This document shows positions 1-64,000 of a DNA stretch of 64,000 bases, piece after piece (the stretch's first letter is position 1; each line of letters starts with the position of its first letter). This stretch comes from a virus. Made by a program: the position numbers and the translations under genes. The notes beneath the pieces were generated by a model. It did no database searches. It had not been told where the DNA came from and worked only from the letters and a program-made list of their open reading frames with translations. The DNA lies in the IMG/VR virus record IMGVR_UViG_3300023440_000001, positions 62,001 through 126,000 of that record, one strand, 5' to 3'.

Positions 1-6541: not shown

Positions 6542-6607
6542 ATGGGAATAGGTGAGATGGTTGCCATGACTGCTATGTGTGCGCTGGTGATGATTATCAT
6601 CATGTAG
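6542..6607 (+). CDS. 21-residue hydrophobic peptide, copy B
   Basis: ATG start with GGAGG 4 bases upstream, TAG at 6605. Paralogue of the 4412 peptide: same length, shared MG, E5, MTA, CA, VMIIIM. Flanked by a GC hairpin upstream and a strong terminator downstream, the same kind of setting as copy A. Probably a tiny membrane-interacting peptide or a leader-type regulatory peptide. Confidence 0.55.
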   Translation: MGIGEMVAMTAMCALVMIIIM

Positions 6608-6629
6608 CACTGTAGTAGTCTATGACCGT

Positions 6630-6670
6630 GAGACTTGAGCATTGGTGATATGCTCGAGTCTCTCTTTATC
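6630..6670 (+). terminator. Rho-independent terminator
   Basis: 13-bp stem GAGACTTGAGCAT (6630-6642) / ATGCTCGAGTCTC (6650-6662) with one T.G wobble and a 7-base loop, followed by TCTTTATC. One of the clearest terminators in the window; it ends the transcript of the second 21-aa peptide. Confidence 0.7.
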
Positions 6671-6696
6671 AGATGCAATAAAAGGGGTAATGTGCT

Positions 6697-7212
6697 ATGT
6701 CTATTGGTAAGAAGAGTGAGTATATCTATCTCACTAATCATCAGTACTGGTTGGTGGAACAACGGTCATTTGTATTTCCTGATTGGATTCAGAGTATTCA
6801 GATTGGTGATCCTACGCCGAACCAGCTGAAGTATTCAATCGCCCGGGATACGGTTTATAACTTCCGTATTCTATCGTATGATAACTTTGTGTATCTATGT
6901 CGGTATGTACGATCCGATGAGGTCAAGCCAATTGAGATGTCGGACTGGTGGAAGAATACGCTTGCCAAGATGAATAAGTATGGGTATCAGACTCCGTTGG
7001 ATCCGCCCGATGTGATTGTAAAGCTGGTTCTGTCTATTATTGGTGCCGGCCACTTTAAAACGCAGCCGGTGTTCTATAAGATTGAGAATGGTATTATCCC
7101 ACCAGATCCACGGGTGCTGTTGAATATTAAGAAGACAGCTGAAGAAGAAGACGCCGCCCCGGCGGAAGATTATCTGGTTACTGCTTATAAAGACATCTTT
7201 GGAGGTATTTGA
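6697..7212 (+). CDS. Hypothetical protein, 171 aa
   Basis: SD AAGGGG about 10 bases upstream. Aromatic-rich alpha/beta protein (YIYLTNHQYWLVEQRSFVFP), with an acidic EEED stretch near the C-terminus. No recognised family. First gene after the terminator at 6630-6670 and adjacent (0 gap) to the next gene. Confidence 0.6.
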   Translation: MSIGKKSEYIYLTNHQYWLVEQRSFVFPDWIQSIQIGDPTPNQLKYSIARDTVYNFRILSYDNFVYLCRYVRSDEVKPIEMSDWWKNTLAKMNKYGYQTPLDPPDVIVKLVLSIIGAGHFKTQPVFYKIENGIIPPDPRVLLNIKKTAEEEDAAPAEDYLVTAYKDIFGGI

Positions 7213-7443
7213 ATGCAGACGTTTCAGTGTAAGAATCCGGCCTGTATATATAACACATTTACGTTCTCGTTGAACGTTCTTCACGGTGATCTAAATGAAG
7301 TAACCTGCCCAAACTGTGGATCACTTGCCATATTACTTGGCTCAGGTGAATTAACTCCCATGAAAGGAGATGACTATGCAGCTGATATTAACCGGTCTGT
7401 TGACGGGCCTGTTAACGTTCCTGGCATTCGTAATGCTGATTGA
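7213..7443 (+). CDS. Small zinc-ribbon protein, 76 aa
   Basis: Cysteine pairs CKNPAC (residues 6-11) and CPNCG (residues 36-40) make a likely zinc ribbon with a beta hairpin between them. The last ~23 residues are read across the start of the next gene in another frame and look like an accidental extension. Unknown role. Confidence 0.55.
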   Translation: MQTFQCKNPACIYNTFTFSLNVLHGDLNEVTCPNCGSLAILLGSGELTPMKGDDYAADINRSVDGPVNVPGIRNAD

Positions 7444-7690
7444 GAAGATGCCGCCCATTATGAGAGAGTTTCTCTATGGTCACTACCTGCTAACGGATGT
7501 TGGGTTTACCGTGTTGAGTTTCTTGCTGTTACCGGTAGTCGGTACCAGCACGCTTATCGCAACAGCGTTCTTCTGTATACTGTTCTCGTTGTATTTAGCT
7601 GTTATGCGATCTGTAAGACCCTGGAGAAAGGTCACTCTGGGCGGTAAGAGATTCATTTATATACAGAAAGGAGCTCCACATGCTTCGTAG
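7376..7690 (+). CDS. Membrane protein, 104 aa
   Basis: ATG 7376 behind AAGGAGA. Begins with a tandem repeat (LTGLLTGLLTFLAFVML) and has two or three transmembrane segments (residues ~3-22, ~42-58, ~58-75), then a basic cytosolic tail. Part of a cluster of three overlapping membrane-protein genes. Candidate roles are superinfection exclusion or membrane remodelling; no evidence decides. Confidence 0.6.
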   Translation: MQLILTGLLTGLLTFLAFVMLIEKMPPIMREFLYGHYLLTDVGFTVLSFLLLPVVGTSTLIATAFFCILFSLYLAVMRSVRPWRKVTLGGKRFIYIQKGAPHAS

Positions 7691-7943
7691 TCGTATTGCA
7701 TTTAGGACACTTTATCTGATTAGTATCATCCTTGTTAATGTAGTGATATGGTTTCTGGCACTATCTGCTATAGTCAACAGGTACGTCCCGGGTTTCATGA
7801 TCACACCAGTTCTACGGTTCGAGAACCGGTTATCTGATAAGATGGTCGATCTGGCATACAAATCACTTAATGCTCTACGTGTTATAAACGCAGAGATGGA
7901 GCGTCAGATAATCATTAAAGAATCACAGATTGGAGGTGTTTGA
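7680..7943 (+). CDS. Single-pass membrane protein, 87 aa
   Basis: SD AAAGGAG, overlaps the previous gene by 11 bases. A basic N-terminus then one strong transmembrane helix (residues ~12-32, LISIILVNVVIWFLALSAIV), then a soluble helical tail. No family recognised. Confidence 0.6.
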   Translation: MLRSRIAFRTLYLISIILVNVVIWFLALSAIVNRYVPGFMITPVLRFENRLSDKMVDLAYKSLNALRVINAEMERQIIIKESQIGGV

Positions 7944-7944
7944 T

Positions 7945-8133
7945 ATGGTTATTCTTATTTGGGCTTTGATGGGGTTCTTAACTGCTCTGGTAGCAGATCA
8001 AAAGAAGCGCAATGTGCCCTTATGGGCTGCCATGGGTTTCCTGTTTGGTATCTTCGCATTGTTGGTTGTGTTGGCTCTACCATCAGCTGAAGATAAACAG
8101 GTGCCGCCATCTTCTAATACGTTAGTCCAGTAG
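7945..8133 (+). CDS. Membrane protein, two TM segments, 62 aa
   Basis: ATG 7945, with GGAGG upstream. Two hydrophobic helices (residues 1-16 and ~26-46) separated by a basic turn DQKKRN, a helical-hairpin layout. Length and topology would fit a small holin-like or exclusion protein, but neighbours are not lysis genes. Its TAG stop is inside promoter-like copy 2. Confidence 0.6.
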   Translation: MVILIWALMGFLTALVADQKKRNVPLWAAMGFLFGIFALLVVLALPSAEDKQVPPSSNTLVQ

Positions 8134-8175
8134 TGTAGACTGTCAGTCTACACTATCTGGATCCATTCACTCCCC
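8131..8175 (+). promoter_or_regulatory. Bipartite GTCTAC-N13-ATTCAC element, copy 2
   Basis: The longest palindrome of the set: TAGTGTAGACTG-T-CAGTCTACACTA (8131-8155), 12 bp each side. GTCTAC ends at 8151, and ATTCACTCCCC starts at 8165, 13 bases later. It separates the membrane-protein cluster from the block that starts at 8225. Confidence 0.7.
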
Positions 8176-8224
8176 AATAACTGTCTAAAGTTGCTAATAT
8201 CCAAAACACAGGAGGTAACTGGGC

Positions 8225-8497
8225 ATGATTCAAAGTTGGCCATGTCCCTTACTGAACGGCCAATGGATACCGGCCGGTCAATGTGAAGCGTTAACATGCT
8301 CTTTTAAGTGTGAGGTTCGTGATTTAATGAAACCGTTATACGGCAAAGAAGATGTGGATGTCGATATGGCAGATCTTCAGGATGCCTTGATCCATACGAA
8401 GTGTCGAATTGAGTTTGAGTCTAATCTTGCCAGGGGTAATGTCCCGGTTGTTTATACTGAAATAGATCCTGCAAAAAAGACAGACTACAACTATTGA
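8225..8497 (+). CDS. Hypothetical cysteine-containing protein, 90 aa
   Basis: Starts behind the last copy of the CCAAAACACAGGAGGTA leader (8201-8217). Four cysteines cluster in residues 7-29 (CPLL...CEALTCSFKC), possibly a small metal site, followed by an acidic half. First gene after promoter-like copy 2. Function unknown. Confidence 0.6.
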   Translation: MIQSWPCPLLNGQWIPAGQCEALTCSFKCEVRDLMKPLYGKEDVDVDMADLQDALIHTKCRIEFESNLARGNVPVVYTEIDPAKKTDYNY

Positions 8498-8529
8498 TGT
8501 GAAAATCATAATAGAAGGAGTTCAGACAA

Positions 8530-9117
8530 ATGATGAAAACGAGTAATGAGCTTTATCAATGGGAGGTGACTTGCTCTGATTGCGGCAAGTCCCAGACCAG
8601 AACGGTACAGCGTCAGTTGATTCGCTTGAAAGATGATCGATTTACAGTCATGCGAAGTCTGATACAGGAGAAATGTGCGCATTGTGGTCGCCAGATTGAC
8701 TTCGAAAAGAGAATGAATCACATCTACGAAGGTTTCGATATGGAGCTGACCGATGATATAGCAGCTATCAGTGCTGTGTTAATCAGTCAGCTAGAAGAAA
8801 GTGGTTTGGTGGTTCAGGTTGAACCCGTTCAGGCTATGAATATCTTGATACCGACTATAATTGAATGGTTGATTGATGCTACGATGGTAAGTACGAATGC
8901 GATCATTGACGCTGTTCATAGAGCTTCAAATCTGAAGCAGGCTGGTCTGAGCATCTTCATTCCGTCTTTTCAAATGGTATTTAATGTGGATCAGCTGAAT
9001 GAAAAGCAGATGAAACTGCTTATCGATGCATTGGTCGAAGCCCTTGATGTGTATTTCGGTAAACCACTGGCTGATGTTTATGCCGTTAACCGAGAATATC
9101 GGAGTGATGAAGCATGA
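8530..9117 (+). CDS. Zinc-ribbon protein, 195 aa
   Basis: SD AAGGAG about 8 bases upstream. Residues 15-18 CSDC and ~49-52 CAHC give a CxxC/CxxC zinc ribbon. The remaining ~140 residues are helical and amphipathic with an MNILIPTIIEWLIDA stretch. No enzyme motif. It shares a 4-base overlap with the next cysteine-rich gene, so the two may act together. Confidence 0.6.
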   Translation: MMKTSNELYQWEVTCSDCGKSQTRTVQRQLIRLKDDRFTVMRSLIQEKCAHCGRQIDFEKRMNHIYEGFDMELTDDIAAISAVLISQLEESGLVVQVEPVQAMNILIPTIIEWLIDATMVSTNAIIDAVHRASNLKQAGLSIFIPSFQMVFNVDQLNEKQMKLLIDALVEALDVYFGKPLADVYAVNREYRSDEA

Positions 9118-9503
9118 TTTCCCTTCCAGGTTATGATGCATGGAAAACCACCCCACCGGACAATCCGGATCCGGTGCCGGCAACGGAATGTTGCTTTCCG
9201 ACCATGTGTTACAACTGTGTGGTGCGTGGTGGTGACTATCGACCAAGTTGGTTCCAGGATGTTGACAGGGAAGATATCCAGGAGCTTGAAGAACTGGGCT
9301 TTGAAGACGCTATTGAATTGTGTGTCGGTTGCAGCGAATGTTCCTGCGATGATTACGAAGAGATTGGTACTGACGAGTATTCAGTTAGTCATTATCATTA
9401 CCATTTAACCAGTTATCGATGTCTGCGTTGCGGAAGGGAATGGACCGAAAGTGATGAACCTGACTGGGACTCCCTTCCGGGTGGAGCAGACTGGATTGAT
9501 TGA
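9114..9503 (+). CDS. Cysteine-rich acidic protein, 129 aa
   Basis: About eleven cysteines, including CCFPTMCYNC, CVGCSECSC and CLRCG, interspersed with very acidic segments (DREDIQELEELGFED). Likely binds two or more zinc ions. Ends acidic. Unknown family; might act on host transcription or nucleic acid. Confidence 0.6.
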   Translation: MISLPGYDAWKTTPPDNPDPVPATECCFPTMCYNCVVRGGDYRPSWFQDVDREDIQELEELGFEDAIELCVGCSECSCDDYEEIGTDEYSVSHYHYHLTSYRCLRCGREWTESDEPDWDSLPGGADWID

Positions 9504-9534
9504 TTGCTTTACTTGATGAAAGGAGACTATGTAG

Positions 9535-10803
9535 ATGGGTAAAGTAGAGAGTATTGCCAGCGAAGCTATTGAAACATATAGACAATTCAGACCAGATGAT
9601 GAGCGTTTTCTGACTGTATTACGTGGTACTAATTCGGATCCAGTTCAGAGCTTCAAAGACGAATGGTTGTATTATCGGAATCGGAAACGGAAACCAACCC
9701 GAAGACCCTTTGTGGTTGATATTCAACAATTACACTCCAAGCATATCATGTCAATGGCTGGCGGTATGTTACGTGTAAAACGCTCCAAACGATACAACTT
9801 CGTTGAGAAGACAGGTCTGTTTAAGGTTGAGTTGAGCAACAATGAATTGATTATTGTCTCCCAGTACAACTTTGGTGGCGGAAGAAGCATGGTGTTTGAA
9901 ACACTGATGGTTGCTCCGGAAGAAGTGCTGAGTGAATACTTCTATTGGGTTGAATTGAAGCGTCGTCGTCAGGTTCGATTGAAGAATGGTATCTTTAAAG
10001 TGACTGCTAATCCCTGGGGAGACCTTTTGTATGAGCGCCTAAAGGATCTGGCAACAGTTCCGACTGTTCATCCAGTTGTTGATGAACTCGATAAGGATAT
10101 CGACGCGTTCTTTGGTAACATCAAGAGTTTTACTCGCTATGGTCAGCCAGGTGTACGAAAGATAATGCTTGTTGGTCCGCCCGGAACCGGTAAGACAAGC
10201 ATGTGTATCCGGCTGGCACATAAGTGGTCAGACGATATGCCCGTTGTCTTTGCTACCGATATTGCTGCCGCTGCAAAACATATATACAAGGCGGCCCGGG
10301 AAAGTAAACGCAACATTCTGATCATGGAAGATGCGGACAGCTTTCTGTCAGCTGAAAACGTTAACTCGGCAGTGCTCAACTTTCTGGATGGTGTTGACCA
10401 ACCAGTAAATACGGCAGGTACTTATATTATTATGACCACCAATTATCCCCAAAAGATCGAGCCCCGTATTATTAAGCGACCAGGTCGTATCGATAAACCC
10501 TTTCAAGTTGGTGAGTTAACCGGTCAGTATGCGGTTAAATGTGCACGAATCTATCTGCCAGAAGATGTTGGCATAACTGATGCTGAGTTGGCCAGTATCT
10601 TTAATGGCCATACGGGTGCTGAAATCCGGGAGATCATTCGTTCTAGTATTAGTTATGCGGTAAGCAATAATAAAGAACTGGGACCGGATGTACTCCGACA
10701 TACTCGTAAGATTCTCAAAGAAGATCTAAAAGACATCTACGAGTATGCGCAGGGAGATCTCTTTTCCAGTAAACGTCTGGGATTTCACGCTGATGATGAT
10801 TGA
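9535..10803 (+). CDS. AAA+ ATPase, BCS1/FtsH-like core, 422 aa
   Basis: Residues 1-185 are a phage-specific N-terminal domain. From ~205 a classic AAA module follows: Walker A GPPGTGKTS (~214), Walker B NILIMEDADSFL, sensor-1 YIIMTTNY, and an arginine-rich KRPGRIDKPFQV segment as in BCS1/katanin-type AAA proteins. Such enzymes form hexamers that unfold or remodel protein partners using ATP. The substrate is probably bound by the N-terminal domain. SD AAAGGAG. It follows two zinc proteins and precedes nucleotide-metabolism genes; no further hint of target. Confidence 0.8.
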   Translation: MGKVESIASEAIETYRQFRPDDERFLTVLRGTNSDPVQSFKDEWLYYRNRKRKPTRRPFVVDIQQLHSKHIMSMAGGMLRVKRSKRYNFVEKTGLFKVELSNNELIIVSQYNFGGGRSMVFETLMVAPEEVLSEYFYWVELKRRRQVRLKNGIFKVTANPWGDLLYERLKDLATVPTVHPVVDELDKDIDAFFGNIKSFTRYGQPGVRKIMLVGPPGTGKTSMCIRLAHKWSDDMPVVFATDIAAAAKHIYKAARESKRNILIMEDADSFLSAENVNSAVLNFLDGVDQPVNTAGTYIIMTTNYPQKIEPRIIKRPGRIDKPFQVGELTGQYAVKCARIYLPEDVGITDAELASIFNGHTGAEIREIIRSSISYAVSNNKELGPDVLRHTRKILKEDLKDIYEYAQGDLFSSKRLGFHADDD

Positions 10804-10817
10804 TAACGGGGTGTATC

Positions 10818-11153
10818 ATGAAAGTTATAGACTTATCGCAGGCCAGCCCCCGAATGAAGAGACTCTTTGATAGTCTCTTCTCCAGAAGAGACTTTGTAGA
10901 TCGGGATGGAAAGATCTATCCTATCCGGCTGAAAACGTCCCGTGGGAAACCACTCCGCCATTATAAGATTAAAGGTTACACAGTTATTGAGCAGAATCCT
11001 AACACTCATACAGAGTTTGCACAGATGGCGAAAGAAGGATGGCGGATTATGTGGGTTATACCACCTTTATTATCCAGTGAAGACTGGATCTGTGTTATTG
11101 AACGAACCAAACTTAAGGAGGGCATAGATGTCAGAACCCATTCAGACATATGA
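10818..11153 (+). CDS. Hypothetical protein, 111 aa
   Basis: ATG 10818 preferred (GGGGTG upstream) over an in-frame ATG 18 bases earlier that overlaps the ATPase stop. Basic alpha/beta protein. The segment KEGWRIMWVIPPLLSSEDWI looks like an exposed strand. Overlaps the next gene by 26 bases. Function unknown. Confidence 0.55.
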   Translation: MKVIDLSQASPRMKRLFDSLFSRRDFVDRDGKIYPIRLKTSRGKPLRHYKIKGYTVIEQNPNTHTEFAQMAKEGWRIMWVIPPLLSSEDWICVIERTKLKEGIDVRTHSDI

Positions 11154-11412
11154 AGATCCTTTGAATGGCGCCATTAATGAGATTATTAGTGCCATGAGTG
11201 CTCTGCATATGTATCCTAGCCCCAATAAAGGCTTTGACTTCTCCAGTTATCAACAATCCATCTTTCTGTCAGAGATTGATAGCTGGGCAGCACATTCTCT
11301 TGAGCATATGCATATGGCCATTCAGCTGATCAATCAGTATATAATGGAGCAGTATCGTATTCGGCTGAAGGAAAAGATTGATAGAGCCTTAGATATGGAG
11401 GAAGTAGAATGA
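11128..11412 (+). CDS. Hypothetical helical protein, 94 aa
   Basis: SD AAGGAGGG. Helical, His/Met-rich middle (SLEHMHMAIQLINQY) and acidic-basic C-terminal helix. The stop overlaps the start of the dNMP kinase gene by 4 bases, indicating translational coupling. No family. Confidence 0.6.
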   Translation: MSEPIQTYEDPLNGAINEIISAMSALHMYPSPNKGFDFSSYQQSIFLSEIDSWAAHSLEHMHMAIQLINQYIMEQYRIRLKEKIDRALDMEEVE

Positions 11413-12203
11413 TAGTAATTGGTATTAGTGGTAAAGCAGAGTCCGGAAAGGACACCTTTATGAAGCTGGTTATCGAGAAGTATGAAGAGATAACCGGCAA
11501 TAAGCTGGTATATGAACAAGTTCGTTTTGCTGACAAACTTAAAGAAGCAGCTGCTCTTATATTCGGATTGACATGGAATGAGATGGAGACACCGGAGGGG
11601 AAACGACAGAAGCTTTACCATTTCCCTGTGAGTCCCAATCCCCGTCCCGGTAGCTATCGAGATATATGGGGGTGGATTCGTTACTTCTGGAAACGATTGC
11701 ATGGTGTAAAAGACATTGAACGATATCTTACTCCCAGAGAGATATTGCAGCGCCTGGGAACAGATGTGGCTCGCAATATCTATCCCAACATCTGGGTCTG
11801 GAATGTTATGAAAACACTGGATCATCTGGCGAAGTTTGGTGTCAAAGACGCTCATCAGGTGGAAGGTAAAACGAACCGTCGATATGTAGATGTGGTCTTT
11901 GTTACGGATGTACGCTTTCCAAATGAACTAAAGGCTCTGAAAGAGTCCGGTGCTACAATGGTTCGTCTGGAACGACCCGGCCACGTAATTCCACAACATA
12001 ATCATCCATCGGAAACCGCTCTGGATAAGTACCTGGATCAGTTCAACTATGTATTTGCCTGCCGTGATATAGAAGAGCTGTCTGATGCGGCTCATCGTTT
12101 TGCTCTGCAATTGGCCTCGGAACTGGATATAATTGTTGGTCTTGATATGCTCGGCTTTGATCTTGACAGTATTGTGACAGATAGAAGTCTATCTTCATTT
12201 TAA
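11409..12203 (+). CDS. Deoxynucleoside monophosphate kinase (T4 gp1-like)
   Basis: 264 residues. Phosphorylates dNMPs to dNDPs with ATP, recycling nucleotides for phage DNA synthesis. Seen: P-loop GKAESGKDTF (residues 8-17), the LQRLGTDVAR and PNIWVWNV segments, FVTDVRFPNE, and the late HNHPSETALD motif. All are typical of the phage dNMP kinase/deoxynucleoside monophosphate kinase family, in which DVRFPNE packs near the substrate. Length is close to T4 gp1 (about 240). Coupled by ATGA overlap to the upstream gene; RNA and nucleotide enzymes lie downstream. Base specificity cannot be read from sequence. Confidence 0.85.
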   Translation: MIVIGISGKAESGKDTFMKLVIEKYEEITGNKLVYEQVRFADKLKEAAALIFGLTWNEMETPEGKRQKLYHFPVSPNPRPGSYRDIWGWIRYFWKRLHGVKDIERYLTPREILQRLGTDVARNIYPNIWVWNVMKTLDHLAKFGVKDAHQVEGKTNRRYVDVVFVTDVRFPNELKALKESGATMVRLERPGHVIPQHNHPSETALDKYLDQFNYVFACRDIEELSDAAHRFALQLASELDIIVGLDMLGFDLDSIVTDRSLSSF

Positions 12204-12222
12204 GATAACAGGAGTGTGGAAA

Positions 12223-13929
12223 ATGAGAACCCTAACTGATGAAGATAAACAGCAAATGTGGGACCAGTTTGAAAGGTCTCTGAAGACAACGACCCGGTTA
12301 GGTATTAACTCAGATATTCCGCGAGTCTTTAGTCTATTCTCCAATCATCGACCAGAACTGGTGGATACAAGGCTGCTGCCATTTGAAGTCAACAATTGTG
12401 TTATCACAAGTAATATCAACTGGGATGCATCACATAAGGTCTTTTGGCTGCCACTATTTACACTTAAGGATGCTTGTTTGTCCGGATTCATTTATGAGTT
12501 TGAATACCCGCTGAGTGTTGTCTTCCTGTTCGAGTCTGGTCCCGATGGAGAGTGGAAGTTTATTGACAACTATGACTTTGATGGCGTACTGAGTAATAAA
12601 GAGATCGCCAGTGATATTGCGTCAATTGTACAGTATAGGTGTGAGTCAAATACAGGTTCAGTGCAGTTGCATAAGGCTTTTGATAATATGGTCTCCAGAT
12701 ATCTGAAGGTGTATATAGAGCCATATGTGGTTGAAGCTATAAGAAACAAGATGGGCCGCAGCATAGCTAGATCATGTCGAAAGTTAATAATGAAGACCCT
12801 GATGAACTATCGCAATTACTGGGGATATCGTGAGCTATTTCATCAACATGAAGCTCGATGGAAGGCAAATCCCAGACTATACCGAGAGCTCTATAGTTGT
12901 TTGATTGGTATTGCTCCAACCGCCTTTGAACAGATTGCACAAAGTGGTCCTTCTTTCTATGCCTTCTATTTAGCTTACGATGTTATATGCGGATACGTTA
13001 AGAAGAGCCCATCGCCGCGATGGTGGAGAGTTCTCTCCAGACGTATAAAGTCTACTGACTATAAGTATCTACTTTCTAATCGTGCTTCATTGGGAAGTAT
13101 TTATGTGTGTGAGGGGAATGGATATTATGAACTGATATCCGATAAGAAGCTGAAAGACATCCTGAATGTTAGTGCTTCTGATCGTTATCGAATGACGTTT
13201 GTTCTTTATCGTACCTTACATGACTATTCTCTATTGAAAAGAGTAACCCTGAAGGAAGAATCACTGGCGAGAGTGTCTCGATATGCTCGCTCACTATTTC
13301 GTATTCGCGCTCGTTACTATAGAGTCTGGGAATATGTTGATCATTACTTGAGAGACACTCAGTCTATTGTTCAGTCTTTAATTGATAGCAAGGGAAGTGT
13401 TACTGCTGACAAAGATGTTCATGTTCTGATTAAGGAGGTATTGCAGTTATTTGGTGAGTTGATAGCTTCATCGTCCTTACTGACTCGTCTACGTCTGGCA
13501 GCACGAATACATCATATTCATCGTGAGATACAGCTGAAAACTAACCCAGTACCGGAACGTCCTATGTTCCCATTGATTCCAGCCCTGGAGTCTCTACGGG
13601 AGTACTGGTTACCCACTACAACTCATCTGGTTGAACGTGGCATGGATTATAATCACTGTCTGGCAACGTTTATAGATACAGCCGATAAACCCTACTGGTA
13701 TTTTGATTATAAGACCGCAGTCGCTCAGGTGGAATATGATGAGAAAACCGAGAAGCTGGTTCTTGTTCAATGCCATGGCCCCGGTAATAGAGAGACCCAC
13801 GAATCAAGAAAGCTGTCTCAAATGATTCGTAGTCTGATTCGTCGAGCAGGTAAAGTAACTGACCAGATTATCGAAGCAAGCGAGTGTCTCAATGATAGTA
13901 ATGATATTCAATTAAAGAAGGTTGGATAA
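12223..13929 (+). CDS. Large PcfJ-like protein, 568 aa
   Basis: ATG 12223 is chosen over GTG 12214 because AGGAG is 9 bases upstream. The C-terminal ~90 residues carry LVERGMDYNHCLATFID, then a VAQVEYDEKTEKLVLVQC strand and HGPGNRETHES. This reproduces the 'G..+HCV..Y' then 'Q..G..N' layout of PcfJ-domain proteins of plasmids and phages, whose biochemical role is unknown. The first 450 residues are helical, rich in Arg/Tyr and without motifs. Soluble. Immediately upstream of RNA ligase, so a nucleic-acid role is possible. Confidence 0.6.
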   Translation: MRTLTDEDKQQMWDQFERSLKTTTRLGINSDIPRVFSLFSNHRPELVDTRLLPFEVNNCVITSNINWDASHKVFWLPLFTLKDACLSGFIYEFEYPLSVVFLFESGPDGEWKFIDNYDFDGVLSNKEIASDIASIVQYRCESNTGSVQLHKAFDNMVSRYLKVYIEPYVVEAIRNKMGRSIARSCRKLIMKTLMNYRNYWGYRELFHQHEARWKANPRLYRELYSCLIGIAPTAFEQIAQSGPSFYAFYLAYDVICGYVKKSPSPRWWRVLSRRIKSTDYKYLLSNRASLGSIYVCEGNGYYELISDKKLKDILNVSASDRYRMTFVLYRTLHDYSLLKRVTLKEESLARVSRYARSLFRIRARYYRVWEYVDHYLRDTQSIVQSLIDSKGSVTADKDVHVLIKEVLQLFGELIASSSLLTRLRLAARIHHIHREIQLKTNPVPERPMFPLIPALESLREYWLPTTTHLVERGMDYNHCLATFIDTADKPYWYFDYKTAVAQVEYDEKTEKLVLVQCHGPGNRETHESRKLSQMIRSLIRRAGKVTDQIIEASECLNDSNDIQLKKVG

Positions 13930-13948
13930 GTCCAACGGAGGGTAAGAG

Positions 13949-15067
13949 ATGTTAAAGGTTCAAGAGTTCTTGAGTGAAAACAGTCTGGATGACTTAAAGG
14001 AACGTTATGCGATCAAGATTAAACGTCATCCCTACTTCCAGAATCTGGTTCACTTTTCTTATGATATGCTGAATTCGCCCCTGGGTGAACCCATTGTTCA
14101 GGAATGTCGTGGTCTGATTCTTGATCAGGATGATAACTGGAAGGTAGTGGCATTTCCATATAGGAAGTTCTTCAATTATGGTGAACCACATGCCGCTCAG
14201 ATTGACTGGAACAGTGCCCAGGTATTTGAGAAACTGGATGGTACGCTGATCATACTGTATAAGTACGATGGTGTATGGCATGTGGCAACCACTGGCACAC
14301 CTGACGCAGGTACCAATGTAAACGGATTTGGCTTCAGCTTTAGTGATCTGTTCTGGAGAGTATGGGATGGGTATCGATACCCGCTTCCGGAAGGAATGGA
14401 TGATTATACGTTCATGTTTGAGTTGATGACACCCTATAATCAGGTTGTAGTTCGTCAAAATGGAAATCGTATTGTTCTACATGGAATGCGAAATAACCAT
14501 ACCCTGGAAGAAGAGAATCCCCGTCTGGCAGCGGCACTATTCAGATATGAATGTGTTCGCTCGTTCGACTTCCATTCCATAGATGAAGTTGTTGCCGCTG
14601 CGGAAGAACTGGACTTTCAGAAGCAGGAAGGCTTTGTGATAGTCGATGCCTATTATAATCGCTTGAAGGTGAAGAACCCCAAGTATGTCTTCTATCATCA
14701 CATCAAGTCCAGTTTCTCTATAAAGAAGGCTGTGGACATTATCCGTAAGGGTGAGTCAGCGGAGTTCATTTCCTACTTTCCGGAGCTGGCGGAAATGGTG
14801 CATCGAATTGAGCAACGCTATGATGAACTAGTTCATCGAGCTAACGGCCTTTATGAGCTCTATAAAGACATTGAATCCGACAAAGAGTTTGCCCGGTATG
14901 CTCTACAACATGATGTTGCTCACGTTCTGTTTGCACTTCGACATGGTAAGGCGCGCTCCCCTCAAGAGTTCTTAAAACACGTTCATATGGATGCTATTAT
15001 GCGCCTTCTTCAGGTCCAGGACCTCGAAAGTCAACTGCTTAATTTAAACACGGAGGATCTATCTTGA
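13949..15067 (+). CDS. rnlA: RNA ligase, T4 Rnl1-like
   Basis: 372 residues. ATP-dependent ligase joining 3'-OH and 5'-phosphate RNA ends, classically used by phages to repair host tRNAs cut by anticodon nucleases. Seen: the ECRGLILD strand before the active site, nucleotidyl-transfer motif I EKLDGT with the adenylated lysine at ~95, motif III-like YTFMFELMTP, motif IV QEGFVIVD and motif V RLKVKNPKY. The C-terminal ~120 residues are helical as in Rnl1. It overlaps the polynucleotide kinase gene by 4 bases (TTGA), forming the expected end-healing and sealing pair. Confidence 0.88.
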   Translation: MLKVQEFLSENSLDDLKERYAIKIKRHPYFQNLVHFSYDMLNSPLGEPIVQECRGLILDQDDNWKVVAFPYRKFFNYGEPHAAQIDWNSAQVFEKLDGTLIILYKYDGVWHVATTGTPDAGTNVNGFGFSFSDLFWRVWDGYRYPLPEGMDDYTFMFELMTPYNQVVVRQNGNRIVLHGMRNNHTLEEENPRLAAALFRYECVRSFDFHSIDEVVAAAEELDFQKQEGFVIVDAYYNRLKVKNPKYVFYHHIKSSFSIKKAVDIIRKGESAEFISYFPELAEMVHRIEQRYDELVHRANGLYELYKDIESDKEFARYALQHDVAHVLFALRHGKARSPQEFLKHVHMDAIMRLLQVQDLESQLLNLNTEDLS

Positions 15068-15939
15068 ATCTGTCCAAAGTCATTCTCATGCTAAAAGGTT
15101 TACCAGCATCTGGTAAATCTACCTGGGCTAAAGAGCAAATAGATGAGCATCCCGGTCGATTCAAACGGGTCAACAAAGATGATCTGCGGGCAATGCTGGA
15201 TAACTCCCGCTGGTCAAGGGCTAATGAGAAGTTCGTTCTGAAGGTGCGCGACTTTATCGTCTCTCAGGCGTTGGAAGATGGATATTCGGTTATTGTTGAC
15301 GATACCAATCTCCATCCCAGACATGAGATCCGCCTGAAGGAGATTGCTCGTGAAAAGAAGGCTGATTTCGAAGTCAAGGAGTTTACGGATGTTCCTATTG
15401 AAGAGTGTATCAAGCGAGATCTGAAACGTCCTAACTCGGTTGGTCCGGATGTCATTCGACAAATGGCTCGACAGTTCAACTTGTTACAAAAGCGACCGGT
15501 ACCGGAGCATATCCCGGATCTTCCTACGGCAATAATCTGTGATCTGGACGGAACACTGGCTCTACTAAATGGTCGCAATCCTTATGACGCTTCTGACTGT
15601 GTGAACGACCTGTTAAACAGGCCAGTGGCTCAGCTGCTTAAAACCATTTGCAGAAGCCGTCCGGAAGTAAAGATCCTTCTGGTTTCAGGTCGTGAACAGA
15701 AGTATATGCATCAGACCTGGGACTGGTTAGAAAAGCATGATATTCCCTATGATTACTTGTTCATGCGTTGTACGGGTGATACTCGTAAGGACGCGATCAT
15801 TAAACGAGAGATCTATGATTACTATATACGGAATCAGTTTAATGTCTGGTTTGTACTGGATGATCGCCGTCAAGTAGTTGAGATGTGGCGCGACGAACTG
15901 GGTCTCCCGGTCTTTCAGGTAGACTGGGGTGAGTTCTAA
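15064..15939 (+). CDS. pseT: Polynucleotide 5'-kinase/3'-phosphatase (T4 Pnkp-like)
   Basis: 291 residues, near T4 Pnkp (301). N-terminal kinase with P-loop LPASGKST (~14-21) and the IVDDTNLHPRH segment. The C-terminal HAD phosphatase starts at ~158 with IICDLDGTLA (nucleophile in DLDGT) and continues with LVSGRE and FVLDDRRQVVEMW. It converts damaged 2',3'-P/5'-OH RNA ends into ligatable ends. TTG start at 15064 overlapping the ligase stop, with GGAGG 10 bases upstream; the next ATG would start right at the P-loop strand and is less likely. Confidence 0.92.
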   Translation: MNLSKVILMLKGLPASGKSTWAKEQIDEHPGRFKRVNKDDLRAMLDNSRWSRANEKFVLKVRDFIVSQALEDGYSVIVDDTNLHPRHEIRLKEIAREKKADFEVKEFTDVPIEECIKRDLKRPNSVGPDVIRQMARQFNLLQKRPVPEHIPDLPTAIICDLDGTLALLNGRNPYDASDCVNDLLNRPVAQLLKTICRSRPEVKILLVSGREQKYMHQTWDWLEKHDIPYDYLFMRCTGDTRKDAIIKREIYDYYIRNQFNVWFVLDDRRQVVEMWRDELGLPVFQVDWGEF

Positions 15940-15971
15940 CTCATTATACAGAAGTAATGATTTGGAGGATT

Positions 15972-16067
15972 GTGTTGAAGAAAGGGTATACGTTGATTCA
16001 GTGGATCCGAAAGAGATATCATAATACTAGAGGAGGAATGTTGTATGAAAGCTATACTGGAGTTTGA
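15972..16067 (+). CDS. Possible 31-aa basic peptide
   Basis: GTG start with GGAGG 4 bases upstream, in an otherwise empty 105-base gap. Sequence is short and basic (MLKKGYTLIQWIRKRYHNTR). The last residues overlap the next gene in another frame. Nothing else supports it. Confidence 0.3.
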   Translation: MLKKGYTLIQWIRKRYHNTRGGMLYESYTGV

Positions 16068-16272
16068 TCTACCAGATGATCAGGATCAATTTAATGTAGC
16101 CAGTCGAGCTATGAATTGGGCTCTGGTGGTATGGGCGCTAGATGGCTACCTGCGAGATCGTATTAAGTATACGGAACTACCAGAAATAGTATTAGATGCT
16201 CTCGAAGATGTTCGTGATCACTTATTTGATCTAATGAGTGACTATGGTGTTACCTTTGATGACTTTCATTGA
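16045..16272 (+). CDS. Conserved small phage protein, 75 aa
   Basis: SD GAGGAGG. Starts MKAILEFDLPDDQDQF and contains WALDGYLRDRIKY, a pattern I associate with a small protein common in many T4- and T5-like and other phages (N-terminal beta strand followed by two helices). No function is known for it. Acidic and soluble. Confidence 0.65.
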   Translation: MKAILEFDLPDDQDQFNVASRAMNWALVVWALDGYLRDRIKYTELPEIVLDALEDVRDHLFDLMSDYGVTFDDFH

Positions 16273-16293
16273 TGACTATAGGAGTAAACTGCT

Positions 16294-17010
16294 ATGTATT
16301 CTATTGTCAATGGAACATATTGTTATATCTGTCAAAAGGACTTCACCGAACATGTTATATCTCTGGGTCCGGACTTCATGGGATTCCATGAAATGATGCA
16401 TATGAAGCACATGGCCCGGATTCTGTATCGGCTGGATCGGTTAAATAGAGATATTGCAGAATGTGCTAATTGCTCACTGTGCAAAGATCGGAACTCGGTT
16501 GTTCCTGGTTCCGGCAATATCTACCGTCCAGACATTATGTTCATCGGTGAAGCGCCCGGTCAGGATGAAGATGAAACCGGCATCCCCTTTGTCGGTCGGG
16601 CCGGTAAGCTGCTGACTAAGATGATCAGGGCACTGGGTTATGAACGACACGAAGTGTTTATTACTAACGTCGTTAAATGTCGCCCGCCTAATAACAGGGA
16701 TCCTCGACCGGAAGAGCGGCTCAGCTGCTCAATATTCCTGGAGACGCAGATATCCCTCATTCAGCCATATGTAATTGTCACTCTGGGATTGCCGGCGGCA
16801 AAGGCCATTATTGGACTGCCGGAAGAGACCCGGATGGGTGACGTACGTGGTAAGCTATATGACTATGCAGAAACGCCGGTTATTCCTACTTATCACCCGG
16901 CATATCTACTGCGTAACCCTGGTGCAAAGAAGACTGTCTGGAATGATCTACAGACAGCTATGGAACAGATTAAGATTGCCAAAGGAGAATCCAATGGAAG
17001 CAACTATTAA
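16294..17010 (+). CDS. Uracil-DNA glycosylase, family 4 (Fe-S type)
   Basis: 238 residues. Removes uracil from DNA; family 4 enzymes carry a [4Fe-4S] cluster. Seen: CANCSLC (~56-62) giving two cluster cysteines, motif A GEAPGQDED (~84-92), PFVGRAGKLL, NVVKCRPPNNRDP and SCSIF giving the other cysteines, and C-terminal motif PTYHPAYLLRN. The first ~50 residues are extra and hold CYIC with several His, a possible second metal site. Works in the same pathway as the dUTPase (60600) and the UDG-like domain of the polymerase (31967). Confidence 0.9.
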   Translation: MYSIVNGTYCYICQKDFTEHVISLGPDFMGFHEMMHMKHMARILYRLDRLNRDIAECANCSLCKDRNSVVPGSGNIYRPDIMFIGEAPGQDEDETGIPFVGRAGKLLTKMIRALGYERHEVFITNVVKCRPPNNRDPRPEERLSCSIFLETQISLIQPYVIVTLGLPAAKAIIGLPEETRMGDVRGKLYDYAETPVIPTYHPAYLLRNPGAKKTVWNDLQTAMEQIKIAKGESNGSNY

Positions 17011-17566
17011 GATCAATCTGAACCTGGTTCAGTGTGAATCACTGGAACAGGCCAGAGCGCTGATAAATGAGTTTGTACGGGTTATTAGTGATGTTGAAGT
17101 TCACTCTGTTAAGGATGGTGTGTTAAGCATGTACGGAGCGGAACTTGTCGAAGTCTCGGATAAGCTGGATGTTCTGTTAAATAACGACATGTCCGAAGTG
17201 TATAAAGATGCATTAATTCGTATACACGATCTGGCTCTGGGTTATGATGGTGCGACAACAAAGGAAGCACTGGAGCATCTGATTGATGAACTGCGTATGT
17301 TATCGATTCTGGCCTATAACGAAGTCGATCTGCGAGTTTTGTTTCATAGCTTGACCGAGGATGAACGCAAGGAGTTTAATCGGCTTTATGAACATGCTAA
17401 ACGGGTAGGCAGAATAGAGTCAGTTGATGACTATTACTATTTATTAACCTGGTTTGTCAAGCAGAAGCGTCCTAATCTGTGGATCCGTCCCTATCTATTA
17501 GAAGTATTGGAACGAGATTATGGCGACCTGATTAATGAAGCTTTCTTGCAGGAGGATCAAGTATGA
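16994..17566 (+). CDS. Hypothetical protein, 190 aa
   Basis: ATG 16994 with AAAGGAG upstream, overlapping the UDG gene by 17 bases. The frame stays open further 5' but only antisense-looking sequence is added. Acidic and mostly helical. No motif recognised. Confidence 0.6.
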   Translation: MEATIKINLNLVQCESLEQARALINEFVRVISDVEVHSVKDGVLSMYGAELVEVSDKLDVLLNNDMSEVYKDALIRIHDLALGYDGATTKEALEHLIDELRMLSILAYNEVDLRVLFHSLTEDERKEFNRLYEHAKRVGRIESVDDYYYLLTWFVKQKRPNLWIRPYLLEVLERDYGDLINEAFLQEDQV

Positions 17567-17644
17567 AGACATTAAGTATATCCGTTTCCATCTAAACGGA
17601 TCGAAGCAGTGCTTGAAAAGGTTGAAGAGCGATTTAGTGAATAA
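17563..17644 (+). pseudogene. Frameshifted small ORF
   Basis: ATG 17563 overlaps the upstream stop (ATGA) with GGAGGATC before it, and codes MKTLSISV. The frame then hits TAA at 17593. A -1 shift near 17584 (GTTT) would continue as FPSKRIEAVLEKVEERFSE and end at 17644, 16 bases before the next start. The well-formed helical tail and good SD suggest a ~27-aa gene broken by a one-base indel, or a sequencing error. Confidence 0.4.
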
Positions 17645-17660
17645 ATAAGGAGATATGTAT

Positions 17661-18224
17661 ATGAGCTATAAATGGATCGTCGTTGAAAAGATGCGCCGTG
17701 GTGCCAAACAGCTGATAGATGAAGTATTTGAGACCCGCGGGGATGCAGAGCTTGCCCTGCGTAACCTGAAGGATCCGTCAAAAGCCCGTATTAAACGGAT
17801 TACCGATTCAGCTGAAGCCGGTGATGCTACTACATATAATGATATAGACGCTGCTGGCGCAGTTAGGTCTATTGGCAGAACCCCGGCTTGTAATAACTGC
17901 TGGTGGAATCTGTTGATTCAATTCCCCAGGGATGATGGCAATCACCAGGCAGCTTTGATTGCCTGCGAATACTGTACTAAGGAAACTCCACGTGGTAGGG
18001 GTAAGAAACGACTGCCGGCATTCAGCAATTTCAACCCGATTACCAACCTTCGCATCTACAAATGGACGGTTGAAGTTCTTCAGGCAATCCAAGAGAAGGT
18101 TACCGGGAAGCGCAAAACGTATATTCCCAAATCAACACCTAAACCCAGTAAAGTATCCAGCGATGATAGCCTTCTGCTGGATGTCTTTGAGAAGAGTAAG
18201 GAAGAGTTAATCAAAGAACTGTGA
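17661..18224 (+). CDS. Hypothetical protein with possible zinc site, 187 aa
   Basis: ATG 17661 preferred over ATG 17655, which is only 2 bases from AGGAG. Contains CNNCWW and CEYC about 30 residues apart, a possible zinc ribbon in mid-protein, with a basic linker (RGRGKKRLPAF) after it. The C-terminus is acidic-helical. Unknown function. Confidence 0.6.
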   Translation: MSYKWIVVEKMRRGAKQLIDEVFETRGDAELALRNLKDPSKARIKRITDSAEAGDATTYNDIDAAGAVRSIGRTPACNNCWWNLLIQFPRDDGNHQAALIACEYCTKETPRGRGKKRLPAFSNFNPITNLRIYKWTVEVLQAIQEKVTGKRKTYIPKSTPKPSKVSSDDSLLLDVFEKSKEELIKEL

Positions 18225-18232
18225 GGTCTTAT

Positions 18233-18886
18233 ATGAACAGCCCGCTTGTTTATATCATTCATCCTGTTACTAACGTTACACCGGAGAAACGCGCCCGTGC
18301 CCTGGAGCTGGCCACTCTACTGGAAGAAGTTGGCGCTCAGGTGTACCTGCCGGGTAGAGATACCGATCAGGGGCAGGCTCCGGCTGATATTGTTAAAGCC
18401 AATCTGGGTGCCATTCTGGGAGCCAGCATGATCTTTGTCATCTTTGATGAACACTCCAAGGGTGGCTTCTTCGACCTGGGTGCCGCCATGCTAACCCGGA
18501 CACCTATCTATGGAATTGCCAGTGATCGGAAATGGGATGGTCAGGACTTTTACCGTCAGCTGGTTAATCATATGTTTGCCAGTATGGATGAGTTAAAGGC
18601 TACTCTAAAAGATGAGAACAGTGAGATACGACAAAGACTGCAACGATATATGAGTGATAACTCCAACCTGTCGGTCTTTGACTATTATGAGTTTATGGAT
18701 CGTCTTTCCCTTCTGATTGATCGAGTGGACGATGATCTGCTCTGTCATCAGGTGTGTGTATATCATTCGTCATTGGCACAGTTGCTCAACTTTCAGTTGC
18801 AGCTAATGGAGATATCCTATCAGCGTGCCGGACATTTGTTTAGTGAAGCCTACAGGAGAATGAAAGATGAAAGAAGTAAAGGGTGA
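18233..18886 (+). CDS. Nucleoside 2-deoxyribosyltransferase-like protein, 217 aa
   Basis: Residues 1-110 follow the nucleoside deoxyribosyltransferase/NDT fold: N-terminal strand VYIIHPVTN, then AQVYLPGRDTDQGQ, ILGASMIFVIFDEHSKGGFF, and DLGAAMLTRTPIY. The usual E-x-G of this last motif is D-L-G, so the catalytic Glu may be replaced by Asp. NDT enzymes swap bases on deoxyribose; relatives hydrolyse nucleosides or cyclic ADP-ribose-like molecules. The C-terminal ~100 residues are helical, unlike single-domain NDTs. Overlaps the macro-domain gene by 20 bases. Exact substrate unknown. Confidence 0.65.
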   Translation: MNSPLVYIIHPVTNVTPEKRARALELATLLEEVGAQVYLPGRDTDQGQAPADIVKANLGAILGASMIFVIFDEHSKGGFFDLGAAMLTRTPIYGIASDRKWDGQDFYRQLVNHMFASMDELKATLKDENSEIRQRLQRYMSDNSNLSVFDYYEFMDRLSLLIDRVDDDLLCHQVCVYHSSLAQLLNFQLQLMEISYQRAGHLFSEAYRRMKDERSKG

Positions 18887-19298
18887 TATCTGGAAACGAT
18901 CCGGAGATGTGCGCGTTATTACCACCAATGGTTATGTTAAGCGTAACGGTGAAGCTGTTATGGGTCGCGGTGTTGCATTGCAAGCGGCCCGAAGATACCA
19001 GTGGTTACCAAAGGCACTGGGTGAGAAGCTGCTAGAAGAAGGTAACCATGTCCATCTATTTAATACTCCCCATGGCGCTCTGGTTACCTATCCGGTTAAG
19101 TATAACTGGTGGCAAGCAGCTGATCCGGAACTAATTGAACGATCAGCAAAAGAGTTGATTGTACTTACCAATGAACAGGGATGGCAACAGGTATTAATGG
19201 TCCGTCCAGGCTGCGGTAATGGGCAGCTGACCTGGGATGTAGTTAAACCCATCCTTGTTCCCCTTCTGGATGACCGCTTTATCATAGTCGAAAGGTAA
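18867..19298 (+). CDS. Macro-domain protein, 143 aa
   Basis: Macro domains bind ADP-ribose and often remove it or process ADP-ribose derivatives. Seen: MKEVKGDIW at the N-terminus, the ITTNGYVKRNGEAVMGRG loop (N and the G-rich turn contact the distal ribose), ALVTYPVKYNWW, and RPGCGNGQLTWDVVKPIL matching the phosphate-binding G-x-G-x-G/L-W signature. Length fits a single macro domain. Overlap with the NDT-like gene suggests a joint role in NAD/ADP-ribose-type metabolites, possibly countering host ADP-ribosylation or nucleotide-signal defence (inference). Confidence 0.82.
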   Translation: MKEVKGDIWKRSGDVRVITTNGYVKRNGEAVMGRGVALQAARRYQWLPKALGEKLLEEGNHVHLFNTPHGALVTYPVKYNWWQAADPELIERSAKELIVLTNEQGWQQVLMVRPGCGNGQLTWDVVKPILVPLLDDRFIIVER

Positions 19299-19303
19299 GG
19301 GTT

Positions 19304-19492
19304 ATGAGTCTACCACAATGGCTAAAGGATAAGGTTCACATCAAAGTTGATAATAATGATCAGATTTCACTCGATGAACTCAAAAGCTTTGTCGAACGGG
19401 TTCAACGTTGTACCGTCTACCGGCGGGATCAGGATAGTATTATCGCCCATGCTATCCGTCAGCTGGTAGGTGATAATACAATTAACAATTAA
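19304..19492 (+). CDS. Hypothetical protein, 62 aa
   Basis: ATG 19304 right after the macro-domain gene with GGTAAGGG upstream. Small alpha-helical protein with FVERVQRCTVYRRDQDSII. No family recognised. Confidence 0.55.
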   Translation: MSLPQWLKDKVHIKVDNNDQISLDELKSFVERVQRCTVYRRDQDSIIAHAIRQLVGDNTINN

Positions 19493-19511
19493 GTGATATG
19501 GAGGAATGACC

Positions 19512-20141
19512 ATGCATTCTTTATATCTGTTTATACTGGATGATATCAAGAAGGACAGCAGCGCGAAAGATATATCTGCTCGCTTTGAAGAGCTGTATGT
19601 AGATGATTATTGTGACGAGAACAACTGGTATCAGGAAGAAGTGTTTGTGCACCGGGATGGTACTGTTGTTCCTATGTGCCCGGCTGACGATTACCGTGGT
19701 CGTGATACTTTTGCCAGGGAGCTGGAATCAATGAAACCGGATGAGCGTATCCCATATTTGCTCACCCTGGCCATGAAAATGACCGCTGGTGACATAGGTC
19801 TCTTTAATGCTTCCAATTTGTCTCTGGTTGAGAATGAAGGAGATCGTAAGATCAACTCTCTCAGTCGAGCTGAGTTGATCAAGATCGTTGAAGATAACCA
19901 TGAAGTGCTGATCATTGCCCCTATGAAAGATGATAGTATTCCCGGGTTCCTGCGGTTCTGGAGAACAAAGAAGAACGTCGGCATCATCGAAGCATTCATG
20001 GATTCCAATATTAAACCGTTTGGTATTTATCCTACCACACCTTACGATGGCCCCCGCTGTTTCGATCTTCGAAGCGATCCGAAAGTTGCGGATCAGATTT
20101 CCGAAGGTGAAGGCATTCTGGCCGTCGATATTCATACTTAA
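19512..20141 (+). CDS. Hypothetical protein, 209 aa
   Basis: ATG 19512 preferred over 19506 because GGAGG is 7 bases away. Acidic alpha/beta protein containing LSRAELIKIVEDNHEVLIIAP, which reads like a helix-strand unit of a Rossmann-type domain, but no nucleotide motif is seen. Unknown. Confidence 0.6.
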   Translation: MHSLYLFILDDIKKDSSAKDISARFEELYVDDYCDENNWYQEEVFVHRDGTVVPMCPADDYRGRDTFARELESMKPDERIPYLLTLAMKMTAGDIGLFNASNLSLVENEGDRKINSLSRAELIKIVEDNHEVLIIAPMKDDSIPGFLRFWRTKKNVGIIEAFMDSNIKPFGIYPTTPYDGPRCFDLRSDPKVADQISEGEGILAVDIHT

Positions 20142-20155
20142 TCGGAGGAACTCCC

Positions 20156-20485
20156 ATGTTTACTATATGCTGGCAAGAACTATCTGAAGTAAACGGTAAG
20201 GATGTATTTGTTGATCATTGGGAAAGATATGAAGATCTGGATTCCGTTAAGCAACTGATCGAGGATCTGGAAGAGAGAGGACTTGACCCGGACTTTGATA
20301 TACTGATCCTGGCACCTGATAGTGAACTTTCTGTCGAAGATATCCGCGCTCTGGAAATCGGTCGTGCCATTATGGAGGAGGCGGACTTCCTGGATATCAA
20401 CCTGATGGAAGGTCAAATTGAACACCAACTGGGTTCCATCTATGTAAATGATGTCTATATTTCAATCCTACCTGTAGAAGGATAG
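20156..20485 (+). CDS. Hypothetical acidic protein, 109 aa
   Basis: SD CGGAGG. Very acidic (IEDLEERGLDPDFDILILAP; EEADFLDINLME), possibly a DNA mimic or chaperone-type protein, though this rests on charge alone. Last gene before promoter-like copy 3; its stop codon is followed at once by GGGAGTG. Confidence 0.6.
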   Translation: MFTICWQELSEVNGKDVFVDHWERYEDLDSVKQLIEDLEERGLDPDFDILILAPDSELSVEDIRALEIGRAIMEEADFLDINLMEGQIEHQLGSIYVNDVYISILPVEG

Positions 20486-20527
20486 GGAGTGACTGTCAGT
20501 CTACACTGTTGCTGTTCATTCACTCCC
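20484..20527 (+). promoter_or_regulatory. Bipartite GTCTAC-N13-ATTCAC element, copy 3
   Basis: GACTG-T-CAGTC core with right arm CAGTCTACAC; GTCTAC ends at 20504 and ATTCACTCCC starts at 20518, again 13 bases later. The left arm differs (GGGAGTGACTG), and here AGGGAGTG (20483-20490) is the complement of CACTCCCT (20521-20528), so this copy can also fold into a longer hairpin. It precedes the sliding-clamp block. Confidence 0.68.
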
Positions 20528-20579
20528 TACACCCAATAGCATTTCACTATATTCAGCCTGAATGATGGGGGTAAACTGA

Positions 20580-20972
20580 ATGAAGGATAAAGACTTTGAC
20601 TTTGAAGTGCACGTGAAGAAACCTGATAAGTTGATAATGACGTACTACCCGAATGGTGAGAAGAATGAGAAGGATCGTATTGAGTTTCAGATCACATTCC
20701 CGAAAGAGTACAGGCGTCTGCTGGAAGATGCCAACTTTCTGGAAGGAACTCAGGCACTGATACTACACCTGATTTCTACTCTGGAACTTCAAATGAATGA
20801 AAACGAGTTCCTACCGGAGCTCATTGAGATCGCATCCCTGCGGGAGGTACTCTATAACAAAACACTGGAGATCATCCAGGAAGCAATTGATAAGCACCTG
20901 AGCAATTCTATCTATAGTGCGATCCCCAAGAACCAGCGTTACAATAACTTCTTACTGGAGATTGTCCAATGA
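20580..20972 (+). CDS. Hypothetical protein, 130 aa
   Basis: First gene after copy 3 of the promoter-like element; SD GGGGGT. N-terminal beta strands (FEVHVKKPDKLIMTYY) and C-terminal helices. Overlaps the next gene by 4 bases. Could be a replication accessory given the sliding clamp two genes on; no family seen. Confidence 0.6.
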   Translation: MKDKDFDFEVHVKKPDKLIMTYYPNGEKNEKDRIEFQITFPKEYRRLLEDANFLEGTQALILHLISTLELQMNENEFLPELIEIASLREVLYNKTLEIIQEAIDKHLSNSIYSAIPKNQRYNNFLLEIVQ

Positions 20973-21265
20973 CGGAAGTTGCTATCAACTCTCAGCTGTT
21001 CTTAAACTACATACAGGGTGCGGTACGACATTTAATTGCCGCCACCATGATAGAAGATCGGATTTCTAAATCCGACGCTATTAGTAAGGTAGAGGGACAG
21101 ATAGTTGATCTGCTCCGTAAAGAAGGACTGCGCATACTTGGTTCAGCCGATATTAACCTTATAGAAGATGCCAGTCGTCAGGTGTTTAAAGGCTCCTCAC
21201 TGAAGATCGTCGAGGAGATATTTAACTCAATCAAGGAGTATGCTCATGAAGAAGCTAGTTCTTAA
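20969..21265 (+). CDS. Hypothetical helical protein, 98 aa
   Basis: Starts inside the ATGA overlap with the previous gene. Wholly helical, no motif. Its 3' end overlaps the sliding-clamp start by 20 bases, so the three genes are probably cotranslated. Confidence 0.6.
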   Translation: MTEVAINSQLFLNYIQGAVRHLIAATMIEDRISKSDAISKVEGQIVDLLRKEGLRILGSADINLIEDASRQVFKGSSLKIVEEIFNSIKEYAHEEASS

Positions 21266-22406
21266 AGCTGGCCAGATTCAAACGGCAATGAACTTCCTGT
21301 TTCCGGGTTTTGAAAAGACCGGGACTCATCCGGAGAGTCAGTTACTTCATATCGAAGCGAAGGAGAAGTTCCTTATCTTTACTACCCGGAATCGCTACGT
21401 AATTGGTCGCTTTGCTATTGATATGGGTAAGGAACTGGAGTCATTCTCCACATTGATTCAGTATGAACGGTTCCGCAACTTGATTAACACATACCTACCA
21501 GAGACCAGGATAAGCCTGATTCCGGATGAGAATAGGCTTACCGTGCAGACCAATGGTCGCTACAGTTTTGTTGTGTACGATACGTATTATTCCCTGGAAA
21601 TGCCCAAAGTTGACGCTGCCGGGAAGGCAGATTATGCGACCCTTCATAAACTCTTAACACTGGCCAAACCATTTACAAGCATTGATAAGGCTACTGTTTC
21701 TGCCAATAAAGCAATTCGCCTGGTCTATAATGAAACGGACCAGACCTTAAAATCGATGGTAATTGATAACTCTGTTGCTGCTCAATTTGAAGTGAAGCTG
21801 AGCAAAGAGGCCAAGATCATTCCATTTGACATACATCGTCCTTTCGACGTCTATTTGAAAGGCACACTGGTCTCAAAGATGCAGGCGAATGCTATCTCAG
21901 GTGAAGCCAAACTCTATGTCAACGATGATCAGTCCGCTTTCAGTATTGTTGGACATGATGGCAAGGCCAAGATGGTTATGTCTACACTGAATGACCTCGA
22001 AGAATCTGCTGGTGTAGTGGAAACCGTTCTCGGCGAACACCGTCCGCATTACTTCACTGTTGATCTGGATATCTTCGAAGTCATTCTGCAGAGAATGGTA
22101 AACTTTGCTCCCGATGATATTCATGTTTCTGCTGCTGCAAGTGAAAAGAAGGTAACCTTTACAGCACAGGAACATGGTAAGGTTCTGGCGCAGGAAAGCA
22201 TGGAATGTGAAGATATCAAAGGTCATGTGAATATTCGTATGCCAATCCGTGTGGTTACCAACATTGTCAAACTATTGAGTAATAGCGGTGGAAAGCTGAA
22301 GTTCCAGGTAAATAAGGATGGTACTACTGCCATGGTAACCGGCCCGGTTAGTGACAATATCATCATGACAGTTGGCTTCAGCACTGAAGGCGAGGATAGT
22401 GAATAA
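21246..22406 (+). CDS. dnaN: DNA polymerase sliding clamp (beta-clamp-like)
   Basis: 386 residues, close to bacterial DnaN (~366-380). Forms a ring on DNA that tethers the polymerase. Evidence is overall architecture: three similar ~125-residue beta-rich repeats. The first contains LLHIEAKEKFLIFTTRNRYV. The third contains IRVVTNIVKLLSNSGGKLKF and ends MVTGPVSDNIIMTVGF, echoing the DnaN end where the C-terminal strand closes the ring. ATG 21246 chosen because AAGGAG lies 7 bases away; ATG 21240 is too close. The clamp loader candidate is at 53843. Confidence 0.8.
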   Translation: MKKLVLKAGQIQTAMNFLFPGFEKTGTHPESQLLHIEAKEKFLIFTTRNRYVIGRFAIDMGKELESFSTLIQYERFRNLINTYLPETRISLIPDENRLTVQTNGRYSFVVYDTYYSLEMPKVDAAGKADYATLHKLLTLAKPFTSIDKATVSANKAIRLVYNETDQTLKSMVIDNSVAAQFEVKLSKEAKIIPFDIHRPFDVYLKGTLVSKMQANAISGEAKLYVNDDQSAFSIVGHDGKAKMVMSTLNDLEESAGVVETVLGEHRPHYFTVDLDIFEVILQRMVNFAPDDIHVSAAASEKKVTFTAQEHGKVLAQESMECEDIKGHVNIRMPIRVVTNIVKLLSNSGGKLKFQVNKDGTTAMVTGPVSDNIIMTVGFSTEGEDSE

Positions 22407-22816
22407 TGGGATTGAAAAAGACCAACCGTGACTCACTGGAACTCTATATAGAAGAAGAGCTCGGAGATCTTCTGAATCTCCGGCTCACTTCTGGTTCCGG
22501 TAATCAGCTGGGAGATGGTGATCTAAAGCCCCGTTATCGAAAGCTGGATGATATTCACTTCGGTATAGAATGTAAACGCACTTCCCGTGGCAAAAACCAT
22601 AATGTAAAATGGGATGACTACCAAAAAGCCCGCAAGCAGGTAGAGCGCGGTGGTCAGGTGCTCTTATTTGTTACTCAAAACGAAGTCAGGGACGTTATGG
22701 TCCACCTTCGTTTCCAGGACTTTAAGTGGCTTCTGGAAATCATCCAAGAAGCCTATCAGATCGTATCTGAACAATGGGCGAATCAGCCCAACCATAAAGA
22801 ATCATCTCTACAGTGA
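22406..22816 (+). CDS. PD-(D/E)XK nuclease, Holliday-junction-resolvase-like
   Basis: 136 residues. Motif layout of the PD-(D/E)XK fold: N-terminal helix with E, SGSGNQLGDGDLKPRY supplying an Asp, then HFGIECKRTS with the E-x-K catalytic pair, then a KWDDYQKARKQVERGGQVLL helix-strand with Gln/Lys as in archaeal-type resolvases. Such enzymes cut branched DNA during phage recombination and replication. One-base overlap with the clamp gene suggests coupling. Exact substrate is inferred. Confidence 0.72.
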   Translation: MGLKKTNRDSLELYIEEELGDLLNLRLTSGSGNQLGDGDLKPRYRKLDDIHFGIECKRTSRGKNHNVKWDDYQKARKQVERGGQVLLFVTQNEVRDVMVHLRFQDFKWLLEIIQEAYQIVSEQWANQPNHKESSLQ

Positions 22817-22868
22817 AGATGATTTCGTCCTATGAATCGACCACTAAGTATCAAGGAGTACGGGTATT

Positions 22869-23381
22869 ATGCAGGATCGCTATACGGAAGAAGTAAGAAG
22901 ATGGTTTTATAACTCTTTTAAGGACGTAGTTAAGATCAACTCTCTAAACGATCTACAAGTTATTAACAGAGTTTCTATGGAGTCCAACCATGCCATGATC
23001 TTTCTGGCTGTTCTAATCGGTGATGCACGCCGAGATGTTGGCACTGTGATTTATGAGATCACCAGCAATGCAGCCGTGGTCAAAGAAGTAACTCTCGTCT
23101 TTGAGTATATATTCGACCTCATGAGTGATCCAGCCCCGTTTCTAGCTGGAAATGACAAGTCGTCTGAGCTCATGGATCGAATAGCTGATACCCATCAAAA
23201 CATTGTACGCTGGGAATCCGGCTTGACAGCTTTTATTAACAGTCGACTGCTGGATAGCCAGAGTCAACCGGCTCAGAATGAGCTGGATTCTGTATTGGAC
23301 CTGCTGGGCTATCTTGGGTACTTAAAACACTATTATGAAGATCTCTACCATGAAGTCAAAACTAATCCCGGAGAGATGTAA
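22869..23381 (+). CDS. Hypothetical helical protein, 170 aa
   Basis: Weak SD (AAGGAG 12 bases upstream). Helical throughout. Its 3' end overlaps the start region of the RecA-like gene, which begins in another frame. No motif recognised. Position hints at a recombination accessory role. Confidence 0.55.
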   Translation: MQDRYTEEVRRWFYNSFKDVVKINSLNDLQVINRVSMESNHAMIFLAVLIGDARRDVGTVIYEITSNAAVVKEVTLVFEYIFDLMSDPAPFLAGNDKSSELMDRIADTHQNIVRWESGLTAFINSRLLDSQSQPAQNELDSVLDLLGYLGYLKHYYEDLYHEVKTNPGEM

Positions 23382-24708
23382 GCATTGTGTATTCTATGAA
23401 GAGAATCCTTATACGGGACTGGAAACCTGTTCCCGTAACTATCCACCTACTAGTGACTTTCGAACGGACTGCCGGGTCCGCTATTATCCGCGCGGTCCGT
23501 GGAAGTCTGCCTTTCGACCGATTCCGGACTGGCGGATGGACTTCGATTCACTATTTGGAAAGGAGATAATTGATATGAGCGGTGCTTCTTTAGAAGAGAA
23601 GATGGAACGTGCACAGGCCTTTCTCAAACAGTATTCCAAGGCTGTTGAGAAGAAAGGCTCCACAGTAGTTGCTGATTTTGCCAGTAAACTGCCGGAGAAC
23701 TACCGTTCCTTCCCCAGATTGCCCCTGGGTATTCCCAGCCTGGATCGTTTCTTTGGCGGCGGCGTACCCATGGGTGGTGTAATTACCTGTGCAGGTGATA
23801 CCAGTGTGGGTAAGACCACATTCCTGTTGCGCCTGATAGCAGCAGCCCAGAAACAGGGCAAGTTATGTTTGCTGGCTGATGCAGAAGGTACCTTTGATAC
23901 CAACTGGGCACTTAAACAGGGTGTGGATGTAGAAAAGCTGGTAGTCCTGCAGCCCGGATTACCGCCGGAGGAAGAGTTTACACCGACCACTCTGGAAGAC
24001 TACTGGAATGGTATAATCCAGGCAGCCAATTCCAATATCTTTGACTTCTTTGGCCTGGATTCGCTGGATGCCATGATTGCTCGTGGCCGGCTGCAATCCA
24101 AGAAAGGCAAAGCCCGGGATCTGGACGATGCCGACGTGGCCTTAAAGGCCCGAGTATTATCAGATGCCTATCCCCGGGTACTGGGTGCCTGCCGGGCCAA
24201 TGCCATTACCTTCTTTCAAATCGCTCAACTGAGAACCACCGGTATTGGTAGTGCCTTTGTCAAGAACGATATCTCCGGGGGTAACGCCCGGAAGTATTAT
24301 GATATTCTAACACTGCACATTCGTCGTGGCTCTAAAAGTGAGGCACCGGTTGATGGTAATAAACCACTGGGCTTCAAGTTTATCATGGAAGCTCGTAAAT
24401 CCAAGATCGGTGGAATCAGAGAAGGAGATGCTGTGGAGACTATCTTCTTCTTTGATAAGGGTTTCGACCCTGTTTATGAACTAGTGGTAGAAGCCATTGA
24501 GCGCGGTGTTATTGCCAAGAAAGGTAATGCAGCGGCCACTTTTACTACCACTTCCGGTGAAGTCCATAACATTAAAGCCGGTAAAGAGTATAAGATTGCC
24601 GCCTATATTGATGAGAATGGACTGTTTGATGACCTGCGTCTGCAGGTAACCGGTGAAGTGAGTGAAGAAGCGGAAACCGTGGATGAAACAACGGCTGAAG
24701 CTTCCTGA
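23350..24708 (+). CDS. RecA-like recombinase with Cys-rich N-terminal extension
   Basis: A strand-exchange ATPase. From the internal ATG 23575 (GGAAAGGAG upstream) a 377-aa RecA-like protein is read: Walker A GDTSVGKTT (~74-82), Walker B NIFDFFGLDSLDAM, TFFQIAQLRTT and an acidic Glu-rich C-tail typical of RecA. The same frame is open 75 codons further upstream to ATG 23350 and encodes CKHC ... C ... C (CKHCVFYEE, LETCSRNYPP, RTDCRVRYYP), a convincing zinc-type domain with no stop before the RecA part. Either a fusion, or one gene with two starts making long and short forms. Codon use is uniform across the junction. Confidence 0.8.
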   Translation: MKSKLIPERCKHCVFYEENPYTGLETCSRNYPPTSDFRTDCRVRYYPRGPWKSAFRPIPDWRMDFDSLFGKEIIDMSGASLEEKMERAQAFLKQYSKAVEKKGSTVVADFASKLPENYRSFPRLPLGIPSLDRFFGGGVPMGGVITCAGDTSVGKTTFLLRLIAAAQKQGKLCLLADAEGTFDTNWALKQGVDVEKLVVLQPGLPPEEEFTPTTLEDYWNGIIQAANSNIFDFFGLDSLDAMIARGRLQSKKGKARDLDDADVALKARVLSDAYPRVLGACRANAITFFQIAQLRTTGIGSAFVKNDISGGNARKYYDILTLHIRRGSKSEAPVDGNKPLGFKFIMEARKSKIGGIREGDAVETIFFFDKGFDPVYELVVEAIERGVIAKKGNAAATFTTTSGEVHNIKAGKEYKIAAYIDENGLFDDLRLQVTGEVSEEAETVDETTAEAS

Positions 24709-24778
24709 TCATTGTATTAATCCGGGTTCCAGTAGTTATCCGGGACCCGGGTCAAACCCATTGATTGGAGGTATATAG

Positions 24779-25030
24779 ATGGGTGAGCAGCTCATATCTT
24801 CAGGTGGTACATTCCATTATCTTGGCAGCTTTGAGGGTCATGATCTATATATCTGTAGTGATTACGATGTACCCGAAGACATGGTACTATTTGTTAATAG
24901 AGATCGCATGACCGATGAACCTTATGAACCTGGCATGTTTCACGGATGGACTGTCGACGAAGTCGCAGACTATTTAAGTATGCTCGAGTTTGACTTCTCT
25001 CAGCTGTTTAATGATGATGCTCGAGCATGA
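24779..25030 (+). CDS. Hypothetical protein, 83 aa
   Basis: SD GGAGG. Beta-rich start (GGTFHYLGSFEGHDLYICSD), acidic C-terminus. The gap before it holds an imperfect hairpin, CCGGGT (24722-24727) with ACCCGG. No family. Confidence 0.6.
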   Translation: MGEQLISSGGTFHYLGSFEGHDLYICSDYDVPEDMVLFVNRDRMTDEPYEPGMFHGWTVDEVADYLSMLEFDFSQLFNDDARA

Positions 25031-25052
25031 TTCGAATCGAAGGAGTATTAAA

Positions 25053-25379
25053 ATGGATGAGAAAACCAAATGTATCCGTGAACTCAATGATAGGTTTCGG
25101 AAGACCTTTAGAGGTGGTATTATTCGAATCACTACCGGTATTGGAGCTCGTCCCGATGTTGATGAAATCATGGAAGCTGTCCGTAACTTTGACGACTTTA
25201 ATCCGGACAACGATCCCTACGGCGAGCATGACTTTGGTGCCATAACGTTAAAAGATGGTACCCGCATATTCTGGAAGATTGACTACTACGATGTGTCTCT
25301 TAAATACCATTCTCTGAAGCCAGCCGATGAGATAGTGACTACGAGAGTATTGACTGTTATGTTGGCTTCAGAGTATTAA
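25053..25379 (+). CDS. DUF3768 family protein, 108 aa
   Basis: Nearly every diagnostic segment of DUF3768 is visible: IRELNDRFRKTFRGG, ITTGIGA, NFDDFNPDNDPYGEHDFG, FWKIDYYD and TTRVLTVMLASEY. The family is common on proteobacterial plasmids and phages; its function is unknown. Start at ATG 25053 after AAGGAG; longer in-frame openings lack an SD. Length is typical. Confidence 0.88.
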   Translation: MDEKTKCIRELNDRFRKTFRGGIIRITTGIGARPDVDEIMEAVRNFDDFNPDNDPYGEHDFGAITLKDGTRIFWKIDYYDVSLKYHSLKPADEIVTTRVLTVMLASEY

Positions 25380-25400
25380 CTGAATATCAGGAGTGCTAAT

Positions 25401-25856
25401 ATGAAAGCCATTCATATCTATTTTGAAGATGATGCACCTATTGGTGGCTACATTGGCGAGCAGCTGGAAGATGCAATTGCTCGTGTCATTGGTGAACAAT
25501 TCGGTTTATCCGCTCGGGTTGAGAGTGAGATAACCCATGGCATAACCCAATCCAGTACATTCATGCCAAAAGCTTTTAAGATATGGACCAGTAACTTTGT
25601 GGAATGGTTATTCGGAGTAAGGGATGCTTCGTTTAAGTCCGTACAGAACAAGTTGTTGAAGATTGGTGTCAGCTACATATATGATAACTATAAGACTATT
25701 TCTGATCTAATCTGTGAACTGGGTGTTATACCTATTTCTCTAATCTGGAACATGGAGGAATTGGATCTACCAGAGCAGATAATAAATGATGAAGAGATCA
25801 ATCGGGATAACCTGGAAAAGCATATGGAAGAGTGGCCGGTTAAATGGCTGTTATAG
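25401..25856 (+). CDS. Hypothetical protein, 151 aa
   Basis: SD AGGAG. Begins with a beta-strand (MKAIHIYFEDDAPIGGYIG) and continues helical with aromatic residues. No motif. Ends 6 bases before the first long tRNA-like RNA. Confidence 0.6.
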   Translation: MKAIHIYFEDDAPIGGYIGEQLEDAIARVIGEQFGLSARVESEITHGITQSSTFMPKAFKIWTSNFVEWLFGVRDASFKSVQNKLLKIGVSYIYDNYKTISDLICELGVIPISLIWNMEELDLPEQIINDEEINRDNLEKHMEEWPVKWLL

Positions 25857-25862
25857 ATTAAT

Positions 25863-26009
25863 GGCAGGGTGGCGGAACGGTAGACGCAGAGACTGAGAGC
25901 AACTCGGGTGGTCTGTATCATTGCTCTGAAACGGTCGGGATTATCCCCGTAGCCAAAACCGTACGATGGATTGACGCACCGTGCAGGGTTCGAGTCCCTG
26001 CCCCTGCCC
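25863..26009 (+). ncRNA. Long tRNA-like RNA A (tRNA-Leu-like ends, ~95-base insert)
   Basis: Acceptor GGCAGGG (25863-25869) pairs with CCCTGCC (26002-26008). T8-G9, D arm GCG-GAACGGTAGA-CGC, and T arm CAGGG-TTCGAGT-CCCTG are canonical and resemble class II tRNA-Leu. Between D and T arms there are 95 bases instead of the ~40 of a class II tRNA, folding into at least AGAGCAA/TTGCTCT and ATCC-CGTA/TACG-GGAT helices. No 7-base anticodon loop with U33 can be placed. CCA is not encoded in full (C-A). Could be an intron-bearing tRNA or a tRNA-mimicking noncoding RNA. Confidence 0.6.
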
Positions 26010-26024
26010 AGAGTCAATTATCAC

Positions 26025-26151
26025 GGCGGGGTGGCGAAATTGGTAGACGCTGCGACCCAGACGCTGACGAAGAAGGGGCAACTCGAAGCCCTATAAAGGA
26101 TGGGTTATAGGACGCTTCGTCGTGCGGGTTCAAATCCCGCCCCCGCCGCCA
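26025..26151 (+). ncRNA. Long tRNA-like RNA B (tRNA ends with CCA, Y-RNA-like helix)
   Basis: Acceptor GGCGGGG (26025-26031)/CCCCGCC (26141-26147), discriminator G, encoded CCA (26149-26151). D arm GCG-AAATTGGTAGA-CGC, T arm GCGGG-TTCAAAT-CCCGC. In place of the anticodon arm are 73 bases in which GACGAAG (26066-26072) pairs with CTTCGTC (26115-26121) and encloses hairpins GGGC/GCCC and CCTATAA/TTATAGG. That outer helix resembles the Ro-binding signature of bacterial Y RNAs. It shares GCAACTCG with RNA A. Alternative: class II tRNA with variable arm GACG-CTT-CGTC and an unusual intron. Confidence 0.62.
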
Positions 26152-26169
26152 TTTATTAAGGAGAGGATT

Positions 26170-26487
26170 ATGCACTGCGTAGAATGTAACTCCAATAAGT
26201 TACAACGGGAGATGTTTGAAAAGACCGGTACCTGTCCATTATGTAACGGTCACCGCCACATCAGTTTCCATCGCTACGTCCAGTGGAAACTGGGTTTTGT
26301 ACTATGGCTTAATGATGATGGAAATCATGCACCGGTGGAAACTATGAAGCAACGCTGCGAAGACATGATTCTCAGGTGTTATAGAGAGTATCACAAAAAC
26401 CGACTCCCGATTATCAAACCCTATCCACTTGATCACGGGAGTCCGGTAGACGTAGTAGCATATTACATTGATCAGTTTAAGGAATAG
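26170..26487 (+). CDS. Zinc-ribbon protein, 105 aa
   Basis: ATG 26170 behind AAGGAGAGG, 18 bases after tRNA-like RNA B. N-terminal zinc ribbon CVEC ... CPLCNGHRH, then a helical domain. Ends 4 bases before the nucleotidyltransferase start. May be an RNA-binding partner for that enzyme or for the tRNA-like RNAs (inference from position only). Confidence 0.62.
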   Translation: MHCVECNSNKLQREMFEKTGTCPLCNGHRHISFHRYVQWKLGFVLWLNDDGNHAPVETMKQRCEDMILRCYREYHKNRLPIIKPYPLDHGSPVDVVAYYIDQFKE

Positions 26488-26491
26488 AGCA

Positions 26492-27679
26492 ATGAATATA
26501 AGCAACTATGTTGACTGTATGATACTCCGTGTTATTGCTGGCTCCCATGCGTACGATATGGCCACGGAACATTCCGATCTGGATGTAAAGGGTATCTTGA
26601 TACCGCCGTATGAATATCTGCTGGGTATCTACACGTTTGAACAGACCGAAGGTGATATGAAAGACGACCCCCTGGAGCAGATCGGTCTGGATCCAACACT
26701 ACTTCGTAACGGTGGTGAGTTTACTTACTATTCTCTTCAGAAGTACTTTAAGCTGGCTCGGGATTGTAATCCTTCGATTCTGGAACTCCTGTTTTCAGAT
26801 CCAAAGCATTATATATGGGATGGAATTACACCTGAGAACAGGCGGTTGGGTGAGCTGCTGATTCGTAATCGTCGTCTGTTTCTATCTCAGAAGGTACGCT
26901 TTACTTATACCGGCTATGCACACGCCCAGCTGAAACGCATTAAAGGTCACAATAAATGGTTGACCAATCCACAGCCCGAAGAGAAGCCCCGACCGGTAAA
27001 CTTCATGAAGTTCTATCCCCTCAATATACATGAACAGCCAGCACTGTTTTATACCGCTCACATTGCCCTGGAAGATGATCCGGATTTTGAGAAGTGGATA
27101 TTGAAGTATGGTTTACAATCAATGGGTGCTAAACCAATTCCCGGCACCGACAACAAAGCCTTCTTTCTGTACCAGAAGGGCAGGGGAATAGTCGATTCCT
27201 CAGGCGCTCTGTTATCTGACTATTCCTATAACTACGATCCGGATAGCCCTGTCATTGGTATCCTGGTCTTCCAGCGAGACGAGTATCGCTCTCAGCTGAA
27301 GAAGTGGAAGGAATACTGGGATTGGGTACGTAATCGTAACCCGGCCAGAAGTGAGCTTGAGAAGAAGTATGGCTACGATACTAAGCACGCTGCCCATCTT
27401 ATCCGGCTATTGCGCACCGGTTACGAGCTAATGAGTACCGGCGAACTCCATGTTCTACGCCCGGATGCCGAAGAGCTTCTGGCTATCCGCAACGGTGCCT
27501 GGAGTTACAAGCAGCTGATTGATCATGCCGAAGAGACGGAGCAGAAGATCATCGAATTATATGACAGCCCATACTGTCCGCTTCCGATGAAGCCGGACAT
27601 CAAGAAGATTAACCAGCTCTATTTGGAGATGATAGAGCCGATAATCAGCAGGAGATTGAGCAATGAAGGTTCTTATTAG
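26492..27679 (+). CDS. Predicted nucleotidyltransferase (YcgL/COG3541-like), 395 aa
   Basis: Pol-beta-type nucleotidyltransferase signature near the N-terminus: VIAGSHAYDMATEHSDLDVKG gives G-S ... D-x-D, the metal-binding aspartates. Matches the large 'predicted nucleotidyltransferase' family found in many phages (COG3541-like), whose natural acceptor is unknown. The remaining ~330 residues contain KRIKGHNKWLTNP and HAAHLIRLLRTGYELMSTGEL, also typical of the family. SD AAGGA. Next to two tRNA-like RNAs, so an RNA acceptor is conceivable. Confidence 0.78.
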   Translation: MNISNYVDCMILRVIAGSHAYDMATEHSDLDVKGILIPPYEYLLGIYTFEQTEGDMKDDPLEQIGLDPTLLRNGGEFTYYSLQKYFKLARDCNPSILELLFSDPKHYIWDGITPENRRLGELLIRNRRLFLSQKVRFTYTGYAHAQLKRIKGHNKWLTNPQPEEKPRPVNFMKFYPLNIHEQPALFYTAHIALEDDPDFEKWILKYGLQSMGAKPIPGTDNKAFFLYQKGRGIVDSSGALLSDYSYNYDPDSPVIGILVFQRDEYRSQLKKWKEYWDWVRNRNPARSELEKKYGYDTKHAAHLIRLLRTGYELMSTGELHVLRPDAEELLAIRNGAWSYKQLIDHAEETEQKIIELYDSPYCPLPMKPDIKKINQLYLEMIEPIISRRLSNEGSY

Positions 27680-27723
27680 AGTTAAGGCCATTTAACTGGT
27701 GATTGAATATAAGGAGTATAACT

Positions 27724-28101
27724 ATGATTGTGTTCTACTGGGGAGATATCGCTGGCTTTCTGGAAGAGGAAGCCGATCGTATCAAAGATGCCCTGGAAGA
27801 GGCTGGTATTCAGTATAGCCGGTTCGAAATCAAAGAGCAGCCACAATGTTTAGGTGAGCGATTCGATGTGTTATTCTTTGACTGGGGTGGTATGTCAGTC
27901 GGTAATAATATGCTTGATCACTATTGTCGGCGTATACTGCAACATGCCAAAGACCATCCCGGTAGAGTCTATGTCATGGTATCGGCTATGACCAGTTATG
28001 CTATGCGAGATGCACTAGAAACGTTTGGATCAGATCGCCCGGCGAATCTGTTTCTGGAAATAGATGAAGCATTAAGCTTTCTTAAACAGTTAAACCAATA
28101 A
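27724..28101 (+). CDS. Hypothetical alpha/beta protein, 125 aa
   Basis: SD AAGGAG. Layout of a small Rossmann/response-regulator-like fold: MIVFYWGDI strand, helix, RFDVLFFDWGGMSVG strand-loop, GRVYVMVSAMTSYAM strand, then LFLEIDEALSFL. Resembles a receiver domain but the phospho-acceptor pattern is not certain. Unknown function. Confidence 0.55.
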   Translation: MIVFYWGDIAGFLEEEADRIKDALEEAGIQYSRFEIKEQPQCLGERFDVLFFDWGGMSVGNNMLDHYCRRILQHAKDHPGRVYVMVSAMTSYAMRDALETFGSDRPANLFLEIDEALSFLKQLNQ

Positions 28102-28129
28102 GCTTAATTCAAATCATAAGGAGTAATCT

Positions 28130-28585
28130 ATGAGACCAGCTCCCTATACGTTTTACAAAGGTAAGGCCGCCATGCGGTTGAGTATCATTCCCCCGAAAGA
28201 GGTCCAGAAAGGACAGTATTCTAATACCGATCCGGGAATGATCCTAATGGAAATCGCTCCGGCAAAGGGTAAACAGTCCTATGATTGGGACAATAAGATC
28301 GTGTTCTCCCTGAGCCCGGCGGAAGTTGCCACAATTGAAGTGAACCGGCTGATGAAGAAAGAGACCAGCCTGTTTCATGATCCGAATATGAAGTCGGACA
28401 AACAGGGCCAGGTTACCAAAAGCTTAAAGATCAGCCAGACCGACAGCGGTGGCTACATGTTCACCCTGTTTGAAACCAACAACGGCAACAAACACCATGT
28501 CTCCATCATTCTTTCAGCTGCCGAATACTATTTGTTTCGCATGCTGGTAGAGAATGGTGTGTTAAAGACATTAGCCTGGGTATGA
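28130..28585 (+). CDS. Whirly-like single-stranded DNA-binding protein, 151 aa
   Basis: Strong, ordered match to the Whirly fold known best from plant ssDNA-binding proteins: YTFYKGKAAMRL at the start (YKGKAAL in plants), GMILMEIAPA, then YDW, then FSLSPAEV, then LFHDPNMKSDKQGQVTKSL (FFHDP...GxVxKxL in plants), and a final AEYYLFRMLV helix. Whirlies form tetramers that protect ssDNA and limit illegitimate recombination. In a phage it may act beside SSB in recombination-dependent replication. Length equals one Whirly domain. SD AAGGAG; followed by two tiny membrane-protein genes. Confidence 0.8.
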   Translation: MRPAPYTFYKGKAAMRLSIIPPKEVQKGQYSNTDPGMILMEIAPAKGKQSYDWDNKIVFSLSPAEVATIEVNRLMKKETSLFHDPNMKSDKQGQVTKSLKISQTDSGGYMFTLFETNNGNKHHVSIILSAAEYYLFRMLVENGVLKTLAWV

Positions 28586-28588
28586 GCC

Positions 28589-28732
28589 ATGGAAAAGGAT
28601 CCTGGAACACTGCTCGGTGTTGCATTATTCACCGTCTTAATCATCATGCTTCTAGCCGCCGGTCAGTTTGTACTTGCTTTGTTCCTGTTTATTGTTATGA
28701 TTAGTATTCTAATGGAGAAGCCCAATCTATGA
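28589..28732 (+). CDS. Small membrane protein, 47 aa
   Basis: ATG 28589 directly after the Whirly-like gene. Two hydrophobic stretches (LLGVALFTVLIIMLLAAGQ and FVLALFLFIVMISIL) form a helical hairpin with short polar ends. Stop overlaps the next ATG (ATGA). Confidence 0.55.
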   Translation: MEKDPGTLLGVALFTVLIIMLLAAGQFVLALFLFIVMISILMEKPNL

Positions 28733-28866
28733 AAGTACTGATTACATTGTTCGGAGTCTTACTGATTGTCTTTGCTCTGTTGTCCGGAGCATGGTTTATT
28801 GCACTGTTGTTGGTATTAGTGCTGTACGTAAACATTCGTAAGAATGAATACTTCACAAGTTCATAG
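28729..28866 (+). CDS. Small membrane protein, 45 aa
   Basis: ATGA-coupled to the previous gene and of the same design: two hydrophobic helices (VLITLFGVLLIVFALL; WFIALLLVLVLYV) with a basic tail. The pair may be duplicated genes. A clear terminator follows. Confidence 0.55.
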   Translation: MKVLITLFGVLLIVFALLSGAWFIALLLVLVLYVNIRKNEYFTSS

Positions 28867-28897
28867 CAGTTGAGACGACCATCGAGTCGCTACTGCC

Positions 28898-28938
28898 AAA
28901 GGCGGAGGTCCTGTTGTGGGTCTCCGCCTTTCTTGCTT
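28898..28938 (+). terminator. Rho-independent terminator
   Basis: AAAGGCGGAG (28898-28907) pairs with CTCCGCCTTT (28922-28931), 10 bp, followed by CTTGCTTT. Ends the block that contains the Whirly-like gene and isolates the two genes that follow (28978-31023). Confidence 0.75.
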
Positions 28939-28977
28939 TAAGAGCCTTATTCAGCCTATATGTCATGAGGTATCTGA

Positions 28978-30165
28978 ATGGACTTCAGTAGTGTATTCAA
29001 AAGAGATTACCGATCCTTTGCTCTGGGCATGTTCTCTGATATTATACAGGAAGAACTGCAACAGAATGGTAAAGTAAACGTTCTGGATCTCCCATCCAGC
29101 AATCTTATCCGGGAGTTGCGTTACTGGACAGATGTTGTCGGGCTAACCATTAATCACTATGTAGCTTTCGAGATAAATGACGAGATTGAAAAGGAGATTA
29201 TCAAGCAGAAGCATGTTGCTCGCCAGTATATAAATAGTGATCAGGTAGCCCAAATACTGGTGAACCCTTATGACTCTCAGGTGCCCGGTAAGGACCGTCT
29301 TCCTAAAGGTGTGCGCTTGCCAATGAAGGACATCATGGATCTTCGCGAGCGCCGAAGTCGGAAGCGCTTTACCATTCTCAACTTTGATTTGTGTGGCGCC
29401 CTGGGCGTCGGTGAAATGGGTATTATTGCTGATATATGTAGTATCCATGCTACCGATAAGTTTGTACTTCTGATTACTTCATCATTGCGTACCCGAGGCG
29501 GACTGGAAGTCATTGATCGTCTGTTTACTAATATGAAGGATGTTTTGTTACCCGCAGCTGGTATCGAAGTGATCCGGACTTATGGCCCAAAGACATACCA
29601 GGGCGGTACCGACGGTAATAACGGTACCCCGATGGTATTCTATGCATTGGCCTGTGAGAAGGCCATTAAGAATTGTCGAAGCCTGGATGTTCCTGATAAT
29701 AAACCAGACGTGAGGATTACTCTATCAGACGATAATGATCGTGAATCTACCGTTGAAGATCGAAGTAATGCTAAAACGGATTTAGCAGATATTATATCAA
29801 AGCTCCCATCATTGGAGTCGGTACCACCAATTCCAGATGAACTCCAGAACTTCATTCCCAGGAGGTATAATCTTATCTGGACTCTGAATTGGTTGAAGGA
29901 TAATCCATACTATACTGGTCAGCATTTAATGAAGTTGTTGAAGACAGATGATGTTAAGTATGTTAGCTCTCTAATTCGTCGGCTTCGCCGTCAGGGATTG
30001 ATTTCAGACTCTTCTCGTGCACTGTCTAAGGAGCTATTTGATTTGAATGGTAATAAAGCGAAAGCAGGTAAGGGTGGCTTTCGTATATCCTATGCCGAGT
30101 TAACCAGTAAGGGTCACTTACTTTTAGAGCAGTTTAAAAGTGCTTTGGATTACTTTACAGAATAA
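28978..30165 (+). CDS. Rossmann-like domain plus winged-helix protein, 395 aa
   Basis: Residues ~35-220 look like a Rossmann/SAM-methyltransferase-like core: NVLDLPSS, HYVAFEIND (acidic strand end), FTILNFDLCGALG, DKFVLLITSSLRTRGG. The usual glycine-rich loop is poor, so activity is uncertain. Residues ~290-390 fit a winged helix (YTGQHLMKLLKTDDVKYVSS, LIRRLRRQGLISDSSR, then wing). Poor SD (GAGGT). Paired with the ParB-like gene downstream between a terminator and promoter-like copy 4; may be a DNA-binding modification or regulatory pair. Confidence 0.5.
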   Translation: MDFSSVFKRDYRSFALGMFSDIIQEELQQNGKVNVLDLPSSNLIRELRYWTDVVGLTINHYVAFEINDEIEKEIIKQKHVARQYINSDQVAQILVNPYDSQVPGKDRLPKGVRLPMKDIMDLRERRSRKRFTILNFDLCGALGVGEMGIIADICSIHATDKFVLLITSSLRTRGGLEVIDRLFTNMKDVLLPAAGIEVIRTYGPKTYQGGTDGNNGTPMVFYALACEKAIKNCRSLDVPDNKPDVRITLSDDNDRESTVEDRSNAKTDLADIISKLPSLESVPPIPDELQNFIPRRYNLIWTLNWLKDNPYYTGQHLMKLLKTDDVKYVSSLIRRLRRQGLISDSSRALSKELFDLNGNKAKAGKGGFRISYAELTSKGHLLLEQFKSALDYFTE

Positions 30166-30180
30166 CATCAGGAGGTGTTT

Positions 30181-31023
30181 ATGAGTCATCCGCTTTTTGT
30201 GAAAGGTTACTTCAAATCTATTCCTCTTAATATGTTGGATAACTCTGATAACCGTGATATCAATGATAACAATATCAAGAAGTTGCTTCAAGACTTGCTT
30301 AATGGTGGTAAGTTAATTGAGCGACCGATTGTCCGATTTAATCCCAAGATAGGTAAGTATAAAATCGAAGATGGTGGTCATCGTGTTGCACTGGTAGAAT
30401 GGTTTAACGTCCTGCGTCCAGAACATGCTGTTAGCGATATTGAGTGCTTTGTTATCACTGATGATGAAGTACCAACTGAATATGTTCAGGAAAAGACTTA
30501 CTCCCGGAAGAATCCTACTCTGGAAGAAGTCTTGTGCCGCCCTGCGGTTCATAATCTGGATATATTGCTAGATATTCATAAGTTCTTAATTGCCAAAGGC
30601 TTTTACAATCTCTTATCGAATCGTAGCTCAACTATTATCAAGCACTTTGGTCGGTTAACAACTAAGCTTATTCTGTATTCTAATGGGCAGTTAACGAATA
30701 AGCTTGGTGAGATCAAGGAGCTGGTTAGTAAATACAATGAAGATGCTTTATGGAGCTCTGCACAACAATTACTTGCAGTATTCAACTCCATTAAAGATGC
30801 TCCCGTCTTTCATAATAGTCGTGTTAATCGTATTCACTATCAGATCATAGCTTATGCTATGTCTATTGCTCCGATGGATTTCATTACCAAAGTGTATTAT
30901 AGTTTAGATTATCTGGCCGATCATGGTCATGGTCTCAGTCGTTTAGCTCCTGCCTGGCAAGAGCAGGTAGAAGTTGCTTCAAGATATAATAGAGAGGTAG
31001 CTCTCTTTGTTGAGGCAGTGTAG
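30181..31023 (+). CDS. ParB-like nuclease-domain protein, 280 aa
   Basis: ATG 30181 after AGGAGG; an upstream in-frame GTG overlaps the SD. Residues 1-100 match the ParB/sulfiredoxin N-terminal domain: FKSIPLNMLDNSDNR, ERPIVRFN and the signature IEDGGHRVALVEW (~63). These domains bind CTP or cut DNA. No ParB helix-turn-helix is evident; the C-terminal ~170 residues are helical. The stop lies inside promoter-like copy 4. Coupled to the Rossmann/wHTH gene. Confidence 0.68.
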   Translation: MSHPLFVKGYFKSIPLNMLDNSDNRDINDNNIKKLLQDLLNGGKLIERPIVRFNPKIGKYKIEDGGHRVALVEWFNVLRPEHAVSDIECFVITDDEVPTEYVQEKTYSRKNPTLEEVLCRPAVHNLDILLDIHKFLIAKGFYNLLSNRSSTIIKHFGRLTTKLILYSNGQLTNKLGEIKELVSKYNEDALWSSAQQLLAVFNSIKDAPVFHNSRVNRIHYQIIAYAMSIAPMDFITKVYYSLDYLADHGHGLSRLAPAWQEQVEVASRYNREVALFVEAV

Positions 31024-31060
31024 ACTCCCAGTCTACACTGCCACTTTCTATTCACTCCCT
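31016..31060 (+). promoter_or_regulatory. Bipartite GTCTAC-N13-ATTCAC element, copy 4
   Basis: Palindrome CAGTGTAGACT-CCC-AGTCTACACTG (31016-31040), 11 bp per arm. GTCTAC ends at 31036, and ATTCACTCCC starts at 31050 after 13 bases. Precedes the block FmdB-like gene to UDG-polymerase. Confidence 0.7.
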
Positions 31061-31119
31061 GTGACATATCTATTCATGCTATATTCTCCATCGTATGTAA
31101 ACAATGGAGGAAGCGTTCT

Positions 31120-31311
31120 ATGGTTTATACAGTTAAGTGTGCCAGCTGTGGTAAGACGTCTGATGTCTTCGTTCATACCTATGATGCTAGACTGACCTGT
31201 CCGAACTGTGGTAGCGAGTCTGTTACCAGGCAATTCGGTCAGCCGGGTCTAATATTCAAAGGCGAAGGCTTCTATGTAACGGATTACAAACGGAAGGGTA
31301 AAGAACGGTGA
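31120..31311 (+). CDS. FmdB-like zinc-ribbon protein, 63 aa
   Basis: Matches the FmdB/'putative regulatory' zinc ribbon: YTVKCASCGK, a spacer with VHTYDARLTCPNCGSES, then GLIFKGEGFYVTDYKRKG (FKGxGWYxTDY in the family). One zinc ion in two CxxC knuckles. Role in phages unknown. SD GGAGG; overlaps the next gene by 4 bases. Confidence 0.8.
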   Translation: MVYTVKCASCGKTSDVFVHTYDARLTCPNCGSESVTRQFGQPGLIFKGEGFYVTDYKRKGKER

Positions 31312-31592
31312 TCTATATTATCACCAACAACTATCAATCTGCCAAAGCGTTCGCTTATTCCCGAAACTGGGCACTGAACAGTTATCGAATTATAACAACC
31401 GAGACAGAGTTACATGGGCTAAAGTTTGATAAGTCAGATGAATTCTATGTAGTTGAGGTGCCGGATCAGGAGCCAATTAGTCCCGGCGTCTTTCTCCGTT
31501 TACAGTTTGAAATGGAGAAGATCAAGTCTGAATTGGATTTGCTTTCTGATTTGAAGGAGAATGTGGGAGCGGAAGACGACTTCGTTATTTAA
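31308..31592 (+). CDS. Hypothetical protein, 94 aa
   Basis: ATGA-type overlap (GTGATC) with the FmdB-like gene. Alpha/beta start (MIYIITNNYQSAKAFAYSRN) and an acidic helical C-terminus. The first half resembles a small Rossmann-like fold but is too short to assign. Confidence 0.58.
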   Translation: MIYIITNNYQSAKAFAYSRNWALNSYRIITTETELHGLKFDKSDEFYVVEVPDQEPISPGVFLRLQFEMEKIKSELDLLSDLKENVGAEDDFVI

Positions 31593-31607
31593 TAGAGGAG
31601 GATACTC

Positions 31608-31952
31608 ATGGCAGTATTTGATCTGAGAACTATCTATTCCGGTAAGATCGAAGTTACCCGGAAGGAGCTAAAGGACATCAACAGAATCAGTCGTCAGGTT
31701 CACGACAACATCAAGGAAGTGTTCCTTGCTTTTCTGGAGAATCGTGAACAGGACTATGTAAGGCAGAAGATTGCAGAGCTGGCCGTTCATGAAGCTGAAT
31801 TGTCCAGTCTGGAAACCGAGATGCTTGGTAGTAATACCGACTCGATAGTAATCGAGAAGGTAAAGATGACTCTGAGTGCTGTCCGAAGAGCACAACAACG
31901 GCTGGAGAGAATCCTGAGCTCTCTGCAAAACGAAGCTAATAACGCAACCTAA
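31608..31952 (+). CDS. Coiled-coil protein, 114 aa
   Basis: SD GAGGAGG. Helical with heptad-like spacing across residues 20-105 (VRRAQQRLERILSSLQNEAN). Directly upstream of the DNA polymerase, so it may be a polymerase accessory; only position supports this. Confidence 0.58.
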   Translation: MAVFDLRTIYSGKIEVTRKELKDINRISRQVHDNIKEVFLAFLENREQDYVRQKIAELAVHEAELSSLETEMLGSNTDSIVIEKVKMTLSAVRRAQQRLERILSSLQNEANNAT

Positions 31953-31966
31953 TGGGAGTGTCTGCG

Positions 31967-34774
31967 ATGAACTGGCAAGTAAACGATTCCAGTAAGCTGC
32001 GAGCGTTTCGAGAGAGTTTGACTGAGTGCTACTTATGCCCCCTTTACTCTGAACTGGGAAAGACTGCTGGCAGTGCCAAAGGTCTGGCCCCGGTCGTGAG
32101 TAGAGGAGAAGGTCGGGTTATGTTTATTGGTATGGCACCTTCTAATGTAGAACATAACACTGGCAAACCATTTGGTGAGGCACTTGGTGAGACGTTGGCA
32201 GAACTGATGAAGAAGCATGTGGGCCTGTTGATTGATGTGGATACATATATGACCAACCTGATCAAGTGTAATCCTTATACCAAACCGACGAATATGAAAC
32301 GTGGTCATATGCGGAACTGTTCGATTCACCTGGGAAAGGAACTGGAACTGGTGGACCCGGTAATTGTGGTGTTCATGGGTAAGGATATCTTTAATGCTAT
32401 TGGCTACGCAGATGAGCTTCCTGGTATTGGAGTGCCTTTCCAGGGAACGCTCTTTGGTAAGAAGCGCTGGATGTACGTAATGAATAATCCCGGTGTGATT
32501 ACCAAGAGTATGTCCCAGCGAAAGAGCTTTATTACTCAGCTGCGTAATCTTGCCAGGTGGTTGAAAGAGCACACGACCTTTTATCAGGATAAAGGCATGG
32601 CACCACCAGAGTTCGTGGAGTATGCCGAGCCCAGATATGTGCTGATAAATACCATTGAAAAGGCCCGCAACATGGTCAAATGGTTTAAACGCAGCGGTGC
32701 TAAATACATGGCTCTGGATACCGAAACTACCGGGCTGAATCTGTTTGACCCGAAATGGTACGTGGTTGGTGTGTCACTGTCCATTGATGAACGAGTTGGT
32801 TATTATCTACCCATTGGTCATCGTAGTCGTCCCAGCTCGCTGATTAAGAAGGATATTCAGCAGTTGACTAAAGAAGAGCTGAAGAAGATACTGGAGTACC
32901 TGCTCTTCGATCTAAAGCTCATCCCGATCTTTCATAACTACGCCTATGATTATCGGGTGTTGAAAAAGCTGGATATTCAGGTGGATAAGCTGGATCCGGA
33001 TAACAGTATCTGGTATCATGATACCATGATCCTGAGTTACCTGGAGAACGAGAACGACACGCTGGGCTTAAAAGACCTGACCTTTCGGCATTTCGGTATC
33101 CAGGCGGACAAGTTTAAAGACGTGGCTGAACATAGTAAGTTTCAGTACGTGGATCTGGAAAAGGCCACTGCTTATGCTGCGGCTGATGCAGTAAATACAC
33201 TGCGTCTGTTCAACCGGGCACGTAAGGTTGTTCATAAGGAAAGCATCACCAAGACCGGTGGAAAGCTGCTGGAACGTATCTATCCGGTTGAGTTGAAGAC
33301 TGCCCGTATCATGGCCGATGCAATTGATCTCGGTCTGGCTATTGATCTCGATTATCTGAAAGCGTTAAGACTCCGTCTGCTGAAGGAAGAGCGCGAGTTA
33401 TATGATAAACTGGATAGCTTCAATAACATTATTGATCACAGCAGCACCTATCAGCTGGACAAGTTAATGGGAAGTCTGTTGGATAATGCGTCCCGACAGA
33501 GTTATGAAGATCAGTACGGCTGGGCGGCTGACGAAGATCATCTGAAAACACTGCGAGACTTTGTGAAGAAGTCCTATGAATCCAGTAAGTTCCGCTGGAC
33601 ACCCGAGAAGCTCGATGACTATATCAAGACACTCCTGGTCTGGCGTCGAGTCAATAAGATGCTCAGTACCTACGTAGACGCTCTGATCGAGAAGCATGTG
33701 GTAGATGAAAGTGGTACCCCAATCATTCACGGTTCCTTTAAGACAATCGGAACCACCAGCGGTCGCATGTCTTCTCAGGATCCCAACCTGCAGAACCTGC
33801 CACGGGAAGCGCCCAAACCACCTAAGGTCTGTCAATACTGTGGTCATGAGACTGTTACTCTGGTAGATGGCTCCGGCCATGAGACGGTTGTCAATTGGTA
33901 TGACAGCGTGGATTCTACCGGCGGTGTTTTCACCTGTGCCAAATGCGGTAAGCAAACTTCTAACTATCAGGTGGACATTCGGCGCGCTTTCGTGGCCAGA
34001 CCGAATAAATGCTTTCTAACTTGTGATTGGGATGCGATGGAGCTTAAGGTCGCTGCTGCTGTCTCAGGTGATAAACGCCTATTGGAAATCATGGAAGGGC
34101 AGGTGAGAGAACCTGATAATCCTAACTATGACATGCACCGGGTAACAGCAGCCGGAATCTTCGGGTGCAAACCAGAAGAAGTGACTAAGGAACAGAGGCA
34201 GGCGGCTAAACCGGTAGGATTTGGATGTCTCTATCTTATAACCGAAGTTGGTCTGGCTAATAACCTGCGCACCATGGCCGGTATTGAAGTTACCGTAGAA
34301 GAAGCCAAAGAGTGGATCAAGAACTTCTTTGACACCTATCCAGGTCTACTCGAGAACTGGATCCATCCCGGCCGTTGGAAGCTGAAAACCGAAGGGTATA
34401 TCACCCATCCCTATGGTCGTATCAGACGTGTGTCACGAGATCCGTCTGAAGCAGAGATCCGTAGTGCCTTGAACTTTACCATTCAGGGATGGTGCGCTTC
34501 CATCATGAAAGAATCGCTGGTCAAAATCGATGAAGCTTTTCAGGGCGATCCGGGGATCAATATCGTTACTGTTATTCATGATGAAATCGTTGTAGAGTGT
34601 CCCATAGAAAAGGCTCCGGAAGTCGCTCAGGTGGTGAAAGAAGCTATGAACATTAAGATCAAAGATAAGGCTGAAGTTCAACTGACGGCGACCCCGGAGA
34701 TCAAGTTTAATCTGAGTAAGGCAGCCAAGACCTATTCGGTTGAAGAGTTTGAGAAAGCGTTCTTGAAGAAGTAG
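31967..34774 (+). CDS. polA: Family A DNA polymerase with N-terminal UDG-like domain
   Basis: 935 residues; ATG 31967 behind GGGAG. Domains in order: UDG-like (~1-200; CYLCPLYSELGKT, FIGMAPSN, NLIKCNPYTKP). 3'-5' exonuclease (~235-430; LDTETTGL, IPIFHNYAYDY, YHDTMI, AAADAV). Polymerase: GTTSGRMSSQDPNLQNLPR, a zinc-ribbon insertion of ~45 residues (CQYCG ... CAKCG, ~617-660), motif A CDWDAMELK (~685), O-helix RQAAKPVGFGCLYLI with the Phe that favours dNTP over ddNTP, and motif C VIHDEIVVE (~870). The main replicative enzyme, high fidelity by its DTET exonuclease. UDG-polymerase fusion is known in SPO1; the zinc insertion is unusual. Confidence 0.95.
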   Translation: MNWQVNDSSKLRAFRESLTECYLCPLYSELGKTAGSAKGLAPVVSRGEGRVMFIGMAPSNVEHNTGKPFGEALGETLAELMKKHVGLLIDVDTYMTNLIKCNPYTKPTNMKRGHMRNCSIHLGKELELVDPVIVVFMGKDIFNAIGYADELPGIGVPFQGTLFGKKRWMYVMNNPGVITKSMSQRKSFITQLRNLARWLKEHTTFYQDKGMAPPEFVEYAEPRYVLINTIEKARNMVKWFKRSGAKYMALDTETTGLNLFDPKWYVVGVSLSIDERVGYYLPIGHRSRPSSLIKKDIQQLTKEELKKILEYLLFDLKLIPIFHNYAYDYRVLKKLDIQVDKLDPDNSIWYHDTMILSYLENENDTLGLKDLTFRHFGIQADKFKDVAEHSKFQYVDLEKATAYAAADAVNTLRLFNRARKVVHKESITKTGGKLLERIYPVELKTARIMADAIDLGLAIDLDYLKALRLRLLKEERELYDKLDSFNNIIDHSSTYQLDKLMGSLLDNASRQSYEDQYGWAADEDHLKTLRDFVKKSYESSKFRWTPEKLDDYIKTLLVWRRVNKMLSTYVDALIEKHVVDESGTPIIHGSFKTIGTTSGRMSSQDPNLQNLPREAPKPPKVCQYCGHETVTLVDGSGHETVVNWYDSVDSTGGVFTCAKCGKQTSNYQVDIRRAFVARPNKCFLTCDWDAMELKVAAAVSGDKRLLEIMEGQVREPDNPNYDMHRVTAAGIFGCKPEEVTKEQRQAAKPVGFGCLYLITEVGLANNLRTMAGIEVTVEEAKEWIKNFFDTYPGLLENWIHPGRWKLKTEGYITHPYGRIRRVSRDPSEAEIRSALNFTIQGWCASIMKESLVKIDEAFQGDPGINIVTVIHDEIVVECPIEKAPEVAQVVKEAMNIKIKDKAEVQLTATPEIKFNLSKAAKTYSVEEFEKAFLKK

Positions 34775-34805
34775 ACTATTAGATATGATCCTAACATAGG
34801 TTTGT

Positions 34806-34830
34806 GTCTACTGATCGAAATCTGATTCAC
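34806..34830 (+). promoter_or_regulatory. Bipartite GTCTAC-N13-ATTCAC element, copy 7 (divergent)
   Basis: GTCTAC (34806-34811), exactly 13 bases, ATTCAC (34825-34830). The left palindrome arm is not adjacent; a GTAGAC lies 35 bases upstream at 34771, overlapping the polymerase stop, and the TCCC extension is missing (CTTT instead). Retention of both boxes and spacing suggests these are the functional core. Precedes the methyltransferase gene. Confidence 0.55.
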
Positions 34831-34852
34831 CTTTTGCTATGAAGGGTATGCT

Positions 34853-36298
34853 ATGGCAGCAAGATCTTATGATGAATTATCCAGAGATGATCTTATTGAT
34901 ATTATAAATAGACTTAAACGTCGCAAGAGGTATGGATTGGTATGGGAGGAAGAGAAAGTACAGGAAAGGTTTGATGAGGAAGCTCGAAACGCTTATCCGA
35001 TTTTAAAGGCTGTAGAAGAAAGGGATGTCTTAACTAATCCAAAAGAACCGGTGAACCTTTTAATTGAAGGTGATAACCTACATACATTAAGTGTATTAAA
35101 CTACACTCATCAAGGTAGTATAGACATCATCTACATCGACCCACCCTATAACACCGGCAACAAAGACTTCAAATACAACGACCATTGGGCAGACAAAGAA
35201 GATGTATACCGCCATTCCAAGTGGCTTTCATTTATGAAACCCCGCTTACAACTAGCCCGCAACTTACTCAAAGATACCGGCGTCATCTTTGTTTCTATTG
35301 ACGACAACGAGTTCGCTCAATTGAAATTGTTAATGGATGAGGTATTTGAGGAATCAAACTATATTACAACTCAGATTTGGGTTAAGAATGCAATTAAGAA
35401 CAATGTTAGAACATTGAGTGTGGTACATGAGTATATACTTACGTACGCTAGGAGTAAGTCTTCTCTCGTTACTAAAGGTTCGGCATTTGCGGTATCTAAA
35501 CCTGGTATTAATGAGGTATTTCGTCTTCGAGATGATTTCCTCCATGAAGATCTGACTCTATACGAAAGTCCACATAAAGAACTTGAACAGCGTCTAAGGA
35601 AGTTCTATAGGTCTAATAAGCATCTTAAGGGTATTAGTCATTACAAGTTTGTTGAACCTGAAACCCTCAGGATTTATGCTATTGACAACATCTCCGCCCC
35701 AGGTGGTAATGGTAAGCAATATGATATTATTCACCCAGTTACTGGTAAGCCTTGTAAACGACCTGCTGGCGGCTACCGCTTTACTGAAAAGACAATGAGA
35801 GAACTATTGTCTACAAACCAAATCCACTTTGGTAAGGATGAGACCACAGTACCGCGCTTCAAGCGCTATCTTGATACTGTAGAAATGGAGGTACCTAAGT
35901 CTGTTATTAATAATAATGATGATGGAACTAGAGAACTGCAATCAATACTTAATGAAACATCGTTTTCATATCCTAAACCTACTTCACTTATTAAGTACCT
36001 AATCCAAGTCACTAATAATCCCAATGCCATCGTCCTCGACTTCTTCGCCGGTTCAGGTACCACGGGCCACGCCGTCCTTCAGCTGAATAAAGAAGACGGC
36101 GGTAACCGTCAATTCATACTCGTTACCAATAACGAAAACAACATCTGCACAGACGTATGCTACCCCCGCATTCAGAAAGTCATTCACGGCTATACTACCC
36201 CAAAGGGCAAAGAAGTTCCTGGCCTGGGTGGTAATCTAAAGTATTATAGAGTTGGGCTTGTTGCTAAGTTGTCTAATTCAGATGAGATGAAAGTATAA
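34853..36298 (+). CDS. Orphan adenine-specific DNA methyltransferase (type III Mod-like)
   Basis: 481 residues. Beta-class N6-adenine methyltransferase: catalytic DPPYNTG (~96-102) comes before the SAM motif FFAGSGTTGHA (~397). Between them is a long target-recognition region. N-terminal helix-rich segment as in Mod/YhdJ relatives. No restriction subunit nearby, so probably protects phage DNA from host nucleases. The gene is a mosaic: the segments around the two catalytic motifs (35120-35330 and 36010-36230) use C-ending codons, while the rest (34853-35110, 35331-36005) is A/T-rich, unlike neighbours. This suggests recent transfer and recombination of the recognition domain. Confidence 0.88.
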   Translation: MAARSYDELSRDDLIDIINRLKRRKRYGLVWEEEKVQERFDEEARNAYPILKAVEERDVLTNPKEPVNLLIEGDNLHTLSVLNYTHQGSIDIIYIDPPYNTGNKDFKYNDHWADKEDVYRHSKWLSFMKPRLQLARNLLKDTGVIFVSIDDNEFAQLKLLMDEVFEESNYITTQIWVKNAIKNNVRTLSVVHEYILTYARSKSSLVTKGSAFAVSKPGINEVFRLRDDFLHEDLTLYESPHKELEQRLRKFYRSNKHLKGISHYKFVEPETLRIYAIDNISAPGGNGKQYDIIHPVTGKPCKRPAGGYRFTEKTMRELLSTNQIHFGKDETTVPRFKRYLDTVEMEVPKSVINNNDDGTRELQSILNETSFSYPKPTSLIKYLIQVTNNPNAIVLDFFAGSGTTGHAVLQLNKEDGGNRQFILVTNNENNICTDVCYPRIQKVIHGYTTPKGKEVPGLGGNLKYYRVGLVAKLSNSDEMKV

Positions 36299-36347
36299 AT
36301 GTCATATATGTGTGTTTCGGTGCTATGCATTCATAGGACTATACTTA

Positions 36348-36515
36348 ATGAGACAGTTGATGACTACTGGTACTTATATTAAAGATCTGGTCGTCTTCCC
36401 GATACATTCCTGTGGCCAGCAGGCAATCAGCGGTTTGGAATTGATTCGCCAGTTAATTGTAGATCTGGGAAAGGTTCTGCATCAGTTAATATTAATTGTA
36501 AGAAGTGAACATTAG
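36348..36515 (+). CDS. Possible small protein, 55 aa
   Basis: Lies in the 249-base gap after the methyltransferase. Weak SD (AGGA 11 bases upstream). The C-terminal half is a plausible amphipathic helix (ELIRQLIVDLGKVLHQLILIV). A/T-rich like the methyltransferase, so it may have arrived with it. Real or fortuitous is unclear. Confidence 0.35.
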   Translation: MRQLMTTGTYIKDLVVFPIHSCGQQAISGLELIRQLIVDLGKVLHQLILIVRSEH

Positions 36516-36546
36516 GGTACTTAACTTAATTAATAGGGAGACAGAA

Positions 36547-36813
36547 ATGCATATTACATTTGATGAGTTCATTAAGTATTATCGGCCTATTAAGAACCCG
36601 TTTAATAGTAGTGCTTCTATTGATGGTTATATGTTTGAGTCCTATGGAGATGAGCTGGTGTTTGTTCAGCTAATTGACGACAGACATATCTGGTCGGTTA
36701 TTGATGAGGATGGAATAACTTATATCTGTCCAGGTTATCATATTGTCAACCGGCTTGGTTACATTATAACTCTTTCTCCATGTGTAATCGATGTAGAAGT
36801 TGATCTAGATTAA
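36547..36813 (+). CDS. Conserved phage hypothetical protein, 88 aa
   Basis: SD AGGGAG. Sequence FDEFIKYYRPIKNPFNSSAS ... HIWSVIDEDGITYICPGYHIVNRLGYIIT has the feel of a small family present in diverse phages (ETYG-x-E, GYHxVNRxxY). No function known. Beta-rich, acidic. Confidence 0.62.
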   Translation: MHITFDEFIKYYRPIKNPFNSSASIDGYMFESYGDELVFVQLIDDRHIWSVIDEDGITYICPGYHIVNRLGYIITLSPCVIDVEVDLD

Positions 36814-36883
36814 GTTGGATTATATTGTGTCCTACTGTTGAGTAGGTATATTAACTTAACATTAATAATAAGGAGTAATTACT

Positions 36884-37309
36884 ATGGCTGATTGGTTCGG
36901 AACAGCTCGTTCTAACTACTTTGAAGTTAATGATCCGGAGAAGTTCGAAGCCTTCTGTGAGAAGTGGGATTTGGAACCCAATTCTGCTATAATTGAAGGT
37001 AAGAAACTGTATATGTTTATTGCTGACACCTATAATGGTGGTCTACCCAGCTCATTATACGTTGAGGATGAGGATGGAGAGATCGTTGAAGAGTTGTACT
37101 TCAAGGACTTTCTTAGGGAGCTGACTACTCACTTAAAGCCCGGGTATGTTGCTATTCTGATTGAAGTGGGTAACGAAGCACTTCGTTATCTTACAGGTAG
37201 TGCGGTTGCTATTAATCATAAAGGTGAATCAATCTCAATTGATTTGACAAGTGCAATTCTTAAGGAAGCGGAGAAGCTTGGTGAAATCGTTACCCCACCT
37301 GAGTATTAA
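36884..37309 (+). CDS. Conserved plasmid/phage hypothetical protein, 141 aa
   Basis: Starts MADWFGTARSNYFEVNDPEKF, a start shared by a family of unknown function on plasmids and phages. Then acidic alpha/beta sequence with LRELTTHLKPGYVAILIEVG. SD AAGGAG. Soluble; no catalytic motif. Confidence 0.65.
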   Translation: MADWFGTARSNYFEVNDPEKFEAFCEKWDLEPNSAIIEGKKLYMFIADTYNGGLPSSLYVEDEDGEIVEELYFKDFLRELTTHLKPGYVAILIEVGNEALRYLTGSAVAINHKGESISIDLTSAILKEAEKLGEIVTPPEY

Positions 37310-37330
37310 TACTAATACCCGGAGTAGGTT

Positions 37331-38068
37331 ATGTCTTCATTGCACTATATATCCATTCTTGCCGGTGGCAGCTGTCCTAAAGGCTGCCACTTCTGTGTAG
37401 GTCGTGGGATAAGAGATGAAGAACAGCCACCACACTTTGCCGACATTCATCTTATCACAGACTTTCTGGAAGCCATGCGAGAGCGGACCGATGAGTTCTC
37501 CATATCTGGCAGTACTTCGGATCCACTTTACCTGGATAAAGAATCCTATGAGAATGTTCTGATTCCAATAATCATCTATGCCAAGCAACTCGGGTATCGA
37601 GTATCGCTGCACACCGTTGTGGTTTCCAGGAAGAAGTTTGATGATCTGTTCTATTTTAATGTAGACGAGATATGTGTATCAATTCACGACTACGATGAAG
37701 CAAAGGCAGAGATCATCAATTCTTATGCACCACAGTACCGAGATCGCTTTCGTATCTCTAGTGTCTGTCATAATGGGAATCGGGCCATCTTTGAAACGCC
37801 CGCTTTCTTCGAACTCTACGATGTGTCACGTTTTACCATCAGGCGTAATATCTTTGATCCGGACATGCCGGACCCGGTGATCCCATTCTATCGGTTGTAT
37901 GCAAAGACGGACTTTGGACAGAAATGGTACCTGACACCCAAAGAGCAGGTAATCGCTCTGTGGGACTTTACGAAAGCGAATGAACATATCAATGCCCTGT
38001 ACCTGTGGTCGGATGGTCGTATTAAACAGCAGTGTTACTGGTATACAATTCATGAGTTATCTGAGTAG
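37331..38068 (+). CDS. Radical SAM protein, 245 aa
   Basis: Cysteine triad C-x3-C-x2-C in GGSCPKGCHFCVGRG (Cys 15, 19, 22) binds the [4Fe-4S] cluster that cleaves SAM. Downstream strands (FSISGSTSDPLYL; YRVSLHTVVVSRK; EICVSIHDYD) fit a partial TIM barrel. Shorter than most family members and without an obvious SPASM domain. The C-terminal CYWYTIHE may be another ligand site. Substrate unknown; the next gene has a Cys-His-Asp pattern and may be a partner. Confidence 0.8.
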   Translation: MSSLHYISILAGGSCPKGCHFCVGRGIRDEEQPPHFADIHLITDFLEAMRERTDEFSISGSTSDPLYLDKESYENVLIPIIIYAKQLGYRVSLHTVVVSRKKFDDLFYFNVDEICVSIHDYDEAKAEIINSYAPQYRDRFRISSVCHNGNRAIFETPAFFELYDVSRFTIRRNIFDPDMPDPVIPFYRLYAKTDFGQKWYLTPKEQVIALWDFTKANEHINALYLWSDGRIKQQCYWYTIHELSE

Positions 38069-38077
38069 GAGTTTGTT

Positions 38078-38512
38078 ATGGACATCAAGCGAATAGAAGC
38101 ATGGATGGAATATGTGCATCAGTTGGCCTTTAAAGGTACAAAGCGGGAAGGCTTTTTCCCTGCTTTTAAGGATCAGGCTGAGGTTTTCGATACGGTTGAT
38201 ATTGTTCGCAGTAAGGAGTTACGTGACAACTATCTGTTGCGACCCCGTTACTGCTTTTATAACTGTCAGATGACCGTTTTGGAAACTCATTATAACTATC
38301 AGTATTACGAGGGATACGCATTAAACTCAATTGGTCTGCCAATCCATCACGCCTGGTTAGTCGGTGATGGTTCTGTTATTGATCCGACCTGGGAAGAACC
38401 CGGTCAGATTTACTATGGCATTCATATCCCCCGGGAGTATATCCGTAAGGTTATCCTGGAGGAAGAGTTTGCCCGGGATCTGATGTTTGACTACTTACTG
38501 CAGGAGGTGTAG
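38078..38512 (+). CDS. Transglutaminase/papain-like fold candidate, 144 aa
   Basis: Pattern CFYNCQMTVLE ... YYEGYALNSIG ... HHAWLVGDGSVIDPTWE gives Cys, His and Asp in the order and spacing of small transglutaminase-like/cysteine-peptidase folds found as phage hypotheticals. Activity is not proven. SD AGGAG; sits between the radical SAM gene and a small zinc protein. Confidence 0.55.
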   Translation: MDIKRIEAWMEYVHQLAFKGTKREGFFPAFKDQAEVFDTVDIVRSKELRDNYLLRPRYCFYNCQMTVLETHYNYQYYEGYALNSIGLPIHHAWLVGDGSVIDPTWEEPGQIYYGIHIPREYIRKVILEEEFARDLMFDYLLQEV

Positions 38513-38710
38513 ATGGCGTACTGTCAGATGTGTGGTATTGAAATACCCGACGGTCAATCGGTCTGTTCCATGTGTTACGGAGACCCGTACTACGGTAGTG
38601 ATGGGTACTATCTGGAACAGATGATGATCGCTCTGGAGAAGGAGTTTGAGGAGGAACAGCTGATGTATGAGCTTTCACAACAAAAAGAGAAGGAGAGGAA
38701 AGCGTCATGA
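38513..38710 (+). CDS. Small zinc-ribbon/helix protein, 65 aa
   Basis: Zero gap to the upstream stop, SD CAGGAGG. CQMC ... CSMC zinc ribbon in the first 22 residues, then a long acidic-basic helix (KEFEEEQLMYELSQQKEKER). Overlaps the next gene by 4 bases. Confidence 0.65.
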   Translation: MAYCQMCGIEIPDGQSVCSMCYGDPYYGSDGYYLEQMMIALEKEFEEEQLMYELSQQKEKERKAS

Positions 38711-39204
38711 AACTGTATCATATTGTTTACAGTGCGGCCAGCGGTAATATTGATGATATCTTTGATCTCTTCGTCGAATGCGACAATGCAATCGAAGCGT
38801 TATATGTACTTATGCTTTATGAATTGGGAGCAAGGTTGGACGATATTCCACTTCCGGATCCGGCTGAGATAGAGAGTCTGGAACAGCTGAATCAGATGCT
38901 GGTCAAGATGTATCTGAGTGATGAATTCTATGATTCGATCTTTGGTGGCGGTGACTGGGTTTACTTTGATGCTCAGATTGAACCGTTTGTCTGTGATCCA
39001 CTGGACTTTCCGTATCGATATAACTTCTCGATTTCAGATCGGGATCTGTATTCTAAAACGCACAAAGAGCTGATTGAGTTTATCCAGTCCAATCGATCAG
39101 GTCCAGAGATTGTATATCGTTCACAGATTCCTAAAGACATTCTGGAAGAGGCTCGTAAGTATGTTGAATCGGTTAGACAACAACTGGAAGGAGTGCGAAC
39201 ATGA
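38707..39204 (+). CDS. Hypothetical acidic protein, 165 aa
   Basis: ATGA overlap with the zinc protein. Acidic alpha/beta protein, FDLFVECDNAIEALYVLMLY near the start and a C-terminal helix. Overlaps the next gene by 4 bases. No family. Confidence 0.6.
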   Translation: MKLYHIVYSAASGNIDDIFDLFVECDNAIEALYVLMLYELGARLDDIPLPDPAEIESLEQLNQMLVKMYLSDEFYDSIFGGGDWVYFDAQIEPFVCDPLDFPYRYNFSISDRDLYSKTHKELIEFIQSNRSGPEIVYRSQIPKDILEEARKYVESVRQQLEGVRT

Positions 39205-39599
39205 TATTCCAAGAAAGCGATCTGATCCTGGTACTGGCCATGTATAAAATGATGGACAGACTTTCCGAGAAGTACAATCTGTCATGGTCAGACCTTCCCC
39301 TTGAAGCCTTTAGAGTAGCTTCTCAACTGGAAGAAGATAAGCAGGATGAAGTTGTAGATAAGGCTGAGCAGATATACAAACAGTTACGTGATGGGGAACA
39401 ATACTATCTAATCATTGTCTGGGGATGTGTAGAACCTAGTGTTTACGATGGTCCCTTTTATAGCTATGATGACCTGTTGAGTGCGACTCGTAAGTTATAT
39501 GAAGAGGGAGGTAGTGATGCTGACACATACATTGGACTAAAGGTCAGTATTAACGGACCACAGGTCTTTAGCTTTTCGACTGAAGAGTTAGAAGGTTAA
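39201..39599 (+). CDS. Hypothetical protein, 132 aa
   Basis: ATGA overlap with the previous gene. Helical N-terminal half, beta-rich C-terminal half (QYYLIIVWGCVEPSVYDGPF; YIGLKVSINGPQVFSFS). No family. Followed by a terminator-like hairpin. Confidence 0.6.
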   Translation: MIFQESDLILVLAMYKMMDRLSEKYNLSWSDLPLEAFRVASQLEEDKQDEVVDKAEQIYKQLRDGEQYYLIIVWGCVEPSVYDGPFYSYDDLLSATRKLYEEGGSDADTYIGLKVSINGPQVFSFSTEELEG

Positions 39600-39605
39600 T
39601 CCCGT

Positions 39606-39624
39606 GGCGGGTTCCTGTCCCGCC
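39606..39624 (+). terminator. GC hairpin, terminator-like
   Basis: GGCGGG-TTCCTGT-CCCGCC with one extra flanking pair, 7 bases after the stop of the 132-aa gene and about 50 bases before the sigma factor gene. Weak U-run, so termination is uncertain. Confidence 0.45.
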
Positions 39625-39676
39625 GCCGGATTCATATCCCAAACAATTAACCCGGAAGGTGGAGCAATGATACATA

Positions 39677-40405
39677 ATGGATGTCGATACCTGGGTACAA
39701 CAAGTCTCTGGCGGCAGGAGCCGCATCAGTCGCGAAGAAGAGCGACGACTGATTAACCTTTATAAGAATGGTACACCTGAGGAAAGAGAGTATGCTAAAG
39801 CAGAACTTCTCGCCTACAATGTCTTACCAATAGTAAATATCGCCCTGGAAGTCTATCATTCGTTTCCCAATGCCTATCGGATGGATGTACATGATCTAAT
39901 TCATCGTGGAGTGGAGGTATTTCTGGATAAGCTGGATAAGTTTGATCCGGAAAAGGCTCGCCTGATTACTTTCTATTCCCGTGATATAAAGACACAAATG
40001 CAGCGCATGGTCATGCGTTATGCAACCGCTATTCCTCAGGGATCCGTATTCCTGCAGCATATAGCAGGTAAACGGTCCCGTATCTACGGTCAGCTGATGC
40101 AGGAATTGGAGCGTGAACCCACAGACGATGAAGTCGCCGAGGTATTGGGAATCAAAACATCTACACTACAAATGGCAGATCGTTATACCAGTATCAAGTT
40201 TCATAGTTTGCCCGGTCTGGAGTTTGAAGACGCAAGTGGTTCTTACTCGCTGGAAGCCCGCAAGTTATTGCTTATCCTGCGTGATAAGCTGGACTTTCTG
40301 GATGATGAAGAGTTCGAGCGTTTCGTTGATAAACTCATATCCGGAGAAACTCCAGATGCGGAGCTGGTTGAAAAGACTCTGAACAAACTACGTGGAGGCA
40401 ACTAG
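39677..40405 (+). CDS. RNA polymerase sigma factor (sigma-70 family, regions 2-3)
   Basis: 242 residues. Region 2 is visible (~48-120): NVLPIVNIALEVYHSFPNAY, DVHDLIHRGVEVFLDKLDKF, FDPEKARLITFYSRDIKTQM. A region-3-like stretch follows, GQLMQELEREPTDDEVAEVLGI (~150-172). The C-terminal ~60 residues are acidic and do not look like a normal region 4. Likely redirects host RNA polymerase to phage promoters; the GTCTAC-N13-ATTCAC elements are obvious candidates. The nearest strong SD (GGTGGAG) is 15 bases away and just ahead of an out-of-frame ATG at 39667, so translation may be weak or coupled. Confidence 0.8.
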   Translation: MDVDTWVQQVSGGRSRISREEERRLINLYKNGTPEEREYAKAELLAYNVLPIVNIALEVYHSFPNAYRMDVHDLIHRGVEVFLDKLDKFDPEKARLITFYSRDIKTQMQRMVMRYATAIPQGSVFLQHIAGKRSRIYGQLMQELEREPTDDEVAEVLGIKTSTLQMADRYTSIKFHSLPGLEFEDASGSYSLEARKLLLILRDKLDFLDDEEFERFVDKLISGETPDAELVEKTLNKLRGGN

Positions 40406-40406
40406 A

Positions 40407-41675
40407 ATGGATGTACGTCAACAAATACGTCTCCGACTAAGAGATTATATCGCTCAGATGGGTATAGAAATCGATGAGCATGGCTACGCTCACTGTCCGT
40501 TACATAACGACTGCAAGACCAAGAGCTTTACCATTGCCGGTCCGAATGGTGGTAACAAATGGAAGTGCTTTGGTTGTGATAAGGGGGGTGATATCTTTAA
40601 CCTGGCACATGAACTGGAAGGTCTACCCTTAAGTGGTTCTGAATTTGCTACAGTCACCATTCCCACACTTGCCAAACGTTTCGGCATTCCTATTACAGTA
40701 AGGGTTCAGGATGATGAAACTCATCAACGTAACAAGCTGTTGGAGTTGTTTAACTTTGTCAAAGATCAGCTTGTTATCGATGATGTAGTTAAATCCTTTG
40801 CCGAAGATCGAGCTCTGGATATTACGCTCTTTAAGCGATTGGGTGTAGGACGAATACCCAGTTACCGATCTCTGATGACTCGTTTGAAGAAGCGCTTCAA
40901 GCAGGAGATTATCACTCTGTCCAAGATTGATCATCGGGATCTGTTTACCGATCGGATTCTGTTTACCCTGCACAATAGAAATGGCCAGCCAATCGGCTTC
41001 GGTGGTCGTTATATCGGTACCGATCCGGAAGCCAAGAAGTATGTGAACAGCTTTAACAACCCGCTCTATAATAAGTCACAATATCTTTACAATCTGCACC
41101 TGACCAAAACCGATCAGCCGCTATATGTTGTTGAAGGATACACGGATGTATTGCGGTTGATACAGAATGGTATTAACAATGTGGTTGGTGTTTGTGGCAC
41201 CGCCGTATCTGATGATCATATCAAGACACTAAAGTCCTTTAAGGAAATCATACTGGTATTGGATGGCGATAAAGCTGGTATCAGCCGGATGGATAAGGTG
41301 CGCAAACAGTTACCAAATGCTACCTGTAAGTTGATTCCTATGGATATGGATCCGGATAGTTACATTCGCAACTTTGGTATCGATTACTTTCTGCGTCTGG
41401 AAAACCTGGATTCGCTGGCCTGGGAGATTACTACCCATAAGTTCCATCAGAAGCTACATGATGTCGAAGTATTCCTGAACAGGATTGCCGATACATTACC
41501 ATTCAAACACAAGGAGTATCTGAAGAAACTTGCCCAGTCCAGTGGTGTGGCATTTATCGAGTTGCAAGACAGTTTGAATGCGCTGTTGAACCAACGCAAC
41601 TGGCGGGTATTGGATCAGCTGTTAAAAAGTAAGAAGCAGATTGCTTCCTTGATTATTCAGATTAAAACCGATTAG
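40407..41675 (+). CDS. dnaG: DnaG-type DNA primase
   Basis: 422 residues. Makes RNA primers for lagging-strand synthesis. CHC2 zinc domain at the N-terminus: HCPLHNDCKTKSF ... KWKCFGCDKGGDIFN (~29-60). Catalytic core with LFTDRILFTLHNRNGQPIGFGG and the TOPRIM motif LYVVEGYTDVLRL (~240), then EIILVLDGDKAG. The C-terminal helicase-interaction domain is short. ATG 40407 follows GGAGG and sits just past the sigma gene stop. No DnaB helicase is seen in this window. Confidence 0.93.
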   Translation: MDVRQQIRLRLRDYIAQMGIEIDEHGYAHCPLHNDCKTKSFTIAGPNGGNKWKCFGCDKGGDIFNLAHELEGLPLSGSEFATVTIPTLAKRFGIPITVRVQDDETHQRNKLLELFNFVKDQLVIDDVVKSFAEDRALDITLFKRLGVGRIPSYRSLMTRLKKRFKQEIITLSKIDHRDLFTDRILFTLHNRNGQPIGFGGRYIGTDPEAKKYVNSFNNPLYNKSQYLYNLHLTKTDQPLYVVEGYTDVLRLIQNGINNVVGVCGTAVSDDHIKTLKSFKEIILVLDGDKAGISRMDKVRKQLPNATCKLIPMDMDPDSYIRNFGIDYFLRLENLDSLAWEITTHKFHQKLHDVEVFLNRIADTLPFKHKEYLKKLAQSSGVAFIELQDSLNALLNQRNWRVLDQLLKSKKQIASLIIQIKTD

Positions 41676-41683
41676 GAGGTTGT

Positions 41684-42085
41684 ATGTCCAAAGAGATCGC
41701 AACAACCGATGAAATCCTGGCCGAAGAAGAGTTATCTCCGGAGCTGATTGACAAGAAGATCTCCAAGACCAAGGCGCTTCGTAAGCTGATAAACCTGCGC
41801 GCTATTGAGCGTCAGGTGAAGGAACAGATTGAGGAGATTCATGACGAAGCGCTGCGTGAATTCCGGGAACTCTTTTCCGGTAACAGAAAGGTCGTGGGTA
41901 GGAAGGTTAAGATTCAGGTTGCTTATGGCCCCACCACCTGGAAGTTCTCTAAAGATGTAGAGAAACTCAAGAAGGAACTGAAGGAGCTGCAGAAGAAGGA
42001 GAAGGCTGATGGTATTGCCAAGCCCATCCCATCGGATAAAGAACTTCTGAAGGTGGAGATTATTAACCCAACACAGGAGGATTAA
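41684..42085 (+). CDS. Hypothetical helical protein, 133 aa
   Basis: SD GGAGGTT. Charged helical protein with coiled-coil potential (KKELKELQKKEKAD) between primase and the Rad52-like gene, three bases from the latter. Likely a replication/recombination accessory, by position only. Confidence 0.6.
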   Translation: MSKEIATTDEILAEEELSPELIDKKISKTKALRKLINLRAIERQVKEQIEEIHDEALREFRELFSGNRKVVGRKVKIQVAYGPTTWKFSKDVEKLKKELKELQKKEKADGIAKPIPSDKELLKVEIINPTQED

Positions 42086-42088
42086 TCC

Positions 42089-42733
42089 GTGTCTGTTAAG
42101 CCGCTAAATGGTATGCGACTGTTACTTAATAAGTTGAAACGGCGCATACCCAAAGATCTGATTAAGCAGCGTAAGCAGGGTAAAGAACTGCTGGACTATA
42201 TTGAATGGACAACGGCTGCTGATATCCTGGATGATGTAGCAGTAACCTGGCAGAACTATGTTAAAGACGTTCATGTCGTCGGAGACAAGCTCATCATCAT
42301 TGGTGGAGTAAAAGTCAAAGACCCGGAAACCGGAGAATGGCTTACCCGTGAGAATGTTGGCATCGAGAAGATATCGACTGAATCCTACGGCGATGTCGCT
42401 TCGAATGCCTTTGCCATGATGTTCAAACGCTGTGGCGTTCTGTGGGGTCCAGGCCGAGAGCTGTATAAAGCACCAGACTATGCTCCCCATAAACTTGCCA
42501 GCATGGAACAGGTTCGGGAGATTCTGCGGCTTATGGAGGAGGGCAAGATTCCAGCTGAATACCATGATCCGATCATCAAACTGATTAACAGTGGTGAACT
42601 GGAAGCATCTCGTGCTCAGGCAGCCATAGCCAAGTTTGGCGGTAATGGTCATAGTGATGGTAATGGTTCTCAAGACGAGCCTGAAAAGAAACCTGCCAGG
42701 AAACCCAAAGCCGTCAAAACGTCCAAATCATAA
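42089..42733 (+). CDS. Rad52-like single-strand annealing protein
   Basis: 214 residues, GTG start after AGGAGG. The core (~30-135) reads YIEWTTAADILDDVAVTWQN, strands VGDKLIIIGGVKV, then IEKISTESYGDVASNAFAMM and FKRCGVLWGPGRELY, matching the beta-beta-alpha core of Rad52/Sak-type annealing proteins (W in strand 1 and A-x3-FKRC..x..G..LY at the end). Tail ~150-214 is low-complexity, basic and likely disordered, as in other phage annealers. Works with the RecA-like protein and SSB in recombination. Confidence 0.75.
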   Translation: MSVKPLNGMRLLLNKLKRRIPKDLIKQRKQGKELLDYIEWTTAADILDDVAVTWQNYVKDVHVVGDKLIIIGGVKVKDPETGEWLTRENVGIEKISTESYGDVASNAFAMMFKRCGVLWGPGRELYKAPDYAPHKLASMEQVREILRLMEEGKIPAEYHDPIIKLINSGELEASRAQAAIAKFGGNGHSDGNGSQDEPEKKPARKPKAVKTSKS

Positions 42734-42743
42734 GTCCGAGGGA

Positions 42744-42778
42744 GGTACCTGGTCGTCTTCCTATGGCGGCCGGGTACC
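42744..42778 (+). other. Long intergenic hairpin
   Basis: GGTACCTGGTCGTC pairs with GGCGGCCGGGTACC over 14 bp (several G.U) around a 7-base loop TTCCTAT. It ends the replication-gene run before the membrane protein gene. No U-run; transcript 3'-end protection or attenuation are possible. Confidence 0.5.
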
Positions 42779-42805
42779 GGTTAATCCTTAAGCGAAGGTA
42801 ATATC

Positions 42806-43360
42806 ATGATAGTGAAAGCAGTGCTTATCATTCTGTTTTCAACGGTTATCGGATATGTCACGAACTACATTGCCATCCGCATGCTGTTTCGTCCCTGGAA
42901 AGCATATCATATTGGTCAGTTCCGGATACCATTCACGCCAGGACTTATACCCAAGGAGAAAGAGCGGCTGGCACAATCCATTGGAGATAGTGTGACATAT
43001 CTAATGCGCCCCAGTCAATTGCGTACGCACTTGACAAAACCAGGAATACTGGTGCAGATACATGAGGCGGTAGACAAGATGTTTGATGAGTATCCCATTC
43101 TGAATCTTCTTCCGGATCGCATCCGTCTGATGATCTTCTATCGCTTCATGATACTTGTATTGGAACGCATCCCGGATCTGGTTAATCGTCTTGATGTTCC
43201 TGGTATTGTTTCCAATAGTGTTCGTGAGTTCTCAAATCAGGAACTGGAAGATATGATTGTTTCCATCACAAATCGTGAGTTGCAAGGTATTACCTGGTTT
43301 GGTGCGGTGCTGGGATGTCTTATTGGTATTGTTCAAGTCTTAATTATAGGAGTTATGTAG
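42806..43360 (+). CDS. DUF445 family membrane protein, shortened
   Basis: 184 residues versus roughly 350-400 for host family members such as Bacillus YheB. Diagnostic start: VIGYVTNYIAIRMLFRPWKA, then FRIPFTPGLIPKEKERLAQSIG. Ends with TNRELQGITWFGAVLGCLIG plus a hydrophobic helix, as in complete members, so the middle has been removed while both ends are kept. Predicted inner-membrane protein with N- and C-terminal TM segments. Probably host-derived; role in infection unknown. The start of nrdJ is 2 bases after its stop. Confidence 0.82.
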   Translation: MIVKAVLIILFSTVIGYVTNYIAIRMLFRPWKAYHIGQFRIPFTPGLIPKEKERLAQSIGDSVTYLMRPSQLRTHLTKPGILVQIHEAVDKMFDEYPILNLLPDRIRLMIFYRFMILVLERIPDLVNRLDVPGIVSNSVREFSNQELEDMIVSITNRELQGITWFGAVLGCLIGIVQVLIIGVM

Positions 43361-43362
43361 CC

Positions 43363-45903
43363 ATGTTGGTTGCTCAATCTGTTGAACTATACGATACGGA
43401 TCGTTATTACGCCGGATTGGAAGACGGTGGTATGACTCGTGATGTGGTCAACAAGAAGTATATTGCTCCTGATGATAATGTTAATCTCTACCGTATGTGG
43501 ATGCGTGTAGCGCGCGCTGCGGCTAGTGTGGAGAAGAATCAGGTAGAGCAGGAGAAAAGGGCTTATGAGTTTCTGGGTATTCTGAAAGACTTTGTCTTTG
43601 TTCCCGGTGGTCGCATCCTTCATGGTGCCGGTCGGGAAAGTGCCCGTCGTAAGCCCACGCTTTCCAATTGTTATGTGATCGGTATTCGTTCTCGATTTCG
43701 GGAAGATATCGAAGTTCCCGGACCCATTAGTACCTTTATTCGGCTGGTGGCCGATACGCTGTGGGAACCGGAAGACGCACTCGAATACGTGAAACACAAG
43801 TTTGCTTCATTGGAGGGAACGTCGGCGATTATTAGCAACGCAATTGCTGAGATAGAAGAAGCGGTCAGAGAACTAAAGGCCTTTAATAATACTAACAGCA
43901 TTAACCGCCTGATTGATAAGTATACCGAATACCCATCTGATTCCGTAGAAGCGGCTTATGACTGGTTGAAAGAAGCTGCTATGGTGTACCGAACCGGTGG
44001 CGGAGTTGGAGTCGATGTAGGCGTGTTTCGTCCCAAAGGGTCTCCGGTAAATGCCACTATCTCTCAGGCGCCCGGTGCCACCTGGTTTATGAACCTGATG
44101 TCAGAATCCACCAATACAATCTCCCAAAGCGGGCGACGTGGTGCGCTTATGATTACCATACCGGTATGGCACCCGGATGTGGAAGACTTCATCACCATCA
44201 AGAACGATCCGCAGCGCAGCTCGGTAAAGTATGCTAATATATCGGTCAAGGTAACCGATGACTTCATGAGAGCAGTAGAACGAAATGAAGAGTATTCACT
44301 TCGCTGGCGGGGTGTCACCTATCGAAAGGTAAACGCCCGGGATCTGTGGATGAAGATCATCGAAAATGCCTGGGCCAGTGCCGAACCCGGTATCATCTTC
44401 TGGGATCGTATGACTCAATATCATAATCTGGAGCATCTGGATATTCCACTGCTGGGAGTGAATCCCTGTGCGGAACAACCGTTGGCTGACAGCACGGCCT
44501 GTAATCTGGGTGCCATTAATCTGAGTAAGTTTGTTAACGAAGAAGGCGAGTTCAGTTATGAGAGATTTAGACATGTTGTTCGTGTGGCCGTTCGTTTTAT
44601 GGATAACATTATTGATTACAATGCCCCGAATCATGCAACCGGGGATATCTCGGATTCTGTCTTACGAGATCGCCGGGTTGGCCTTGGCATTATGGGTCTT
44701 GCTGACATGCTTATTAAGATGGGCATTCGATACGACACCGAAGAAGCGCTGGAAGTTGTGGAAAAGATAATGCGTATCTATCGGGACGAAGCCTATCTGG
44801 CATCGGTGGAACTGGCTAAGGAGCGAGGTCCATTCCCTGCCTATGACTTTGAAAGTTATAAGAAGTCTGGTTTCTACAAATCTCTTCCGGAGCATATCCG
44901 GGTTGAAATCATGGCATCTGGTATCCGTAATGGTACATTATTAACTGTTGCTCCCACCGGAACGACGGCAATTGCTGCCATGACCAGCTCCGGTATTGAA
45001 CCCATCTTTCAGACAAGTTACACGCGAAGGGTAAAGCAGGATGACGGTGTATCCTTCCGGGAGTATAAAGTCTATCATCCACTGATCAAGGATCTCTTCG
45101 GTGATGATCAGGACCTGCCGGATTATGTAGTCACCGCCCATCAGATTGATCCGAACTTCCGAGTGCGCATGCAGGCAGTGATCCAGAGGTATGTGGATGC
45201 CAGCATATCGTCCACTGTGAACCTACCAGAAGATGCACAACCTGACGACATAGCAGGTATCTATGAGACTGCCTGGAAGGAAGGCTTGAAAGGTATCACT
45301 GTGTATCGAGAAGGCAGCCGGGAAGGAATACTTATCAGTGAAAAGAAGACGGCTGAGCAAAGACTGTCTAAGACAGAGAGCTCCGACGACTTCGATGGAA
45401 CACGCAGACCGACCTCTCGTCCCAAACGTCTCTATGGATATACGGAGAAGATTCGCACCGGTCAGGGTAACATGCTGATCACGATTAACGAAGATCAGGA
45501 TGGTAATCTGTTTGAAGTCATTGCTCGCCTGGGTAAATCCGGTGGAGATGATGCCGCAACATGTGAGGCGTTGTCCCGAGTCATCAGTATCGCCCTGCGA
45601 GCCGGAGTCGACCCCTGGGAAATCGTGGATCAGCTGAAAGATCAGGCCGGTGCTCAACCGGTAATCTATCACTTCGAAGGTTCCGATGTGGGTACTTTTA
45701 TTAAGTCCACTCCGGATGCCATTGGTCAGGCCCTGGAGTTCTATCTGCGCTCAAAAGAGATAGAAGATGATACTCCACAGTCGCCTACTTCCGGATCGAA
45801 CGGTAAGGGCAGTAAGTGTCCGGAGTGTGGTTCACCTACCGGATTCATTAATGAAAACGGCTGTGGCCACTGTGTAGACTGTGGTTATTCCAAATGTGGA
45901 TAA
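43363..45903 (+). CDS. nrdJ: Class II (adenosylcobalamin-dependent) ribonucleotide reductase
   Basis: 846 residues. Reduces ribonucleotides to deoxyribonucleotides using a B12-derived radical, needing no oxygen and no second subunit. Seen: VPGGRILHGAGRESARRKP, LSNCYVIG, RTGGGVGVDVGVFRPKGSPV, SGRRGALMITIPVWHPD, active-site loop GVNPCAEQPLADSTACNLGAI, APTGTTAIAAMTSSGIEPIF, and YVDASISSTVNLP. C-terminal zinc ribbon CPECGSPTG ... CGHCVDCGYSKCG. ATG 43363 follows AGGAG. An upstream in-frame stretch overlaps the DUF445 gene and is rejected. CobS/CobT-like genes lie close downstream. Confidence 0.95.
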   Translation: MLVAQSVELYDTDRYYAGLEDGGMTRDVVNKKYIAPDDNVNLYRMWMRVARAAASVEKNQVEQEKRAYEFLGILKDFVFVPGGRILHGAGRESARRKPTLSNCYVIGIRSRFREDIEVPGPISTFIRLVADTLWEPEDALEYVKHKFASLEGTSAIISNAIAEIEEAVRELKAFNNTNSINRLIDKYTEYPSDSVEAAYDWLKEAAMVYRTGGGVGVDVGVFRPKGSPVNATISQAPGATWFMNLMSESTNTISQSGRRGALMITIPVWHPDVEDFITIKNDPQRSSVKYANISVKVTDDFMRAVERNEEYSLRWRGVTYRKVNARDLWMKIIENAWASAEPGIIFWDRMTQYHNLEHLDIPLLGVNPCAEQPLADSTACNLGAINLSKFVNEEGEFSYERFRHVVRVAVRFMDNIIDYNAPNHATGDISDSVLRDRRVGLGIMGLADMLIKMGIRYDTEEALEVVEKIMRIYRDEAYLASVELAKERGPFPAYDFESYKKSGFYKSLPEHIRVEIMASGIRNGTLLTVAPTGTTAIAAMTSSGIEPIFQTSYTRRVKQDDGVSFREYKVYHPLIKDLFGDDQDLPDYVVTAHQIDPNFRVRMQAVIQRYVDASISSTVNLPEDAQPDDIAGIYETAWKEGLKGITVYREGSREGILISEKKTAEQRLSKTESSDDFDGTRRPTSRPKRLYGYTEKIRTGQGNMLITINEDQDGNLFEVIARLGKSGGDDAATCEALSRVISIALRAGVDPWEIVDQLKDQAGAQPVIYHFEGSDVGTFIKSTPDAIGQALEFYLRSKEIEDDTPQSPTSGSNGKGSKCPECGSPTGFINENGCGHCVDCGYSKCG

Positions 45904-45907
45904 AAGC

Positions 45908-45943
45908 GTAGACTGTCAGTCTACAGAAAGTGGCCCTATTCAC
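45908..45943 (+). promoter_or_regulatory. Bipartite GTCTAC-N13-ATTCAC element, copy 5
   Basis: GTAGACTG-T-CAGTCTAC (45908-45924), 13 bases, ATTCAC (45938-45943). The TCCC extension is TATTC here, and the downstream box lies across the 5' arm and loop of a strong terminator hairpin, the only copy so arranged. It separates nrdJ from the first AAA+/VWA block. Confidence 0.65.
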
Positions 45944-45968
45944 TATTCGGATAGGGCCACTCTTTCTT
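45929..45968 (+). terminator. Rho-independent terminator after nrdJ
   Basis: AGTGGCCCTAT (45929-45939) pairs perfectly with ATAGGGCCACT (45951-45961) around an 11-base loop, followed by CTTTCTTA. It interlocks with promoter-like copy 5. Confidence 0.75.
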
Positions 45969-46002
45969 ATCATGTAGGGTAAACATAATAGGAGATATTG
46001 TT

Positions 46003-46332
46003 ATGGCCAAGAGTAAGAAAACCACCAGGCGCTCATCTTCCAGAGAGGAAGAAACCGCTCAAGCGACCGAATCTCTAATCTATGAGGACAAATGGATTCG
46101 TATTACAGCGGATGCACTACAGTACACGTTGACTGATAAACGCTGTAATCAGAACTGGTACTTCAGCCGTATTGAATCACTGGCTACCAGTCTGATAGAC
46201 ATGCTGGTAAAAGAAGAGCAGCGCCGTCTGAAAGAGTTCATTATTAACCTGGATGATGTAAAGAACCATGCCCTGATGGTATTGAGTTCACTTAAACTTG
46301 GAGACAACGATGGCTATCGAAAAGCTAATTGA
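46003..46332 (+). CDS. Hypothetical protein, 109 aa
   Basis: First gene after copy 5; SD GGAGA. Basic low-complexity N-terminus (MAKSKKTTRRSSSREEETAQ) then a folded alpha/beta part. Overlaps the VWA gene by 23 bases, so probably belongs to the same operon. Confidence 0.58.
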   Translation: MAKSKKTTRRSSSREEETAQATESLIYEDKWIRITADALQYTLTDKRCNQNWYFSRIESLATSLIDMLVKEEQRRLKEFIINLDDVKNHALMVLSSLKLGDNDGYRKAN

Positions 46333-48352
46333 TCGTAATGTATTAAAGCTGTTGTCGGGTAAGGATCTGACCGTTTCTTTCGATAATAGTGGTAGAATGT
46401 CCACTGACAACGTCAAGATATATCTTCCTGCCGAAATGGAGACCAGTTCCAGTGCCAATGCAATTCGAGGTGCGCTGGACCATGAAACAGCACATGTGAA
46501 ATGGTCGGACTGGGATATACTGGGAGAGATCTCGCCCCGTCTGAAGGGATGTCTGAACCTGCTGGAAGATCTTCGCATTGATCATATGCGCCGTCTGGAA
46601 GGAAAGGGTTATCAGATCAATAATGAAAGTCTGACGAGATGGATTGCTGAGCGGATTAGGACGAAGATCTATGAAGGGGAAAAGGTTCTACGGGAGGACT
46701 TATTAGCTGCCTTCCAATTGCTGGAAGATATTGCCGGCTATGAGAATCCGTTTCGGGACAAGATGAATGAAAAGGCCTATCAAATGGCCGAAGTTGCCCA
46801 ACCCCTGGCACTAGAAGCAATCCAAAAAGAGAATACCCAGGAGGTTCTTCCCCTGGCAATTGAATTGGATCGTCTATGGTATGGCGCACCAGAAGAGGAA
46901 GAAAAGGTCGAGGGACCGGGTTCTGATGGAAGCCCGGGTGATAACAAGGAATCAGGTGATGGTAGTGATAAGCAGAAGGACAAACAGGCCGCTCCCGATT
47001 CTGACCAGGATAACGGCGAAAACGGAGGCAATCAGAATGAAGATCAAGATCAAGATTCAAAAGATGAAGGTAAAGTTAAAGTGGAAGTTAAAGTAGGAAA
47101 GTCCGGCGAGAACGATAGTAGCTCCGATGGAAATGATGATGGTTCTGAAGATAGTGCTTCGTCTTCAGAAACAGATGATGCTTCAGGGGATGAGTCGTCT
47201 GGTAGCGAAGACGGTTCCGATGACTCTGGCGGTGATTCCGGAGAAGATTCCGCAGCAGCAACTCCAGATTCCAGTGAGGGTGAGCCACTTGTTCACGATG
47301 GTTCCAACGAGTTGAAGGACTCGGAAATGGATGCAACTTCCTATGATGCACTTCCGGGAGGCGGTGTTGGTGCCACATCAATTGGTATTCTGGTAGATGA
47401 TTCGGATGGTCTATTATTCGAGTATATGGAGCCGCCGGTTAGGGATGTTATGGACGGGTATAGTGGGTCTGTTTATACCTGTGAAACATCCAGGGATGTT
47501 GAAGTCTATGCCCCGGATGATGGCTTTGCCCATAGTGAATATAATGCTGTAAAATCCGAGGTATCCAACCTGATTAATGGTCTTAAGCAGGACTTTCTGT
47601 CTTCCGTTTATACTGAGACCAGAGCACGTTTTCAGCGTAAGCTCTACTCCGGTAAAGTTGATTCTCGTAGTCTGGCTTCCATTAACGTGGACCCACGGGT
47701 GTTTAAACGCCGGGCTAACAAACGTGATCTGGACACAGTATTAAGTTACCTGGTCGATCTATCAGGATCTATGGCCGGAGAAAAGGAGAAACTGGCTCGT
47801 GCCAGCGCTATCCTGCTTTCAGAGGTAACCGATCGGTTGGATATTCCTTTTGAAGTGCTGGGATTTACTTCTACGGGTAGAGAGGTTGGAAATAGGTTTG
47901 TGACCCGTCAGGAAGGTGTGCTCCATGTAATCTATAAAGACTTCAATGAATCCTATCGACGAGTCCGTCATCGGCTGGGTAGGTTGAAGGTCGACCCGTT
48001 ACATGGAGTTGATAGATATGGTTGTAACAACTGTGACGGGGAGGCCGTTCTGTGGGCATCTCGCCGATTATATGCCCGTCCGGAAAAGCGCAAGATCCTT
48101 ATTGTTCTTTCTGATGGCGAGCCAGCGATACACAGTAAGAGTATACGATTGCTGGAGACTCACCTGAAACAGATGATTCAGCTGGCTCGTGTTTCCGGAA
48201 TTGAAGTCTATGCGATCGGTCTGGTATATGATCCCAGCCAGTTCTACGGTAAAGAATACACTGTTGTTATGAAGAATACAAGCCAGTTCACCATCCAGTT
48301 CTTTAAGTCATTCACATCTATTTTACGTAAAGGTATTGGAGGTCGAAAGTGA
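46310..48352 (+). CDS. VWA-domain protein with zincin-like N-terminus (CobT-like), pair 1
   Basis: 680 residues. N-terminal domain holds HETAH (~58-62), an HExxH metalloprotease-like zinc motif. Residues ~200-345 are an extreme low-complexity acidic linker (Asp/Glu/Ser/Gly/Asn). The C-terminal VWA domain has a complete MIDAS: DLSGSMAGEKE (~483), a CDGEAVLW threonine-position segment, and VLSDGEPA. The same architecture as CobT of cobaltochelatase and related VWA-metalloprotease partners of MoxR ATPases. Overlaps the AAA+ gene by 4 bases. Probably a remodelling/chelatase complex; substrate unknown. Confidence 0.82.
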   Translation: MAIEKLIDRNVLKLLSGKDLTVSFDNSGRMSTDNVKIYLPAEMETSSSANAIRGALDHETAHVKWSDWDILGEISPRLKGCLNLLEDLRIDHMRRLEGKGYQINNESLTRWIAERIRTKIYEGEKVLREDLLAAFQLLEDIAGYENPFRDKMNEKAYQMAEVAQPLALEAIQKENTQEVLPLAIELDRLWYGAPEEEEKVEGPGSDGSPGDNKESGDGSDKQKDKQAAPDSDQDNGENGGNQNEDQDQDSKDEGKVKVEVKVGKSGENDSSSDGNDDGSEDSASSSETDDASGDESSGSEDGSDDSGGDSGEDSAAATPDSSEGEPLVHDGSNELKDSEMDATSYDALPGGGVGATSIGILVDDSDGLLFEYMEPPVRDVMDGYSGSVYTCETSRDVEVYAPDDGFAHSEYNAVKSEVSNLINGLKQDFLSSVYTETRARFQRKLYSGKVDSRSLASINVDPRVFKRRANKRDLDTVLSYLVDLSGSMAGEKEKLARASAILLSEVTDRLDIPFEVLGFTSTGREVGNRFVTRQEGVLHVIYKDFNESYRRVRHRLGRLKVDPLHGVDRYGCNNCDGEAVLWASRRLYARPEKRKILIVLSDGEPAIHSKSIRLLETHLKQMIQLARVSGIEVYAIGLVYDPSQFYGKEYTVVMKNTSQFTIQFFKSFTSILRKGIGGRK

Positions 48353-49374
48353 AGGATATTCAATCATTATTGGGTAGTGATGTCTTTGTGTTTGATGAAT
48401 TCCGTGAAGGGGATACCAAAGGTATCGGTAAAGCTACCATATTGAAGCCCTGGGAGTTAACGCTCCCGGAAGCATCTGAAGAAGAGATCCCCTTTGTAAA
48501 GAATCCCGTATATGAGACAGCACTGGATTTAATCCGTAATGGCCATACGGCGCTCTTCTCCGGTCCGGCCGGTTGTGGAAAGAGCTATAATATAAAGATG
48601 GCAACGTTGGCTGTCGGATATGGATTCTATCGGATTAATATGAACGGTCATTCAACCGATGAATCACTCATCGGTCAGATGCGCATTAAACCGGATGAAG
48701 AAACTAAACAACCGGTTATGTACCATGCCACCGGTATTCTGGAGAAAGCCATGCTGCACGGTCTGGATGATGATGGTAACGTCATCGGTCCACCGGCTGT
48801 TCTGGTCATAGATGAAATCGATGCCGCACCACCGGAAACGCTCTTCGTTCTGCAACGGGTTCTGGAACCCGAAAAGACACTGGTTATCGATATCGATGGC
48901 GGTCGTGAAGTGAAAGCCCATCCGGGTTTTATCGTTATGGCCACGGCCAATACAATCGGTACCGGAGACTATCTGGGTGGTTATGTGGGAACCAATCAGG
49001 TGAACTTTGCTACCCGGGATCGCTTCGATTATCTGGTTAAAGTTGACTATAACTACGATACCGAGAAGCAGATCCTGAAGAAGATTCTGATTGATGAGCT
49101 GGAAATGGAGAAGTCAGAGGCCAATGATCTGATCAAGTATATTCAGAAGCTGACCAAGGATATTCGTAAGGCCAATGAAGACGGCACCATTTCCTTTCCT
49201 ATGTCCGTGCGACGACTGGTTGCCTGGGCTCGTGGTATTCGAGTATTCGGCGATCCGGGTAAGGCATTTATCTATTCAATCCTGAACTATATGGAACCCG
49301 ATCAACAGAACTCAGTGCGCGAGCTGTTTCAGCGGATATTTGGATACGAGCCGGAAAAGGCACCCGCCAGTTAA
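48349..49374 (+). CDS. MoxR/CobS-like AAA+ ATPase, pair 1
   Basis: 341 residues. Walker A GPAGCGKSYN (~72-81), Walker B AVLVIDEIDAAPPET (~150), sensor-1 FIVMATANTIGTGD with the glycine-rich insertion GGYVGTNQVNFATRDRFD typical of CobS, and a lid with MSVRRLVAW. ATPase of the MoxR clade that works with VWA proteins; CobS is the cobaltochelatase ATPase. ATGA-coupled to the CobT-like VWA gene. nrdJ (B12-dependent) lies 2.5 kb upstream, but no CobN is present, so cobalt insertion is only one option. Confidence 0.88.
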   Translation: MKDIQSLLGSDVFVFDEFREGDTKGIGKATILKPWELTLPEASEEEIPFVKNPVYETALDLIRNGHTALFSGPAGCGKSYNIKMATLAVGYGFYRINMNGHSTDESLIGQMRIKPDEETKQPVMYHATGILEKAMLHGLDDDGNVIGPPAVLVIDEIDAAPPETLFVLQRVLEPEKTLVIDIDGGREVKAHPGFIVMATANTIGTGDYLGGYVGTNQVNFATRDRFDYLVKVDYNYDTEKQILKKILIDELEMEKSEANDLIKYIQKLTKDIRKANEDGTISFPMSVRRLVAWARGIRVFGDPGKAFIYSILNYMEPDQQNSVRELFQRIFGYEPEKAPAS

Positions 49375-49398
49375 CCTGAATAGAGATGGAGAGTCGCT

Positions 49399-49641
49399 AT
49401 GCGTGATGTTGGAGAATTGCTTGCTTCATTCTTCCGTGGGCGCGGATCGCAGATCCAGGCCCGCCTGCGGATGTATAATGGTCGTTCTTACGTCGATCTG
49501 CGCGATTGGATCATGAAGAATGGTGAATGGATTAAGACCAACCGGGGATTCATGATCCCGGTGGACCGTTTCAGGGAGTTCATTCGGTTCCTGAATAAGA
49601 TTGCTACCATTCTTGATATTCACAACAAACAGGAGGCTTGA
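49399..49641 (+). CDS. PC4-like ssDNA-binding/coactivator protein, 80 aa
   Basis: The central stretch IQARLRMYNGRSYVDLRDWI, then GEWIKTNRGFMIPVDRFREF and a final helix, fits the PC4/p15 fold (four strands with the 'K-G-x-x-Y-V-D-I-R' and 'T-x-K/R-G-I/F' signature, then the dimer helix). PC4-like proteins bind ssDNA and affect transcription; some large phages carry them. No SD-perfect alternative start. It is a second PC4/Whirly-type fold in this window. Confidence 0.62.
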   Translation: MRDVGELLASFFRGRGSQIQARLRMYNGRSYVDLRDWIMKNGEWIKTNRGFMIPVDRFREFIRFLNKIATILDIHNKQEA

Positions 49642-49642
49642 T

Positions 49643-50269
49643 ATGCCTGCATTACTGAATGTTATTCTGGATAATGACAAGACCCTGGACATCTTCTATC
49701 CGGGTAATAACAGCAAGAAGATCGCTGAGATTGTAGATAAGGTGTCGGAGTATTTCGATAAGCAGAAAGGCGCACCCAAGGTGAAGGAGTATGTATATCA
49801 TGAGATTCCGGAAGATGCAGAGCTGGTATGTCGTAACTGCGGATCCGTCCATATTGCTGATATCAGTAAACTACAAGCTGAAAAGAAGATCCGTGTTATG
49901 GCCGGTGTCGCTCCCGATGCACACTGCTATGAACGCATAAAGTATTACAGGGAGTTGGCCGGATTGACTCGAACTGATGTGGCAAAACGTCTACGTATAT
50001 CTGAAGCCACTATGGCCAAGTGGGAGAAAGGCGGTCGTATGCCAACTCTATCGAATCTAATTGATATTGCCAAAGTTCTGGGTGTCAAACCAGCCGATCT
50101 GGTGCCCAATGTTGTGCTGGAGAATGATCTGCCCGAACCGGAAGAGGAGGATAAAGAGAAGTCTTCTCCCGATATACTCGATGAAGCGTCATGGGTAACT
50201 GTCTTTGATGAGTTGAACGATGATGAGTCCGAGACCATCGAAGACATTAAAGAAAAGGTACCCTTTTAA
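49643..50269 (+). CDS. XRE-type HTH regulator with zinc site, 208 aa
   Basis: SD AGGAGG. Residues ~90-155 form a Cro/CI (XRE) helix-turn-helix: YRELAGLTRTDVAKRLRISE, ATMAKWEKGGRMPTLSNLID, IAKVLGVKPADL. Upstream, CRNCGSVH and a later HC could bind zinc. The C-terminal ~45 residues are acidic and end KVPF. Likely a phage transcription regulator; possibly binds the palindromic intergenic elements (inference). Confidence 0.75.
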   Translation: MPALLNVILDNDKTLDIFYPGNNSKKIAEIVDKVSEYFDKQKGAPKVKEYVYHEIPEDAELVCRNCGSVHIADISKLQAEKKIRVMAGVAPDAHCYERIKYYRELAGLTRTDVAKRLRISEATMAKWEKGGRMPTLSNLIDIAKVLGVKPADLVPNVVLENDLPEPEEEDKEKSSPDILDEASWVTVFDELNDDESETIEDIKEKVPF

Positions 50270-50275
50270 TCCGGA

Positions 50276-50295
50276 GCCGCATGGATATGTGCGGC
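50276..50295 (+). terminator. Hairpin after XRE gene
   Basis: GCCGCA pairs with TGCGGC around TGGATATG, followed by CCCGTTTAATAA. Weak terminator candidate between the regulator and the duplicated-domain gene. Confidence 0.45.
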
Positions 50296-50321
50296 CCCGT
50301 TTAATAAGTTGGAGGTATATT

Positions 50322-51173
50322 ATGACCACGGTTAAAATCGACCTGGAACACTTTCTTGACTGGTATACTGATGATCCGGAGCGCTCTACTGAAATTACGA
50401 TAACCGCTCTTCGATATGGAATGGATTCGATTGTTTCTCGTGTACGAACGCTGGATCGTCTTCTGGCGGAAGTAGGGGGCTACCTGCCTGATCATCTGGT
50501 GATTAACTGGTTGGAGCTGCCCCTGACAGATCGACAGCTTGAGAAAGAATACATCAGTACCTTTACACTTCTGGAAGAACAGCGCAACTGGAAAGTAGAA
50601 TGGGTCGTTGATGAGCAAGATGATCATGATACTCAAGATAACCAACCGACAGTGCACATTGATGCCGGCGAGTTTGTGGAATGGTTTATTGATGAGAAAG
50701 ACCTGGCCTTTGGTTATGCCCACCAGGCTTTTATGTACGGACGACCGCCCATTCAGGAAGCCTATAAAACGCTGAGAGATCTGTTTGATAGTACTGGCTA
50801 CATTCCCCGTTATTTGATTCTAAACTGGAATGAATTGCCCATGCCGGAAGGTGTTACTTCAGCTGATGAATTCAGAGAAGAAGTCGTTACTGACGAAATG
50901 ATGAACTGGAAGATTAGCTGGGTATTTGATAGTGAGTCCGATACAAAGCGGCTCGTCGGTGTTCAATTTATTGATGCCGAAGGTAACTACCTTCTGGAAG
51001 GTGATTGTGAGAATCTTCCTTATGTTCCGTCCTGGGTAGTATTCCCACCTGATGAAGTTGGTGATATTCTGAAGTTGCTTGCCGAGCGTGAAACGTATGA
51101 TGTGCGGGTCCTTCCGATCTACGAAGGGGATATCGAACGATACGAGGTAGGTCACTTCACTGAGTACTTCTAA
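50322..51173 (+). CDS. Protein with internally duplicated ~95-residue domain, 283 aa
   Basis: ATG 50322 after GGAGG. Repeat 1 (residues ~4-96) and repeat 2 (~111-207) align end to end: VKIDLEHFLDWY / VHIDAGEFVEWF, ITALRYGMDS / HQAFMYGRPP, GGYLPDHLVINWLELP / TGYIPRYLILNWNELP, RNWKVEWVVD / MNWKISWVFD. A unique ~75-residue beta-rich end follows. Acidic. No known family; the repeated unit looks like a small alpha/beta domain. Confidence 0.68.
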   Translation: MTTVKIDLEHFLDWYTDDPERSTEITITALRYGMDSIVSRVRTLDRLLAEVGGYLPDHLVINWLELPLTDRQLEKEYISTFTLLEEQRNWKVEWVVDEQDDHDTQDNQPTVHIDAGEFVEWFIDEKDLAFGYAHQAFMYGRPPIQEAYKTLRDLFDSTGYIPRYLILNWNELPMPEGVTSADEFREEVVTDEMMNWKISWVFDSESDTKRLVGVQFIDAEGNYLLEGDCENLPYVPSWVVFPPDEVGDILKLLAERETYDVRVLPIYEGDIERYEVGHFTEYF

Positions 51174-51188
51174 ATAGGAGAGATAGTA

Positions 51189-51542
51189 ATGGAATGGTGG
51201 ATAGAGTCTAATGATGTCATGAAGGTTAAGTTTGACCATTCTGAAGCAAAAGGAATGATTGGAATACAGAAAGAGTTATATGGCATATCTATTTATGTAG
51301 ATGGGTTTGACTCCTCTATTGCTATGATAGATCTGTATTATCGTTCACCGGTTGGATTAGAAGATATACCACCGGGCCAACGCAACACTGTTCGTCTGGT
51401 CGTCGAGAATCCGGTAAACATGGAACCGATTGCCTATGTGATATTCAATCCGGAAGAGAAGACGCTCCGAATTGAACTGGATGATCGATGGCAGAAAGAC
51501 GGTAGTACCGGTCGGGCCTTTCACTTAAAACTGGAAGAATAG
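51189..51542 (+). CDS. Hypothetical beta-rich protein, 117 aa
   Basis: SD AGGAGAG. Alternating strands (YGISIYVDGFDSSIAMIDLY; VRLVVENPVNMEPIAYVIFN) suggest a beta sandwich. Two bases before the helicase gene. Unknown. Confidence 0.6.
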   Translation: MEWWIESNDVMKVKFDHSEAKGMIGIQKELYGISIYVDGFDSSIAMIDLYYRSPVGLEDIPPGQRNTVRLVVENPVNMEPIAYVIFNPEEKTLRIELDDRWQKDGSTGRAFHLKLEE

Positions 51543-51544
51543 AG

Positions 51545-53827
51545 ATGATCTTCATTGGTATTATAAAAGCCATAAGAGCCCGCCGCGGTGCCTGGCAGAA
51601 AGTGGTTCTACATGTTACGGAAACTGGTCCCAGTCAAAAGGATCTCGAAGAGACGGATCAGATCTGGGATATGGTTGGTGAGTTTATGGCCAGCGTCGGT
51701 GATAAGGTTATCGTTGAAGGTGAATTAAAGAACGTGCGTTCTTATGGCTATCAAATACACGCCCGTAAAGTAAAGATGCTCTCCGGATTTACTGATACTG
51801 AAGAGCAATTGCATCAGTTCCTGGTCAAACATGTGAGTGGTGTCGGCCCTAAAATGGCCGACGCTCTTATCAATGAATATGGAGTAGAAGATCTGATTCG
51901 TCTGCTGGATAGTTGCAGTCCACGTATTATTGAAGATATACCAGGCATCGGTATTAAAACGGCTGAACAGATATGGGAGACCTGGACCCGGGAACGCTTC
52001 AAATGGGATCCCTGGAAGTATCTGACCCGTATCGGTATCCGGGATCTGAATCATATTCGTAAGATCATCGGTCAATACGGTCGGGATACGGAGAAGATCG
52101 TATCTAAATATCCATACCGATTGCTGGAAGTGGAAGGACTATCCTTTCGTACTGTTGATGCCATAGCCATTAAAGCGGGTGTTGATCCACTGTCTCCAAT
52201 TCGTATCATGTCCGCTATTGTATACGCTCTCAATCGTCAGAGTGATTTCGGTCATACCTACTATGAAAAAGAGCAGCTGAAGGGGATAGTGGAATATCTA
52301 CTGGATATGGATGAACTGGATGATGAATTGTATGACAGATGTCTGTTTCGATTGGAGCGTAGTGAGCGGATTGTTACTGAAGCTGATAAGGTCTTTTCAG
52401 CTCGTATATACATGGTGGAGAAGTCTGTTGCGAGTGTGATGATTGAGCTAAAGTATGGTAATACGATAGTTATTGATGATAAGTCGGTTGATGACTTTAT
52501 CAAGCTCTACCAAACCAGGCATGAGATGGAGTTTACCAAAACACAGCAGCGGGCCATATACCGGGCTGCCAATACAGGTGTAATGGTTTTAACCGGTGGT
52601 CCCGGAACCGGTAAGACCTTTACTGTTGGTGCCATGGTAGAGCTGTTTCGTAGTTACGGAAACGATGTTGTATTGTGTTCGTCGACCGGTCGCAGTGCGC
52701 GGCGTATAAAAGAGTCAACCGGGTATGAAGCGCACACTATTCATCGTCTGCTGAAGGTAATTCCCAACGGTAAAGGTGGGACTATGTTTGAACATGATGA
52801 TCGTAATCCACTGGATGGTGATGTCTTTATTGTGGATGAAGTTTCCATGGTCGATCTGGAGCTGATGCATCACCTGCTAAAAGCTATACCGGTTGGCAAG
52901 AAACTGATTATGATAGGTGATAAGGATCAGCTTCCCAGTATTGGTCTTGGTAGTGTACTGAATGATTGCATTGGGTCTGGCCGCATACCGGTAGTTGAAC
53001 TACAAACAGTATTCCGTCAGAGTGAGACCAGTGACATTGTAATTAATGCCAATAAGGTCAATATGGGTAAGATTGATATCGTTGAAGGTGGTAAGGACTT
53101 CTGGTGGGTAAAGGATGTGGATGAAGATATGATCCTTAAAGTCATTACCGAGCGTATACCCAAACGATTTGGTATTCCTATGGAAGACATTAAGGTTATT
53201 ACTCCCTATCGTCGGGAATATGCGGAAGTAAATGTAAAGCAGCTAAACCGACGATTGCAGGAGATAGCCAATCCGGAAAAGGAGATTGAAGTTAAGAACT
53301 ATGATGGTACGATTATCCGGAAACCCAACGGTATAGTTTATAAGGGCGTTACCTTTCGTGTGGGTGATCCGGTTATGCAGATGGAGAATGACTATGTGAA
53401 GCTGATCTTTAATGGCGATATCGGAACTATTGTCAGTGTGGATCAGGATGAAGACGGTCGTTGTGCGCTGTTGGTTGATTTCGGCGATGATCGTGGAATT
53501 AGATCATATATTGATTCTGATATTGACCACCTGGAGCTGGCCTATGCCATGACCGTACATAAGAGTCAGGGAAGTGAATATCCGGCAGTGGTGATCATAC
53601 TTCCCGAATTGACCGAAAAGACCAGTGGTATGCTAAAGCGTAATATGCTTTATACTGCTATTACCAGAGCACAGAAACTCTGCGTACTGTTTGCATCTGA
53701 GGCAAGCTTTCGGAAGTGTGTGAATGATGATTCATATGATAAGCGGATGACCATGCTTGCCAGATGGTTAGTAGACACCGACAGTAAAGTAACCAGAGGT
53801 CGTCGGCGTACTTCAAAAGTAGCTTAA
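51545..53827 (+). CDS. recD2: RecD2-like superfamily 1B DNA helicase
   Basis: 760 residues, 5'-3' helicase of the RecD2/TraA type. Order: OB-like N-terminal region, helix-hairpin-helix segment (VSGVGPKMADALI; IEDIPGIGIKTAEQIW), Walker A GGPGTGKTFTVGAM (~351), VLCSSTGRSARRIKE, VDEVSMVDLELMH (Walker B DE), IGDKDQLPSIGLGSVL, TVFRQSE, ITPYRR, and motif VI AYAMTVHKSQGSEYPAV ... LYTAITRA. Length matches RecD2 (~720-760). In phages such enzymes act in replication restart or recombination. It may substitute in part for the missing replicative helicase. Confidence 0.92.
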   Translation: MIFIGIIKAIRARRGAWQKVVLHVTETGPSQKDLEETDQIWDMVGEFMASVGDKVIVEGELKNVRSYGYQIHARKVKMLSGFTDTEEQLHQFLVKHVSGVGPKMADALINEYGVEDLIRLLDSCSPRIIEDIPGIGIKTAEQIWETWTRERFKWDPWKYLTRIGIRDLNHIRKIIGQYGRDTEKIVSKYPYRLLEVEGLSFRTVDAIAIKAGVDPLSPIRIMSAIVYALNRQSDFGHTYYEKEQLKGIVEYLLDMDELDDELYDRCLFRLERSERIVTEADKVFSARIYMVEKSVASVMIELKYGNTIVIDDKSVDDFIKLYQTRHEMEFTKTQQRAIYRAANTGVMVLTGGPGTGKTFTVGAMVELFRSYGNDVVLCSSTGRSARRIKESTGYEAHTIHRLLKVIPNGKGGTMFEHDDRNPLDGDVFIVDEVSMVDLELMHHLLKAIPVGKKLIMIGDKDQLPSIGLGSVLNDCIGSGRIPVVELQTVFRQSETSDIVINANKVNMGKIDIVEGGKDFWWVKDVDEDMILKVITERIPKRFGIPMEDIKVITPYRREYAEVNVKQLNRRLQEIANPEKEIEVKNYDGTIIRKPNGIVYKGVTFRVGDPVMQMENDYVKLIFNGDIGTIVSVDQDEDGRCALLVDFGDDRGIRSYIDSDIDHLELAYAMTVHKSQGSEYPAVVIILPELTEKTSGMLKRNMLYTAITRAQKLCVLFASEASFRKCVNDDSYDKRMTMLARWLVDTDSKVTRGRRRTSKVA

Positions 53828-53842
53828 ATGGAGGTTGTTATA

Positions 53843-55021
53843 ATGTCCAGAGACAAACCCCGAATTGTTAGACGTGGTGAAGGGGATCTGAATGTGGTCT
53901 ATCGACCGCTTCGTTTTGCTGAATTATACGGTCCGACTCGAAAGGCTGCTGTTCAGTTCTATAACTGGCTGCGACAGTTCGATCGGACTCTGACCAAGCA
54001 CAGCTTTCTTATCTCCGGTGAATCCGGTGCCGGTAAAACTACCCTGGCACTGATTATATCTCTGGCACTGAATTGCGAGGATCCCCAGCCTAACCCCAGA
54101 ACCGGTGATGAAGTAGAACCGTGTCTGAAGTGTGGCAGCTGCCAGCGGATCCTGCGTGGTGCTATGAATGCATCTGATGATTCTCCGGTGAAGTTCTATA
54201 ACTCGCCATCAATCGATAAAGACCGGATTCGCTGGATTGTGGATAATGAGATCAAAGGTCCGCGACCCATCTTCGGTGCCAGAGCGGTTGTCACTGTATT
54301 CGACGAAGCACATGGATTGACCTGGGAGCAACGTCAGCCGTTGTTAACTACGCTGGAGATGTTGCCATCCTACTCGTATGTCTTCTTTCTGACTTCCCGG
54401 CCGGAGAAGTTCAGAAAACTGAAAGATGGTGAAGATAACTCGCTGTATTCCCGGATCGGAGTGGTGGATCTGGTACCCTGGTCTGATAAACAGATATTTG
54501 AACTGCTGAAAGACGTGGCCATAACGGAACATTCCCTGGAACGCTGTCCGGAAATAGAAGATAGTGCCCTGCGCTATCTGGCTCATATTGGTACCGGTAA
54601 TCCGCGTACTTCTATTTCGGCACTGGATGTGGTAATCAATGGCGTGGACAGAGATGTTCCGATGATTACGCTGAAAGATGTTAAGCAGTTCTATCCTGGT
54701 GCATCCGATCCGGATATTGAAAGTACAGCTGAGGAGATGCGAGACGTATTTCGGGCCTTTTATAATAATAACCTGGAAGTGGCATTGAAACGTCTGGAAG
54801 AGATGGAGAAGAAGCGCTTCAAGCCGGATGATATCAAATACTCCCTTAACAAGTTCCTGCGCAATAGAGTCTATCAGTATGCTCGCGAAGGGAATCATTC
54901 CCGGCTGGAGGAGTTCTCCCGTAAGCTTCAGGCCTTCTCTTCAGCTGCTTTTGCCAGAGATGGTGAAGAGTTCTCCAATCTGGTAACAGGTGTTATTCAG
55001 GCATTAACAATTAGAAGTTGA
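53843..55021 (+). CDS. dnaX: Clamp-loader ATPase (DnaX-like)
   Basis: 392 residues; ATG 53843 is placed by GGAGG 8 bases away. Loads the sliding clamp. Seen: VYRPLRFAELYGPTRKAAV at the start, Walker A GESGAGKTTLAL (~59), a zinc module within EVEPCLKCGSCQRI (Cys at ~82, 93, 96, 99 region), Walker B VTVFDEAHGLTWEQR (~150), sensor-1 YVFFLTSRPEKF, and an arginine-containing C-terminal helical domain. No separate delta subunits are seen, so it may form a homo-oligomer or use a host or distant partner. Confidence 0.85.
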   Translation: MSRDKPRIVRRGEGDLNVVYRPLRFAELYGPTRKAAVQFYNWLRQFDRTLTKHSFLISGESGAGKTTLALIISLALNCEDPQPNPRTGDEVEPCLKCGSCQRILRGAMNASDDSPVKFYNSPSIDKDRIRWIVDNEIKGPRPIFGARAVVTVFDEAHGLTWEQRQPLLTTLEMLPSYSYVFFLTSRPEKFRKLKDGEDNSLYSRIGVVDLVPWSDKQIFELLKDVAITEHSLERCPEIEDSALRYLAHIGTGNPRTSISALDVVINGVDRDVPMITLKDVKQFYPGASDPDIESTAEEMRDVFRAFYNNNLEVALKRLEEMEKKRFKPDDIKYSLNKFLRNRVYQYAREGNHSRLEEFSRKLQAFSSAAFARDGEEFSNLVTGVIQALTIRS

Positions 55022-55029
55022 GGTCAGAT

Positions 55030-56457
55030 ATGGATCTGAATGATCTTCCCAAGGTTAAACTTCCCAGAGTGATGTATAAGTCTCTGCCGCTGAAAGATGG
55101 TAGTAGGGTTGACCTTAATATTGAGAATGAGTTCTTCTATGATGATGAAGATGGTACGTGGTATGTCGTCTGTCGGTGTGATTATGGTGGTCGTACTCTG
55201 ACTGGTCGAACTGTACTGGATAATAATATACTGGAGGATCTGAAGTCCGGTGTTGTTAGCATTGATGAATACTGTCAGTCGGAGCGGTTTAATGCGGTAA
55301 TTGTCGGCCTGTCCGAGATCATATTAGGTGCGGTTGATGATCTGGATGTAAAGCATCTTACCACGAAAGAAGTAAAGGATGCTCGTACCATAGAAGCCTA
55401 TACACCGCAGGCTATTGCCCAGAAGTCCCGGTCTGTAGGGCGAGACATTGCCCGAATCATACTGGAGTCTGCTTTCGGGAAGGGTAAACGCCTGAGTAAG
55501 GTACCGAAAGAGTATCGGATTACTCCACCAAAGGCAATTGTTCCGGATGATGTTATCGTATCGACGGTGCTGCGGTATATTGCTGAGGGATCACCGGCCG
55601 TGGCCCTGGTAGGCCCTACCGGGGTAGGGAAGAGTTACACGGCTCAGCATATCGGTGCCCTGTTGAATCTGAAAGGGTATGCCGTCATGCGTATTGATGC
55701 CAATGCCAGAACCGAAGGGGATCGACTCTTCGATCGGGATGACTTCAACGAGAAGGGTACCTTTATTCTGGAAGGAACCCTGACTACCTTTGCCCGCCGA
55801 ACCAAAAAGCTGGGCCTGAAAGCGCTGGTTATCATAGAAGAATACAATGCCTTTGATGATGCCACTCGTCGGGAGTTCTATCAGCTGTTTAATGATGAAG
55901 AGCGCTACTATACGATTCAGTCCAGTAAAGATCAGAAGGTTCTGGATCGAGTAGACTTCCATCATGTTCAGTTCTTACTAACAGGTAATCCGGTAACCAG
56001 TGAGAAGTATCTGGTTGACGACTTGAAGCGCTTTAGCAATGCCGAAGCCCGTCGTATAGTCATGGTCTATCAGGATTACTCCCAGGATCCCAGGTACATC
56101 CGTAGAGTTCTGATGGCCATTATCCGCAAGAAACCCATCTACGAAGAGATCAAAAAGGAAGTTGCCGATATCGATGAGATTATTGATCTGAATATGGGTG
56201 TGCGCTGTTTTCGGGAATTGAACAGACCCAATGGTGACGGTTATCGACTGGGTTTCGATTTCGGTTACACTTCGGTTGCGAACTGGTTATGGACACTGGC
56301 AGTATACGGGTATACTGAGGAAGCCTGGATTCGTGCCACCGCAGATCACATACTGAATCCCATTCCTGACGTCCAGGTTCGGGAAGATGTCGTACATCGT
56401 CTGGAGAGTGTTTTCGGTGTCCATCTTCCCGGCTATTTGATCTATCGGGATTCCTGA
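55030..56457 (+). CDS. MoxR-type AAA+ ATPase, pair 2
   Basis: 475 residues; ATG 55030 after GAGG. Unique ~180-residue N-terminal domain, then AAA+: Walker A GPTGVGKSYTAQ (~195), Walker B ALVIIEEYNAFDDATRRE (EE instead of DE), sensor-1 FLLTGNPVTSEKY, and lid. Distinct from the pair-1 ATPase in length and motifs but of the same MoxR-like clade. Directly upstream of a second VWA-metalloprotease gene, beyond a terminator-like hairpin and promoter-like copy 6. Confidence 0.82.
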   Translation: MDLNDLPKVKLPRVMYKSLPLKDGSRVDLNIENEFFYDDEDGTWYVVCRCDYGGRTLTGRTVLDNNILEDLKSGVVSIDEYCQSERFNAVIVGLSEIILGAVDDLDVKHLTTKEVKDARTIEAYTPQAIAQKSRSVGRDIARIILESAFGKGKRLSKVPKEYRITPPKAIVPDDVIVSTVLRYIAEGSPAVALVGPTGVGKSYTAQHIGALLNLKGYAVMRIDANARTEGDRLFDRDDFNEKGTFILEGTLTTFARRTKKLGLKALVIIEEYNAFDDATRREFYQLFNDEERYYTIQSSKDQKVLDRVDFHHVQFLLTGNPVTSEKYLVDDLKRFSNAEARRIVMVYQDYSQDPRYIRRVLMAIIRKKPIYEEIKKEVADIDEIIDLNMGVRCFRELNRPNGDGYRLGFDFGYTSVANWLWTLAVYGYTEEAWIRATADHILNPIPDVQVREDVVHRLESVFGVHLPGYLIYRDS

Positions 56458-56466
56458 TACTGATGG

Positions 56467-56488
56467 TCACGGGACCGGTATCCCGTGA
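56467..56488 (+). terminator. Hairpin after pair-2 ATPase
   Basis: TCACGGGA (56467-56474) pairs with TCCCGTGA (56481-56488) around CCGGTA. The last bases are shared with the palindrome of promoter-like copy 6. No U-run; it may be a terminator helped by a factor, or an extended operator. Confidence 0.5.
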
Positions 56489-56523
56489 CTGTCAGTCTAC
56501 ACCAAAGCGATTCATTCACTCCC
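56488..56523 (+). promoter_or_regulatory. Bipartite GTCTAC-N13-ATTCAC element, copy 6
   Basis: GACTG-T-CAGTC core with right arm to GTCTAC ending at 56500, then 13 bases, then ATTCACTCCC (56514-56523). The left arm is replaced by the 3' arm of the preceding hairpin, as in copy 3. It precedes the pair-2 VWA gene, whose ATG is 34 bases downstream. Confidence 0.68.
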
Positions 56524-56557
56524 TGAAGTCTTTGTCAGCTATTATATTGAGGGCGTT

Positions 56558-58243
56558 ATGTTAGATTACTTGGCCAGACATTACATTCATAACGTACTGG
56601 GTTTTGGCGCAGTGGAAATCATTGATGCGCCTGAAGCAGCGGTTCTGATAAAGGATGGTCAGCTGCTCAGAATCGACGGTCGTTATCAGATGAAACTGCC
56701 CGTATCCGAAGAGAGTTTCCTGCAGGTGTTCGGTAAAGGTGCGGATCAATTGTCGATCCAGCAAAAAGCAATGCTGTTGTTCGGGTTGATCTATCATGAG
56801 ATAGGCCACCTGATCTCCGGCGAGCCGTTGACAACTTCTCGTGGTTTCCATGTGATCTATAATATCATTAATGATGCCAATGAGAATACTATTCTGCCGG
56901 CCTACTGGCTGGGTAGTATACACTATCTTCAGATGGTTAATGATCTGATGTTTCACCGGGTACCGGATCTGGGTGAATTGCCGGAGAATGATTCTCTGTC
57001 TCTGTTAAAGAAGCTCCTGACAGCAATGACTGTCTACCGACCCTGCGTATGTTTTAAATACGATGGTGAAGTAGCGTATAGCTTTCCGGTCGGACATCCG
57101 CTTTCTGATATCTGGTTTAAAGTCAAGCAGCAACTTCGACGTGCTCGTAAGGAATACAGTCTGGATGAAGTGGAAATGGAACGTATACGATTGGAGATCA
57201 TCAATGAGACAATTCAGGTAATGAAGGAGTGGTGGAAGGATGACGGTCATGAAGATGAAACCGGTCTGTCGTTAGAAGAAGCGCTGGAGAAGCTACATCC
57301 GGAAGTACAACCTCAGGCCTTTCTTGCTTCCGGTAGTGGTGATTCGGATCTGAGTGATATGATTCAGATACCCGAGGATGTGGGAAAGGACATCGATAAA
57401 CTCATTCGGGATGTAGCCAGAACAATAGCAGAAGAGCAACTATCCGAGAGATCGCTGGAAGACTATCTTCAGGAGGCCGATGAAAAGAGCAGTCGTGGGC
57501 ACGGAACCGGTTCCGTTCGCCCTTCTGTTGCTTCGGAACCCTGGCCGGTTGATACTCGCGTGGCCCATGAGCTGCGTAATAAGATGCGTCGTATTACGTT
57601 TGTACGACGCCATGACCGTCGTCACGCAGAAGTAACGGGAAACAAACTCCATCCGGCCAACTTCTATCAGATAAAGACCAATCCGGAAGCGCCCCGTATC
57701 TTCCGTGCCCGAACGCGTATTAGAGAAGCGCCGGTTTTAACTGAGTTCTACTTTATGATGGATCGATCCGGATCCATGCGAGGTGACCGAGAAGATGTAT
57801 GTCGTGATATCATGGCAACATTCTATGAAGCTCTGCGTCTGGATCGACAGGTTCGTCTTAATATAGCTGGTTTTGATACGGAGGTCTATGAAGTTGACAT
57901 AACTAATAATGCCCAGTACGTGTTGAGACAGATCGCCGGCTACTTAAAGTCCGGCGGCGGTACGGATTACCCAAAAGCCATGCGCCATGCGCTGGGTGTT
58001 CTGGAAAGAAGCTCTGCTGAAAAGAAGGTGCTGGTTATGCTGACTGATGGGGATTTGAAAAGTAATGCATATGATCCATTTCTGCTGTATCATTATGCAA
58101 AGTTGCGTGGGATTCATGTTATAACTATTAAGCTGGGCTCGCCCATCGGCACTGACTTCCCCTTTTGTGATCAGCAAATCGCCCTGTATGATGTTCGAGA
58201 GCTTCCCAATTTAATGGCACAAATCAGTCTTCGAGAGGTGTAG
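56558..58243 (+). CDS. VWA-domain protein with HExxH metalloprotease-like domain, pair 2
   Basis: 561 residues. HEIGH (~80-84) in LIYHEIGHLISGEP is a textbook HExxH zinc motif, followed by IINDANENTIL, which may give the third ligand. Long helical/charged middle. C-terminal VWA with MIDAS MMDRSGSMRGDRED (~402), GGGTDYPKAM and MLTDGDLKS. The same order as the 46310 protein, but without its long acidic linker, so the two are distant paralogues. Likely partner of the 55030 ATPase. Confidence 0.84.
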   Translation: MLDYLARHYIHNVLGFGAVEIIDAPEAAVLIKDGQLLRIDGRYQMKLPVSEESFLQVFGKGADQLSIQQKAMLLFGLIYHEIGHLISGEPLTTSRGFHVIYNIINDANENTILPAYWLGSIHYLQMVNDLMFHRVPDLGELPENDSLSLLKKLLTAMTVYRPCVCFKYDGEVAYSFPVGHPLSDIWFKVKQQLRRARKEYSLDEVEMERIRLEIINETIQVMKEWWKDDGHEDETGLSLEEALEKLHPEVQPQAFLASGSGDSDLSDMIQIPEDVGKDIDKLIRDVARTIAEEQLSERSLEDYLQEADEKSSRGHGTGSVRPSVASEPWPVDTRVAHELRNKMRRITFVRRHDRRHAEVTGNKLHPANFYQIKTNPEAPRIFRARTRIREAPVLTEFYFMMDRSGSMRGDREDVCRDIMATFYEALRLDRQVRLNIAGFDTEVYEVDITNNAQYVLRQIAGYLKSGGGTDYPKAMRHALGVLERSSAEKKVLVMLTDGDLKSNAYDPFLLYHYAKLRGIHVITIKLGSPIGTDFPFCDQQIALYDVRELPNLMAQISLREV

Positions 58244-58248
58244 TTGAA

Positions 58249-58923
58249 GTGGCTACTTTTGCTCAGGCGTATCACTATATGACCAGCTGTCCCTTACAAC
58301 AGAAGGATGAGAATCCGATTCCCGTCAGCCCACTGGCGGAATGGTTTATGGAATATACTCTGGATATATTCATGGATATGTTCCGGACCGACGGGGATTA
58401 TGTTCAGGTCAGCGCGGCCTTTGATGAACGCCTGAACCAGGTGGAGAAGACCCGACCGATCTATGATAAACGGCTGAAGATACGTCTGTTTCAGCAGGCT
58501 GCGGTGAACACATCTCTCTTTGTTAAGGAACGTATTCAAACGCCATTTAAACCGATCGGTAGTTTTAAGGGCGGCTCGATGGAAGCTGTCGTACATCTGA
58601 GCCGATTAAAACCTAACAACACACTGGAACTTATCTGGTTCGTTTTTGAACCGGTTCTGCCGGCACTGGATGTTCAGAACATCTATGCTTTCTATGTTAA
58701 CTGGAACGCCCGGGCATTCGAGCTGGCATTTGGTGTGCGTCCGTATCGACTGACGTTATACTTTCCCCTGATAGGGGATAGTATACCATACATATATAAT
58801 ACCACCAACGGCATGGATGTGGTAGCGGAGCATATCGAGCGTGAGGTATTCTATGCAAATCCTGAGCTGGAGCGCTGCTCTGCCTGCCGCGCCTGTCCAG
58901 AATACTTGAGGATGCAATGGTGA
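58249..58923 (+). CDS. Degenerate RecB/Cas4-like nuclease-fold protein, 224 aa
   Basis: GTG start after GAGAGG. Layout of a Cas4/RecB-type nuclease: N-terminal YHYMTSCPLQQ (Cys), a middle strand pair MEAVVHLSRL ... TLELIWFVFEPV where active enzymes have D and D/ExK, a helical NIYAFYVNWNARAFEL segment, and C-terminal cysteines CSACRACPEYL. The first catalytic Asp reads His and the E-x-K is not intact, so it may be inactive, with a structural iron-sulfur-type site. Assignment is tentative. Overlaps the next gene by 7 bases. Confidence 0.42.
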   Translation: MATFAQAYHYMTSCPLQQKDENPIPVSPLAEWFMEYTLDIFMDMFRTDGDYVQVSAAFDERLNQVEKTRPIYDKRLKIRLFQQAAVNTSLFVKERIQTPFKPIGSFKGGSMEAVVHLSRLKPNNTLELIWFVFEPVLPALDVQNIYAFYVNWNARAFELAFGVRPYRLTLYFPLIGDSIPYIYNTTNGMDVVAEHIEREVFYANPELERCSACRACPEYLRMQW

Positions 58924-59192
58924 AAGATGCCTGGGAATTCATCTTCAACGAACTTCAAAAAGAGGATCCACTGACGGTGCTCTTTTTCGTGATGCATTAT
59001 TACTATGGACGATCAATGAAGGATCTGTCTGCCATATTTGGTATCCGCGCAGATATCATCTCCAAGATGCTATCCCGGGTTCAGGAGAATATCCGCCGGG
59101 CTTATGAGGCTGAACAGAATGAGATGATACTGGAAGATGAGGAAATGGCAAACTATCCGGAAGATCTGTCCATAACCGAAATGATTAACTAG
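58917..59192 (+). CDS. Small sigma-region-4-like HTH protein, 91 aa
   Basis: Residues ~18-60 (LTVLFFVMHYYYGRSMKDLS, then AIFGIRADIISKMLSRVQEN) fit the sigma-70 region 4/RNA polymerase sigma HTH: hydrophobic helix ending in a GxS turn, then the recognition helix and IRRA. The main sigma gene (39677) seems to lack region 4, so this protein could supply it in trans, as in the split sigma systems of other large phages. Acidic C-terminus. Function inferred. Confidence 0.55.
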   Translation: MVKDAWEFIFNELQKEDPLTVLFFVMHYYYGRSMKDLSAIFGIRADIISKMLSRVQENIRRAYEAEQNEMILEDEEMANYPEDLSITEMIN

Positions 59193-59205
59193 AGGAAGAA
59201 TCATT

Positions 59206-59730
59206 ATGGCTGATGCTGCCTGGAAAAGGCTGGAAAGAGAACTGGGAAAGCGAGATGGTTCCGGTCGCACACCACTATCAGGCGGAAACTCCAAACACAC
59301 AAGAGCCGATACGCTGTCGGATGTATTCTTCAATGAAGCCAAATACACCTCCGATAAACGTTCTCCTTTCTATCCCATCTGGAGAGAATGCAGTAAAATG
59401 AAAGGAGGTGGTTTTCGGATTCGGTTCCGCGGTATGGATATGACTGTATTCCGTACCAGCAAGAAGGAATTGAATATCGAAGAAGTAGATATTGAAGATC
59501 ATAAGCGCTGGAAGCTGTGGAGTGTTTGGGGCTTCTTTATGAACACTATCATTCCCCGCGCCAAGGCGGAGCGGAAGATCCCTGTTCTATCTATCAAATT
59601 CAAAGGTCAGCGTGGGGAAGTAATGCTCTGTAGAACCACGGACTTTCCCAGAGTACGAGATACGTACTGGTGGTATTCAACCAAGCAAACCAGAGGAGAT
59701 TCGTCAAATGGCGAGAGTAGAAAAGGTTAA
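59206..59730 (+). CDS. PD-(D/E)XK endonuclease, resolvase-like, 174 aa
   Basis: SD GAGGAAG. Typical phage Holliday-junction-resolvase layout: WKRLERELGKRDGSGRTPLS with Glu and the S-G turn, then TLSDVFFNEAKYTSDK, where D and the E-x-K (EAK) form the active site, then RAKAERKIPVLSIKFKGQRG in the position of the helix-strand carrying a conserved Lys. Probably cuts branched replication or recombination intermediates; a second such enzyme is at 22406. Overlaps the next gene by 23 bases. Confidence 0.68.
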   Translation: MADAAWKRLERELGKRDGSGRTPLSGGNSKHTRADTLSDVFFNEAKYTSDKRSPFYPIWRECSKMKGGGFRIRFRGMDMTVFRTSKKELNIEEVDIEDHKRWKLWSVWGFFMNTIIPRAKAERKIPVLSIKFKGQRGEVMLCRTTDFPRVRDTYWWYSTKQTRGDSSNGESRKG

Positions 59731-60031
59731 TCCTTACCGGAGGTTGCTCAATCGTCTTTATGAGCCCATGCGTCCGGATATGGAATTGAATAACATGGAG
59801 CAGAGTGAAGAATTGGATAATGCTCGTGATTTAACCCCAGAACAGGAGACTGCTTATGAGAAGAAGAAAAGCAAGTCCCGAAGGCGAAAAGCCAAAAGCA
59901 TTCACCGTAATGCTGAGCGACCTAAGAAAGATACCGGGACTTCCGTTGAGTCCGAAGAAGATCAGGGAAGCGATCCCGGATCGGATAAAACCACTCCGGA
60001 AGTAGAAGGAGAAGGAGATGGGTCTGAGTGA
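59708..60031 (+). CDS. Low-complexity charged protein, 107 aa
   Basis: SD GAGGAG. Middle segment strongly basic (KKKSKSRRRKAKSIHRNAER), C-terminal 35 residues acidic and Gly/Ser-rich. Probably disordered, possibly nucleic-acid binding. No family. Overlaps the next gene by 14 bases. Confidence 0.58.
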   Translation: MARVEKVNPYRRLLNRLYEPMRPDMELNNMEQSEELDNARDLTPEQETAYEKKKSKSRRRKAKSIHRNAERPKKDTGTSVESEEDQGSDPGSDKTTPEVEGEGDGSE

Positions 60032-60269
60032 CAATACGAGTCGGACGATTGTCGATTTTGGTAGAGCCATGGATCTTACAGCACATCTTAATTGGTCTAT
60101 CTATACGCTGGACAATAATACCGGCAATCATGGTGATATTCTTATTGGACCGGGTAGTAGAACCAGTTATCATGGCTACACATTTAATGAAGCAATATTC
60201 GATGATATAATCGATGGACGTGAAGAAGCACTTCGTGCTGCTGTTGATAGCGATGAGTTTATCATTTGA
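60018..60269 (+). CDS. Hypothetical protein, 83 aa
   Basis: SD GAAGGAGAAGGAG. Small acidic protein with SIYTLDNNTGNHGDILIGPG and a helical, acidic end. No family recognised. Confidence 0.58.
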   Translation: MGLSDNTSRTIVDFGRAMDLTAHLNWSIYTLDNNTGNHGDILIGPGSRTSYHGYTFNEAIFDDIIDGREEALRAAVDSDEFII

Positions 60270-60286
60270 TAAGGAGATTGATTGGT

Positions 60287-60613
60287 ATGGGTGGTAAGAA
60301 GAAGAAACCGGCAAAGATGGGCCATCAGAGAAGCAGTAACCCTGTAATATATGGACCCACCTTTAGTGCAACCTTTAAAGAAGTAATTGCACTGATCAAT
60401 GATGATCGGGAAGCAATTGTGGTTCTTGATGATAAGGGGACTCGTGCCATCGTGGATGCGCACTGGGTCATGAAGAACTCCCGTACCGGCAAGCTAGAAC
60501 CGATCCGGATGGCCTGTCCGATAGTGTACGATGCCAATCGTCGCAGTGAAGCCATCAGGAAGTATCAACATTATCAACAAAGTCATAAGGAGGAAGTAGA
60601 TGGTAATGCCTGA
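60287..60613 (+). CDS. Hypothetical protein, 108 aa
   Basis: ATG 60287 after AAGGAG; an in-frame ATG at 60266 overlaps the upstream stop without its own SD. Basic N-terminus (GGKKKKPAKMGHQRSS), then an alpha/beta body. Overlaps the dUTPase by 14 bases. No family. Confidence 0.58.
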   Translation: MGGKKKKPAKMGHQRSSNPVIYGPTFSATFKEVIALINDDREAIVVLDDKGTRAIVDAHWVMKNSRTGKLEPIRMACPIVYDANRRSEAIRKYQHYQQSHKEEVDGNA

Positions 60614-61142
60614 AGTACTGTTTAAGCGCGTACATCCGGCGGCAAAACTGCCAACTCGAGCGCACATGACGGATGCTGGCTATGATCTATATTCAATCGA
60701 CCATATAATCATCGGACCTGGTGAGCGTGCTATGGTACGAACTGGTTTGCAAATGGCCATGCCGGGACCGGTTAGTATGTTTGCCGGTGAATATCCCCAC
60801 TGGGAAGACAGTGAGACCAGTCCTGCAGCAGCTCTCATCGGGTTTGACTTCCCTCAGGTGTTTCATGTCTGTTGGGAAGCCCAGATTCGACCGCGATCCG
60901 GAAGTGCATTCAAGCGTGGTCTGACGGTAATCAATACTCCGGGTACAATTGATTCTGGATACCGGGGTGATATTAATGTGCTGCTAGTCAATCTGGATGG
61001 CGAATCGATTGAAATACGTCCCGGTGATAAGATTGCCCAGATGGTTTTCAATCTGGTAGTTCATCCACAGCTGAAAGTGGTTGATGAGCTGCCAGAATCG
61101 GATCGGGGTGAGAAAGGATTTGGAAGTACTGGAGGAGTATGA
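60600..61142 (+). CDS. dut: dUTPase (trimeric)
   Basis: 180 residues. Hydrolyses dUTP to dUMP and PPi, lowering uracil in DNA and feeding ThyX. The five trimeric dUTPase motifs are visible: DAGYDLYS (1), IRPRSGSAFKRG (2), NTPGTIDSGYRGDINVLLVN (3, catalytic Asp in IDSGYRG), RPGDKIAQMVF (4) and RGEKGFGSTG (5). About 30 extra residues between motifs 1 and 2 (FAGEYPHWEDSETSP...) enlarge the protein relative to the usual ~145-150. SD AGGAGG. Fits with the UDG genes and ThyX. Confidence 0.93.
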   Translation: MVMPEVLFKRVHPAAKLPTRAHMTDAGYDLYSIDHIIIGPGERAMVRTGLQMAMPGPVSMFAGEYPHWEDSETSPAAALIGFDFPQVFHVCWEAQIRPRSGSAFKRGLTVINTPGTIDSGYRGDINVLLVNLDGESIEIRPGDKIAQMVFNLVVHPQLKVVDELPESDRGEKGFGSTGGV

Positions 61143-61666
61143 TGGATAGTTTGCTGGCTTATAATCGAGATGAAGATGTGGATACCGAGCAGGTACCGTT
61201 CGCCTTTGCCGGTATGGCAGGTAAGCAGGTAAATCGTAACCCATTCCGGCGACTTCGCAGAGATCCCTATGTTCTGAAGAGTGGTGCCATGTTCTTTATC
61301 AGTGAGCGACCGGCCCGGGAATTCGGTGAATGGATGGAAACGTTTGTTACCAATCTGAGTAATCAATATGCATCCATCCCGTATGACGATCGGGTTCGTA
61401 AGATATATGCCAAGCATTATCGTCGCGATGGCATGACGGATCTGGGCATGGTTCTGCACTACTGGACCCACCGTTATCAGGGATTGGAGTTTACTCTGCT
61501 GGATCTGAAGTCAGCGGATTTACGGATAGGTTTCGTCTATGGCAAAGATGCACCGGTCAATATAGTCGAATTGCTATCTTATGCCTATGAATCCATTCCC
61601 AACCATCATCCGCTGAAGAAACGCTTTCTGGCTTTCTTAACCAATAAGCCCGACAATAACGGGTAA
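61142..61666 (+). CDS. Hypothetical protein, 174 aa
   Basis: ATG 61142 is preferred over 61139, which is one base from the SD GGAGGAG. Overlaps the dUTPase stop. Basic/aromatic alpha/beta protein (KQVNRNPFRRLRRDPYVLKS; RRDGMTDLGMVLHYWTHRYQ). No motif recognised. Confidence 0.6.
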   Translation: MDSLLAYNRDEDVDTEQVPFAFAGMAGKQVNRNPFRRLRRDPYVLKSGAMFFISERPAREFGEWMETFVTNLSNQYASIPYDDRVRKIYAKHYRRDGMTDLGMVLHYWTHRYQGLEFTLLDLKSADLRIGFVYGKDAPVNIVELLSYAYESIPNHHPLKKRFLAFLTNKPDNNG

Positions 61667-61677
61667 GGGGAAATGAG

Positions 61678-61842
61678 ATGTTATACATAATCGGGTATCT
61701 TGTACTGTCATTGATAACTATAGCTGTGCTGAATACTGTCTCTGAACTGGCAGGTTTCTTAACCTTTTATGTTGGTCAGGCTATCCTGCTGCTGACTATG
61801 CGGATGCCGGAATGGTATCGAAACCACGTACCTGGAGAGTGA
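61678..61842 (+). CDS. Small membrane protein, 54 aa
   Basis: SD AAGGGG. Two hydrophobic segments (LYIIGYLVLSLITIAVL; LAGFLTFYVGQAILLLTM) with a short basic end. It is the last + gene before the convergent minus-strand WGR gene, and their 3' ends overlap by 47 bases. Confidence 0.55.
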   Translation: MLYIIGYLVLSLITIAVLNTVSELAGFLTFYVGQAILLLTMRMPEWYRNHVPGE

Positions 61843-62227
61843 TATCGACCTGCTTATCCTTCAGCTGTATACGCTGCTGGAACTCTTCATAATAGTTGTC
61901 GACTGGCAGGTTGATAATAACCTGATGATTGATAACATGATAATCATGGCGCAGTCTTCGCCTGAGTATGACGGAGATGCGCTTTGTAAGATCGGCAATG
62001 GAGTTGAACTCTTCACGTCTTTGTTGAGGTTTTCTGGTGCCAATGCGGCCCCATTGACGAATAAGCAGAAGAGTTCCGAATAGGGAGAGCTGAACGTCCA
62101 TCCGGTAGAACTTGTAGTTATTGCGCTGTATATTAATACATTCCAGGTACATATCTTTAATATAATGGATGTTCAGATCTAATTCAAGTATAAGTTGCAC
62201 AATTACGATACTTATCGGAGGTTTCAT
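61796..62227 (-). CDS. WGR-domain protein, minus strand, 143 aa
   Basis: Read on the minus strand, the product contains the WGR fold: MYLECINIQRNNYKFYRM, LSLFGTLLLIRQWGRIGTR, then KPQQRREEFNSIADLTKRI and RRRLRHDY. The family signature is W-G-R-I-G flanked by FY and a basic end. WGR domains bind DNA or nucleotides, for example in PARPs and phage DNA-binding proteins. The longest start (62227) overlaps the opposite ATG (CATG at 62225-62228) and has no SD; ATG at 62155 gives a 119-aa protein that begins right at the domain and is plausible. The only minus-strand gene found. Confidence 0.65.
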   Translation of the reverse strand: MKPPISIVIVQLILELDLNIHYIKDMYLECINIQRNNYKFYRMDVQLSLFGTLLLIRQWGRIGTRKPQQRREEFNSIADLTKRISVILRRRLRHDYHVINHQVIINLPVDNYYEEFQQRIQLKDKQVDITLQVRGFDTIPASA

Positions 62228-62471
62228 GTTCGACGTTAAGGAAGTGGTTATTGACGATCCCGAGTTGATAAGCGCTTCTTTCGGGATAGTAAATCAGCAT
62301 CTTGAAATCATATTCATGAGCAATAATAAGCAGATTGGTCGATTGTGGTTTGAAGATGACCAACTGCATTTCGAAGGCAGGGTAGGGGATAGTGCCCGAC
62401 AGTTCTTTGATTTAATGCTCAAGCCGATTGCTGACGCCTATATTCAGGACCGGCTGAGCAAGAAACAATAG
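62226..62471 (+). CDS. Hypothetical protein, 81 aa
   Basis: SD CGGAGGT. Beta-rich: HLEIIFMSNNKQIGRLWFED, QLHFEGRVGDSARQFFDLML. Starts one base inside the divergent WGR start. No family. Confidence 0.6.
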   Translation: MFDVKEVVIDDPELISASFGIVNQHLEIIFMSNNKQIGRLWFEDDQLHFEGRVGDSARQFFDLMLKPIADAYIQDRLSKKQ

Positions 62472-62480
62472 GAGGTAATT

Positions 62481-62705
62481 ATGATGAGTCAGAAGTTGGA
62501 GGATCTACTCAAGCAGAAGAATCCAGAAGAGATATGGGTTTGCAGTGTGTGCGGGAGCTTGGAAGTGCAATCGGTAGTATGGGCGGAAATCAATACTGGT
62601 AAGATTACTGAAGACTATCCCGATGAAGATGATTGGTGCCCGGATTGTTGTATGGAAGTAACTGCTATTACGCTTGATGAGTGGGATGACAAGTATTCAG
62701 AATGA
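62481..62705 (+). CDS. Zinc-ribbon protein, tandem copy 1, 74 aa
   Basis: SD AGGAGGT. CSVCGSLEVQSVVW ... DDWCPDCCMEV ... LDEWDDKY. A paralogue lies directly downstream with the same spacing, so this is a tandem duplication. One zinc ion expected. Unknown role. Confidence 0.65.
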   Translation: MMSQKLEDLLKQKNPEEIWVCSVCGSLEVQSVVWAEINTGKITEDYPDEDDWCPDCCMEVTAITLDEWDDKYSE

Positions 62706-62746
62706 CTTGACTGAATAACTTAATCAAAACATTGAAGAGGTTTATT

Positions 62747-62983
62747 ATGTGGACTGAACAGCTAGAAGAACATATTCGTAACAGTGAACCAAATGAACTG
62801 CTTGTATGCGAGTGGTGTGGTAGTGCCGGAGTTGAAGTACTGGCATGGGTTAACGCCAATACCTGGGAGTATGTTGGTGATGGTCCAAATGAAAAGGCCT
62901 GGTGTCCTAAATGTGAAGAAGAAGTCTATTTAACCACATTGGATAAGTGGCAAGCCAGAATGGAGGAAGACGATGAAGAATAG
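62747..62983 (+). CDS. Zinc-ribbon protein, tandem copy 2, 78 aa
   Basis: ATG 62747 after AAGAGG. CEWCGSAGVEVLAWVNANT ... KAWCPKCEEEVYLTTLDKWQ aligns residue for residue with the gene at 62481 over ~50 residues. Overlaps thyX by 11 bases. Confidence 0.65.
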   Translation: MWTEQLEEHIRNSEPNELLVCEWCGSAGVEVLAWVNANTWEYVGDGPNEKAWCPKCEEEVYLTTLDKWQARMEEDDEE

Positions 62984-63947
62984 GTTAGATGAAATCATGG
63001 GAGTAAAGATCCCTGTATTAGATGAGGGATTTGTCCGGGTGGTGGATTACATGGGAGATGATGCGGCCATTGTGCAGGCTGCCCGGGTATCCTATGGTAA
63101 AGGAACAAAGACCATTCGGGATGACGAGAGTCTGATTCGCTATCTCATGCGTCACGAACATACCAGTCCGTTTGAGATGTGCGAGATTAAGCTACACGTA
63201 AAAGTGCCCATGTATATCTGGCGACAATGGATTCGGCACCGTACGGCCAGTGTCAATGAGGTTAGTGGACGCTATTCAATTATAGAAGATGTGGTTCAGA
63301 AGACGCAACCCGGACAGTGGCGTACACAATCGAAAACCAATAAGCAAGGTAGTAGTGATTACCTGCCGGGTGATATTGGTATGCGGTTGTCAGAAGCGGA
63401 GTTTGAGCTACACGAACACGCACGGGCTATTTATGAAGAGCGGCTGAAAGAAGGTGTGGCCCGGGAACAGGCACGTAAAGACCTGCCGCTATCGACTTAT
63501 ACGGAAGCCTACTGGAAGATCGACCTGCGCAACCTGCTTCATTTCCTGAAGCTGCGTATGGATGAGCACGCCCAGTATGAAATCCGTGAATATGCCAATG
63601 TTATTGGATGGAGCATTGTGGAGCGCTGGGTACCGATCACCTGGAAAGCGTTCACTGATTACTATCTCCGCACCATTAAGCTTTCCAAGCCTGAGCTGGA
63701 TATTATTCAGGATCTCAACCAGGGCAGCCTGTGGTCGGCTACCAAGTGGCCGGTACTCAATGGCCTGATCTATGTTGATGATTACGGTCAGGTGAAGTTC
63801 ACCGGCGAGTTCCGGGAGCTGCTGGATAAGCTGTTGGAGTTAGGATACTCACCGGAACTGGTTGAAGACTTTAAGAATGGTGCGGAGACGGAAGCACTTT
63901 ATCACTATGAGAGGATCAGGAGAGATGAAGTCGAAGAAGTACGGTAA
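62973..63947 (+). CDS. thyX: Flavin-dependent thymidylate synthase
   Basis: 324 residues. Makes dTMP from dUMP with methylene-THF and FAD/NADPH. Signature RHRTASVNEVSGRY (~87-100) matches RHRxxSxNExSxRY. HEHTSPFEMCEIKLHVKVP upstream and LPLSTYTEAYWKIDLRNLLHFLKLRMDEHAQYEIREYA downstream supply FAD and dUMP contacts. About 80 residues longer than compact ThyX proteins, with an extended C-terminus. SD AGGAAGA. Overlaps the next gene by 23 bases. Confidence 0.95.
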   Translation: MKNRLDEIMGVKIPVLDEGFVRVVDYMGDDAAIVQAARVSYGKGTKTIRDDESLIRYLMRHEHTSPFEMCEIKLHVKVPMYIWRQWIRHRTASVNEVSGRYSIIEDVVQKTQPGQWRTQSKTNKQGSSDYLPGDIGMRLSEAEFELHEHARAIYEERLKEGVAREQARKDLPLSTYTEAYWKIDLRNLLHFLKLRMDEHAQYEIREYANVIGWSIVERWVPITWKAFTDYYLRTIKLSKPELDIIQDLNQGSLWSATKWPVLNGLIYVDDYGQVKFTGEFRELLDKLLELGYSPELVEDFKNGAETEALYHYERIRRDEVEEVR

Positions 63948-64000
63948 AGCACGAGTTCGTATCTCCGAGGAAGCCATGAGCGAGATTCTGAAGACCCTGT
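63925..64000 (+). CDS. Start of a basic protein, truncated by window end
   Basis: ATG 63925 with AGGAG 3-4 bases upstream, overlapping thyX. Visible residues: MKSKKYGKARVRISEEAM. The frame runs off the window. Function unknown. Confidence 0.5.
   Translation, partial: MKSKKYGKARVRISEEAMSEILKTL

What the first reader, a model, noticed from the sequence alone, without database searches (positions are those of the whole stretch)
28130..28585. Phage protein with a clear Whirly-family signature
The 151-aa product keeps, in order, YKGKAA, YDW, FSLS, FHDPNMKSD, GQV.KSL and the closing AEYYLF helix, the set that defines plant Whirly ssDNA-binding proteins. Whirlies are usually discussed as plant organelle proteins, so a compact single-domain phage member could speak to the origin of the fold and gives this phage a second type of ssDNA coat besides SSB.
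Basis: partly seen in the sequence, partly recalled or inferred. Interest (0 to 1): 0.76.

Follow-up and report, generated by a model that had tools for sequence, protein, structure and literature searches.

The report
This bacterial virus carries a small gene for a Whirly protein, a DNA-coating protein that reviews describe as unique to plants; at least twelve other virus contigs carry relatives, nearly all alongside RecA, so the plant protein may have deep links to phage DNA maintenance.

Summary
ORF 28130-28585 (+, 151 aa) matches Pfam Whirly PF08536 at E 1.4e-31 (109.6 bits, cut-off 23). Its AlphaFold2 model (pLDDT 91) superposes on plant Whirly crystal structures (Z 20.5, 2.0 A over 150 residues). 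KGKAA(M), YDW and FHDP are present. The record is a contractile-tailed phage that also encodes a canonical SSB, RecA, family-A polymerase, clamp and primase. Codon usage is native, so this is neither plant contamination nor a recent plant gene.

I found 12 further viral contigs with Whirlies over the Pfam cut-off. Of the 13 records, 12 carry a RecA, three a classical SSB and seven a cryptic OB-fold SSB. No PHROG or NCBIfam model covers the family, and none of 50,697 phage records matched. One uncultured-phage UniProt entry is already auto-named Whirly, while reviews call Whirlies plant-specific.

Most likely function: a second, basic ssDNA coat supporting recombination-linked replication, distinct from SSB. 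Binding, oligomerisation and biological role are inferred. Plant Whirlies form one clade among deep viral lineages, but the root and this protein's position are unresolved, so a phage origin of plant Whirlies is possible, not shown.

The parts
28130..28585 (+). Whirly (PF08536) gene, 151 aa, predicted pI 9.3, 17 kDa
   Evidence: Pfam E 1.4e-31; AF2 pLDDT 91; Z 20.5 to AtWHY1 4koo; pI and codon usage
28118..28123 (+). AAGGAG ribosome-binding site, 6 bases before the ATG
   Evidence: read directly
28157..28174 (+). KGKAAM motif (residues 10-15); residue K12 corresponds to the lysine needed for 24-mer assembly in plants
   Evidence: alignments; role of the lysine from PMC6963530
28280..28288 (+). 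YDW, invariant in all 13 viral and 4 plant sequences aligned
28373..28399 (+). FHDPNMKSD motif
4536..4961 (+). canonical OB-fold SSB with acidic DDDDGVPF tail (ORF listed from GTG 4524)
   Evidence: PF00436 E 5.7e-27; only one in the record
23335..24708 (+). RecA-family recombinase
   Evidence: PF00154 E 8.4e-25
42089..42733 (+). probable Erf-like ssDNA-annealing protein (weak match)
   Evidence: phrog_1097 E 8e-4, phrog_14970 E 1.6e-11
31952..34774 (+). uracil-DNA-glycosylase/exonuclease/family-A DNA polymerase fusion
   Evidence: PF03167, PF01612, PF00476
21240..22406 (+). sliding clamp
   Evidence: phrog_947 E 8e-11
40392..41675 (+). DnaG-type primase
   Evidence: PF08275, Toprim
51545..53827 (+). 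RecD2-type helicase
   Evidence: PF13245, PF14490, PF18335
53828..55021 (+). clamp loader
   Evidence: phrog_5846 E 2.8e-26

Best explanation
The gene encodes a true Whirly-family protein of a contractile-tailed phage. Shown by computation: Whirly sequence family and fold, a native phage gene, and a separate OB-fold SSB, RecA and replisome in the same genome. Inferred from the family: it binds ssDNA with little sequence specificity, assembles as tetramers (perhaps larger shells through the KGKAAM lysine), and coats ssDNA exposed during phage replication and RecA-linked recombination. There it would limit illegitimate microhomology annealing and protect or hand over ssDNA, a role different from the exchangeable, partner-recruiting SSB.
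For: Pfam 109.6 bits. PDB sequence hits are only plant Whirlies below E 0.5. AF2 model is 4 strands-helix-4 strands-helix, Z 18.7-20.5 to seven Whirly entries. Basic pI 9.3. Canonical SSB present. RecA in the window and in 11 of 12 other Whirly-bearing viral records, against 1,708 of 50,697 phage records matching a RecA query by tblastn. A cryptic OB-fold SSB in 7 of those records and PF00436 SSBs in two more. An RNase H over the Pfam cut-off is the next gene in two relatives. Plant WHY1/WHY3 are reported with RecA1 and RNase H1 in plastids, and plant Whirlies suppress microhomology-driven rearrangement (PMC10909546; PMC6963530).
Against: No binding, oligomer or phenotype data. In the window the neighbours within about 3 kb (27703, 28978, 30175) have no assignable function and were not found beside other viral Whirlies, so neighbourhood does not fix its role. 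RecA co-occurrence is partly shared ancestry (8 of 12 records are one lineage), and the base rate was measured by a different method. The protein lacks the acidic/aromatic C-terminal tail of plant Whirlies.
Confidence: 0.8

Rival explanations
1. It is mainly a transcription regulator that binds promoter ssDNA, as plant WHY1 was first described, switching phage or host genes.
For: Pfam names the family 'Whirly transcription factor', after the PR-10a promoter work on plants (PMC9070903).
Against: Plant reviews stress organelle genome maintenance; viral relatives sit beside RNase H, 3'-5' exonuclease, an SSB and a ClpP-type protease and genomes carry RecA. No regulator gene was recognised next to it.
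Confidence: 0.1
2. It is an RNA chaperone or RNA-annealing protein, like the structurally similar trypanosome MRP1/MRP2.
For: MRP1/MRP2 are the next best fold matches, Z 14.8, 2.3 A over 124 residues; plant Whirlies are reported to bind RNA too (PMC9070903). The phage has an RNA-repair-type nucleotidyltransferase at 26468-27679 (PF10127).
Against: 6% identity to MRPs and no sequence match to them, versus about 30% identity and Z 20 to ssDNA-binding Whirlies.
Confidence: 0.07
3. It is a recent acquisition from a plant or alga, or eukaryotic contamination.
For: Of the 13 viral proteins it scores best against the Pfam profile (109.6 bits versus 51-77) and keeps KGKAA, reported as largely an angiosperm or higher-plant feature.
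Against: At most 39% identity to plant proteins; no intron or transit peptide; codon score inside the phage range; bacterial ribosome-binding site; embedded in phage genes; other deep viral lineages carry the family.
Confidence: 0.03

Closest known systems
Plant Whirly proteins: StWhy1/p24 (1l3a), StWhy2 (3n1h), AtWHY1 (4koo), AtWHY2 (4kop), AtWHY3 (4koq)
   Same: Same Pfam family, same fold end to end (Z 18.7-20.5), KGKAA(M/L), YDW, FHDP, closing helix ending in W.
   Different: 28-39% identity; no transit peptide; no C-terminal tail after the closing W150; encoded in a phage beside a bacterial-type replisome.
A0A6J5NR37 'Whirly transcription factor' [uncultured Caudovirales phage] (BFVD/UniProt)
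   Same: Compact 141-aa viral Whirly, Foldseek E 2.2e-11, 31% identity.
   Different: Automatic name in an uncultured phage record; no paper found in the library that discusses it.
Viral Whirlies found here (L001, L009, L012-L016, L028, L031, L036, L037, L040)
   Same: All pass the Pfam Whirly cut-off, 51-77 bits; YK, YDW and KI invariant.
   Different: 25-34% identity to the window protein; eight carry a 20-40 aa insertion after the YKG motif and sit in a conserved gene neighbourhood absent from the window phage.
Bacterial/phage OB-fold SSB (PF00436)
   Same: Presumed shared ligand, ssDNA; one is encoded by the same phage.
   Different: Unrelated fold and sequence; window Whirly lacks the SSB acidic tip.
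Trypanosome MRP1/MRP2 and PUR-domain proteins
   Same: Same fold class (MRP Z 14.8, PURA Z 8.9).
   Different: 6-12% identity, no sequence-level match, different ligands.

Membership tests
Whirly (PF08536) | Profile score above the curated cut-off over the whole domain | tested here: met
   109.6 bits vs 23, profile 2-134/136; independently found by six-frame search
Whirly (PF08536) | Fold: two antiparallel four-stranded sheets with helices, C-terminal helix | tested here: met
   AF2 pLDDT 91, E-E-E-E-H-E-E-E-E-H; Z 20.5, rmsd 2.0, 150 aligned
Whirly (PF08536) | KGKAAL motif (KGKAAM accepted in rice WHY1) | tested here: met
   KGKAAM at residues 10-15; a review says algal members lack it, so it is typical but not strictly defining
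Whirly (PF08536) | ssDNA binding | not testable with these tools
   needs a binding assay
Whirly (PF08536) | Tetramer and 24-mer assembly | not testable with these tools
   only single-chain prediction was available
Plant-type Whirly accessory parts (outside the PF08536 domain, so not required for family membership) | Acidic/aromatic C-terminal tail and organelle transit peptide | tested here: not met
   protein starts 8 residues before YKGKAA and ends one residue after W150; it is therefore not filed as a plant-type Whirly
OB-fold SSB (PF00436) | PF00436 profile match | tested here: not met
   no PF00436 hit for this protein; the phage's SSB is a different gene
MRP1/MRP2 | Sequence-level match | tested here: not met
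   no match in PDB sequence search at E<=10, only fold similarity

The most novel reading that the evidence does not exclude
Whirlies are an old phage ssDNA-coating family that works in a RecA-SSB(-RNase H) recombination module, and the ancestor of green plants took its organelle Whirly from such a phage, as organelles are thought to have done with other phage-type replication and transcription enzymes.
Probability: 0.35. Interest if true: 0.85.

Novelty: new member of a known kind. Interest (0 to 1): 0.6.

Why it matters
Reviews call Whirlies plant-specific (PMC9070903), unique to plants (PMC6963530) and born in the ancestor of Chloroplastida (PMC11135702). Phage Whirlies in several deep lineages make that statement incomplete and give the family a non-plant reservoir, so the origin of a central organelle DNA-maintenance protein becomes testable by phylogeny. 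They also provide small, tail-less, single-domain proteins for asking what a Whirly does beside an SSB and RecA, without multi-compartment plant biology.

Tried and rejected
Plant contamination or recent plant transfer: rejected on codon usage, identity and context. Placing the window protein as sister to plants: the best tree does so, but with support 50/17, and its branch is long (1.56), so not claimed. Chromosomal bacterial Whirlies: two pattern scans of 85k genomes found none; a profile survey of bacterial genomes was not possible because no prokaryote handle could be obtained. Searches of phage and plasmid records with the window protein, and of phage records with three relatives, gave no match. 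No close kin of the phage by its polymerase (best phage hits about 30% identity; no IMG/VR match). My visual impression that window 28978-30165 resembles a gene near L037's Whirly was not supported by profile search. The neighbour families U (about 100 aa, upstream of Whirly in 10 of 12 other loci) and D190 were not found in the window phage. phrog_2 terminase was found only in G004 and G010 among relatives; the other records are taken as viral on IMG/VR's word plus phage-type genes. The original Whirly structure papers were not in the library, so contact residues were not compared.

Full report
WHAT IS THERE. Pfam-A gives one significant family, Whirly PF08536, E 1.4e-31, 109.6 bits against a curated cut-off of 23, covering the whole profile. 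Sequence search of the PDB gives only plant Whirlies below E 0.5, best AtWHY2 4kop at 1.4e-20.

FOLD. With the 13-member viral alignment AlphaFold2 gave mean pLDDT 91, pTM 0.85, and the order of four strands, helix, four strands, helix. The 16 best Foldseek matches in the PDB are all plant Whirly chains (E 1.5e-12 to 5e-11, TM up to 0.88). VIA-align gives Z 20.5 with 2.0 A over 150 residues to AtWHY1; trypanosome MRP1/MRP2 follow at Z 14.8 and PUR proteins near 9. The only strong viral-structure match is A0A6J5NR37, named 'Whirly transcription factor' in an uncultured Caudovirales phage.

THE GENOME. The window lies at 62001-126000 of a 136,294-base IMG/VR virus record. Outside the window the record has a terminase, portal, major head protein and tail sheath, so it is a contractile-tailed phage. 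Inside are a canonical SSB, RecA, UDG-exonuclease-PolA fusion, primase and RecD2 helicase, and a clamp, clamp loader and weak Erf-like annealing match. The Whirly gene has native codon usage; its GC3 (0.61) and that of the SSB (0.64) are the highest of 25 genes compared.

HOW WIDESPREAD. No match in 50,697 phage records or 72,556 plasmids, and pattern scans of bacterial and archaeal genomes found none. Scans of IMG/VR with successive alignments gave 12 other contigs; every one passes the Pfam cut-off with 51-77 bits. The scans need exact peptide patterns, so this undercounts. No PHROG matches the window protein or four tested relatives convincingly, and no NCBIfam model matches the window protein or three relatives.

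THE RELATIVES. Eight contigs form a supported group (97/100) with a 20-40 residue insertion after YKG. They share neighbouring gene families: an unnamed protein of about 100 aa directly upstream of Whirly (also in L016 and L037; 10 of 12 loci), and, in most of them, a ClpP-type protease, a Ycf46-like AAA protein, and DUF1257 and DUF2997 proteins (family names tested on L012 only). A protein of about 115 aa one or two genes downstream had no Pfam or PHROG match, but its model (pLDDT 85) matches bacterial and organelle SSBs in Foldseek (best E 1.8e-4, TM about 0.6). A profile of it hits 7 of 12 records. Two further records have PF00436 SSBs. So at least 10 of 13 Whirly viruses, the window included, also carry an OB-fold SSB. 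RecA (PF00154) is in 11 of 12 relatives plus the window. For scale, a RecA query matches 1,708 of 50,697 phage records by tblastn at 1e-3, 241 of them over at least 80% of the query. The methods differ and eight of the viruses are kin, so this is suggestive, not a test. In two relatives the next gene is an RNase H over the Pfam cut-off; in three others a 3'-5' exonuclease follows within two genes.

MECHANISM. Shown by computation: family, fold, native phage gene, coexistence with SSB and RecA. From published work on the family: plant Whirlies bind ssDNA with nanomolar affinity, form tetramers and 24-mers, and need the second lysine of KGKAAL for the 24-mer and for suppressing microhomology-mediated rearrangement (PMC6963530). 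WHY1/WHY3 are reported with RecA1 and RNase H1 in chloroplasts (PMC10909546). Inference: the phage protein coats longer-lived ssDNA at forks or recombination intermediates, guards against wrong annealing, and works beside SSB and RecA. K12 of KGKAAM aligns with the key plant lysine; by eye a lysine is also kept there in L016 and L037 but not in the eight-member group, where an insertion follows YKG, so higher-order assembly may differ among viral lineages.

ORIGIN. The tree (4 plant, 13 viral) puts plants in one group (99/99) among viral lineages; the window protein's place is unresolved (with plants 50/17) and its branch is long. There is no root. Plant-to-phage transfer in recent time is unlikely; ancient phage-to-plant transfer, the reverse, or a common bacterial source all remain possible. 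Algal and bryophyte sequences, which would be decisive, were not available.

LITERATURE. The reviews and study consulted state that Whirlies are plant-specific or arose in green plants (PMC9070903; PMC6963530; PMC11135702). Searches for Whirly with phage, Caudovirales, horizontal transfer and similar terms found no paper whose title or abstract describes a phage Whirly. The library holds only open-licence papers, so absence is not proof.

VERDICT. A confirmed Whirly, a new member of a known family in an unexpected host, with automatic database precedent but apparently no discussion in print.

Noticed in passing
L012:7866-8213 and homologues in L013, L028, L031, L036, L016, L009: Cryptic OB-fold SSB family of about 115 aa without Pfam or PHROG match, found by structure prediction.
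   Followed up: partly
L036:6594-6884 and the homologous gene directly upstream of Whirly in ten loci: Unnamed protein family of about 100 aa (YGNLGYxLGASI motif) almost always directly upstream of viral Whirlies; possible functional partner.
   Followed up: partly
L037:8811-9395 and homologues in L015, L016, L028, L031, L009, L040: Protein of about 190 aa, no Pfam or PHROG match, recurring within a few kb of viral Whirlies.
   Followed up: partly
L012:10070-12504 and equivalents: Ycf46-like AAA protein with DUF1257 (Ycf35-like) and DUF2997 genes, a set that recalls cyanobacteria and plastids, beside viral Whirly (the Ycf names are from memory).
   Followed up: no
G007:C1:21295-22539 and G008:C1:34475-35829: RecA genes split by an inserted stretch; in G007 the 522-aa frame stays open (intein-like), in G008 the two pieces are reported in open frames of different length.
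   Followed up: no
window 31952-34774: Uracil-DNA glycosylase domain fused to the N-terminus of exonuclease-DNA polymerase A.
   Followed up: no
window 26468-27679: RlaP-like RNA-repair nucleotidyltransferase (PF10127, phrog_388), two genes upstream of Whirly.
   Followed up: no
window 4536-4961 and 28130-28585: The SSB and Whirly genes have the highest GC3 (0.64 and 0.61) of 25 phage genes compared, perhaps a mark of high expression.
   Followed up: no
L005:5724-6590: ParA-like partition protein in a contractile-tailed phage genome; possible plasmid-like maintenance.
   Followed up: no
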